DNA from: Nitrospirota bacterium
GTDB taxonomy: Bacteria; Nitrospirota; Leptospirillia; Leptospirillales; Leptospirillaceae
Reading direction: 5' to 3'
Assembly (NCBI GenBank): GCA_021816465.1
Contig: JAKAYF010000006.1
Coordinates: 1 to 50,283, forward strand
DNA length: 50,283 nt
Shown here: positions 1-50,283 of the stretch, one piece after another
Numbering within the stretch: position 1 is the first letter of the stretch
Layout of the letters: each line of letters begins with the position of its first letter
The notes under the pieces: model-generated
Told to the model about the DNA's origin: nothing
The model's input: only the letters and a program-made list of their open reading frames with translations
Databases searched by the model: none
Translations under genes and position numbers: made by a program

Positions 1-712
1 GATCTTGACATGTGTTGATGATGCTTGGAAGATCGCCTTCGGAGGGGGGGATGTCGTGCGCACTGCGATCTCCCCAGATCTGTTTGGCCAGTTTATTGCC
101 CCAGAAAATGGAATGGCCCTCCTGGATCACCATGATCCCGGTTTTTGGAGAATATTCCGGGATGGATGGTTCCCTGAACCGGGCGATCGTCTGGGAAAGA
201 TGGGGCGCCAGCAGTTTCAGAAACAAAATGTCCCTCTGGGTAAAAGCTTTTTCCCTGTTTTGGCGATGGAGTCTTAGGAGCCCCACGGGATTTCCCTCAA
301 AGCCCAGGTTGGATGCGAGAATGTGGGAGATCTGGGCGCGCTTCAGCAAATCCTGGGCGTAGGGGGATGTATCGAACCAGTCGGGAGAAACCAGATCCGA
401 AAGCCGTGTGACATCATTTGAAAAACCTCGGAACCACCCGGAGGAAAAAATGGGATCAAGGGAAGAGAAGTGAAGGACATATTCCAGAAAGTATTGGGAA
501 GGATGATCGAAAATCTGGGCTCCATCCAAGAGTAGATCTCCCGTTTCCATGTCGGCAGGGATGAAGACACCGGTTGTGAGTTCAAGTGCGTTCTGGAGGG
601 AATCCCATATTTCTAGAAACAGGGCGTGAGAACTTTTCGCGTTGTGAAGCCGGCAAATAAGATTGAGAAGAGTCTGATAGTCTTTTGATGGTAGCTCCAT
701 CGCGGTGTTCAT
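1..712 (-). CDS. LuxR/GAF-type transcriptional regulator-like protein, N-terminal part, truncated by window edge
   Basis: Absent from the ORF track because it runs off the window. Manual minus-strand translation from ATG at 712 is open for 237 codons (MNTAMELPSKDYQTLLNLICRLHNAKSSHALFLEIWDSLQNALELTTGVFIPADMETGDLLLDGAQIFDHPSQYFLEYVLHFSSLDP...LLRLHRQNREKAFTQRDILFLKLLAPHLSQTIARFRE...). It resembles the sensor half of LuxR-type regulators. Confidence 0.65.
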   Translation of the reverse strand, partial: MNTAMELPSKDYQTLLNLICRLHNAKSSHALFLEIWDSLQNALELTTGVFIPADMETGDLLLDGAQIFDHPSQYFLEYVLHFSSLDPIFSSGWFRGFSNDVTRLSDLVSPDWFDTSPYAQDLLKRAQISHILASNLGFEGNPVGLLRLHRQNREKAFTQRDILFLKLLAPHLSQTIARFREPSIPEYSPKTGIMVIQEGHSIFWGNKLAKQIWGDRSAHDIPPSEGDLPSIINTCQD

Positions 713-976
713 CGAAGTACCTCTACTTCTCCATGATGTGGCCTGTTTGGAACCACATAATGACCGAATCGCTCCCGACTGAATGAAGCTTCCCTATTTT
801 CTCGATCATCATGAATATTAATAAAAATCCAGCCAAATTATGGCCCAAATTTCCCTAAATACAATCCCCCTACTTTCGATGGATAGACAGAGGGTTGGAG
901 CTGATCTATTCTTTCGCCGTCACTTGTCTGTTTTGTTGGAAGTGATCGCTATAGACAATTTTTGAAGGAGTCCGGG

Positions 977-1621
977 ATGAATTTGGAAAAAGAGGTTCCA
1001 TTGAGAATGAAGGAGGGGTTTGTGTTGATTGAAAATTCCTCCGCGGAGGGAGGTCCGACTTCAGGAAGTCAGGGTGTTGGTTCGTTTTTCCTCTACAGGG
1101 CATTGATCTTTTTGGTGGGTCTCGTGTTCCTCTCCGGATGTGGCTCCGAGCCATCCTACCGGCAGGCTTTTAACTCTTCAGAACAGATTCAGGGAAATAC
1201 CGAATCCATTTCGTCTTCCGAGGATCGAACCTGGGCAGCATCGCTGCGGGTTCTTTCCCAGCAGGGTTTCATGGTCCGGTCGGCGGACAAGGCAAACGCC
1301 ATCATTCTTGCCGATCGTGAAATGACGGACCAGAACGACAAGGACATTTCTTACCAGATCACCTCGACTGTCACTTTTGTTCCGCTGGGTCAGGGCATTA
1401 CCCAAGTCAGCCTTGCCGCCAACCAGACGACGGAGCTTCACCGAAAGGAATATGTCTGGTGGCATCTTCTCTGGCTGATCCCCCTTTTCCCGATCGGATC
1501 CGAATACAACTCGGTGGTGACACAGAGAGGGACGGTTCAGAATCCGGAGTTTTACGCCGGGTTTTTTGACAATCTGAAGGTGTTGCTAAAGGACAAGACA
1601 GCGAACGGAATCAAGAAGTAG
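977..1621 (+). CDS. putative lipoprotein (lipobox LSGC)
   Basis: ORF with hydrophobic segment FLYRALIFLVGLVFLSGC; AAGGAG upstream of ATG 977. Confidence 0.7.
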   Translation: MNLEKEVPLRMKEGFVLIENSSAEGGPTSGSQGVGSFFLYRALIFLVGLVFLSGCGSEPSYRQAFNSSEQIQGNTESISSSEDRTWAASLRVLSQQGFMVRSADKANAIILADREMTDQNDKDISYQITSTVTFVPLGQGITQVSLAANQTTELHRKEYVWWHLLWLIPLFPIGSEYNSVVTQRGTVQNPEFYAGFFDNLKVLLKDKTANGIKK

Positions 1622-1655
1622 GGAGAAGATCCCAGAAAAGTAAAAACAAAATGAC

Positions 1656-1681
1656 AAGGGACGCTGTCGAGAGCGTCCCTT
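1656..1681. other. perfect 10-bp stem-loop AAGGGACGCT-GTCGAG-AGCGTCCCTT
   Basis: Inverted repeat read directly; lies between the 977-1621 and 1711-3510 CDSs. The T-rich side is on the minus strand, so it is only a possible terminator. Confidence 0.6.
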
Positions 1682-1710
1682 GAATGAAACAAACACACGG
1701 AGGTTCACGC

Positions 1711-3510
1711 ATGAAACCCCTAGTTCAGTATATGGCGTCACGGGTTTGTTTTCAAACGGACAGCCAAAAAAGAAATCCGGATACAGAAAAGAACGCGCTT
1801 TTTGCCTCATGGCAACGAAATTCGATTGTGATGCTTTTCGCTCTTTCCCTCGCGGCATGCGGGGGAGGAGGTGGGGGGGCTGGAGGAGCGGCGGCGACAG
1901 CGGCGCTAAATGGCCAGGTTACCGATGGTCCGATTGCAAATGCTACGGTTTATGTTACTTCTGGAGCGCCTTACGGTTTAAGCGGGTTCAATTTGTTGGG
2001 GCATACGACGGCAGATTCAAGCGGAAATTATGCACTAAAAATCACGCCCCCAGCGGGAAGCGTGCCGGTTTTTGTCACGGGAGAAGGCACAAACGCAGCC
2101 GGCAACAGTGTTCAGTTATCCTCTTATATTGGTCCGGGGAATAAATTGACGGGATCGATGAACTCTGCTTCGTTGCCAGGTCTCGTCGTCACACAGATCA
2201 CGACATCATCTTTATTGGCCTACCAACAGAACAACAATGGAAGTTATTCAAGTATCACTCCCTCAGCCTATGGAGCGGTTGTTCAAGATCTAAAAACCCA
2301 GATCATTGATTTAAGTGCCATTATTCAGGATATCGTTGACCAAACTGATTCAGGCTGTGCTCTTTCATCAAGTACCACCTCTTCTCTTTCTAGTCTTAAA
2401 ACCCTTCTCAGCGGAAGCTCCAGTATTTCAAGTACGACCAATATTTTAAATGCGGCAACAGCCAATCTTTCATCTAGTTGCAATCCGGCGACAATCACAA
2501 CAAACGAAACGCTTATCTCAGGCAATCCAGTATACGCAACACAGCTTTCAGGAAATTCTTCCTCTGTTCAGACGTCAGGCAGTCTTCCTGCCGGTCTTTC
2601 GGCAGGGACTTACACAGGAATTATTACGGCTGACCAAACCGGTTGTACTCCGGCTTCATCATGCTCTATGAATGGTAGCGAGAGTGGCGGTATGGAAATG
2701 CAGATCACCCTTACGAGTGGGGGAGGATTTTCTCTTAATGGGAATATCAATGGGAATACGAATGGGACCGGCTCAGCAACTCTATCGGGATCAAACTTTA
2801 CTATGACTGTCAATAACACGGGGGGAGGATACCCTGTCAATACAAGCGGTACGGTGGCCTCTTCAGGAAGTGGAGACATGGCGATTAATGGGGCGTATCA
2901 AACAGCGAGCAATAACGGAACCTACTATGGAACGTTCTCAGGAACATTCTACCCGGGAACGTCACTTCCAGCCAATGTTCCCATTCCTCCGGTGAACACA
3001 AACACCACCTCCTCTTCAACGGGCGTTGTCTGCTCTTCCGGTACTCCATTTTTCTTGGGAGGGCCCAATTCGCCCCAGAACAACCCTCTATACGGTCTGG
3101 GTATACCCGTATGTGTATCTTCGACATCTACTGGGTTTCAGATGACGTTCCCGACATCGAACATCCCCTGCGTTGGAACCAGTAATGGTTCAGGATGTGC
3201 ACCGGTCCCGAGTGCCTTTCTGCCGGGAAGCGTTATTATCTTCACGCCAGAAACATCCAGCACAGAGTATGGAATCTTTACATCAGGGGCTCTTTCTGCA
3301 AATGGGTACACTTTTGGATTGAACTATATTGCGGGAACAAACGATATCGTGTTGACTTACTGTTCAACAAATACAACATCAGGAGGATTGGCGCAATGTG
3401 GAAGTGGCTCGACAGCATTTGTTTCGGGGAGCACATCGCCTACGGTCACCAATAATTATGGGTGGAATACGACAAACATCATGGTCAATGGTGGCATTAT
3501 TTTAAACTGA
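1711..3510 (+). CDS. large low-complexity Gly/Ser/Thr-rich surface lipoprotein
   Basis: GGAGG RBS upstream of ATG 1711; lipobox-like LSLAAC followed by GGGGGGAGGAAA; long Ser/Thr/Asn/Gly-rich body. Confidence 0.75.
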   Translation: MKPLVQYMASRVCFQTDSQKRNPDTEKNALFASWQRNSIVMLFALSLAACGGGGGGAGGAAATAALNGQVTDGPIANATVYVTSGAPYGLSGFNLLGHTTADSSGNYALKITPPAGSVPVFVTGEGTNAAGNSVQLSSYIGPGNKLTGSMNSASLPGLVVTQITTSSLLAYQQNNNGSYSSITPSAYGAVVQDLKTQIIDLSAIIQDIVDQTDSGCALSSSTTSSLSSLKTLLSGSSSISSTTNILNAATANLSSSCNPATITTNETLISGNPVYATQLSGNSSSVQTSGSLPAGLSAGTYTGIITADQTGCTPASSCSMNGSESGGMEMQITLTSGGGFSLNGNINGNTNGTGSATLSGSNFTMTVNNTGGGYPVNTSGTVASSGSGDMAINGAYQTASNNGTYYGTFSGTFYPGTSLPANVPIPPVNTNTTSSSTGVVCSSGTPFFLGGPNSPQNNPLYGLGIPVCVSSTSTGFQMTFPTSNIPCVGTSNGSGCAPVPSAFLPGSVIIFTPETSSTEYGIFTSGALSANGYTFGLNYIAGTNDIVLTYCSTNTTSGGLAQCGSGSTAFVSGSTSPTVTNNYGWNTTNIMVNGGIILN

Positions 3511-3569
3511 TATGAATAACTTCCAAGACTCATCCGTGATGGGAGTGGGTCTCTTTTGGCAGGGTACAG

Positions 3570-3608
3570 AAGATGGGGGCTTATTCCATGCCCCATCTTT
3601 TATTTTTC
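3570..3608 (+). terminator. Rho-independent terminator
   Basis: AGATGGGG-N12-CCCCATCT followed by TTTATTTTT. Confidence 0.85.
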
Positions 3609-3673
3609 CAGGAGCAATTTCAAAATATTGCGGTTGAGTCCATATACTGCTGTAAATTCACTGGCTAAGAATT

Positions 3674-5086
3674 GAGCCTCTTGCAAAACTCAAGTGGCTG
3701 AATGATTTTACTTATTTACATTTAAGTATTTATGTTATATAATATTTTCATCAATTCACACCCCTAATACCTTAAGGAGGCTTGATGAAATTCAGTCCGT
3801 TCTGGAATCACATCCCGCAACTTCTGTTTCCCCGTCTTGAACGCGTGTTTGCAGAAGCGCTGACGGAGGAACACAAGAAGATCATTGCCATTCTTGAAGT
3901 GGTCCGAATTGAGGAGTGTATTCACCAGAACCGGAGTTGGACAGGACGGCCTGCCTACGACTGGGTGCCCTTCGCCCGGTTTTTCGTGGCCAAGGCCATT
4001 CTGAACGTCGCAGCAACCTGCGATATGATCGCCCGAGTCGAGGTCGACATTAATCTTCGCCGGATTCTGGGCTGGGAGCTCGGAAAGAGGTTGCCCGACG
4101 AATCGGCGTTCTCCCGGGTCAACGCAACGCTGGCCTGCCTGAACATCCCCCTCCGGGCTCAGGAAGCCCTGGCAAATGCCCAGGTGAAGGACCGGGGGAT
4201 CTGTCACACGGCCCACGACTCTTCGGCCATCAAGGCGCGGGAAACGGCCCGGAACACCAGAAAGAGCGTGGTCGTCAAGGCGAGAAAGCGGGGCCGTCCC
4301 CGAAAAGGAGAATCCGTTGTCCAGAAGGTCCCGTCCGGTGTGGAGCGGTACCTTCCCATGACGCCGGGCGAGATGGAGCGGGCGATTCCCAAAGCGTGCC
4401 ATTGGGGTGGAAAAACAAACAGCCAGGGGAAATACGAGTACTGGAAGGGCTATAAACTTCATGTTTCCGTGGTCTCCGGAGGGCTTCCAGTCGCCTGTCT
4501 TCTGACCTCGGCCTCCGTGCACGACAGTCAGGCGGCGCCGTTCCTGATCAAGAAGACGGCCCGGAAGGTTCAGGGATACTACCTTGCGGATGCGGCCTAT
4601 GACTCTGCCGCCCTCAAGACGCTCTCGGGAAATCTGGGTCTCGTTCCCATTATCGACGAAAACCCCAGGAGAAACGGAGAAAAGACGCCGATGGAGCCGG
4701 ACCGGGCTCGGAGATACAAAGACCGCACGATGGTGGAACGCTTCTTTGCCCGGCTCAAGGACGAGTTCGGAGCCCGGATGATTTATGTCCGAGGAAACAG
4801 GAAGGTGTTCGCACACCTGATGTACGGGGTTCTGGCCCTGATGGGGGACCAGCTTCTCCAAGGCACTCCGTAGTCGGTCATTCTTCAGGCAGAACTCGAT
4901 TGTCCGTTTTTTCTTCAAAAGGAAGAAGAGAGGGGAGGTTCGTCCAGACGTTGCGGAAAATTCATGAATTGGGGTCATTGTGGCCCTCAAACTCCCATCA
5001 AAAGAGCCCGGGCTCCCAATATCTTGGGTTTGATCTGTTTCCACGGGCCTTCCTTCCGAGATTTTTTTGAGTTTTGCAAGAGGCTC
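3674..5086 (+). mobile_element. complete insertion sequence with DDE transposase
   Basis: Perfect 20-bp terminal inverted repeats GAGCCTCTTGCAAAACTCAA (3674-3693) and TTGAGTTTTGCAAGAGGCTC (5067-5086) flank one transposase ORF. No clear target-site duplication seen. Confidence 0.92.
3785..4873 (+). CDS. IS4/IS5/IS1182-like DDE transposase
   Basis: HDSSAIKA, YKLHV...LTSASVHDSQAAPFL, YYLADAAYDS and TMVERFFARLKDEFGAR motifs; lies inside the IS. Confidence 0.9.
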   Translation: MKFSPFWNHIPQLLFPRLERVFAEALTEEHKKIIAILEVVRIEECIHQNRSWTGRPAYDWVPFARFFVAKAILNVAATCDMIARVEVDINLRRILGWELGKRLPDESAFSRVNATLACLNIPLRAQEALANAQVKDRGICHTAHDSSAIKARETARNTRKSVVVKARKRGRPRKGESVVQKVPSGVERYLPMTPGEMERAIPKACHWGGKTNSQGKYEYWKGYKLHVSVVSGGLPVACLLTSASVHDSQAAPFLIKKTARKVQGYYLADAAYDSAALKTLSGNLGLVPIIDENPRRNGEKTPMEPDRARRYKDRTMVERFFARLKDEFGARMIYVRGNRKVFAHLMYGVLALMGDQLLQGTP

Positions 5087-5605
5087 TTTATTTAAAAAAT
5101 TAACGCCTCCTTTCGGGATGAATCGCCATTACGTCAATATGATTTTTAAGGTACGTATCCTGTTTTAAGAAAACAGTATTTTTAGACGCTCCCGAGACTG
5201 GTTCGATGCCTGTTTTTGATCTTGACCGGCCCTGGGGGATTCCGCTTATGTTTCGAGGTGATCATAAATAATATATCAATTTTATAGTTTGAAACACATT
5301 ATATATATCAATAGATGTTTGTCAATCTTTTGCGGAGAGCATTTAAACAATAAATTTAAGCAATAACTTCTCAACAAGGTGCAGAAGCATGTTGGTCATG
5401 ATCTTTGGATTGTTTGATTGAGGAATGATTTGTCCGTCTCGGAACGGTTATTGGCCGAATGGAAAATGTCGTGCCTTTCTTCTCGACAGAGATATTCAAA
5501 ATCAGTATTCATGCGTATAATGAATGCCATTCAAAAATCAGCTTTATGGATATTCTGGAGCGGTGTCTCTGCCAAAGCCCTGCGGCCCGGGAATCTTGCG
5601 GGGAT

Positions 5606-5650
5606 GGAGGGGGACCGGCCTCTGTCACGCAAAAGGTGTGAGTCCCCTCC
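5606..5650 (+). other. structured stem-loop in the leader of the first GGDEF gene
   Basis: GGAGGGGGAC ... GTCCCCTCC (9 bp with one bulged G) enclosing TCAC/GTGA, about 80 nt upstream of ATG 5732. Confidence 0.45.
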
Positions 5651-5731
5651 TATCACTGTGCCTCCATGCTGGAGAGACAATGAAGGAATGTGTGCCTTGA
5701 TCGATTTCTAACGTAGACTTTAAGGAAGAGT

Positions 5732-8700
5732 ATGTCCCCCGATATCTCTCGCCAGGGAGAGTTCCAGACCAGACTGCTACCTCAGCTTCTCGATCTTCTG
5801 ATCGACCCCGCTTTCATCGTGGAATTGAAAGAGGGAGATCCTTTTGTGATTTCGGGAGCAAACACTGCATTCTTGCATCTCATGGGATCCCGGGAAAAAG
5901 AAGAGATTTTGGGGCAGTCGTTCGAGGGGTATCTTGACTCATCGGACAAGACCCCTCTTTTTTTGCCGGAAGACGTGGCTTCGGATTCTTCGCCTGAAAA
6001 AGAGGCCCTGCGCCAGGACAGAGTTCTCCTTCGAAAGGACAAGAGCCGATTCCTGTCAGAGATACGGATGAAACGATTGATGTTTGGCGAAATCCCCTTT
6101 TTGCTGGGGACGGTTCGGGATATCACGGAGATGGCTCAACAGGGGCTGTTTCAGGAAGTCGGGAAGGAGATCGAACATTATGAGAAAAAGGAACAAAGCC
6201 TCGAATCCCTGCTTGCCCGCGTCATTGAAAAAATTTCCGGAACCTTTCCCTTCCCTGAGGTGATTTTTTCCGGGTTTGAGGAAAAGTCGTCCATTTATGG
6301 CTCCAGAAATCTTCCCGCCTGTTCTGGGCTGCCCCAGGAAAATGTCTATTACGCAGCCATCGCTCATCCGGAAAATAGAGCCGGGAATCAGGAAGAGTCC
6401 ATGACCATGGCTGTCATTTTCAGGGATCGTCAGGATTTGACTCCATCTCTTCTCTCCCGGCTGGAGCTGTTTTCCCGGAAAATGGAAAAAGCCCTGCGGG
6501 ATTCCCAGCAACCGGGAAGCAGAGTTCACAGGGATGTACTCTTTGAACTGGCGCCCGACGGAATATGTCTGCTTGATTCGGATAGTCTGGACATTATTGA
6601 CGTAAACCCTGTTTTTTGCCGGTTGCTGGGATTTCCGGACAAGTCTTTTCTTGTTGGAACATCCATCCTTGACTGGTGGGAACTGACGGAGTCTTCGGCG
6701 CGGGAGATCCTTCACAAGATGATCGATGTCCGTAACGTGTCTTTTTCGTTTGAGCAGAGACACATCAAGATGGACGGATCCCATCTTTTGGCGAGCATCA
6801 GCGGCGCATGGATCCCTTACGGCGTGAAGGGAGCGCTCATGCTTCATGTCCGGGATGTTACCACTGAACATGAAGACGAGATATTAAATCGCATATCGGT
6901 GGAGCTCGACCAGAAGATCCTCAGCGGACTTCCCATCATGGATCTTCTGGAGTTCATTGTCCGCAAGATTTCTCTCGAGTTTTCCTTCCAGATCGTTTTC
7001 TTCACGATTCCCGAGCCAAGTGGCGGGATTGTTTTTGTCGGACTCGATCCCTCATTCCCGAAATACTCTCCCGTTCTGGAGGAACTTTTTTCAATGAACC
7101 GCTGGGATCGGTCTCCCGGAAGAGAGTCTTCCTTCGGACGGGCGATCCGGAGCGGGTTGCCCCAGTTTGTTACAGGCGATGAGATTGAAAGCTCTCCTCC
7201 TGGCAGTATTTATAATGCGTTTGGCATCGCATCGATTTTTTCCATTCCCGTTCCCAGAGATGCGGGACAGCTTCCCTGGGGGGCCCTTACGATTGCCGAC
7301 CACAATATCAACGATCTCTCGGGTCGTCTGAGAACGCGCCTGATCGAACTGGCCGAAAGAATCAGGATCGCGTTTATGCGGCATGAAGAAATGGATCTTG
7401 TCAGGGTCCTGAAGCTTGCAATGGAGTCTTCCCGAAATATTGAGATCATCGCTTTTAAAGATGGAAGGATTGAATGGGCCAATGAGTCCTTTTTTAAAAT
7501 GATCCGGAGCGACGGGAAGTTATTGCCGGATATTGATCTGGCTGGCATTTTTCCTGAACCAGCCGTTAAGGGGAGAAAAGTCTCACTGATTGAGGCGGTC
7601 GCGCTGTCGGAACCTTTTACCGGAGAGTTTGAGGGAGCCACCGGGGGAGGGCACCGGTTTCTGGTCGAGACGATGATTGTTCCATTGAAAGACCGGACCG
7701 GGAAAGCTGACCGGGTTTTAATCCAGCAAAAGGATATTACCCGGGACAGGGAGATCGATCTCATCGACAGGCTTATGAACCAGCTTGATGAAATGATCCT
7801 TCTTGGAACTCCTTTCCCCATGCTTTCATTTCTTGTCGCAGCAAAAGCACGGGAGATTTTTCATGCGGAAGCCGTGGCAATCGGACTGTTCGGCGATGAT
7901 GGAAGGGTTGCTTCTCAAGCTGTGTCGTCTATTTCTCCCGTATTTGAAGAAGAGCTCAGGGAGTGGGGAAGCCATGTTAAAAGCAGGGAGTCCGGGTTTG
8001 GGGAGGATCCTGATTTCCTGCTTCCAGGTTCTTCTTATCTTGCCGGATGGATGAACGGGAACAGGATGCAGGAGTTCAGGCGATTTTCCCTGACAGAAAA
8101 TAACAGGGAGATTGGATATATTGCGTTTTTTTTCAAAAGAATCGCTGCGCTTGAAGCCGATTCACTGGCCCGGATCGAAAAACTCGCCAGACGATTTTCT
8201 CTTGTCTATGAGCGTTATCAGCAGGAAGAGCAAAGACGTCTCCATGAAACGGCCATGTCAGCGGTTGCGAACGGTATTCTGATTACCGGATCGGATCGCC
8301 AGATCCAGTGGGTTAACGATGCCTTTTTGCAGATGTCCGGACATGAAAGGGATGATCTGATCGGACAGGTTCCGTTTATTCTTCGCGATTCTCCGGGTGA
8401 AGACAAGTCAGCCAGCAATTTTTGGAAAAAAATCTTTTCCGGAGAAACGTTTGAAGGATTTCTTGAGGATCAAAAAAAGGACGGAAGCCGCTATATGGTA
8501 GAGGCGACGGTTACCCCCATTCTCATCAATGATGAGATCAGGAATTTTGTGGTCATCCAGAAGGACCAGACACAAAGAATCCAGCAAGAACAGGAGTTCT
8601 GGAGACTGGCCCATACCGATCATCTCACCGGTTTGCTCAATCGTCAGGCCTTTATGGAGCGGATCAATCTCGAGATTGGCCATTGTCAGAGTTCAGGTAA

Positions 8701-9115
8701 TGGGCTGGCGCTCCTCTTCCTTGATATGGATGGCTTCAAGGAGATCAACGACACCTGGGGCCATGGAGCGGGAGATTACTTTTTAAAGAGCATCGGAGAG
8801 CGGATCCTGGCACATATCCGGTCTTCGGACATTGTTGCAAGGATAGGCGGGGACGAGTTTGTTGTTCTTCTTGAAATGTCTTCTGAACAGAAAGACCTGG
8901 GTCCTTTCCTGGACAGTTTTGTAAAGCGCCTTTCTGTTCCTGTGGACTATGATGGAAGAAGTCTTCAGGCGACTGTGTCGATCGGCGTATCTTTTTTCCC
9001 GAAAGATGCCCTGTCTGCGGAAGAAATGATCCGGAAGGCCGATATGGCGATGTATGCTTCGAAAAACATGGGCAAGAACCGCTGGAGTTTCTGCAGGAAA
9101 GACTCTGCGACATGA
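5732..9115 (+). CDS. multi-PAS/GAF diguanylate cyclase (GGDEF)
   Basis: C-terminal DHLTGLLNRQAF...LDMDGFKEINDTWGHGAGD...RSSDIVARIGGDEFVVLL, with intact GGDEF and I-site RSSD; N-terminal PAS/GAF-like repeats. Confidence 0.93.
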   Translation: MSPDISRQGEFQTRLLPQLLDLLIDPAFIVELKEGDPFVISGANTAFLHLMGSREKEEILGQSFEGYLDSSDKTPLFLPEDVASDSSPEKEALRQDRVLLRKDKSRFLSEIRMKRLMFGEIPFLLGTVRDITEMAQQGLFQEVGKEIEHYEKKEQSLESLLARVIEKISGTFPFPEVIFSGFEEKSSIYGSRNLPACSGLPQENVYYAAIAHPENRAGNQEESMTMAVIFRDRQDLTPSLLSRLELFSRKMEKALRDSQQPGSRVHRDVLFELAPDGICLLDSDSLDIIDVNPVFCRLLGFPDKSFLVGTSILDWWELTESSAREILHKMIDVRNVSFSFEQRHIKMDGSHLLASISGAWIPYGVKGALMLHVRDVTTEHEDEILNRISVELDQKILSGLPIMDLLEFIVRKISLEFSFQIVFFTIPEPSGGIVFVGLDPSFPKYSPVLEELFSMNRWDRSPGRESSFGRAIRSGLPQFVTGDEIESSPPGSIYNAFGIASIFSIPVPRDAGQLPWGALTIADHNINDLSGRLRTRLIELAERIRIAFMRHEEMDLVRVLKLAMESSRNIEIIAFKDGRIEWANESFFKMIRSDGKLLPDIDLAGIFPEPAVKGRKVSLIEAVALSEPFTGEFEGATGGGHRFLVETMIVPLKDRTGKADRVLIQQKDITRDREIDLIDRLMNQLDEMILLGTPFPMLSFLVAAKAREIFHAEAVAIGLFGDDGRVASQAVSSISPVFEEELREWGSHVKSRESGFGEDPDFLLPGSSYLAGWMNGNRMQEFRRFSLTENNREIGYIAFFFKRIAALEADSLARIEKLARRFSLVYERYQQEEQRRLHETAMSAVANGILITGSDRQIQWVNDAFLQMSGHERDDLIGQVPFILRDSPGEDKSASNFWKKIFSGETFEGFLEDQKKDGSRYMVEATVTPILINDEIRNFVVIQKDQTQRIQQEQEFWRLAHTDHLTGLLNRQAFMERINLEIGHCQSSGNGLALLFLDMDGFKEINDTWGHGAGDYFLKSIGERILAHIRSSDIVARIGGDEFVVLLEMSSEQKDLGPFLDSFVKRLSVPVDYDGRSLQATVSIGVSFFPKDALSAEEMIRKADMAMYASKNMGKNRWSFCRKDSAT

Positions 9116-9210
9116 TATTGGGTTAATATATTCTTCAGGATCTCAATCGTTGAGTGTGTGTGGCGTTATGTTCCGGATCAGCCCGGATGACAGGGATAGG
9201 TGTCGTTTCC

Positions 9211-12200
9211 ATGGCGAAAGAAGACAAAGAACCACCAGATCCACTATTCCGTTTTCGCTCTGAAATCCTGGGAAAGGGAGATCTCCTCCTGAATCTTCCT
9301 TTCGAAGGCATTTATGTGCTGGACGAGAAGGGATTTCTGGTTGATATGAGCGATACCTTCTGCAGCAGTCTTGGTTATTCGCGGGAAGAAATGAACGGGA
9401 TGCATGTCTCCGGATGGAATGCCGTCTGGGACGATCCGGTGGTGAGTGCGCAATTTGAAAGTCTTGTCCAGAACCCCCACCGGCGGACCATCACTTTCGA
9501 GACGGTCCACCGGACAAAATCCGGCCGCTTGATCCCCGTAGAAATCCGGGCCTCTTCGATCCGGCTTGACATGGGGGTTTTTGTCTATTGCTCCTCCCGG
9601 GACAAAACCGCCGAAATCAAGGCCCGCCATCTCTCAGAGATCAATGACCTGATGCTGAGAGTCAATCAGGAGATCTCAACCGTCGAAAATGAGGGAGTTC
9701 TCCTCTCGAGGATCTGCGAAATGTCGGTGGAGTTTGGCCACCTGTCTCTTGCATGGGTTGGCCGTCCTGACGATTCGGGCAAGTTCCTCTTCCTGGCATC
9801 TTCCGGAGACACGGAGTATCTCGATGGGATCGAGATCTCTTCAGACCCCGGTCTTCTTTTCGGAAATGGTCCGGCGGGGAGGGCTTTCCGGGAAGACCGG
9901 GCCATTTTCTTTGGTAACTTCGAGTCGGATAGGCGACTGGGCCCATGGAGGGAGCGGGCTTCACTGTTTCATTTTCAGACAACAGCTTCTCTTCCGATCC
10001 ACCGGGGAGGGCAGGTCTGGGGCGTTCTGGTCGTCTACCATAAGGATATGGACTTTCTCAACACGGAGATGAAAACGCTCCTGGAAGAGCTTGCCAGGGA
10101 TATCTCCCGTGGTCTTGACCGGCTTGATGCCAGGGTCAGGGAGAGAGAGCTGTTTGCTGTCCACCAGGCACTTCTGGACAATACCGTCGTGGGAATTGCC
10201 ATGACCCAGGGGCGGAGGTTGTCTTTTGTCAACTTCCGCCTCCTTGAGCTTCTGGGCTATGACAACCCGGAAGAGCTTCTTGGTCAATCCACGCATGTTC
10301 TATATCCGGATGAGGAAGAGTATTTTCGAATCGGTAAAATCCACAGTGAAATCGATAAAAAAGGAACCGTCGGCATCACCGGTGTCCGGCTTGTGAAAAA
10401 GGACGGGACGATTCTTTTGTGCGATGTGTCGGCAAGTCTCGTAAGCATGACCCCGGAAAAAAAAGCGGTATGGACCATCGAGGATGTCACCGAAAAACAC
10501 CACCGCACGGAAAAGATCAAGCTGCTGTTGGGCCTCAACAAGATGCTCGCACAGGTCAACATGGCGGTTGCAGAAGCCCAGGAGGAGCTCAGCCTGATCC
10601 GGTCGATCTGTGACCTTGTGGTTCAGCTGGGGCACATGGAGCTTGCCTGGATCGGTCGCGCCGATGATTCGGGTGCGTTCTCATTCCTGGCCTCATCGGG
10701 GGAATCCGGATATCTTGAAAAAATGGCCGTATCTCCGGATGATCCATGTGGTCTGGGCCCTGCAGGACAAGCTCTTAGGGAAGGCAGGGCTGTTTTTAGT
10801 GGTTTGCGCAAGGAATCTCATTCCCCGTGGGTTGAGGAAGCCCGGAATTTTGGAATGAATTCGGCTGCGGCCCTTTCCATTTTCCGAAAAGGGAAAATCT
10901 GGGGATTTCTCGCTGTCTATCACCGGGCAGAGGGTTTTTTTGACGAAGACGATCTGAAGTCCTTGTTTCTTGAGCTGGCGCTTGATATTTCCCGGGGGCT
11001 TGACCGGATCGATGACCAGAAATCCCGATGGCTTCTCTCGAATGCCCTCTCCTCCATCGAGGACGGGGTGGCGATTACCGATTCTTCCCATCTGGTGACA
11101 TGGGTCAACAAGGCGTTTACCACGGTCACGGGGTATGCGCCGGATGAAATTGCGGGAAAGAATCTGAAAATTCTCCAGTCTCCGGAGACGGATTCCGAAA
11201 CGGTGGAAGACATTCGACAGTCATTAAAGAACGGAACGGTTTTTCACGGCCAGATCCTCAATCTCCAGAAAGACGGGTCAAAATTCTGGAACCTTCTCAC
11301 AATCAATCCGATGCACGATGCGTCCGGCACCATCACCGGTTTCGTCGGGGTTCAGCGGGACATCTCGGATATGGTTGCACTAAAGGAGCAGCTCGAATTC
11401 CAGTCTCTCCACGATCCTTTGACCGGATTGCCCAACCGGAGGGCGCTTGATCAGCATCTGGCGATGGCAATGGCCAGATCCCGCCGAAATGGAACGGTCG
11501 TCGCGCTGGGACTCCTGGATCTTGATGATTTCAAGGCAGTCAATGACCGTTTTGGACATTCTGCCGGAGACAGGCTTCTCATCGATCTGGTGGCGAGACT
11601 TGAGGCAAGGCTCAGGGAAAATGATTTTCTTGTGCGTCTTGGCGGAGACGAGTTCATCATTGTCGTCGAGGATCTTCTGGAGGAGTTGGTTCCCGGGCAG
11701 ATTGAACCCTTTCTGCATCGTCTTCACGAGGTGGTCGAGGCTCCATTTATCGTTTCAAACGGGCAACAGGCATTTGTCGGAATGAGTTTGGGGCTGGCTT
11801 TTTACCCCCTTGATGCAACGGAAGGAGATGCTCTGGTCCGTCAGGCTGATATCGCGATGTACAAGTTAAAAAAAGAAAAAGATAATCGAACAGTATGGTG
11901 GCAAAGAACTGACCAGTCTTCCCACATGGCCGGTTCTCCTGAACAGCTCAAGTCCTCCGATCCCTATGGTTCGGTGGTAAAGGTTCTTTTGGGAGGATAT
12001 CAGCGAGAGATTGCCGTCGTCATAGAAAAGGTGGTCGGGAGTTTTTTTGACAAGCTGGCTCTGGAATCTGAGCCCGCTGTCATCTTTTCAAGCCTGTCCC
12101 CGGAAGAAATGATGCGTCTCAGGCTTCGCCAGGTTGAACATCTCAAGTTTCTTCTGGACCCTGAAACGACCAGGGAGGCCATTCTTGCCCGTGCAACGGA

Positions 12201-12921
12201 AATTGGGCGCATCCACTGTCTCGTGGGTGTCGGGAACACTCTTCTGCTCAAGGGAAAATCTTTTTATGTGAGATATCTTAAGGACTATCTGGATCAGGAA
12301 ATACTGGTTTTGATGGATCGTACGTACATTTTGGTGGCAGCAGAATGGCGCCTCCATGAAGATGTCGAGTCCCAGCTTCGTTCCGAGGTGACCACGATGG
12401 ACCACTACCAGAGGATCCTGTCCTTGCCTCTTCCCCCGAAGGGAATAATGTGGACGGAGGCACGCGCCATTGAAGTGAGGGAACTTGGGCGCTTGCCTGG
12501 TGTTCAGGCTGTTTTGTTGGTCAAACCTGACAGTCGTGGTGTATTCGTGATTGAGGAAAATGGTGGAGCAGTCGGAGAGGTCGGTTCATTTGTATTGCGG
12601 ACACAGTCGCTTGAGCCGGTCATAGATCCTGCTTCTCCCCGTGGTCAAGGCCTTTTATCCAGGACATGGCGCTCTCTCCATTTTCAAACGGCTCCTTCTT
12701 TTCATCTTGATCCGACCCTTGCTCCCTGGCTTGATGTGGTCACCAGGCTGGGAATCAATTCGGCGATGGTTCTTCTGGTCAGGGATGATTCCAAAAAACC
12801 AGTGGCCGCCATTGCCATTTACGGAGCTTATCCCAATCAGTTCGAGTCGTCCTGGATGAAGCAGTTTGCCCTGGGGGTTGAGCAACGATGGGGGAAAATC
12901 TGGACCCTGAGCCAACATTGA
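9211..12921 (+). CDS. PAS-GAF-PAS-GAF-PAS-GGDEF protein with globin-like and GAF-like C-terminal regions
   Basis: DPLTGLPNRRAL...RENDFLVRLGGDEFIIVVE; downstream FFDKLALESEPAVIF...RLRQVEHLKFLLDPETT...EIGRIHCLVGVGNTLLLKG resembles sensor globins. Confidence 0.9.
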   Translation: MAKEDKEPPDPLFRFRSEILGKGDLLLNLPFEGIYVLDEKGFLVDMSDTFCSSLGYSREEMNGMHVSGWNAVWDDPVVSAQFESLVQNPHRRTITFETVHRTKSGRLIPVEIRASSIRLDMGVFVYCSSRDKTAEIKARHLSEINDLMLRVNQEISTVENEGVLLSRICEMSVEFGHLSLAWVGRPDDSGKFLFLASSGDTEYLDGIEISSDPGLLFGNGPAGRAFREDRAIFFGNFESDRRLGPWRERASLFHFQTTASLPIHRGGQVWGVLVVYHKDMDFLNTEMKTLLEELARDISRGLDRLDARVRERELFAVHQALLDNTVVGIAMTQGRRLSFVNFRLLELLGYDNPEELLGQSTHVLYPDEEEYFRIGKIHSEIDKKGTVGITGVRLVKKDGTILLCDVSASLVSMTPEKKAVWTIEDVTEKHHRTEKIKLLLGLNKMLAQVNMAVAEAQEELSLIRSICDLVVQLGHMELAWIGRADDSGAFSFLASSGESGYLEKMAVSPDDPCGLGPAGQALREGRAVFSGLRKESHSPWVEEARNFGMNSAAALSIFRKGKIWGFLAVYHRAEGFFDEDDLKSLFLELALDISRGLDRIDDQKSRWLLSNALSSIEDGVAITDSSHLVTWVNKAFTTVTGYAPDEIAGKNLKILQSPETDSETVEDIRQSLKNGTVFHGQILNLQKDGSKFWNLLTINPMHDASGTITGFVGVQRDISDMVALKEQLEFQSLHDPLTGLPNRRALDQHLAMAMARSRRNGTVVALGLLDLDDFKAVNDRFGHSAGDRLLIDLVARLEARLRENDFLVRLGGDEFIIVVEDLLEELVPGQIEPFLHRLHEVVEAPFIVSNGQQAFVGMSLGLAFYPLDATEGDALVRQADIAMYKLKKEKDNRTVWWQRTDQSSHMAGSPEQLKSSDPYGSVVKVLLGGYQREIAVVIEKVVGSFFDKLALESEPAVIFSSLSPEEMMRLRLRQVEHLKFLLDPETTREAILARATEIGRIHCLVGVGNTLLLKGKSFYVRYLKDYLDQEILVLMDRTYILVAAEWRLHEDVESQLRSEVTTMDHYQRILSLPLPPKGIMWTEARAIEVRELGRLPGVQAVLLVKPDSRGVFVIEENGGAVGEVGSFVLRTQSLEPVIDPASPRGQGLLSRTWRSLHFQTAPSFHLDPTLAPWLDVVTRLGINSAMVLLVRDDSKKPVAAIAIYGAYPNQFESSWMKQFALGVEQRWGKIWTLSQH

Positions 12922-13013
12922 ACATTTGCCCGAGAACATTCTTTTGAGCCATGATCCCCTGTGCTACACTGGTTTTTCCCGGGATTTTCCAATCTCACCG
13001 ATCGGAGACGTTC

Positions 13014-13679
13014 ATGATGCAGTGGCTGAAAAAGATCTTTCACGGGATCGGCTTTTTGATCGTTTTTCCGGGCTTTTGTCTGGCCCAGACGGCCCCTCTT
13101 CTGGGCCCGGATCATTTTTCGGCGACGATTGAAAGCTCGTTTGATGGCAGGACGGTGACTTCACGGTTCTACCTGTCCCATATGAAGGTCCGTCTTGAAC
13201 CGCAGTTGCCCGGTTCGCTGGCAGGAGATACATACGAGATCATTCTTCCCGGATCGGGAACAATGACGATGGTCTTGCCAGAGCGGCATCTGTGCATGAA
13301 AAAGAACGTTCCGCCCCAAACAGAGGCCCAGATCCAGGCTTTTGCAGCGCGGGCAGAAAAAAGTGGAGTCCTGACGGTTGTGGGCCATGAAACGCTTGAT
13401 GGCCATCCGGTGGTTGTCAGTCTCCTGGCCTATCATTCACCGAACCCCGATACCCCCCGGACAATCAAGTTCTGGAACGCGACGGATCTCGAGAATGTCC
13501 CTCTGAGGGAGGTGGTGACCATGGCCAACGGAAATGTCTACACGCTCCATTACAAAAACATCGATCTGTCTGACCCCTCTCCTTCCCTCTTCATTGCACC
13601 CGCCAACTGTTCCCGTTTTCCGGACATCAAGTCCCTGATGAAAAACTTTGGAATGGGGGGGCATCTTTCCATTCCATGA
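13014..13679 (+). CDS. secreted periplasmic protein of unknown function (DUF4412-like)
   Basis: Signal peptide MMQWLKKIFHGIGFLIVFPGFCLAQ; compact soluble remainder. Confidence 0.65.
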   Translation: MMQWLKKIFHGIGFLIVFPGFCLAQTAPLLGPDHFSATIESSFDGRTVTSRFYLSHMKVRLEPQLPGSLAGDTYEIILPGSGTMTMVLPERHLCMKKNVPPQTEAQIQAFAARAEKSGVLTVVGHETLDGHPVVVSLLAYHSPNPDTPRTIKFWNATDLENVPLREVVTMANGNVYTLHYKNIDLSDPSPSLFIAPANCSRFPDIKSLMKNFGMGGHLSIP

Positions 13680-13742
13680 GCTTTGACGCCTGACTGTTTC
13701 CGGACGCTTGCTCCGGCAATCTGTTGAAAGGGTTGATCGACA

Positions 13743-14855
13743 ATGACTGCACCGTCTTCTCCTTCCGGGGGATCCGCTGAAGAAAAAGAGGACATCGCGT
13801 CTTCTTCCTATGATTATGAGCTGCCACAGTCTGCAATCCGGCTTTCTCCTCCGGAAAACCGGGATGGTTCAAGGATGATGGTTGTTCCCAGGCGGCTGAA
13901 TTCAAGGCAAGAGCTCGTTCTGGACCATGTCTCCTCCCTTCCGGACTATCTTCTTCCGGGAGACCTGATTGTTTTAAACGACACCCGGGTCATTCCGGCA
14001 AGGGTTTACGGTCAAACGTCTTCCGGTCGGGCCATTGAGGTTCTGTTCTTGTCATTCGGATCAGCTTCGGACTCAAAAGTCCTTTTTCTGGCAAGGAACC
14101 CGGGAAAAACATCCACGGAGATCGAATTTCCCGGGGGAATGACTCTCTCCGGAATCCGGCGGCTTGACGGGAAAGACTGTTATGAGGGACTCCTTCCACA
14201 GGGGCTTGATATCATTGCATGGCTTGAAAGGTCGGGCGAGATGCCGCTTCCTCCCTACATCCAGAAATACCGGAAGGCTGACAAGGCTGACCGGGAGCGC
14301 TATCAGACGGTTTTTTCCCGGACTCCGGGTTCGGTGGCCGCTCCGACCGCGGGTCTCCATCTTTCGGGGGAGATCCTGGAACGACTTGACCGTAAAGGGG
14401 TGGAGAAGGCGTTTGTGACCCTTCATGTCGGCATGGGAACGTTTCGCCCCCTTTCCGCAAATTTTCTGGGGGAACATCAAATGCACGAAGAGTGGTTCTC
14501 CGTCCCGGAGACGACTGTCGACCTGATGGAAAAAACCAAAAAAAGGGGTGGACGAATCATTGCGGTTGGAACGACGGTGGTCCGGACGCTTGAAAGCATG
14601 GCCAGATCCGGTAAAACTTCCGGGGATACGGACCTGTTTATTCGCCCTGGACATTTTTTTGTGCACGTTGACGGCCTGCTTACGAACTTTCATCAGCCCC
14701 GTTCGACCCTTCTTGTTCTTCTTGATGCTTTTCTTGGGGGAGAGGACAGATGGAGGGTTCTCTACAGGGAGGCCCTTTCCCGTGGGCTCTCGTTTTTGAG
14801 CTATGGAGATGCCTGCCTCATTCTCCCTTCGGAAGAAGGACGGAGTGCAGGTTGA
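13743..14855 (+). CDS. queA: S-adenosylmethionine:tRNA ribosyltransferase-isomerase
   Basis: GDLIVLNDTRVIPARVYG, PLPPYIQK, VAAPTAGLHLS, HVGMGTFRPL and NFHQPRSTLLVLLDAFLGG motifs. Confidence 0.97.
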   Translation: MTAPSSPSGGSAEEKEDIASSSYDYELPQSAIRLSPPENRDGSRMMVVPRRLNSRQELVLDHVSSLPDYLLPGDLIVLNDTRVIPARVYGQTSSGRAIEVLFLSFGSASDSKVLFLARNPGKTSTEIEFPGGMTLSGIRRLDGKDCYEGLLPQGLDIIAWLERSGEMPLPPYIQKYRKADKADRERYQTVFSRTPGSVAAPTAGLHLSGEILERLDRKGVEKAFVTLHVGMGTFRPLSANFLGEHQMHEEWFSVPETTVDLMEKTKKRGGRIIAVGTTVVRTLESMARSGKTSGDTDLFIRPGHFFVHVDGLLTNFHQPRSTLLVLLDAFLGGEDRWRVLYREALSRGLSFLSYGDACLILPSEEGRSAG

Positions 14856-14964
14856 CCGGCCAGGAACACGGTTCGATCGTATGTCCGGGATATGCTAGAC
14901 TCGAAAAAACACTGGGCCGGAAGCTGGCCCGTCAAAGCCGTTTCATTCATTGAGGGAGGAATTC

Positions 14965-15618
14965 ATGGCAGAAGACCGGAAAAGTCAGGAAGAGGAAATC
15001 ATTGTTAACGACAGAAGGCCCAGATTTGATATGGACGCTCCGGAAGAGGTTGTCTCCACAACCGAAAAAGCCACGGCCGGGGAAGAGCCGGAAAGCCATG
15101 GAGGGATGCATGACCATGCAGGAGAGGATGGCCAGACAAAAGCCCCGCGAGCTCCCAAACTTGAGCATATCCTTTCTTTTCTGGCCGGGATGGCCCTTTC
15201 CCATCTGGGCATCGACCCGGAAACAGGCGTGCCGGACGCGGGGTTCAGCGTTCGGGAGGCCCGATTCATGCTCAGTCTGATGGAGATGTTCCAGGAGGCA
15301 TTTCGGGATAAGCTTCCGATCTCGGCCCTTTCCGACAGAGGGGATCTTCCTGCCGAGGAGGAGCCTCGTCTGGGACACATCCCCGCCCTTCTCGGAGCCC
15401 TTGCGATCAATGCTCTTGGCGTCGATCCCCGAACAGGCCAGCAGGTCCGCAATCCCGAGCCGCAGGCGGCCCAGTTCTATATCGACCTGATGGACCTTTT
15501 CCTGAAGGAATCAGGCGATTCCCTTCCTGTTGAAGATAGGGACTACATCAAGGATATGCTCTACCAGACAAGGATGTTTTTTGTCCGGCAGAGGGATAAG
15601 GGTCCGAAACTGTCCTGA
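14965..15618 (+). CDS. DUF1844-like protein with two tandem domain copies
   Basis: HILSFLAGMALSHLGIDPETG...ARFMLSLMEMFQEAF and HIPALLGALAINALGVDPRTG...AQFYIDLMDLFLKES...DMLYQTRMFFVRQ. Confidence 0.75.
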   Translation: MAEDRKSQEEEIIVNDRRPRFDMDAPEEVVSTTEKATAGEEPESHGGMHDHAGEDGQTKAPRAPKLEHILSFLAGMALSHLGIDPETGVPDAGFSVREARFMLSLMEMFQEAFRDKLPISALSDRGDLPAEEEPRLGHIPALLGALAINALGVDPRTGQQVRNPEPQAAQFYIDLMDLFLKESGDSLPVEDRDYIKDMLYQTRMFFVRQRDKGPKLS

Positions 15619-15687
15619 AATGGTTTGTCCGGTTTTAAAACCTGGAAGACAAGGGGGAAGCGCAAGCTTCCCTGATAGCGATAGAAA

Positions 15688-16956
15688 GTGAAGGATCCTT
15701 TCATCGAAAGAGATGGCCTGTCAGGACGTTTTTCCCGAAAAGCGCTGTTCTGGACGCTTTTGGGGCTTGTATTGTTTTTTGGTGGCATCTTTTTCATTGG
15801 CCATGTCCTTGAAAGTGCTCTTTCCAGGGACCTCGGGAGGTCTGTTGCCCGAACCTTCCATGGGTCGCTTTCGATTCGTTCGCTGAAAGTGGGGATTTTT
15901 TCCAGGACGCTTGAGGTTCGTGGGGCGACGATCTCCTTTCCGCTTTCCGGTTCCTCCAATGGACAAGGCCCTATGACGCCGCTGGTGAGGATCCGGAAAG
16001 TATCGGGCCATTTCCGGCTTTTTTCCCTGCTGAACCGGGTCTACGATATCAGGGACCTGTCTTTTTCGGGTGTCAGGATCACCGCCGTCAACCAGGGGGG
16101 GCGTGACAACTTCAGAAATGTTCTGACCCGGTGGTCATCGGGAATCCATGGTGGGGTCGAGGGGGGCGCAACGGTCAGGGACTTCCGGATCAAGGATTCT
16201 TCCATTCTTCTCCTGAAGGGCAACGGAAATGTGATTCTCAAGATACAGGGACTTTCCGGGGAGATCAGGCCCAATCTTCTGATGGACCGTTTTCGTGCCC
16301 GTTTTCGTTCCGGTCCGCTCACGCTCCATTTTCCCGGTGGTCCCCTGAGGGTTCCTGCCACAAGACTCAGCGGGTCCTTTGACTCGGGTACCCTTCGTGA
16401 CTTCAGGGTTGACCTCCTGCAGGATCCTTCCCATGTCTCAATTGAGGGACGGGTCACCCAGATTAGCGAGTCTCCGTTCCTGGACCTGTTTTTTCATGGA
16501 AACCTTGATCTGGCCGGGCTTTCTTCAATGCTTTCCCATGTTGACAAAACGGGCAGCAAAATAAGGGGGATGCTCAGGCTGGACGGATATATTCATGGTC
16601 CATTCGATCGCTGGAAAGGGAAGGCCATTCTCAGCGGAAAAACCCTTTTCCTGGGCGGGGAGGCGATTGACCGCCTCTCGGTTGAGGGGCACTTCGCCCC
16701 GTTTGTTCTTCGGCTTGATCCGGTTCTCATCGATTCGGGAAAAAGGCATGTTCACGGGACAATGTCTGCCCGGTTTTCCGGGACGAATCCGGGTGTCAAC
16801 GTCGATATGGCCGTCGACGAACCATCTCCTTCCTTTCTCGGGTCGGTTCCGATGACGGTCAGGGTGTTCCGCCGAATTCCGATTTCCGGAGATTTTTTTA
16901 ACAATAAATCATGGAAAAACCTCTGGAAGAAAGTGATGGGAGATGATTTTTCCTGA
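15688..16956 (+). CDS. AsmA-like / DUF748-type envelope protein
   Basis: GTG start; N-terminal TM segment then AsmA-like beta-rich repeats (LEVRGATISFP, YDIRDLSFSGVRITAV). Confidence 0.6.
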   Translation: MKDPFIERDGLSGRFSRKALFWTLLGLVLFFGGIFFIGHVLESALSRDLGRSVARTFHGSLSIRSLKVGIFSRTLEVRGATISFPLSGSSNGQGPMTPLVRIRKVSGHFRLFSLLNRVYDIRDLSFSGVRITAVNQGGRDNFRNVLTRWSSGIHGGVEGGATVRDFRIKDSSILLLKGNGNVILKIQGLSGEIRPNLLMDRFRARFRSGPLTLHFPGGPLRVPATRLSGSFDSGTLRDFRVDLLQDPSHVSIEGRVTQISESPFLDLFFHGNLDLAGLSSMLSHVDKTGSKIRGMLRLDGYIHGPFDRWKGKAILSGKTLFLGGEAIDRLSVEGHFAPFVLRLDPVLIDSGKRHVHGTMSARFSGTNPGVNVDMAVDEPSPSFLGSVPMTVRVFRRIPISGDFFNNKSWKNLWKKVMGDDFS

Positions 16957-16969
16957 GGGAGGTTCCCCC

Positions 16970-19210
16970 GTGTCCTGGGCGATGAATAAAAAGTGGAGGC
17001 GTACGGTCCGGTCTCCGCTTTTTCTGATCGGGGCTTTCCTGTTCCTTTCTGTTTTTCTGACGGTTCTGGAGATTGTGCGTCCAGGCATTCACGCGTCTTC
17101 GCGTCTTATTACCCACCTGATTGTCCTGTTCCTGTTCAATATTGATTTCATTCTTGCGGCATCCCTTTTACTCATCCTTTTCAGAAATGTCATCAAGGCT
17201 TACTGGGAAAGAAAAACCGGGGTTTTTGGTGCGGGATTCAAATGGAAGCTCATAGGCGCTTTTCTGATGATGGTCCTGATTCCCTCGGTTCTTCTGTTTG
17301 TCGTTGGAACGGGATTCTTGAACAGTTCCGCACAGCGATGGTTCAGTTTCCCGGTGTCGGGTTCCGTCCTGAGTTCCCTTGATCTGATAACAAAAGGATA
17401 TGAAAACCGTACGCGTGCGGCGAACCTTCTTGTTGCAAGGGATCTTGCATCAGAGCTTTCTGCGAGGGGATCCCTTTTTGCGGACAAGGAATCCCTGACC
17501 GAGTTCCTGGACCGCCGTCGCCGGACCCTTGGGGTATCGGGAATCGAGATCTACCGCTTGCCTTCCGGCCAGAACTCCCCAAATCCGTCCCTGTACGCTT
17601 CTTCGAGCTCGGTCGATGTTCAGCTTGTCGAGCCATCCGCCCACGATCTTTCGAGGCTTTATGCCACCGGAGGATCTTTTGTGACGGTGACCGGATTGGG
17701 GGATCTTGTCCGGGGAGTCTTTCCGTTCAACCTTCCTCCGGATCAGTCGGGAGGCTTTTCGGGAGAGGTTGTGGTCGACAGCTTTATGAGCGGCGATATT
17801 CCCGAGCGTCTGGACAGCATTTCCAGAACCTTTCACGACTATGCGCGTCTTTCGGAGTTTAGAAACCCTATCCGCCATTCCTATATTCTTCTTTTTTTCA
17901 TGATCACGATGATCATCGTTTTTGGAGCGGTGTGGTTCGGCATCCAGCTTGCCCGCCGGATCACCGAACCCATCGGAACACTGGAAAAGGCGACCGAGGA
18001 GGTGGCAAGAGGGAATCTGTCCGTGCGCATTGATGAGGAGGGACAGGACGAGTTTGCTCTTCTGATCCATTCTTTCAACCAGATGACCGCGGATCTTCTT
18101 CGTTCCGACCTGTCGCTCAAGGAAACCAATGACGAGCTGAAGCGGCGCCGTGAGTATATGGAGACGGTTCTTGAACATATCGGTTCCGGCGTGCTTTCGA
18201 CCGACGGGCAGGACATGGTGACGACCTTCAATCATTCAGCGGGCGTTCTTCTGGGGATTCTTCCGGAGGAGGTTCTTGGAAAATCCCCTCGTCTCCTTTC
18301 CTATCCTTCACTGTCGATCTTCATGACAATTCTTGACCGGATGCGGCGGATGGGGCTTGCCTCCAGCGAAGAGGAAATCCTGATCGAGCGGCCGGGTGGA
18401 AGCGGGAGAAATGTCCGGCTCCGGATCAATCGCCTGAATCCCGTTCCTGGAGAGCCGCAGGGGGGGGCAGTGATGGTTTTTGACGATGTGACCGCACAGC
18501 GGACGGCGGAGCGTTCCCTTGCCTGGCAGGAAGTTGCTCAGCGCATTGCCCACGAGATCAAGAATCCTCTGACCCCTATCAGGCTTTCAGCCGAGAGGCT
18601 TCAGCGAAAATTCGACGAAAAGTCGGAGGATTTCCCTCTTGTTTTCAAGGAGGCGATTCAGACGATTGTTGATGAAGTACAGGGAATGAAGCATCTCGTC
18701 GATGAATTTTCGGGATATGCGAGACTTCCCAGGGCCCGCCCGGAAAAGGGGGCTATTGTTCCGGTCCTGAACGATGTGGTGACTCTTTACCGGTCGGCTC
18801 ATAAAAACCTTGTGGTAGAATGCAGCGTGTCGGAAAACCTTCCTCTCATCCGCATTGATCGTGCAGCGATCAGGAGGGTCTTCGTCAACCTGTTTGAAAA
18901 TGCGATCCAGGCCATGGGTGACAAGGGAAGGATCGATATCAGCGTTTTTTTTTCCGTGGAGGAAAAAAACCTGAAGGTTATCTTCAGGGACCATGGGCCA
19001 GGGATTTCTCCGGAGCATGTCGGTCGTATCTTCCTTCCCTATTTTTCAACAAAAAAGCAGGGAATGGGACTTGGCCTTGCCATTGTTCACCGAATTGTCC
19101 AGGAACATGACGCATCCATCGAATACACGACCTCCCCTGAGGGGGGTGCCATCTTTACCATGACCTTCCCGGTACCCCCGGGGGAAGAACCCCTATCCGA
19201 GGCTGTCTGA
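16970..19210 (+). CDS. ntrY: NtrY-like sensor histidine kinase (TM, HAMP, PAS, HisKA, HATPase)
   Basis: HAMP IARRITEPIGTLEKATEEVARGNLSVRI; H-box RIAHEIKNPLTPIRLSAERL; N-box VNLFENAIQAM; G-box GLGLAIVHRIVQEH. Confidence 0.9.
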   Translation: MSWAMNKKWRRTVRSPLFLIGAFLFLSVFLTVLEIVRPGIHASSRLITHLIVLFLFNIDFILAASLLLILFRNVIKAYWERKTGVFGAGFKWKLIGAFLMMVLIPSVLLFVVGTGFLNSSAQRWFSFPVSGSVLSSLDLITKGYENRTRAANLLVARDLASELSARGSLFADKESLTEFLDRRRRTLGVSGIEIYRLPSGQNSPNPSLYASSSSVDVQLVEPSAHDLSRLYATGGSFVTVTGLGDLVRGVFPFNLPPDQSGGFSGEVVVDSFMSGDIPERLDSISRTFHDYARLSEFRNPIRHSYILLFFMITMIIVFGAVWFGIQLARRITEPIGTLEKATEEVARGNLSVRIDEEGQDEFALLIHSFNQMTADLLRSDLSLKETNDELKRRREYMETVLEHIGSGVLSTDGQDMVTTFNHSAGVLLGILPEEVLGKSPRLLSYPSLSIFMTILDRMRRMGLASSEEEILIERPGGSGRNVRLRINRLNPVPGEPQGGAVMVFDDVTAQRTAERSLAWQEVAQRIAHEIKNPLTPIRLSAERLQRKFDEKSEDFPLVFKEAIQTIVDEVQGMKHLVDEFSGYARLPRARPEKGAIVPVLNDVVTLYRSAHKNLVVECSVSENLPLIRIDRAAIRRVFVNLFENAIQAMGDKGRIDISVFFSVEEKNLKVIFRDHGPGISPEHVGRIFLPYFSTKKQGMGLGLAIVHRIVQEHDASIEYTTSPEGGAIFTMTFPVPPGEEPLSEAV

Positions 19211-20571
19211 TGCATCGAGAAACGATTTTAGTCTGTGACGATGAACCGAATATACTCAAAACGCTCTCCCAGGTTCTGTCCGATGAAGGCTACCAGCCCC
19301 TTATGGCCCCTTCCGGAGAGGTCTTCAGAAAGCTTCTGGAGGATGAGGTTCCGGATGTCGTCTTTCTTGACGTCTGGCTGGGGAATGAAGACGGACTCGA
19401 GCTTTTGTCCGAGTGTCGCGAGCGTTTCCCCAACCTTCCGGTTATTGTGATGAGCGGCCATGGAACGATCGAGACCGCCGTCAGGGCGATCAAATCCGGT
19501 GCTTTTGACTATATCGAAAAACCTCTTTCCCTGGACAAGGTCCTGATTGCCGCCTCCCATGCATTGAGACAAAAGGGACTCGAAGAGGAAAATCGGCTGC
19601 TTCGGACGATTGTGTCGAGGGAGAGGGCCATCGTGGGAAGTGGTGTGGCGATCAAGGCTCTTCTCGGAGAAATTTCCCGGGCTGCTCCATCCAACGGCTG
19701 GGTTTTGATCCAGGGAGAAAATGGTACGGGGAAGGAGCTTGTCGCCCGCGAGATTCATCGTCTTTCCCATCGTTCCAGAGGACCTTTTATCGATGTCAAT
19801 TGTGCGGCCATTCCTGAAAACCTGATCGAAAGTGAGCTGTTCGGCTATGAGAAGGGGGCTTTTACCGGGGCTGTTTCCACCCGAAAGGGAAAGTTTGAGC
19901 TGGCTTCGGGGGGGACATTGTTTCTCGATGAAATCGGGGACATGAGTCCCCAGACCCAGGCAAAGGTTCTGCGCGTATTGCAGGAGAGGGTTCTGCAGCG
20001 TCTTGGCGGCCACAGGGATATCCCTGTGGATGTCCGTGTGGTGGCGGCTTCCAACAAGGATCTCAGGGAGCTTATCCGTCTGAAGGAATTTCGTGAGGAT
20101 CTCTTTTACAGGCTTAATGTCATTCCCGTCCATGTTCCTGCCCTCAGGGACCGGCCTGAGGACATTCCGGTACTGATCAACCACTTCATGTCGGAGCTTT
20201 CCGAGCGGGAAGGACTGAAACCGAGGGCGATCGACCCTGAGGCTCTTGAGCTGCTGATTTCCTATCCCTGGCCGGGGAATGTCCGTGAGCTGAAGAATCT
20301 GATAGAGCGACTTCTCATCATGAGTTCCCAAAGCCATATTTCGGAAGGGGAGGTTCGTCAGATTCTCGGCCCGTCCCTGACCCAGTCCGGCAGGACCGGG
20401 GGCGAGGGGCTCTCTCTGAAGGAGGCCCGGGAGGTTTTTGAAAGGGATTACATCCAGAGTGTTCTTGACCGTTTTGGCGGAAACATCACCCGCGCATCGG
20501 AGGCCCTGAAAGTCGACAGGACCTCGCTTCATCGAAAGCTCAGGTCCATGGGGTCGGTGGAAGAGGATTAG
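19210..20571 (+). CDS. ntrX: NtrX/NtrC-family sigma-54-dependent response regulator
   Basis: REC domain (CDDEPNILKTL, VFLDVWLGNEDGLELL), AAA+ with GYEKGAFTGA, C-terminal Fis-type HTH; TGATG overlap with ntrY. Confidence 0.93.
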   Translation: MHRETILVCDDEPNILKTLSQVLSDEGYQPLMAPSGEVFRKLLEDEVPDVVFLDVWLGNEDGLELLSECRERFPNLPVIVMSGHGTIETAVRAIKSGAFDYIEKPLSLDKVLIAASHALRQKGLEEENRLLRTIVSRERAIVGSGVAIKALLGEISRAAPSNGWVLIQGENGTGKELVAREIHRLSHRSRGPFIDVNCAAIPENLIESELFGYEKGAFTGAVSTRKGKFELASGGTLFLDEIGDMSPQTQAKVLRVLQERVLQRLGGHRDIPVDVRVVAASNKDLRELIRLKEFREDLFYRLNVIPVHVPALRDRPEDIPVLINHFMSELSEREGLKPRAIDPEALELLISYPWPGNVRELKNLIERLLIMSSQSHISEGEVRQILGPSLTQSGRTGGEGLSLKEAREVFERDYIQSVLDRFGGNITRASEALKVDRTSLHRKLRSMGSVEED

Positions 20572-20581
20572 TGGAATAGGA

Positions 20582-21601
20582 TTAACGGAGATGGTTTTGG
20601 GTCAGAAGTGCCATTCCAAAGGTCGCTCCCCCGCCAAACGCGCCAAGAAGGACTTTTTCTGGTATTTCCCCCTTTTTTTCAAGGTGCAGGGCCAACGTGA
20701 GAGGGATGCTCGATGAAGAGGTGTTTCCAAAGCGGGTGAGTGATACGGGAATCTTTGCCCGGTCGAGGTCAAGCCGCCTTGCCAGCGAATCGATCAGGCG
20801 GCCATTGGCCTGGTGAAAAACAAAAAGGTCGATTTCAGGGATCTCCGTTTTGAACCGCTCGAGAAACGACGGAATCTCCCGTTCCAGTGTCCGGATGGCT
20901 TCCCTGTAGACTCTTCCTCCGTCCATTCTCAGAATGGGGGCTCCGTTGCAGGAATCGGCCTCTCGAAAAATAATGGGTGCCAGCTCGCCTTTGGCTCCGA
21001 TGTGGCTTCCCTCAATCCTGAATGCTCCGGTTACCCCGGACAGGAGCGTGGCGGTCGCCATGTCCCCGAAGAGGATCGCTGTTTCCGCTCCGTGAATCGG
21101 ACAAAGCTGCAGGGATTTTTTTTCAAGAGTCACGAGAAGGACGTTTTGGTGTCCTCCCGACTGGATCATCGATCTGGCTACCGTCAGGCCATAGATATAG
21201 CCGCTGCAGGAAGCATGCAGGTCAAAGGCCGGGACGCCGCGTCCGGAGGCTCCCATCTCGGCGGAGATCAGTGCTGCGGTCTGCGGGAGAAGAAGGGCCG
21301 GTGTCGAGGTCGAGACAATGATGAGGTCTATCCCCCGGATCAGTTCCTGGTCCGTGTTTTTCGCCAGGTCAATGATGGCTCCCATGGCAAGATCGACCGG
21401 GTCCCCTTCCCAGCGTGACCGGCTCTGTATTCCGGTCAGATCTGAAATGGTTTGTGGCCGATGGCCTGTTTTTTCGCCGATATCCTCATTGGAACAAAAG
21501 CTGACCCGCCGGTTCCACCCGATGGCCCGAATGTAGACTCTTCTGGCGGGGGTATGGGATGATGGACGGAGTTTGATCTTTTTGGGGGAATGAAGATTCA
21601 T
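20582..21601 (-). CDS. 3-oxoacyl-ACP synthase III (FabH-like)
   Basis: Thiolase-fold triad present: ASCSGY (Cys), VFHQANGRLID (His), FGNTSSSSIPL (Asn); C-terminal GFGGG-like GAFGGGATFGMAL. Confidence 0.9.
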   Translation of the reverse strand: MNLHSPKKIKLRPSSHTPARRVYIRAIGWNRRVSFCSNEDIGEKTGHRPQTISDLTGIQSRSRWEGDPVDLAMGAIIDLAKNTDQELIRGIDLIIVSTSTPALLLPQTAALISAEMGASGRGVPAFDLHASCSGYIYGLTVARSMIQSGGHQNVLLVTLEKKSLQLCPIHGAETAILFGDMATATLLSGVTGAFRIEGSHIGAKGELAPIIFREADSCNGAPILRMDGGRVYREAIRTLEREIPSFLERFKTEIPEIDLFVFHQANGRLIDSLARRLDLDRAKIPVSLTRFGNTSSSSIPLTLALHLEKKGEIPEKVLLGAFGGGATFGMALLTQNHLR

Positions 21602-21615
21602 GGGAGGATTCTATC

Positions 21616-22341
21616 ATGTCTTTTGAGTGGATGGCTGCTCGAAGTCCACTTTCCAGTATTGTCCGGTCCGGTCTGTTTGTGCTTTTGATCCTGGCTTTTT
21701 CCGGCTGTTCAATCCTTGGTCTTGGGGACCCGAAACCGACTGACAGCCATACCCATGCATTCCGGACGAAACGTTTCGGAACTTCAGCGTTGCTTGATGA
21801 GGCTTCGCGATTTTATTTCAAGGGTGACTTTATTGAGGCCAGAGGAGAGTACAAGCGCTTCCTCGAACTTCATCCGACCCATCCTCTGGCGGCATTTGCC
21901 CAGTACCGGATGGCGTTGTGTGACTACTACCGGATTTTGTCCATCGACCGTGATCCGACTCCCTTGAGAAAGGCGCTTGCCGACTTTCAGAAGGTGATCG
22001 ACGAGTATCCGGATTCTGATTATGTTGCAAGGTCCCAGAAAAAAGTGGCTTACTGCAGGGACCGTCTTTCCAAGTCTCATTTCTATGTAGGCTACTTCTA
22101 TTACAAGACCAAACGCTACAAGGCGGCGCAGGGCCGTTTCAATACGATCCTTCTGAAGTATCCGGATTCGACGATTTACGAAAAGTCCCAATATTATTAC
22201 GCCCTTTCCTCTTTCAAGCTGAAAGAGAAATCCCGGGCGGCGAGAATTCTGAAAAAGCTGATCCGGCAGTCCCCCAATTCGCCCTATGCCAAAAAATCGA
22301 AGGTTCTTCTGGATTACTGGCAAAGGGAAGGGGAGATCTAG
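21616..22341 (+). CDS. bamD: outer-membrane assembly lipoprotein BamD
   Basis: Lipobox FSGC; TPR-rich ALLDEASRFYFKGDFIEARGEYKRFLELHPTHPLAAFAQYRMALCDY. Confidence 0.88.
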   Translation: MSFEWMAARSPLSSIVRSGLFVLLILAFSGCSILGLGDPKPTDSHTHAFRTKRFGTSALLDEASRFYFKGDFIEARGEYKRFLELHPTHPLAAFAQYRMALCDYYRILSIDRDPTPLRKALADFQKVIDEYPDSDYVARSQKKVAYCRDRLSKSHFYVGYFYYKTKRYKAAQGRFNTILLKYPDSTIYEKSQYYYALSSFKLKEKSRAARILKKLIRQSPNSPYAKKSKVLLDYWQREGEI

Positions 22342-22343
22342 CG

Positions 22344-23006
22344 GTGTCCCTTTTCCCGCTGGCTCTTGATCTTTATGATCATCCGGCACTGGTTGTCGGG
22401 GCTGGAAAGGTGGCTCAAAGGAAAATCCGGCGGCTTCTTTCTTCCGGTGCCAGGGTCCGTGTCGTTTCTCCGGTGGCTTTGGAAGAAGTCGAAGGGTGGG
22501 CATTGTCGGGCCAGATCGAATGGATCAGGAGGGAATATCATCCTGGAGATGAGACGGGGTACTGCCTGGTGTGGGCGATGACCGATGATTCGAGACTGAA
22601 TGGGGAGATTGCCGTGAGGGTGAAGTCGGCCGGCGGGTTTTGCGACACGGCGACGATTTCGGCCGGGCGAACGATGCGGTCTCTTGCGCAGGATAACATG
22701 GGTTCCCTTCTGATTGCCGCCACATCTTCTCCGCCGGATCCGCTTTTTTCGAGGATGATTGTTCGGGAGATGGGGGCCATGCTGAGGGAGGAAGGTATTG
22801 AAACCATCTCCATTGAGCATGGATGCCTTCGGGAAGCTCTTCTGCTTGAGAAGCTGCCCCTGGAGGAGATATCCCGGGTGGATCTGGCTTTTTTCAGGGA
22901 AAATCCGGACTTTTCGGATCGTCTTGTCCTCTATGGGGAATGGTTTGGACAGAGTGTTTCCGATCGTGTGCGGTCGTGCGTTTTGAAAAGGGGTGAACAA
23001 TCGTGA
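22344..23006 (+). CDS. precorrin-2 dehydrogenase / siroheme synthase N-terminal domain protein
   Basis: GTG start; ALVVGAGKVAQRKIRRLLSSGARVRVVSP Rossmann motif; FCDTATISAGR; ATSSPPDPLFSRMIREMG-like region. Confidence 0.85.
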   Translation: MSLFPLALDLYDHPALVVGAGKVAQRKIRRLLSSGARVRVVSPVALEEVEGWALSGQIEWIRREYHPGDETGYCLVWAMTDDSRLNGEIAVRVKSAGGFCDTATISAGRTMRSLAQDNMGSLLIAATSSPPDPLFSRMIVREMGAMLREEGIETISIEHGCLREALLLEKLPLEEISRVDLAFFRENPDFSDRLVLYGEWFGQSVSDRVRSCVLKRGEQS

Positions 23007-23203
23007 TGTGGGCGTTGGCCAGATCGATCCAGGCCCTTGGGCTGGCGATCACTTTTGCGGACATTATCCTGTTCTTTTTCCGGAATATGACGATGATGTT
23101 TTTGTTGAAGCTCTTCATCATCGGTGTTGTCACTTTTTATCTGGGATACTTTTTGCTGTCCCTTTCCGGCGGCCGTCCGGGGTCCGGACGGATTGATCGT
23201 TAG
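23003..23203 (+). CDS. small two-TM membrane protein
   Basis: Overlaps the preceding stop; hydrophobic 66-aa product ALARSIQALGLAITFADIILFFF...FIIGVVTFYLGYFLLSL. Confidence 0.55.
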   Translation: MMWALARSIQALGLAITFADIILFFFRNMTMMFLLKLFIIGVVTFYLGYFLLSLSGGRPGSGRIDR

Positions 23204-23262
23204 GAGCTGTTGCGATCTGTCTGTTCTTTTGCTAGAATGCCGGCCTTGTCCTCGTTTCATGT

Positions 23263-23346
23263 GCCGAAGTGGTGGAATGGTAGACACGCACGTTTGAGGG
23301 GCGTGTGGCGAAAGCCGTACGGGTTCGACTCCCGTCTTCGGCACCA
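23263..23346 (+). tRNA. tRNA-Leu(GAG), CCA encoded
   Basis: Acceptor GCCGAAG/CTTCGGC, anticodon stem CACGT/GCGTG with loop TTGAGGG (anticodon GAG), variable arm, GGTTCGACTCC T-arm, ACCA end. Confidence 0.96.
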
Positions 23347-23463
23347 ATGTAATCGTTCAGCGAAATCCCTTTTGTCAGTATGAGTATTTTCTCATTCGGG
23401 AGTTTTGACTCCTGTCCGTTTTCTCTTTCCTGTTTCTGTCTTTCATGATGCAACCGGAATTTT

Positions 23464-25170
23464 TCAGGGCTCGGGGATCATCTTGATGAATCCCGTGGGG
23501 CATTCATGCGCACAGATCCCGCAACCCTTGCAAAATCCGTAATCCAGAATATAGGGAGAACGATTTGTTCCTGATGACTTGAGGACGGCATTGTCGGGGC
23601 AGAGTGTCCAGCAATTGTCACAGCGAAGGCATGCTCCGCAGGACAGGCATCTGCCTGCTTCTTTCCGGGCCACCTCTTCGGAAAAACTTTCTTCTGGTTC
23701 ATCCCAGGACAGGATCTCTGTGCTGGAGACGGGCGGGGTCATCGGGGAAGAGAAATCGAAATAGTTCAGATTCAGATTTTCGAAAGGGAGGGGAGACTTT
23801 GCCTCCCAATCGGGAGGAATGACTTCTCTCGAGAGAAAGAGGTTCATGGCATCGGCAGCTTTGCAGGCGCTTCCAATGGCATGGCTGACGGTTCCTCCCC
23901 CGGGGCAGGCATCGCCTGCGGCAAATATGCGACGGGATCCCGTCAGAAATCCATTGCGATCAACTGTCAGCCGGGACCTTCCATGGGCGATGTTTTCAAG
24001 TCCGTCCGGGGAGAGGATCTGTCCTATGGCTGGAATGATCTGGTCCGCCATCATGACGGATTCCGTTCCTTCGAAGGAGTCCCGTCCGGTCGTTCCCGGG
24101 AAATGTTTTTTCCGGGCATGGACAAGCTCCACTCCAATGACCCTGTCATTCTGAAGGATGAGCCGGTTCACGGCTCTGTTGGGATGGATGGTCACCCCCT
24201 CGGAGATGGCTCTGGCGATTTCCTGGGGATTTCCCGGCATCAGTTCCTCTTTTGTGGTCTCTTGTCCGGGGAGGGACTCTTCGGTGATGATGTGAACTTC
24301 GCCGCTCCCCGTTCTCAGAAGGACGCGAGCCAGATCAAGGGCCGTATTTCCTCCGCCGACGATAACGACTTTTTTCCAGCGGGGGACCTGTCCGATATCC
24401 TGGTATTCCTTCAGTATTTCCAGGCCATGTCTCATCGAGGCCGGTGTCGTTCCTCCCACATCAAAGTTCCGGCTCTTCTGTGCTCCTGGTGCGAGAAAGA
24501 CGGCACCGTAGTCCGATTCAAGCTCCTCAAGGGAAAAGTCGCGTCCCAGGCGCTGGCGGGGACGAAAAAGAATGCCTGTGGAGAAAAGGCGGGTGACCTC
24601 GCTGTCAAGAACTTTCCTGTCAAGTCTGTAAGAGGGGATTGCACTCCGGATCGTTCCTCCAGCTTCTGAAAGAGCTTCAAAGACAGTGACCCGGTATCCC
24701 CTTTTTCTCATCTGATAGGCGGCAGAAAGTCCGGAAGGTCCCGCTCCCACAACGGCAACCGGAGGAAGTGTATGGTCAGAAGGCATCATGGGGAAAGTCC
24801 ATTCCTCCCTGATGGCGAGATCTCCCAGTGCCCGTTCCACGTTGTGGATGCCAACAGCACTGTCATAGGAGCCCCGGTGGCATGATGATTCACAGGGGTG
24901 GGGACAGACCCTTCCTGAAATGGCGGGGAATGGATTGGTTTCGACAAGCTTTTCCCATGCGCCCCTTGTGTTTCCTGAAGCCATGAGTCCAAGCCATGCA
25001 GAGATCTCTTCATGGGCGGGACAGCCAAAGTGGCAAGGGGCATCGGTTGGTGTGTAGACCGGTCTCTCGCTTCTCCATGACCCGGTGAAGTTACGGAGGG
25101 AGGTCACGGGTGAGGCAATGCTCCCGGCCTGGATTCCGGGTGCGATCTCTTCCCTGTCGTTTATGCCCAT
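23464..25170 (-). CDS. GltD-like FAD/NAD(P) oxidoreductase fused to 2x[4Fe-4S] ferredoxin domain, POR-associated
   Basis: N-terminal Fe-S CHFGCPAHEEI...GRVCPHPCESSCHRG; VVGAGPSGLSAAYQMRKRGYRVTVFEA; C-terminal CLSCGACLRCDNCWTLCP...CKGCGICAHECPTG. Confidence 0.9.
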   Translation of the reverse strand: MGINDREEIAPGIQAGSIASPVTSLRNFTGSWRSERPVYTPTDAPCHFGCPAHEEISAWLGLMASGNTRGAWEKLVETNPFPAISGRVCPHPCESSCHRGSYDSAVGIHNVERALGDLAIREEWTFPMMPSDHTLPPVAVVGAGPSGLSAAYQMRKRGYRVTVFEALSEAGGTIRSAIPSYRLDRKVLDSEVTRLFSTGILFRPRQRLGRDFSLEELESDYGAVFLAPGAQKSRNFDVGGTTPASMRHGLEILKEYQDIGQVPRWKKVVIVGGGNTALDLARVLLRTGSGEVHIITEESLPGQETTKEELMPGNPQEIARAISEGVTIHPNRAVNRLILQNDRVIGVELVHARKKHFPGTTGRDSFEGTESVMMADQIIPAIGQILSPDGLENIAHGRSRLTVDRNGFLTGSRRIFAAGDACPGGGTVSHAIGSACKAADAMNLFLSREVIPPDWEAKSPLPFENLNLNYFDFSSPMTPPVSSTEILSWDEPEESFSEEVARKEAGRCLSCGACLRCDNCWTLCPDNAVLKSSGTNRSPYILDYGFCKGCGICAHECPTGFIKMIPEP

Positions 25171-26165
25171 CGTTCACCGCCTCTCGTGACGGTGTCTGCG
25201 GATTGGGTATCGAGCCGGGAAGGGTCGTCTTCAGGGCCGACCATCAGTCCATAACGTTCTATATTGAAGTCGCACAGGGCCTGGAGATGGTCGCGCTCCT
25301 CCTGGGCAATCTCGGACTCTTCAAGAAGATGGCGGAAACGATCCTGTGTTCTTATGTAGTCAATCACAGGGCGTTTTTTCCGGATGGGCATGACATTGAT
25401 GACGTTGCCCCTGTCCATCTCCAGGATCGGAAAGAGTCCTGTTTCAACGGCAAGCCGGTCGATTTCCACCGACAGGCGGCTTTCATGGCCCCATCCCAGC
25501 GGACAGGGAGAGTGAACGAGAATGAAGGTCGATCCCTCTTCTCCGAGGGCTTTTCTGACCTTTGAGCGAAGATCGGACGGGTAGGCGATGGAGGCGGTTG
25601 CCGCATAAGGCATCCGGTGGGCGCTGATGATGGAGAGAAGATCTTTCTTGTAGTGTCTTTTTCCTCTTGTTTTTGAGCCGACGGGAGACGTTGTTGTCCA
25701 GGCTCCGTGCGGGGTGGAGCCTGAACGCTGGACACCGGTATTCATGTAGGCTTCATTGTCGAAGCAGACATAAAGGACCGAATGATTGCGTTCAAGCATT
25801 CCGGAGAGGGCCTGGAAGCCAATATCGAAAGTCCCTCCGTCCCCGGCAAATGCGAGAACGCGCGTTGACTTTCCCTGTGCCCGCATTGCGGCCTCTATTC
25901 CCGATGCAACGGCCGCGGTGTTTTCAAAAAGCGAGTGGATCCATGGTGTTCTCCATGCAGACTCAGGCCAGGCTGAGCTGAAAATTTCCAGGCATCCGGT
26001 GGCGTTTGCGACAATGACGTCCGGACCTGCCGCTTCAAGGACCAGTCTGGCGGCCAATGCCTGCCCACAGCCCTGGCATGCGCGATGGCCGGCCTCAAGC
26101 CCGGTAAATCTGGGTTGCTGTTCTCTCAGGAGGTTCAGCGAAGCGCTCAGGGGAAGTTCTTCCAT
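25161..26165 (-). CDS. porB: pyruvate:ferredoxin oxidoreductase beta subunit
   Basis: GHRACQGCGQALAARLVL, TPP-binding GDGGTFDIGFQALSG, NEAYMNTGVQRSGSTPHGAWTTTSPVG. Confidence 0.92.
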   Translation of the reverse strand: MEELPLSASLNLLREQQPRFTGLEAGHRACQGCGQALAARLVLEAAGPDVIVANATGCLEIFSSAWPESAWRTPWIHSLFENTAAVASGIEAAMRAQGKSTRVLAFAGDGGTFDIGFQALSGMLERNHSVLYVCFDNEAYMNTGVQRSGSTPHGAWTTTSPVGSKTRGKRHYKKDLLSIISAHRMPYAATASIAYPSDLRSKVRKALGEEGSTFILVHSPCPLGWGHESRLSVEIDRLAVETGLFPILEMDRGNVINVMPIRKKRPVIDYIRTQDRFRHLLEESEIAQEERDHLQALCDFNIERYGLMVGPEDDPSRLDTQSADTVTRGGERWA

Positions 26166-27415
26166 GATGATTTCTCCGCATGATTTGTTTTTTTGACAGG
26201 AAAGATTTCTTCCGAGATTCGGGAACGCTTGATATCTGCAAAAAGAAATTCCGGAGTATCGGGCGATTTTGAAAGGTTAACGAGGCTTCCGAGGAGGGAG
26301 AGAGGAAGGTCTCGTCCGCCGAGTCCAGCGACAGCATTGATGATCCTTGGTGCAGATTTCTGTCCAAAAAGGGCTGATCGGACCTCCATGCCCAGAATGC
26401 CTCCGCCACTTCCGGGAGAAAGTGAACGGTCGAGGACAATGAGTGTCTCGAGTCCACGGACTGCCTCCCGAAGCTCTTCGTTGGGGAATGGTCGGAATGA
26501 TCGAAGCTTTAAGAGCCGGATCTGATCTTTCTCATCATGGGAGGCCAAGGCATCCGACAGCGTGCCAAAGACAGACCCCATTACCAGAACTCCGGTTTTT
26601 CCGGAAGGGTTCCCCGACTGGGAGATAAGGGCTCCTGAACGGCGACCGGTCAGCCCAAAAAAGAGATCGTCCGCTTCCCGGATGATCTCTTTTGCATTTT
26701 CAATGGCCTGGTGGTTTATATAGCGGGCTTCGGTAAAAAAATCGGGAGAAACAAGGGTTCCCACGGTCAAGGGAGCTCCCGGATCAAGTGTTCTGCGAAA
26801 ACGAAAGGGGGGAAGAAAGGCGTCGACATCTTCCTGTGCCGGGAGATCGACCGGTTCGAGCGTATGGGTCAGTGTATAGCCATCGACGCAGACCATGACC
26901 GGAATTTCGGTTTTCTCAGAGATGAAAAAGGCCTGGATGGTGGTATCTACCGCTTCCTGGTTACTGGCGCAATAAAGCTGGATCCATCCGCTGTCACGAA
27001 CGGACATTGAATCCTGATGGTCGTTCCAGATTGAAAGGGGGGCCGAGACCGCCCGGTTTGCGACCGTCATGACAGTGGGGATCCTGAGCCCTGCGGTATT
27101 GTAGAGGACTTCCGTCATGAGGAGGATTCCCTGGGCTGCGCTTGCGGTATAGGAGCGGGAGCCGGCGGCTGAGGCGCCCATGACAACGGATGCAGCGGAA
27201 AATTCGCTTTCTACGCTTATGTATTGTGCGGAAAGGGTGCCACTTGATATGAGTCCTGAAAGCCCTTCCACGATATGGGTTTGTGGAGTGATCGGATAAG
27301 CTGCCACGACCTGGGGGCGACACATGGCGACCGCCCTTGCAATAGCCTGGGATCCTTCCAGAGCTTCAAGCACGGGCTTGACTCCTGTCTTTTTCGGGCA
27401 AGGCTGCCCATGCAT
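26147..27415 (-). CDS. porA: pyruvate:ferredoxin oxidoreductase alpha subunit
   Basis: EGSQAIARAVAMCRPQVVAAYPITPQTHIVE..., ISVESEFSAASVVMGASAAGSRSYTASAAQGILLM. Start placed at ATG 27415 behind AAGGTGG. Confidence 0.9.
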   Translation of the reverse strand: MHGQPCPKKTGVKPVLEALEGSQAIARAVAMCRPQVVAAYPITPQTHIVEGLSGLISSGTLSAQYISVESEFSAASVVMGASAAGSRSYTASAAQGILLMTEVLYNTAGLRIPTVMTVANRAVSAPLSIWNDHQDSMSVRDSGWIQLYCASNQEAVDTTIQAFFISEKTEIPVMVCVDGYTLTHTLEPVDLPAQEDVDAFLPPFRFRRTLDPGAPLTVGTLVSPDFFTEARYINHQAIENAKEIIREADDLFFGLTGRRSGALISQSGNPSGKTGVLVMGSVFGTLSDALASHDEKDQIRLLKLRSFRPFPNEELREAVRGLETLIVLDRSLSPGSGGGILGMEVRSALFGQKSAPRIINAVAGLGGRDLPLSLLGSLVNLSKSPDTPEFLFADIKRSRISEEIFPVKKTNHAEKSSWKNFP

Positions 27416-27980
27416 TTTTTTCCACCTTGACGGCTGCCTCCCTGACCAGCGTGAGGTTGGCTTCAAGGGTTTTTCCGGAGAATCGCCTGGCAAGTGCCTT
27501 TTCAAGACATGCTCCGGGTATGGTCCCGGTCAGAGAGAGAAAGGCTGAAACAAGAACGGTGTTCGGGATGGGTTTTCCAAGATGGGACAATGAGATCTCT
27601 GTTGCTTTGACCGTCGCTATTTTCATGTTTTCACGTATTGAAAGACCCCTTTGAGCAAGTTTTTCCATGATATCGGAGGCTTGTTTCCCGGAGTTTGCAA
27701 GAATCCCTCCGGAAGGATCAAATCCTCTGAGTGTTTCAGGCAGAAACAGAAGGGAGTCGTCCAGGACGATCAGGAAATCAGGAGAAAGAATCTGACAGTG
27801 GCGTGCGAAAGGGAGTTTATCGATCCGAACAAACGCGCTGATTGGAGCACCACGGCGTTCGGCTCCAAAGCTGGGAAAGGCCTGGGCATACAGTCCGCTT
27901 TCAAAGGCCGCCAGGGCGAGAAGGTAAGCTGCGGAAACGCTCCCTTGCCCTCCTCTTCCATGAATACGGATCCCGATCAT
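27366..27980 (-). CDS. porG: pyruvate:ferredoxin oxidoreductase gamma subunit
   Basis: MIGIRIHGRGGQGSVSAAYLLALAAFESGLYAQAFPSFGAERRGAPISAFVRID is the canonical gamma-subunit motif. Confidence 0.93.
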   Translation of the reverse strand: MIGIRIHGRGGQGSVSAAYLLALAAFESGLYAQAFPSFGAERRGAPISAFVRIDKLPFARHCQILSPDFLIVLDDSLLFLPETLRGFDPSGGILANSGKQASDIMEKLAQRGLSIRENMKIATVKATEISLSHLGKPIPNTVLVSAFLSLTGTIPGACLEKALARRFSGKTLEANLTLVREAAVKVEKNAWAALPEKDRSQARA

Positions 27981-28132
27981 CGCTGTTCTCCCCCTCTCCG
28001 GCTGTTATTGAGCAACCGCAGAGGATATTTGAGGCATGAACCGAGGAGATGAAAGGCCAAGACCTAATGTATAGAGATTACGCCCGGGTTTTGAGGGTTG
28101 CAACGAATTGACCGATTGAGGGACGTTCCCTC

Positions 28133-29098
28133 CTATATGTTGCCGAGTTTTTTCCGGGCAAGCCGTTCATGGGCCAGGACCGCTATGGCTGTTGACAAAA
28201 GTCTGGATCGGGGAGGGTCCGATCTCGATGTCAGTACGACCGGAACAGAATGGCTCGAAATAACGACTCCTGCCAATGTGGCTCCTCCAAAATATTCGAG
28301 ATTTTTTGCCAGAATGTTTCCTGACACCAGGTCGGGTACGACAAGAATATCGGCTATTCCTGCAACAGGACTTTCGAACCCTTTCTCCCTGGCCGATTCG
28401 GCGGAAATGGCATTATCGAAAGCAAGTGGACCGTCAATGACTGCTCCATGGATTTGCCCCCTTTCCGACATTTTTGAAAGACATGCGGCATCGATTGTTG
28501 ACGGTATGGACGGATTGACGGTCTCTATGGCGGAAAGAATGGCAACATGTGGCGTCTGAATGCCCATAAGAATTGCAAAATCGATTGCGTTTTGGGTGAT
28601 GGACATTTTGCTGGAGAGATCCGGGGAGATGTTGACCGCGGCGTCGGTGACAAAAAGAAGTTTGGGATACGAGGGAAGCTCTGCGACAAAGACATGGGAA
28701 ATTCTGGTGGAAAGCGGGATTTTTTTAATAAACGAGTGTAATAGCGTATCGGTATGGATATGGCCTTTTAAGAGGATCTGAACAGAGCCGTCTGTGAAAA
28801 GAGAAACGGCTTGATCGGCCGCTTCACGGTCGGAGCCGGTTTCAATGATCTCGACGGGAACAGGGGCGGGGTTGCGGCTGAAAAAATCATTGATCACCGA
28901 GGCGTTTCCCAGAAGGACAGGGTGTATGAAGTTTTCCTGCATGGCTTCGAGTACGCCTTCGAGAACCAGTGGATCTGATGCATTGACGACTGCGGCTCTC
29001 AGGGGAGGTGCCTTTCTGGCTTCTTCGAGAATCGAAAGAAAGCTTGTGGGGCAGGAAAGGTTGCCGGCCAATGCACTCCGCTTCTTCAGGGGCTTCAT
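28133..29098 (-). CDS. phosphate acetyl/butyryltransferase family protein
   Basis: PTA/PTB-like: AVVNASDPLVLEGVLEAMQENFIHPVLLG, VQILLKGHIHTDTLLHSF, ILVVPDLVSGNILAKNLEYFGGATLAGVV. Confidence 0.88.
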   Translation of the reverse strand: MKPLKKRSALAGNLSCPTSFLSILEEARKAPPLRAAVVNASDPLVLEGVLEAMQENFIHPVLLGNASVINDFFSRNPAPVPVEIIETGSDREAADQAVSLFTDGSVQILLKGHIHTDTLLHSFIKKIPLSTRISHVFVAELPSYPKLLFVTDAAVNISPDLSSKMSITQNAIDFAILMGIQTPHVAILSAIETVNPSIPSTIDAACLSKMSERGQIHGAVIDGPLAFDNAISAESAREKGFESPVAGIADILVVPDLVSGNILAKNLEYFGGATLAGVVISSHSVPVVLTSRSDPPRSRLLSTAIAVLAHERLARKKLGNI

Positions 29099-29531
29099 CC
29101 GTTTTCGCGCAGGATTCTCCCTCTCAGGCGTTTCTTGCCAGGAGGGAGGAATGCGCTCTGCTTTCTTTTAGGGGTTGATTTCAGGAATGTTTTCAAACGG
29201 GAAGAATCTCCAAGAAGATGACCTTGGGTTGATTCGATGGCGCCGGATGAAGAGGGCGGGGTCATTTTTAAACCGATGGAATGGTTCAGTAAGGCGTGTG
29301 GCTGGATCTCCGAAAAGGCGTTCTTTGCCAAGGTCTTCAATGCCTATGATCTCCATGATCTTCTGTGCCAGGAAGTCCGGGAAGTTTTTCGCCTCTTCCC
29401 TCTCAGGCGGTGATCCGGGCGATTGCCAAGGTTTCCGACAGCGACAAGCCATATGTTTGTTGCGGTCTTAAGTGAATACTTGACTTGCTCTCCATGACAA
29501 CCGCTTCTCAAGTTCAGTGGTGGGGAGCTGA

Positions 29532-30329
29532 TCAATGCTCCCTTCTGCTCAGTGAGCCTTCCATGATGACCGAAGCAATTTTCTGGGCGGAGCGCAGGAG
29601 GGATTTGGGGTCAAGCCAGGAGCTTCCGACAAGGAAGCCCGATAATTTGTCGCATGCAGAAATTTCAACAATGTTATCGGCTGTGATCGATCCTCCGTAA
29701 AGAAACTTGGGTCTTTCCGGCCAGGTAAATCCATCAAATCCATATGCGGTCACTTCACAGACATCCGATGCTCCGGCAACGACTCCGGATCCGATTGCCC
29801 AAATTGGCTCATAGGCGAGAAAAAGGGCTGTATAGACACCGTCTTCCCGAAGCACTCCGGCCCGATCCGCAACCGGTTGCAGCTGGGTCTTGATCACCTC
29901 AAAGGCTTGTCCGGATTTTCTGTCAGAGCTTGATTCTCCAAAACAGATGATCGGCATCAGTCCGGCCCGCAGGCAGAGATCTGTCTTGTCGCAAACATCT
30001 TCGTCCGTTTCCCCAAAAAAACGCCTGCGCTCGGAGTGTCCCAGGATGACTCCGCTTACGCCGATATCCAGGAGATTGGGGACTCCGACCTCTCCCGTGA
30101 ATGCCCCCGATGTTCTTGTTGAGACATCCTGTGCAATGACACGAACCGGAAGTTCTTTCTGTCGGATGACCCTGACAAGGTGATCAAGGTAGACGCTGGA
30201 AGGAGCGAGGGCAATTTCGATCCCCGCTTCTTCCAGCGTCGGCCAGATCGCTGAAGCTGACAAAACGTCAACATAATCGTCAATCTGGGCCCGGGTCATA
30301 TTCATTTTCCAGTTTGCCACAAGAAGCAT
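29532..30329 (-). CDS. tpiA: triosephosphate isomerase
   Basis: NWKMN, VILGHSERRRFFGETDEDV, LAYEPIWAIGSG, YGGSITADN. Confidence 0.97.
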   Translation of the reverse strand: MLLVANWKMNMTRAQIDDYVDVLSASAIWPTLEEAGIEIALAPSSVYLDHLVRVIRQKELPVRVIAQDVSTRTSGAFTGEVGVPNLLDIGVSGVILGHSERRRFFGETDEDVCDKTDLCLRAGLMPIICFGESSSDRKSGQAFEVIKTQLQPVADRAGVLREDGVYTALFLAYEPIWAIGSGVVAGASDVCEVTAYGFDGFTWPERPKFLYGGSITADNIVEISACDKLSGFLVGSSWLDPKSLLRSAQKIASVIMEGSLSRREH

Positions 30330-30470
30330 TTCGACTCCTTATTGTTAATGTTCCAACGCACAGTTCTGACAGCTTTAGCATGTTCAACGCAGAATTCCCC
30401 CTCTTAGGTTCTTTCGCCAAGAGATGGATGAATGCTTGCATTGTCTCATTTTTCAAACTAAAGCAACAAC

Positions 30471-30665
30471 ATGCGTAAAACGTTCAGGTATCGGCTGTAT
30501 CCGCCCCGCAAACAGGAAGCTCTCCTGAATCGACAATTGGAAGAGTGCCGCTGGCTCTACAACCATTTTCTGGAACACAGAAAGAACGCCTGGGAGTGGT
30601 ACGGCGTTTCCCTGTCCTATTACGGACAGCAGAACACACTCCCCAGGGTTGGTCTCATGGTCTAA
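30471..30665 (+). pseudogene. TnpB/OrfB (IS200/IS605-type) N-terminal remnant
   Basis: MRKTFRYRLYPPRKQEALLNRQLEECRWLYNHFLEHRKNAWEWYGVSLSYYGQQNTLP matches the TnpB N-terminus, then ends within a few codons. Confidence 0.85.
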
Positions 30666-31099
30666 AAAAGCTTTACGTCGAACGAACTCGTAAATTTGAC
30701 CGGGTGGTCTGCAATATCAAGGACCAGGCTGTACTGGCCTTCCTTGGTGATCGAGATGCCTGTGAACTTGATAAGGTTGGGAACCCGTCCGGGGGCAAGC
30801 TGGATTTGCCCGTTTAAAACCGGAGCTGCCATCCTTCCGGTGTCGAGATGCTCGATCCTGGCCTGAAATGTTCTCGTTTCAGTAAGGTCTGTGTCCAGAA
30901 GCTGAAAAAAGGTAAGGGAAGGAATGGAAAGTGGAAGGCCCCTGACGCCGATGATGGGGATCGGGGTCGCCGGATTTGGTGTATAAAGACCGATCAGTAT
31001 GAGCTTGTTGGTGTTTTCGATGCGGATATCATCGCACATGAGGGTACAGACTTCATTGATGAACATGAATGGGGATCCTGTGTTTGGCGGTAGTCTCAC
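30662..31099 (-). CDS. conserved hypothetical protein (DUF6941-like)
   Basis: MFINEVCTLMCDDIRIENTNKLILIGLYTPN... beta-rich small protein; start uncertain (GTG 31099 or ATG 31066). Confidence 0.6.
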   Translation of the reverse strand: MRLPPNTGSPFMFINEVCTLMCDDIRIENTNKLILIGLYTPNPATPIPIIGVRGLPLSIPSLTFFQLLDTDLTETRTFQARIEHLDTGRMAAPVLNGQIQLAPGRVPNLIKFTGISITKEGQYSLVLDIADHPVKFTSSFDVKLF

Positions 31100-31166
31100 C
31101 GCTGGGACTGTTTCCCGGCGACAGACTCCGCCGGTGTTTTGAGGTTTCTCATCATACCTGATTTTT

Positions 31167-31202
31167 GGATGAATTCCTTCCCCTTTCGATTGGAATTCAT
31201 CC
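31167..31202. repeat. perfect 11-bp inverted repeat GGATGAATTCC-N14-GGAATTCATCC
   Basis: Read directly from the sequence; flanked by TTTTT upstream and CCAAAAA shortly downstream. Confidence 0.7.
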
Positions 31203-31396
31203 TCTTTGACCCAAAAACCGCTTTAAAAAAATGATTGGATTGACTTTGATTCCTGTTTTTGGATACAACAACCCACTAATGTTTTTTCAGGTAAGGCATG
31301 ATCTGTTCGGGAGGCATGAATTTCCGGAACGGAGGACCTTGCTCGTCATGATCACGTTGGTCACTCATCTCTTTATCATATTGGAATGGTTTATCA

Positions 31397-32044
31397 TTGG
31401 CAGACCTCCGCATTTCTCCAAGGAATCAAAATCCCCAGGATCGTTCCCGCACGAACCAGATCGATCGTCAGGAGTTGTTCCGGATTTTATATGAGCGATC
31501 TTTTCTGTATCGTCCGGAGAATCCCTTTGTCCTGTCTTCCGGCAAGGTCAGTCCCGTATATCTTGACGGAAAAAAAACGACACTTGGGCATCCCCGGGCC
31601 CAGTTTCTGATTGGATCCATCCTCTTTGACCTGATCGAGCCACTTCATCCGGACGGCGTTGGAGGTCTTACCCTCGGTGCGGACCCGATCAGTGTTGCTG
31701 TTTCGCTTGTCAGTGGTCTTCATCAGTGTCCGATTCCGTCTTTTGTTGTCAGGAAAGAGCAAAAAGGTCATGGGACAAAAAGCCCCATAGAAGGAGATCT
31801 GCCTCAATCCGGAAGAGTTGTGGTCGTGGAGGACGTTGTGACCACTGGCGGGTCCGGAATGAAAGCCGTTGAAGCGTGCCAGAAAGCGGGGTTTGAAGTA
31901 CTCAGGGTCATCTCCCTGGTGGATCGGGAAGAAGGTGGACGCGAACTTTTTGAATCTGCGGGTATTCCGTTTATGGCGCTTTTTACCTTGAGACAGTTTA
32001 TCGATTATGACGGTGAAGTCCGGGGTACTGGACCCGGACGGTAA
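31397..32044 (+). CDS. pyrE: orotate phosphoribosyltransferase
   Basis: FVLSSGKVSPVYLDGKKTTLGHPRAQFLIG, GGLTLGADPISVAV, PRPP motif VVVVEDVVTTGGSGMKAVE; exact start uncertain. Confidence 0.93.
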   Translation: MADLRISPRNQNPQDRSRTNQIDRQELFRILYERSFLYRPENPFVLSSGKVSPVYLDGKKTTLGHPRAQFLIGSILFDLIEPLHPDGVGGLTLGADPISVAVSLVSGLHQCPIPSFVVRKEQKGHGTKSPIEGDLPQSGRVVVVEDVVTTGGSGMKAVEACQKAGFEVLRVISLVDREEGGRELFESAGIPFMALFTLRQFIDYDGEVRGTGPGR

Positions 32045-32142
32045 GTCTTTTTGTCTGGTGTTTTTTCCGGATTGTTTCCAGTCGTTCATGGCTGTTGATT
32101 TTTGCCCGGACGGTGCTTTTGCTTTTTTTTCTCAATCCACAT

Positions 32143-32148
32143 TATAAT
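32143..32148 (+). promoter_or_regulatory. consensus TATAAT -10 box with upstream TTGCTT -35-like box
   Basis: TTGCTT-N18-TATAAT in an intergenic region. Confidence 0.6.
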
Positions 32149-32154
32149 ATTTTT

Positions 32155-32376
32155 CATGCAACGTGCTATAAGGCACGTGCCCGCAAAGCGGACACTAGGG
32201 CAGGAACTGTCCGAAGTCAAAGCCTCCTGCGATCCCGATAAGGCGCAAGGGTTCGAAGAACATTGTGTATCCTCGGGAATTTTGGTCGTGAGGCCGGATG
32301 CTGCCGCTATAGTGGCGGGAGGGTTCGTTTTGTTGGTATGGTATGCGAGGGGATTTGATCCCTCGTTTTCTTCTTT
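32155..32376 (+). ncRNA. candidate orphan structured RNA, family unassigned
   Basis: TATAAT promoter upstream; hairpin ACGTGC-TATAAG-GCACGT at the predicted 5' end; GCCGC-TATA-GTGGC hairpin; terminator CGAGGGGAT-TTG-ATCCCTCG + T-tract at 32346-32376; no convincing ORF. Confidence 0.55.
32346..32376 (+). terminator. Rho-independent terminator
   Basis: CGAGGGGATTTGATCCCTCG followed by TTTTCTTCTTTT. Confidence 0.8.
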
Positions 32377-32473
32377 TGTCATGATCCTGACCGGATCTTG
32401 ACAAGGGGTGGCAAAAGGTCGGCCGACTTTTTGGCAGTTTTTTGGGTCAATCATCAATCAGAGGAGAATCGCC

Positions 32474-32626
32474 ATGATTCACGCAATGCTGGCAAATTAC
32501 AAGTTCGGGACTTATTCACCGGCCGCTGATTTCAACCCAAATATAACGCTTTTCGTTATTTTTGTTGTTTTGGTCGGAGCAGCTGCACTGGTATCATTGA
32601 CCATCGTCAAGTCGTTCGAGAAGTAA
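32474..32626 (+). CDS. 50-aa single-TM membrane peptide
   Basis: GAGGAG RBS before ATG 32474: MIHAMLANYKFGTYSPAADFNPNITLFVIFVVLVGAAALVSLTIVKSFEK; TTGACA at about 32398. Confidence 0.65.
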   Translation: MIHAMLANYKFGTYSPAADFNPNITLFVIFVVLVGAAALVSLTIVKSFEK

Positions 32627-32855
32627 GGACGTTGTATCAGCCAAAGGCATGATCACCGCCAGGGGAGTACGTTCTGAAAACGTTTTTCTCCTGATGCCGA
32701 TTTTGCCGGAATGTTTTTTGCCATCATAGATGTCTGATCCCACAGGGGGCGGGATGTCCGTAAGATCGGATGTTTCGCCCCCTGTTTTTTGGAATCCCCT
32801 CCCCAAAAAACGAGACCGAGAAAATGTCCAAAACACCCTGGATACTAAATAGACA

Positions 32856-35213
32856 ATGAAAAAAAAGGCGTTCTGGTTTTTTCTGGTTATTCTGTTGGCG
32901 TTGACCGTTGCAGCGGCCGGTGCCGGCTGGTTTTTCATGAAAAAAATTGAAGCCGGCGTGCCATCTGTCGCTTTTTTGAAAAGCTTTGTTCCTGTTACAA
33001 CCAGCCGGATCTATGACAGGAATGGAAAGCATATCGGAAGCTTCTACCGGGAGAGACGCGAATATCTTCCCCTGAAGAGTATTCCTCCGCTTGTCATTCG
33101 TGCTGTTCTTGCTGTTGAGGATGCCCATTTTTATGAGCATGGGGCGCTGGCTTACGGATCGATTATCAGGGCGGCTGTTTCCGATGTCCTGGCAGGATAT
33201 CTGCGGGAAGGAGCCAGTACCATCACGCAGCAACTGGCCCGTAATATTTTTCTCAATCACAAGAAAAATCTGACGAGAAAGCTTCGGGAAGCCATTCTTT
33301 CCTATCGTATCGAAAGGGTATTGACCAAGGATGAGATTCTGGAGCTTTATCTGAACCAGATCTATTTCGGGGAGGGGGCTTATGGAGTGCAGGCTGCTTC
33401 CGAGGCGTTTTTCGGAAAGGATATTCACCAGCTGACACTGCCGGAGGCCGCCCTGATGGCTGGCCTGATTCGCTCTCCTGTGGAGTTTTCCCCGTATACG
33501 CATCCCGGAGCGAGCAAGCGGCGTCAGCTTGTTGCCTTGGAACGAATGGAGAAAGTGGGTTATATCACCCATGAGGAAATGAAAAAGGCCTATGGCCAGC
33601 CACTCGTCTTTCGCCAGAGGATCCAGTCCAGGAACCCGAACGCCTACTTTCTTGAATACCTTCGAAAACGCCTCGAGATGACCATGAGTTCGACCCAGCT
33701 CTATGGAGGTGGGTTGCGTATTTTTACCTCCCTTGACAGCCGGATACAGGATATTGCCCTGCACGCTCTCCGGTCAGGTCTTCGGACCATAGACCGGAGG
33801 AAAGGCTTCCGCGGAGCGATCCGTCACCTTTCTCCAGGCGAACTGCGTGAAGTGGAAAGGGAAACGGTACCACTTTCCACGACGGACAAAGGGGCCTTCA
33901 CTCTTGGAGGCAGGGAAGAGGTTACGATCACCAGTGTCGAAGAAAGAGGTGCCTTTTTTTCATGGGAAGGTCACCCGGGTTTTATTTCGAAGGCAAAAAT
34001 GGTGTGGGCGGCAAAGGTTCTGAGGGGGCCGGATTTTGACCATGATGCCCGGATCCTTTCCCCGTTTTCTCCGAAGGATGTCCTGAAGCCCGGAGATGTC
34101 GTGATGGCCCATTTGACAGGGTGGATCCCGGTCAGGAAGGGGTGGGTGATCTCGGCTTCTCTCGATCAGGTGCCACTGATACAGGGTTGTGTTGTGGCAA
34201 TTGATCCGAAGACCGGGGGAATTCTTGCCATGGTTGGCGGGTACAGTTTCGGCCGTTCCAAGTTTAATAGGGTTTCTCAGGCCATCCGGCAGCCGGGGTC
34301 ATCATTCAAGATGATCGATTATGGATCTGCCCTTGAGCACGGCTATACACCATCATCGATCCTTCATGATGAACCGATCGTCTTTTCCGACCGGAGCCAT
34401 CATCGAGTCTGGAGGCCGAAAGACTACGAGCATGATTTTCTGGGACCGGTTCCGATGAGAAAGGCCCTTGCGGAGTCCATCAACCTGGCAACCATCAGGA
34501 TGGTCAGGCGCATTGGTGTGGGGAGTGTCATTTCTTTTGGCCGGAGGCTGGGGCTTACCACCCCACTCAGTCATGACCTTTCCCTGGCTCTGGGATCATC
34601 GGGGGTCCGTCCCATTGAGCTCACGGCGGCTTATTCGGTTATCGCCAATGGAGGTATCCGGGAGCCTGTCTATTCAATCAAAAGGGTTGTTAATTTCAGG
34701 AAGACGACCGTATTTGAGCATATTCCCTCTCCGACCAAGGTTTATGATCCTGCCTATGACTATATGCTGACGTCAATGCTTCAGAGCGTGATTTCCGAAG
34801 GGACAGGAAGGGACGCCCTTGTCCTTCCCCGGCTTCTGGCGGGAAAAACGGGGACGACCAATGATTTCAAGGATGCCTGGTTCATTGGTTTTTCTCCGGA
34901 TATAGCCGTTGGGGTCTACGTTGGAATGGATGATCACCGTTCCATGGGCAGGGGTGAGTTTGGCGCTCATGCGGCTCTTCCGATATGGATTGACATTATG
35001 AAGAGGGCGTTGCCTCTTCTGCCGAATACCCCGTTTTCCGTCCCGGATGATATTGTCAGTGTCCGCATCGATCCTGATACAGGGAGAAGGGCCGCTGACA
35101 ACAGCACTCATTTTGTTACGGAGATCTTTCGAAAGGGAGAGTTGCCTCCACGGGATGCGACATCAGGAAAAGCTCCGGATGCTGACTTTTACAACATTCA
35201 GGGAGCGCCCTGA
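32856..35213 (+). CDS. penicillin-binding protein 1A family (glycosyltransferase/transpeptidase)
   Basis: AVEDAHFYEHGA, GASTITQQLARN, IYFGEGAYGVQAAS; transpeptidase SSFK, SIN and KTGTT motifs. Confidence 0.95.
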   Translation: MKKKAFWFFLVILLALTVAAAGAGWFFMKKIEAGVPSVAFLKSFVPVTTSRIYDRNGKHIGSFYRERREYLPLKSIPPLVIRAVLAVEDAHFYEHGALAYGSIIRAAVSDVLAGYLREGASTITQQLARNIFLNHKKNLTRKLREAILSYRIERVLTKDEILELYLNQIYFGEGAYGVQAASEAFFGKDIHQLTLPEAALMAGLIRSPVEFSPYTHPGASKRRQLVALERMEKVGYITHEEMKKAYGQPLVFRQRIQSRNPNAYFLEYLRKRLEMTMSSTQLYGGGLRIFTSLDSRIQDIALHALRSGLRTIDRRKGFRGAIRHLSPGELREVERETVPLSTTDKGAFTLGGREEVTITSVEERGAFFSWEGHPGFISKAKMVWAAKVLRGPDFDHDARILSPFSPKDVLKPGDVVMAHLTGWIPVRKGWVISASLDQVPLIQGCVVAIDPKTGGILAMVGGYSFGRSKFNRVSQAIRQPGSSFKMIDYGSALEHGYTPSSILHDEPIVFSDRSHHRVWRPKDYEHDFLGPVPMRKALAESINLATIRMVRRIGVGSVISFGRRLGLTTPLSHDLSLALGSSGVRPIELTAAYSVIANGGIREPVYSIKRVVNFRKTTVFEHIPSPTKVYDPAYDYMLTSMLQSVISEGTGRDALVLPRLLAGKTGTTNDFKDAWFIGFSPDIAVGVYVGMDDHRSMGRGEFGAHAALPIWIDIMKRALPLLPNTPFSVPDDIVSVRIDPDTGRRAADNSTHFVTEIFRKGELPPRDATSGKAPDADFYNIQGAP

Positions 35214-37549
<2,336 letters not shown>

Positions 37550-37595
37550 ACACAGGAGCCTGTCTTATCAATTTTTCAGAATAGTTTGAAAGGAA

Positions 37596-37934
37596 ATGAG
37601 CGTGACAATTTTTATAACATTTATCCACGTAGTAACCTGTATCCTGATTATTGCCGCAGTTCTTCTGCAGTCGGGTAAAGGGGCTGAGACCGGAGTCATG
37701 ATCGGTGGGTCGAGCCAGACTCTTTTTGGTGCCCGTGGAGCTTCTTCATTTCTGGCTAAAATGACTGTGGTTCTGGCAACCTTGTTCATGGTGACATCCC
37801 TGACTCTTTCCTTGATTCATCAGAGTCCTGTGGGTTCATCCATCATGCTTGACGAGCCAATGAAAGCCTTGCCTGCAGCTCCTGTGACGCCAAATGCCGC
37901 TCCTGGCACTGCTCAGGCTCCAGCCAAGAAGTGA
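37596..37934 (+). CDS. secG: preprotein translocase subunit SecG
   Basis: IITFIHVVTCILIIAAVLLQSGKGAETGVMIGGSSQTLFGARGASSFLAKMT. Confidence 0.95.
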   Translation: MSVTIFITFIHVVTCILIIAAVLLQSGKGAETGVMIGGSSQTLFGARGASSFLAKMTVVLATLFMVTSLTLSLIHQSPVGSSIMLDEPMKALPAAPVTPNAAPGTAQAPAKK

Positions 37935-39676
37935 TTGTGTCTTTTCCGTCTTTTTTTCAAAGGACGGTTGTTGTTTTTTCAATGGCCATCCTCCTTTCGG
38001 GATGTTCCCGAGGGTCGGTGGCCTCGTTGCATCTGGCTCCGCGGAATCCTGTGACCGGTGGTCACCTCTCGATGGATATTCTTTCCGATCCGAAGACCTT
38101 TAACCCCGCCCTTGCATCGGAAACTTCAAGCACCCAGATCCTGGGATATCTTTTTCGCGGACTGACGCGTGAGTCTCCGGAAGATGGCTCGGTCAAGCCT
38201 GACCTGGCAGAAAAATGGCGTATAAGCGATGGTGGCAGAAGGGTTACATTCTTTCTGTCCAGGAACCTCAAATGGTCGGACGGTGCGCCTCTCGACGGGA
38301 GGGATGTTCTGTTTACCTATCGGGATGTCTACAATAACCCGAAAGTGGCAACCCCGATCAGAGGCCTCCTGACTGTGGCAGGGAAACCGATTCAGGTTTC
38401 CCTGAAAGATGACTATACCGTTGTTTTTGAGACGTCCGTTCCATTTGCGCCTCTTCTTGAAGAGCTTGGGGCGGAAATATTACCAAGGCATATTCTTGCC
38501 CCGGCGATTTCTTCGGGAAAATTCAACCAGGCCTGGTCCATTCGGGAGAATCCCCGCAATATTGTCGGGGACGGTCCTTTCATGATGACCCGCTATGTTC
38601 CTGGCCAGATTGTTTCTCTGGCGGTCAATCCCCACTATACTCCACCACCGGGACTGGAGCCTTCTCCCGGTTGTCCCCTTCCCTGTCTTTCCTCCATTGA
38701 TCTTCGTATTGTGGGAGATGCCAATAGCCAGCTTGTCCGCTTTCTGGCCGGAAAAGGAGATCTCTATGGGGTGAGTCCAAATGAGATGTCCTTGCTTAAA
38801 CCTGCCGCAAAAAGGGCTGCTTTTACCTTGTTTACCCGGGGTCCCGGGCTTTCTGAGTCTTTTCTGACCTTCAACCAGAATCCCAGAAGCCCGATTGCTG
38901 CCTACAAGAGAGCCTGGTTTGTGTCCAGAAAATTTCGGGAGGCGATTGCCTGGTCGATTGACCGAAAAGCGATGATTTCTATTGTGCTCAATGGGATGGG
39001 TGAACCTATCTATGGTCCTGTTTCTCCGTCGGTCAGGGCCTTTTACCATCAGACCTATCCGATATACAGACACGATCCCCAGAAAGCCCGGGATCTTTTG
39101 ATCAAGGCCGGTTTTCATCTGGAAAGGGGAAGGCTGTTCGACGCGTCTGGCCATGCTGTTGAAATTGTTCTTCTGACCAATGTGGAAAGCCCGCAGAGAA
39201 TGTTGATGGCCCAGATTATCCAGTCCAACCTCCTGGATGTCGGGATAAAGGTTCGTGTGGTCGGGCTTCAGTTCAACATGCTGGCGACAAATGTGATGAC
39301 CTCGTTTAATTGGGAGATGCTTCTGTTTGGTCTTACGGGTGTGACTGATCCGCATGGTGATGCTGCGGTCTGGAAATCCTCAGGATTCCTGCATCTGTGG
39401 AATCCGAGGGAAAAAAAGCCACAGGAGCCCTGGGAGGCTGAAATCGATTCTCTTTTTGAACAGGGGTCCCTCGAAATGAATCCCGCAAAGCGGAAAAAGA
39501 TTTACGATAAGTGGCAGGAGATTGCTCATCATGAGCTGCCAATGGTGGATCTTGTAACACCTGACGGGATCACAGCCGTAAGAAAAACGCTTGGTGGAAT
39601 CAGGCCGTCTCCCTTGGGCGGGGTTGTGCCTCATATCACCCAGGTGTTCCAAAAGGCCAGGATTGTCCATTCATGA
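37931..39676 (+). CDS. ABC transporter substrate-binding lipoprotein (family 5, peptide type)
   Basis: Lipobox LLSGCSRG; LDPKTFNPALASETSS..., EKWRISDGGRRVTFFLSRNLKWSDGAPLDGRDVLFTYRD. Confidence 0.92.
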   Translation: MIVSFPSFFQRTVVVFSMAILLSGCSRGSVASLHLAPRNPVTGGHLSMDILSDPKTFNPALASETSSTQILGYLFRGLTRESPEDGSVKPDLAEKWRISDGGRRVTFFLSRNLKWSDGAPLDGRDVLFTYRDVYNNPKVATPIRGLLTVAGKPIQVSLKDDYTVVFETSVPFAPLLEELGAEILPRHILAPAISSGKFNQAWSIRENPRNIVGDGPFMMTRYVPGQIVSLAVNPHYTPPPGLEPSPGCPLPCLSSIDLRIVGDANSQLVRFLAGKGDLYGVSPNEMSLLKPAAKRAAFTLFTRGPGLSESFLTFNQNPRSPIAAYKRAWFVSRKFREAIAWSIDRKAMISIVLNGMGEPIYGPVSPSVRAFYHQTYPIYRHDPQKARDLLIKAGFHLERGRLFDASGHAVEIVLLTNVESPQRMLMAQIIQSNLLDVGIKVRVVGLQFNMLATNVMTSFNWEMLLFGLTGVTDPHGDAAVWKSSGFLHLWNPREKKPQEPWEAEIDSLFEQGSLEMNPAKRKKIYDKWQEIAHHELPMVDLVTPDGITAVRKTLGGIRPSPLGGVVPHITQVFQKARIVHS

Positions 39677-40638
39677 TGAGAAAGGTTCTGATCCGACTTC
39701 TGAATCTGGTTCCTGTTCTGGCCGGGATTTCCTTTCTCTCGTTTTTATTGATGAGACTGTCTCCCGGAGATTTCTTATCCCAGATGTCCTTGAATCCTCA
39801 GGTTTCTCCAGAAATCATTGCCAAGCTTCGCTCCCTTTATGGCCTTGACCAGCCTTTGCCGGTTCAGTATTTGAAATGGGTGGAAGCCCTGTTGCGGGGA
39901 GAGTTCGGGTATTCCTTTTCTTATCACGTCAAAGTGAGCGACCTCATTTTGTCGAGAGTGCCGAATACTCTTCTACTTGCAGTATCCTCAGTGATCCTCT
40001 CCTGGGGACTTGCGATTCCCCTTGCAATTCGGGGGGCGATGTATCCTAACGGATGGATTGACCGGACCTTGACCGGGATGTCTTACCTGAGCATTGCCAT
40101 TCCATCCTTTTTTCTGGCCATTCTTGGTGTCCTTTTGGCCGGGGAGACTGGATGGTTTCCGATCGGAGGTGCTTCAAGTCCTGGTGTTTTGGGGGAATCG
40201 TCGTGGAGTGTGTTCCTTGACAGGCTCCATCATCTGATCTTGCCTGCCTTGACTCTGGCCTTGGGGTCTATAGGGGTGTTGTACCGGCTAATGAAGTCTT
40301 CTGTCATGGAGGTGATGGGCAAGCCGTGGATGACCGCTGCCCGTGCGCGTGGACTTTCTTCTTCATACCTCCGGCGCCGGTATCTTTTTAGAAATGCTGT
40401 CAATCCTCTGATTACGATCTTTGGATTTGAACTGGGTGGACTTCTGTCGGGGGCCGCTTTTACGGAAATGGTTTATGGCTGGCCCGGAATGGGCAGGCTG
40501 ATGCTTCATGCGGTCATGAGTCAGGACCTCTACCTTGTGATGGGCGGGATCATGACCGGTGCGGTGATGCTGCTTCTGGGCAATATGATTGCCGATGCTT
40601 TTCTTTGGTTTCTCGACCCCAGAGTGAGAGAGGAATAG
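39673..40638 (+). CDS. peptide ABC transporter permease (DppB/OppB-like)
   Basis: ATGA overlap with previous gene; DppB-like LRSLYGLDQPLPVQYLKWVEALLRGEFGYSF, EAA loop TAARARGLSSSYLRRRYLFRNAVNPLIT. Confidence 0.93.
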   Translation: MMRKVLIRLLNLVPVLAGISFLSFLLMRLSPGDFLSQMSLNPQVSPEIIAKLRSLYGLDQPLPVQYLKWVEALLRGEFGYSFSYHVKVSDLILSRVPNTLLLAVSSVILSWGLAIPLAIRGAMYPNGWIDRTLTGMSYLSIAIPSFFLAILGVLLAGETGWFPIGGASSPGVLGESSWSVFLDRLHHLILPALTLALGSIGVLYRLMKSSVMEVMGKPWMTAARARGLSSSYLRRRYLFRNAVNPLITIFGFELGGLLSGAAFTEMVYGWPGMGRLMLHAVMSQDLYLVMGGIMTGAVMLLLGNMIADAFLWFLDPRVREE

Positions 40639-41649
40639 ATGACTGCGGCAAGGAAGATCCTGGCTAAGGGGGGGCTGGCAGGAAAAATTTTGTTGCTGTT
40701 GTTTTCTGCGTCACTTGTCGGAGAGTTTTTGGTTCCTTACGGGTATAACGATGTTCGCTTTGACCTGTCCTATGCTCCGGCCATTTTTCCGGAAATGACA
40801 ACTTCCGGAATCATTGTTCCGGTCTTGGAGCAGGTTGACCCTGTCACTCGTTCCTATCGACCTGTTCCAGGAAAAACGGCCAGGGTTCATTTTTTCTGCA
40901 GGGGTGACCGATATCATTTATTTGGAATTTTTCCATCGGACAGACACCTTGTTTGTGCCGATTCCCCAGGCCGCATTTCCTTTTTGGGTTCGGATGCCTT
41001 GGGGAGAGACCTGTTTTCCAGATTGGTAATCGGCATGCGGCTTTCATTTCTTCTTTCCCTTTTTGGTGTTGCCATTTCTTTTTTGTTCGGAGTGACTGCA
41101 GGACTGGTATCCGGTTATTGGGGCGGTTGGATCGATTCTGTGATCATGAGAACCGGAGAAGTTTTTATGGCTATTCCGTCCCTGTATCTATTGATGGGTT
41201 TTCGGGCTTTGTTCCCTCCGGGAATCCCTTCGGGGGAGGCTGCACTGGTTATTACCGGAGCGTTGGCTCTGGTCGGCTGGGCTGGGCTTGCAAGGGTTAT
41301 AAGAGGTGTGACAATGTCGTTGGTCAGGGAAGACTATATCCTGGCTGCCCGAGCATCAGGAGCAACTCCCCGGGAAATCTTTATCAATCATCTTTTGCCG
41401 AATATGTCTCCCTATCTGGTTGTTGCCGTGACATTGTCAGTGCCAGGATTTATTGTGGGTGAAGCAGGCCTTAGTTTTTTAGGTTTGGGGATCGCTCCTC
41501 CCCATCCGAGTCTTGGAAACATGTTGGCGGATGCCCAGAGCCTGACGGTGATGCGAACTGCGCCATGGCTTCTTGTTTCAGGTTTTCTTGTTGTTCTGCT
41601 GGTATTGCTGTTTAATCGGCTAGGTGATCATATCCGTGAGAATGATTAA
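40639..41649 (+). CDS. peptide ABC transporter permease (DppC/OppC-like)
   Basis: LGSDALGRDLFSRLVIGMRLSF, EAA loop ILAARASGATPREIFINHLLPNM. Confidence 0.93.
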   Translation: MTAARKILAKGGLAGKILLLLFSASLVGEFLVPYGYNDVRFDLSYAPAIFPEMTTSGIIVPVLEQVDPVTRSYRPVPGKTARVHFFCRGDRYHLFGIFPSDRHLVCADSPGRISFLGSDALGRDLFSRLVIGMRLSFLLSLFGVAISFLFGVTAGLVSGYWGGWIDSVIMRTGEVFMAIPSLYLLMGFRALFPPGIPSGEAALVITGALALVGWAGLARVIRGVTMSLVREDYILAARASGATPREIFINHLLPNMSPYLVVAVTLSVPGFIVGEAGLSFLGLGIAPPHPSLGNMLADAQSLTVMRTAPWLLVSGFLVVLLVLLFNRLGDHIREND

Positions 41650-41831
41650 AGAGGCGGTGAAACCGGCGACTATTCGTGTACAGAAAGTCATGGAGACCGC
41701 ATGCCTTGTGAAGCGATTCCATCGTTTCGGGAGGAACCCTGGCCTGTTCATCAGTTGTCATCAATGTGATTTTCATGGCAATCGCGCTCGTTTAAAATAT
41801 TCGTAACTTCAACTATTTGCAGAAAGGAGAG

Positions 41832-41878
41832 CGCAAGTCTTCTTCCCTGACATCAATCGCCTGGGAAGGGGACTTGCG
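41832..41878 (+). promoter_or_regulatory. 16-bp stem-loop immediately upstream of gph
   Basis: CGCAAGTCTTCTTCCC / GGGAAGGGGACTTGCG, paired throughout with two G:U, 15-nt loop. Confidence 0.7.
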
Positions 41879-41888
41879 ATAACGACTG

Positions 41889-42566
41889 ATGATTCATGAT
41901 GAGTTTTGCCCCGAACTGATTCTTTGGGATCTTGACGGGACCCTGGTTGACTCAAGCGCTGACCTTGTTCGTGCAACAAATGAGGCGATGAGAACGCTTG
42001 GGTATCCTGATGTGGACAAGGAGCATTTCGCCCGCATGGTTGGAAATGGTGTTCGCTATCTGGTAAGTGCAGCCCTGCCTGAGGAAGCGAGGGGGCGAGA
42101 AAGAGAAAGGGCGATTGAAGTATTTATGGAATATTATCGGGCCCATATTGCGGACGAGACCCGTTATTTTGAAGGAATTCCAGAGCTATTGGCTGATCTG
42201 CCTGTGTCTCATGCCATTGTGTCTAATAAAAGGGAAGATCTTTGCAGGGCCCTTGTTCGGGCACTTGATTCTCAGGATTGGTTTCAGGAGATTGTCGGGG
42301 GAGATACCTTTTTAAACAGAAAACCGCATCCACAGCCTGTTTTAGAGATGATCAACCGTTTTTCCGCTGATCCTTCCCGAACGGTCATGATAGGGGACAG
42401 CATTTTGGATGTGGAGTCAGGACTTAAGGCTGGAGTGAAAACGATAGGAGTCACTTGGGGATTTGGCGATCCGTTGGAAAAGAGTGAAGTCAAACCCGAT
42501 TATGTCTTCAGGAAAGTTTCGGAGATGGCGGATTTTCTGAGACAGGCTTGTCTTGGGAAGGTCTGA
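41889..42566 (+). CDS. gph: phosphoglycolate phosphatase-like HAD hydrolase
   Basis: LILWDLDGTLVDSSADLVRATNEAMRTLGYP, VSNKREDL, MIGDSILDVESGLKAGVKTIGVTWGFG. Confidence 0.9.
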   Translation: MIHDEFCPELILWDLDGTLVDSSADLVRATNEAMRTLGYPDVDKEHFARMVGNGVRYLVSAALPEEARGRERERAIEVFMEYYRAHIADETRYFEGIPELLADLPVSHAIVSNKREDLCRALVRALDSQDWFQEIVGGDTFLNRKPHPQPVLEMINRFSADPSRTVMIGDSILDVESGLKAGVKTIGVTWGFGDPLEKSEVKPDYVFRKVSEMADFLRQACLGKV

Positions 42567-43023
42567 AGGAAAACGCTAACGGCAGACAGAGTGTCAGAAA
42601 CATGACAAGGGAAATACTGTTCAGGATAACCGAAAGCTCATGAATTTTATCAAAGTGCGCTTTCTCTGCCAGGTCTCCGGGATTTGACATCCACTTGGCT
42701 CTTGCAGAGATGGCTTCCGGTCCCAGAACTCCAGCAAGAAGACCGTTGACGATAGAGATAAAGAACCAGGATCCGATTGTGATTCTGGCAAAAGCCTGTT
42801 TTCTGTCGACCATAAGAAATGAAAGGGCCAGTTCAACCAGACTGAGGACAAAAAGAAGGTGAAAATAGGGGGGGAACAGGACCCCGGTGGCTTCTGCCGC
42901 TTTGGGAACACCCAAGTGAGTAAAGAGGAGAGGCGCTACAAACATGGCAAGAAACAAGGTTGCGCCGGTCAGAAAAATCAGTATATAGGAGTAAAATCCT
43001 TTGAGAAGTCTTCGGTAAAGCAT
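42508..43023 (-). CDS. four-TM membrane protein (DUF4149-like)
   Basis: Hydrophobic segments and FDKIHELSVILNSISLVMFL, typical of DUF4149-type proteins. Confidence 0.7.
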   Translation of the reverse strand: MLYRRLLKGFYSYILIFLTGATLFLAMFVAPLLFTHLGVPKAAEATGVLFPPYFHLLFVLSLVELALSFLMVDRKQAFARITIGSWFFISIVNGLLAGVLGPEAISARAKWMSNPGDLAEKAHFDKIHELSVILNSISLVMFLTLCLPLAFSFRPSQDKPVSENPPSPKLS

Positions 43024-43404
43024 ATGGCATGTTAGACATAGATCGAAAGGAAGGTCAAGAGGGGACAGGAATTGGCTCCGGTGTATGAGTGTTTCCCTGT
43101 TTTATGGGATGAGTCTTTAGTGGTTTGGGGAGGGGGATCTTTTTGTTTTGAAATCCAAAGGAATGCCTTGTCCATTGGCATGTAGGGGGCATGTTGAAAA
43201 AATTTTAAAATTTTGGTCTAATCAAAAGGATTTTAGTTTGTGGTTCGTCGTAATGCCGATCAGAACCCATCTGCATCTCCAGATCGAAGCAATCTTCCGG
43301 GCGCAGTGCGGCTCCCCTGTAGTTATTATTCTCCGGACTGGTCTTTATTCATGGTGGGCTAAAACATTCTGGTGTTACAGAGTGTTTTTCCCGGGGGCTC
43401 TGCT

Positions 43405-43653
43405 ATGGGACCGATGCTTGTTGTGCGGGTTGGTTTCGAGCTGCTGGTTGCGATTTTTCTGGGCGCCCTGGCGGGTTTTTGGCTGGACAGGGAGACTGGC
43501 CGGGTTCTTTTTCCCCTGTTTTCCCTTGCAGGGTTTCTTCTGGGAAGCGCGGGGGGGATGTTGCTGGTTTACAGGACGATGAATATCCCTGACGCCAGAA
43601 AATCTAAAGAGGAAGCCGGACGTTCGTCAGGTCATGATGAAAAGTCTCCATAA
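43405..43653 (+). CDS. ATP synthase-associated AtpI/AtpZ-like membrane protein
   Basis: Two TM segments, ELLVAIFLGALAGFWLDRETG..., directly upstream of atpB. Confidence 0.75.
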   Translation: MGPMLVVRVGFELLVAIFLGALAGFWLDRETGRVLFPLFSLAGFLLGSAGGMLLVYRTMNIPDARKSKEEAGRSSGHDEKSP

Positions 43654-43743
43654 ACAATAAAGTCGTTAATCTCATGATGGTTTTCCCGGGTCCCTCGATT
43701 TTTGTGTGGGATGGGTTATGCGAATAGAAAAGATGGAGTAGAA

Positions 43744-44478
43744 GTGAACGGGAATCCCCTCGAGGAATTTTTTCTTCACCCAATTCTGAAAATGCACCTG
43801 TTCGGGTTCGATATATCGATAACTCAGGCTGTTATGGCCATGTGGGTGATTACAGGTGTAGCCATTGTTATTGCTTCAGTCCTCCAGTCGGGTGCTTCCG
43901 TCGTTCCGGGAAAGCTCCAAAGCCTTGTCGAGATGCTTTACGAGACAATGGTTAAGGTGGTTGATGAAAACATTGGAGAAGAGAAGAGGAAAACTTATCT
44001 TCCGTGGATTCTGACCATATTCCTGTTTGTATTTCTCGGAAATTTCATCGGTCTCGTTCCTGGCTCGTTTACGATTACAAGCGAACTCCTTATTACGGGA
44101 ATGCTGGCTTTGGGCGTCTATCTGGTCAGTCTCATTGTCGGGTTTGCAACGCATGGTGTGAAATTTCTTTCGATCCTTGTCCCGGAAGGTGTTCCAGGGT
44201 GGATGCTGCCGTTGATTATTCCGATTGAAATCATTTCCCAGCTGGCTCGACCCTTGTCGTTGGCCGTTCGTCTTTTTGCCAATATGACTGCAGGTCATAC
44301 GATCCTTTTTGTTCTCTTTTCGCTCACGGGAGCGCTGGCCATCTATCTGAAATGGCTGCCGTTCTCAATATCCGTGGTCCTCTACCTACTTGAGGTCCTG
44401 GTCGCCTTTATTCAGGCGTATATTTTTGCCATCCTGTCAGCGGTCTATCTGGGGCAGGCTGTCAAACTCAACCACTGA
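43744..44478 (+). CDS. atpB: F1Fo ATP synthase subunit a
   Basis: FLGNFIGLVPGSFTITSE, LARPLSLAVRLFANMTAGH, LEVLVAFIQAYIFAILSAVYL. Confidence 0.97.
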   Translation: MNGNPLEEFFLHPILKMHLFGFDISITQAVMAMWVITGVAIVIASVLQSGASVVPGKLQSLVEMLYETMVKVVDENIGEEKRKTYLPWILTIFLFVFLGNFIGLVPGSFTITSELLITGMLALGVYLVSLIVGFATHGVKFLSILVPEGVPGWMLPLIIPIEIISQLARPLSLAVRLFANMTAGHTILFVLFSLTGALAIYLKWLPFSISVVLYLLEVLVAFIQAYIFAILSAVYLGQAVKLNH

Positions 44479-44511
44479 AATACCCGATAAACGGAAAACG
44501 GAGGAATTGTA

Positions 44512-44742
44512 ATGGATGTTCATGCTGCTGCTTTGATTGGTATGGGTGCTGCCGCAATTGGTGTGGCCGGATCAGGTGCTGGAATCGGCTATATCTTCGG
44601 AAAGATGATCGAGGCAGTTGCCCGCCAGCCAGAGGCTGAGGCTAGGGTGTCAAAATACATGTGGCTGGGCTTTGCGTTGTCAGAAGCCGTTGCCCTTTAT
44701 GCCCTTGTTATTGCGTTCATCATCATGGGTCTCCGTTCTTAA
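44512..44742 (+). CDS. atpE: F1Fo ATP synthase subunit c
   Basis: GSGAGIGYIFGKMIEAVARQPE; carboxylate in ALSEAVALYALV. Confidence 0.97.
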   Translation: MDVHAAALIGMGAAAIGVAGSGAGIGYIFGKMIEAVARQPEAEARVSKYMWLGFALSEAVALYALVIAFIIMGLRS

Positions 44743-44809
44743 GTCGGAAAACCGGGGTTGGATCATCCTGACGACAATGTCCGGATGATCCCGATGGAAG
44801 GGAGCAAAA

Positions 44810-45325
44810 GTGCCTCAGTTTGATCAGACTTTTTTTTCATCACTGACCTTCTGGTCTGTGCTTTCTTTTGTTTTGATGCTTTTGATTGTTCGCCGGTATC
44901 TTCTGCCATCTTTGTCCAAGGTTCTTGATGAGCGGCGTCAGAAAGTATTGGGTGATCTTCAGGCCGCCGAAAAAGCACGGAAGGAGTCGGAGCGCCTTCT
45001 TGAGGAACATCGCCAGCTTCTTGCCCAAGCGAAAGGGCAGGCGGATGCTATCTTGCATCAGGCGGAAGAAATGGCGCGTGTCATTCGGGAAGAGAAGCAG
45101 AGAGAGACTCTTATTGAAGTAGATAACCGGCTGAAAAAAGCTGAAGCCCAGATCAAAAGTGATGTCGAGCGCGTAAGGAACGAACTTAAAAAGGAAACTG
45201 TCTCTCTGGTTGTTCGTGGCATTGAGAGCGTTCTTGAGGAAAGCCTTTCTGAATCTCAGAAAATGATGTTTATCAACAGGGCAATCCGGGCAATTGATAC
45301 CCGTGAACCAAAGAAGGTCGGATGA
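44810..45325 (+). CDS. atpF: F1Fo ATP synthase subunit b
   Basis: N-terminal TM then long charged helix (VLDERRQKVLGDLQAAEKARKESERLLEEHRQLL...). Confidence 0.93.
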   Translation: MPQFDQTFFSSLTFWSVLSFVLMLLIVRRYLLPSLSKVLDERRQKVLGDLQAAEKARKESERLLEEHRQLLAQAKGQADAILHQAEEMARVIREEKQRETLIEVDNRLKKAEAQIKSDVERVRNELKKETVSLVVRGIESVLEESLSESQKMMFINRAIRAIDTREPKKVG

Positions 45326-45885
45326 ACAGGCGTTTGCGAGCCCGTGAAGGGACGAAAATACTTATGGCGATGCTTCGTTCCCGCATTGGGGTTGACGAGG
45401 TCATGTTTGATCGCTATTTCGATTTTTTGTTAGGGCTTAGTGACATTCGACATAATCGCACTGTCAGGACAGTGAGTATGAGTGCTTCGATCCCATTGGC
45501 TGAAAAACTGGCTTTCTTTTCCCGTTTGCCTCGTACTGCATCTCTTGGGACCGATGATGGTCTGAGAAACGCACTTGTCCTTATTATTTTGTTCGACCTG
45601 TGGGCTTCTTTGCCAAAAATCATTTCAGGAATGAGAGATGAGTATTTTGCGAGATCCGGGCAGGTTGAGATCATGATCAGTTCTGCCGGAGCTCTTTCAG
45701 ACGAAGAGCGGAAAAATGTATTGGATCGCTTGAAGGAACAGTTGGGTGGAAAGAATGTCAGGCCAGTCTGGCTAGTCGAGCCGGATCTGAAGGCAGGACT
45801 TGTTCTGAGAATGGGAACCCAGGTATGGGATGGGAGCCTGAAAGGGCGTCTCGCGAGAATGGAATTGGACCTTCTTCTGGCGTAA
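45322..45885 (+). CDS. atpH: F1Fo ATP synthase subunit delta
   Basis: Position between atpF and atpA; C-terminal [29 protein letters not shown]-like motif. Confidence 0.9.
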
Positions 45886-45916
45886 GCCGGGAGATGAACG
45901 GGGAGATGATAAAGCT

Positions 45917-47419
45917 TTGAAAAGCACAGACATCACAAATGATATTTTAAAAAGTCTTGGTGAAATCAAGGCAGGGGTAGTCGCAGAAGATCGGGGGACG
46001 GTTCTTCAGTCTGGTGACGGTATTATCCGACTGTCTGGTCTTGGCGGAGCTATGGCCGGTGAAATTCTTGAGATTGTAAAAGGGGGCAAGGCTCTAGTCC
46101 TCAATCTTGAGGAGAATGAGGTCGGTGCTGCTCTTCTGGAATCCGATGAAGGTGTTGTCGCCGGTGATGAAGTCCGGACTACGGGGAAGGTCATGGAAGT
46201 TCCGGTGGGACCAGAGCTCATCGGTCGGGTAGTCAATGCACTTGGCCAGCCGATCGATGGTAAGGGACCCATTAATGCAACGCTGTCTTCTCCGATTGAA
46301 AAGATCGCTCCGGGAGTGGCCACCCGAAAATCGGTTGGTGTTCCCCTCCAGACCGGAGTAAAGGCTATCGATGCGATGATTCCGGTGGGTCGCGGACAGA
46401 GGGAACTGATTATCGGTGACCGCCAGACAGGAAAAACGACTATTGCTCTTGATGCGATTATCAATCAAAAAGGCCAGAACGTGATTTGCGTATATGTCGC
46501 GATCGGTCAAAAAGCCTCAAGCATCGTGAATGCCGTGAATATCCTCGAAAAAAGCGGGGCAATGGAATATACGATCGTTCTATCGGCATCTGCAGCAGAA
46601 TCAGCGGCGCTTCAGTACATTGCTCCCTATTCTGGCTGTGCAATGGGAGAGTATTTCCGCGATCGTGGACAGGATGCCCTGATTGTATACGATGACCTTA
46701 CCAAGCATGCCTGGGCCTATCGCCAACTTTCCCTTCTTATGCGCCGGCCGCCGGGTCGAGAAGCCTATCCTGGAGACGTTTTTTATCTTCATAGCCGATT
46801 GCTTGAGCGGGCTGCCCGATTGAATGAGGAAAATGGGGGTGGTTCACTTACGGCCCTTCCGATCATTGAAACCCAGGCTGGTGACGTGTCTGCTTATGTT
46901 CCGACAAATGTCATCTCTATTACCGATGGGCAGATCTACCTTGAAACGGATCTTTTTTATTCAGGAATCCGTCCAGCTATCAACCCCGGTATTTCTGTTT
47001 CCAGGGTTGGAGGAGCAGCTCAGATCAAGGCCATGAAGCAGGTTGCCGGAAAGCTTCGTCTCGATATGGCGCAGTTCAGGGAACTCGCTGCTTTTGCCCA
47101 ATTTGCATCGGACCTCGATAAAACAACCAGAGACCAGATTGAGCGGGGCCTCAGGTTGACCGAAATTTTAAAACAGCCGAACTATTCGCCCCTTTCTGTT
47201 GAAAAGCAGGTTGCGATTATCTATGCGGGAACGAATGGTTATCTTGACTCGATTAAACCTGACAGCGTCTCCCGGTTTGAGAAAGAATTTTTTCTTTATG
47301 TCGAGGCCAATGATCCTGGAATCCTCGATGCCATCAGGAATGAAAAGGTTATTTCTGATGCAACCGGGGAAAAGCTCAAAAACGCATTGAAATCTTTCGT
47401 CACCATGTTCAAGGAGTAA
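45917..47419 (+). CDS. atpA: F1Fo ATP synthase subunit alpha
   Basis: [73 protein letters not shown]. Confidence 0.98.
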
Positions 47420-47422
47420 CAA

Positions 47423-48301
47423 GTGGCGTCACTTCGTTCAATCAGAACACGAATCAAGTCCGTCAAAAATACGCGGCAAATCACCAAGGCTATGGAAATG
47501 GTGGCTTCAGCCAAGATGAGACGGGCTCAGCAAAGAGTTCTGGATACAAGGCCCTATGCCGACAGGATCCATGAGATTCTTGTGAGAATGGGAACGAGGT
47601 CCAGCTTCTCGGATCATCCATACTTTCAGATCAAGCCAGTCAAGAAAGTTGGTATTATCCTTGTGTCAACAGACAGGGGCCTTTGTGGTCCGATTAACTC
47701 GAATTTGTTCCGCTCCATTCTTAAATTCATGGGAGAGCGTCCAGGGATTGAATTCGAGTTTGTGACGATCGGGAAAAAAGGGCGGGATTTTGTACGAAGA
47801 TCAGGAAAGAAGCTCGTCGGTGTTGTTGAGGGAGTCAAGGATCGTGGCCCGATCACGGAAATTCTTCCGGCAACACAGGTGGTGATCGAAGAGTTCGCGG
47901 ACAAGGGAGAGTGGCAGGAGGTTTGGATCTTTTACACTCAGTTCGTTTCCATCATGAGCCAGAAGCCCATGATGGAACGAATTCTTCCGATCAAGCCCGA
48001 ACACCTCAAACCAACGGAAGGTGCAGGTTTGACGGGCGACTATTTGTATGAGCCTGATGACAGCCGAGAGATCCTTGATGTCCTTTTACCCAGATATTTT
48101 GAGACGATCATTTTCCAACGGGTTCTTGAAAATTTTGCAAGTGAATACAGCGCAAGAATGGTTGCGATGAAAAACGCGACAACAAACGCCAAAGAGGTGA
48201 TTTACGGGTTAACACTCACCTACAACAAGTTGCGTCAGGCAAATATTACGAAAGAAATCTCGGAAATCTCATCTGGGGCGGAAGCGATCCAGCAGGGATA
48301 A
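47423..48301 (+). CDS. atpG: F1Fo ATP synthase subunit gamma
   Basis: GTG start; RIKSVKNTRQITKAMEMVASAKMRRAQ, STDRGLCGPINSN, C-terminal LTLTYNKLRQANITKEISEISSGAEAI. Confidence 0.98.
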   Translation: MASLRSIRTRIKSVKNTRQITKAMEMVASAKMRRAQQRVLDTRPYADRIHEILVRMGTRSSFSDHPYFQIKPVKKVGIILVSTDRGLCGPINSNLFRSILKFMGERPGIEFEFVTIGKKGRDFVRRSGKKLVGVVEGVKDRGPITEILPATQVVIEEFADKGEWQEVWIFYTQFVSIMSQKPMMERILPIKPEHLKPTEGAGLTGDYLYEPDDSREILDVLLPRYFETIIFQRVLENFASEYSARMVAMKNATTNAKEVIYGLTLTYNKLRQANITKEISEISSGAEAIQQG

Positions 48302-49738
<1,437 letters not shown>

Positions 49739-49739
49739 T

Positions 49740-50186
49740 ATGTCATTTCAGTTGACTCTTGTCACTCAAGAAAAGTCTCTCTTGACCGAGGTTGTGGATT
49801 TTGTTCAGGCTAAGGGTGTGGAGGGGGAGTTCGGAGTTCTTACCGGTCATACTCCTTTTCTGACTTTGCTTGATGTTGGTGAGTTTATTGTCAAAAAAGG
49901 TGAATCCACATACGCTTATTTCGTAGCGGGGGGGATCGTTGAGGTTCTCCCTCATCAGGTAACAGTCCTTGCTGATATCGTTGAACGTGCGGACGAGATT
50001 GATGCCGGTCGGGCTGAAAAAGCAAGAAACAATGCTGAGAAAGCTTTGAAAGAACCATTGGCGGAAGATTCCAGGCTTCTCTATCTGCAGGCTTTTCGCA
50101 GGGCATCAGTCCGATTGCGTATCGTGGCAAGAAGGTCTGCTCCAGGAGGTAACATCAACACACCGCCTGGTACGGGTCCAAACTAG
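49740..50186 (+). CDS. atpC: F1Fo ATP synthase subunit epsilon
   Basis: LVTQEKSLLTEVVDFVQAKGVEGEFGVLTGHTPFLTLLDVGEF. Confidence 0.96.
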   Translation: MSFQLTLVTQEKSLLTEVVDFVQAKGVEGEFGVLTGHTPFLTLLDVGEFIVKKGESTYAYFVAGGIVEVLPHQVTVLADIVERADEIDAGRAEKARNNAEKALKEPLAEDSRLLYLQAFRRASVRLRIVARRSAPGGNINTPPGTGPN

Positions 50187-50230
50187 ATTCTGTGATTTTA
50201 TGAGATCCCTCAATTTATCGGGGGGATATG

Positions 50231-50262
50231 AAAGGGAGGCTGCTCACAGCCTCCCTTTTTTG
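50231..50262 (+). terminator. Rho-independent terminator of the atp operon
   Basis: AAAGGGAGGCTG-CTCA-CAGCCTCCCTTTTTTG. Confidence 0.93.
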
Positions 50263-50283
50263 TTTATCAGACAGGATGTCAAG

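Follow-up and report, generated by a model that had tools for sequence, protein, structure and literature searches.

A probable tnpB-less guide-RNA unit of an IS200/IS605-type transposon behind pyrE in a Leptospirillaceae genome

The structured RNA located behind pyrE in the window (the whole analysed stretch of 50,283 nucleotides) is very probably a solo, tnpB-less reRNA/omegaRNA unit derived from an IS200/IS605-type transposon of this presumably Leptospirillum-like family, and this copy is probably an immobile, decaying remnant. The region 32130-32400 had originally been predicted as an orphan promoter-to-terminator unit encoding an unassigned structured ncRNA. Most of the elements named at that time were recovered, namely the TATAAT box, the hairpin ACGTGC-TATAAG-GCACGT and the hairpin GCCGC-TATA-GTGGC (32303-32316), and the lack of a convincing reading frame was confirmed, as the overlapping frames of 99 aa and 123 aa showed no Pfam match. 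The proposed orphan character, by contrast, was refuted by nucleotide search, which assigned the RNA to a multicopy mobile element. The determined features of the window copy, which extends from about 32100 to 32328, are summarized in Table 1.

Table 1. Features of the window copy and its surroundings (positions in the window).
Feature	Position	Strand	Basis
TTGAT, target / TAM-like motif directly left of the element	32095..32099	+	Same TTGAT in the empty sites of G001 and G002
Transposon left-end remnant (TTTTGCCCGGACGG...), subterminal hairpin deleted	32100..32116	+	Aligned with other left ends
Leader comprising a T-tract and a TATAAT (32143-32148), a probable promoter lacking a good -35	32117..32148	+	Common to related solo copies
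Two leader hairpins, ACGTGC-GCACGT (32161-32178) and GCCCGC-AAA-GCGGAC (32179-32193, one mismatch)	32161..32193	+	Folds, 14 leaders compared
reRNA/omegaRNA scaffold, ending at the right end of the transposon (GGGAGGGTTCGT, consensus GGGAGAGTTCAT)	32192..32328	+	Covariance model R1, alignment A1, blastn to tnpB-linked copies
Guide position, flanking host DNA (TTTGTTGGTATGGTAT)	32329..32344	+	About 11 bp shorter than the empty sites of the congeners
Host-derived terminator-like hairpin in front of the next gene	32345..32366	+	Comparison with G001 and G002
Gene of a 50-aa membrane peptide, upstream region hit by the insertion	32474..32626	+	Behind pyrE in G001, G002 and more distant relatives

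Structure and distribution of the RNA

The fold of 222 nt reached -90.7 kcal/mol with an MFE z of -3.58, which was below all 200 shuffles. The Rfam scan suggested with the original prediction gave nothing at the gathering threshold, and even at E<=10 nothing overlapped 32150-32328. The same holds true for the search of the whole window with the Rfam covariance models, GEMM included, at the gathering threshold, and for an Rfam search with a tnpB-linked scaffold. Together with the shuffle comparison, these scans uphold the original view of a structured ncRNA that no Rfam family covers. The identity as tRNA or tmRNA was rejected, as the corresponding scan gave one tRNA-Leu only, located elsewhere. 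No sigma-70 promoter was detected in a scan of the region and no good -35 was found; the TATAAT of the window copy lies in a leader shared with related copies.

A blastn search with the RNA resulted in 11 matches in its own genome (G000) and in 9, 5 and 4 matches in three other members of the family, while a sample of 20 genomes from elsewhere in the phylum gave no match. With the covariance model R1, built from 21 scaffolds including the window copy, the copy numbers were 16 for the own genome, 13 for a complete congener and 11 for each of two more distant relatives; outside the family, a sample of 118 genomes of the phylum gave a single weak match. The window scaffold scored 98.7 bits (E 1.1e-26) against this model, being itself among the 21 model sequences. 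In public records, the exact core was found in Nitrospirae MAGs. A search of plasmids with the scaffold of copy L018 gave no match, and the 25-base core pattern was not found as an exact match in IMG/VR.

Across the family the fold of the scaffold is conserved. In alignment A1, 13 pairs were changed on both sides compared to 7.9 in shuffles, with 3 of 500 shuffles reaching 13, and 85.8% of the cells were paired compared to 38-47% in slid versions. In the window copy, one of the scaffold hairpins is missing, as is the inner portion of the 3' hairpin. A candidate pseudoknot, CTCC-GGAG, shares its letters with this 3' hairpin. Conservation within the scaffold is highest in AGGGC...AAAGCCTCC, which had been thought to recall the GEMM core faintly, but an identity with GEMM is unsupported, as no Rfam match was obtained. 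Altogether, the RNA represents a family that is absent from Rfam, although the kind of RNA is already known.

Linkage to tnpB and the solo copies

The nature of the scaffold becomes apparent from its neighbours. Among 61 examined copies, 17 are directly preceded by tnpB sequence, several of them lying immediately behind the tnpB 3' end (e.g. ...CQRCGLTDNADRNAG...), while 14 carry a shared leader without tnpB, 26 are solo copies without the leader and 4 are cut by contig ends. The window copy belongs to the leader type and has no adjoining tnpB. In well-preserved copies the scaffold stops at the conserved ...GAGTTCAT, followed by unrelated flanking DNA, the guide. The neighbouring proteins are TnpB, with the Pfam domains HTH_OrfB_IS605, OrfB_IS605 and Cas12f1-like_TNB and an E of about 1e-16 against ISDra2 TnpB structures; their three RuvC motifs (D in GFDRG, E in VEDL, D in DNADRN) align with a solved TnpB-like nuclease. 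A cognate TnpB with intact RuvC motifs is encoded in the own genome (G000:C58:32983-34260). Full elements comprising tnpB and a divergent gene of a Y1 transposase (tnpA) are present in G000 and in the congener G002. Since the tnpA beside the sole intact cognate tnpB of the draft genome looks frameshifted, present-day mobilisation remains a prediction only.

The window itself harbours an N-terminal remnant of a different TnpB subtype at 30471-30665 (+), 1.5 kb upstream of the RNA (HTH_OrfB_IS605, E 1.6e-13). As a source of the RNA it was rejected by sequence comparison by eye, its N-terminus being unlike that of the cognate TnpB.

The leader of the 14 tnpB-less copies comprises a left-end hairpin, a T-tract, a TATAAT-like box and usually two more hairpins, ACGTGC-GCACGT and GCCCGC-GCGGGC, which adjoin the scaffold; some copies no longer form both. 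In one copy (G019:C11b) the second stem was kept through a change on both sides (GCCTGC/GCAGGC). Twelve of these copies, the window copy included, were identified by blastn, one (G000:C97) from a nucleotide match and one (G008:C58) by eye. The leader alignment A2, in which row G000_C9 is mis-extracted, was read only and not counted. Compared with the tnpA-tnpB intergenic region as a candidate origin, the leader gave a best local score of 34, identical to the shuffle maximum of 34. Judged by their sequences, the 14 copies appear as a guide-only, non-autonomous family.

Apart from these, three copies (L031, L010 and L128, in G019:C29, G008:C52 and G000:C100) represent a second tnpB-less type, which keeps the left-end hairpin but has a different and shorter sequence (e.g. 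GGTCTATTTTTTCCTGCCAACCATGAAAAAATGTTT) ahead of the scaffold. One further solo copy, L130 (G000:C45), lies directly behind the 3' end of an apparent tRNA gene (...GGGTTCAAATCCCGCCTCTCGCACCA).

We infer the following cycle of transcription, TnpB binding, cutting and mobilisation in trans. In the complete element with divergent tnpA and tnpB, the tnpB 3' end together with the right end would encode a scaffold of ~157 nt, the RNA would run over the right end, and the flanking DNA would thereby become the guide. A derivative that has lost both genes and carries the short leader with its TATAAT-like box and two hairpins would spread with proteins supplied in trans: its leader promoter would give an RNA of about 190-210 nt, which TnpB from an intact copy elsewhere would bind. 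The loaded TnpB would cut sites composed of TTGA-N and the guide, that is, a vacated or never-occupied target, and repair would copy the element back into the cut site. Cutting and copy-back by repair have been proposed for ISDra2 (PMC8612924).

Insertion site and competing interpretations

Both congeners (G001 and G002) lack the element behind pyrE. Their empty sites read GTTGATTTTTACTT(T/G)AAATC(G/A)TTGGTAT(G/C)GTAT, followed by a weak hairpin and the gene of the 50-aa peptide. In the window the element follows TTGAT and the right flank restarts at GTTGGTATGGTAT, with about 11 bp lost. At the place of this TTGAT, other copies show TTGAA, CTGAA or TTGAC-type motifs. The left ends used for comparison, from full-length and other solo copies, read e.g. 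TTGAACATTTGCCCGCGCATTCCCCTTCTTAGGCC...GGGTCAAGCGGGCGG. For one solo copy (C60) a clean empty site was found in G002, in which TTGAA is directly followed by the guide CCGCCAAAT; the element ends and the TAM-like motif are thereby fixed. The layout of a putative TAM followed by the guide is thus seen at the empty site of C60, while the window copy has the TTGAT but a shortened guide. Since the left-end hairpin is lost and both scaffold and guide are damaged, the window copy is most likely an immobile, decaying remnant.

A terminator-like hairpin is present where the original prediction had placed an intrinsic terminator, but it lies outside the element in host DNA. As the empty sites of the congeners are homologous to this stretch, the "terminator" represents a modified host sequence, with -12 kcal/mol compared to -6 and -8 kcal/mol in the insertion-free congeners.

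The element entered the presumed promoter/5' UTR region of the 50-aa peptide gene downstream. It is worth considering whether the insertion mainly alters this upstream region, such that the element promoter and an extended -10-like GTTGGTATGGT (32337-32342) set the expression of the peptide. This view would fit the two motifs on either side of the insertion, TTGAT(T) and TATGGT, whose spacing in G001 and G002 resembles that of a weak -35/-10 pair. We regard it as unlikely to be the main role, with promoter elements predicted by eye only; moreover, it is compatible with the assignment as a guide-RNA unit and offers no alternative identity for the RNA. The peptide gene itself, flanked by pyrE and the PBP1A gene, is a conserved feature of the family, and the 72-aa frame containing the peptide showed no Pfam match.

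A further interpretation is that of a domesticated guide acting in trans, in which the window RNA would still be made and would load TnpB, or a dead relative of it, against a host or foreign target. The retention of the TATAAT leader and of much of the scaffold despite the loss of the left end is in line with this, as is the strengthened hairpin, which carries a U-rich tail and, lying right behind the guide, could serve to terminate the transcript. Furthermore, 8 of 14 changed pairs of the window copy still pair compared to 4.1 expected (P 0.024, uncorrected and for one copy), an excess that could mean continued maintenance. The pair-retention test is home-made, taking the consensus as ancestor and counting shared changes repeatedly, and its outcome for the classes is indicative only: tnpB-linked scaffolds, in which the coding frame enters the scaffold and may add constraint, appear to keep their pairs (24 of 53 compared to 13.6 expected, P 0.002), while the other scaffolds without tnpB seem to lose them as a class at a neutral rate (37 of 134 compared to 37.3 expected). 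This neutral decay of the solo scaffolds argues against domestication, and so do the scaffold hairpins lost in the window copy and its absence from both congeners. In addition, the guide has no second match at <=2 mismatches in the own genome (a draft of about 80% completeness); its 2-mismatch match in G002 is not preceded by a TTGA-N motif. Domestication is accordingly regarded as quite improbable.

A host sRNA or riboswitch-attenuator, suggested by the promoter-structure-terminator layout and the strong folding, is hardly credible, since the reading is contradicted by the empty orthologous sites in both congeners and the overlap with tnpB 3' ends in other copies, in addition to the many copies with differing neighbours and the missing Rfam match. 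Independent sRNA, riboswitch-attenuator and GEMM-like roles find no support for an RNA that elsewhere sits at the tnpB 3' end and stops at the transposon right end. The conservation between pyrE and PBP1A that had been proposed as a test was not found: since the RNA is absent behind pyrE in both congeners, it is not this position that is conserved but the transposon family.

Relation to known systems and significance

The assignment as a guide-RNA unit agrees with the RNA known from the right end of IS200/IS605 elements, whose scaffold is formed by the tnpB 3' end and the right end (PMC8612924, PMC10097598). Like the reRNA/omegaRNA of ISDra2 TnpB (PMC8612924, PMC10097598), the RNA described here shows the same place of the scaffold, a guide derived from the flank and a TTGAT-type motif at the left end. 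In contrast, its scaffold sequence is unmatched, and the window copy has no adjoining tnpB and possesses its own leader.

A second comparison concerns the palindrome-associated transposable elements, PATEs (PMC3119063), of which one from Halanaerobium retains the terminal 58 nt of tnpB together with the complete right end (PMC7290912). The family shares with them IS605 ends without transposase genes, an origin by internal deletion and the multicopy state, and copies such as C60 show the full PATE anatomy of both subterminal palindromes without transposase genes. Unlike PATEs, the family joins a promoter-like leader and hairpins to a complete guide-RNA scaffold. Since its left palindrome is missing, the window copy is a degenerate PATE-like member.

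RAGATH-18, the reRNA of IS607 TnpB, adjoins tnpB in 64% of its copies (PMC11061315). In this case, too, an unexplained structured RNA was eventually recognised as the guide scaffold of TnpB, and many of its copies do not lie next to the gene (PMC11061315). It belongs to IS607 elements, mostly of Firmicutes, and was detected by means of Rfam models (PMC11061315), while no Rfam model matches here. TnpB guide RNAs and IS605-derived PATEs are thus already known (PMC3119063, PMC7290912), and self-promoted guide-only elements may have been described before in the literature on TnpB-driven spread or omegaRNAs.

From the window RNA, for which no Rfam match was obtained, the HEARO or stand-alone IscB omegaRNAs differ by the IscB nuclease and another RNA fold. 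They likewise occur as guide-RNA copies without a neighbouring nuclease gene.

It is conceivable, though doubtful, that the self-promoted guide-only IS605 derivatives constitute a dispersed pool of trans-acting guides, with one nuclease guarding many loci and some guides, perhaps including the window copy, kept for host use. The finding adds a TnpB guide-RNA family unlisted in Rfam, together with a usable covariance model, and accounts for unexplained structured intergenic RNAs of acid-mine Nitrospirota. With few intact tnpB genes beside many solo guides in one genome, a possible in-trans function of guide-only elements becomes directly testable.
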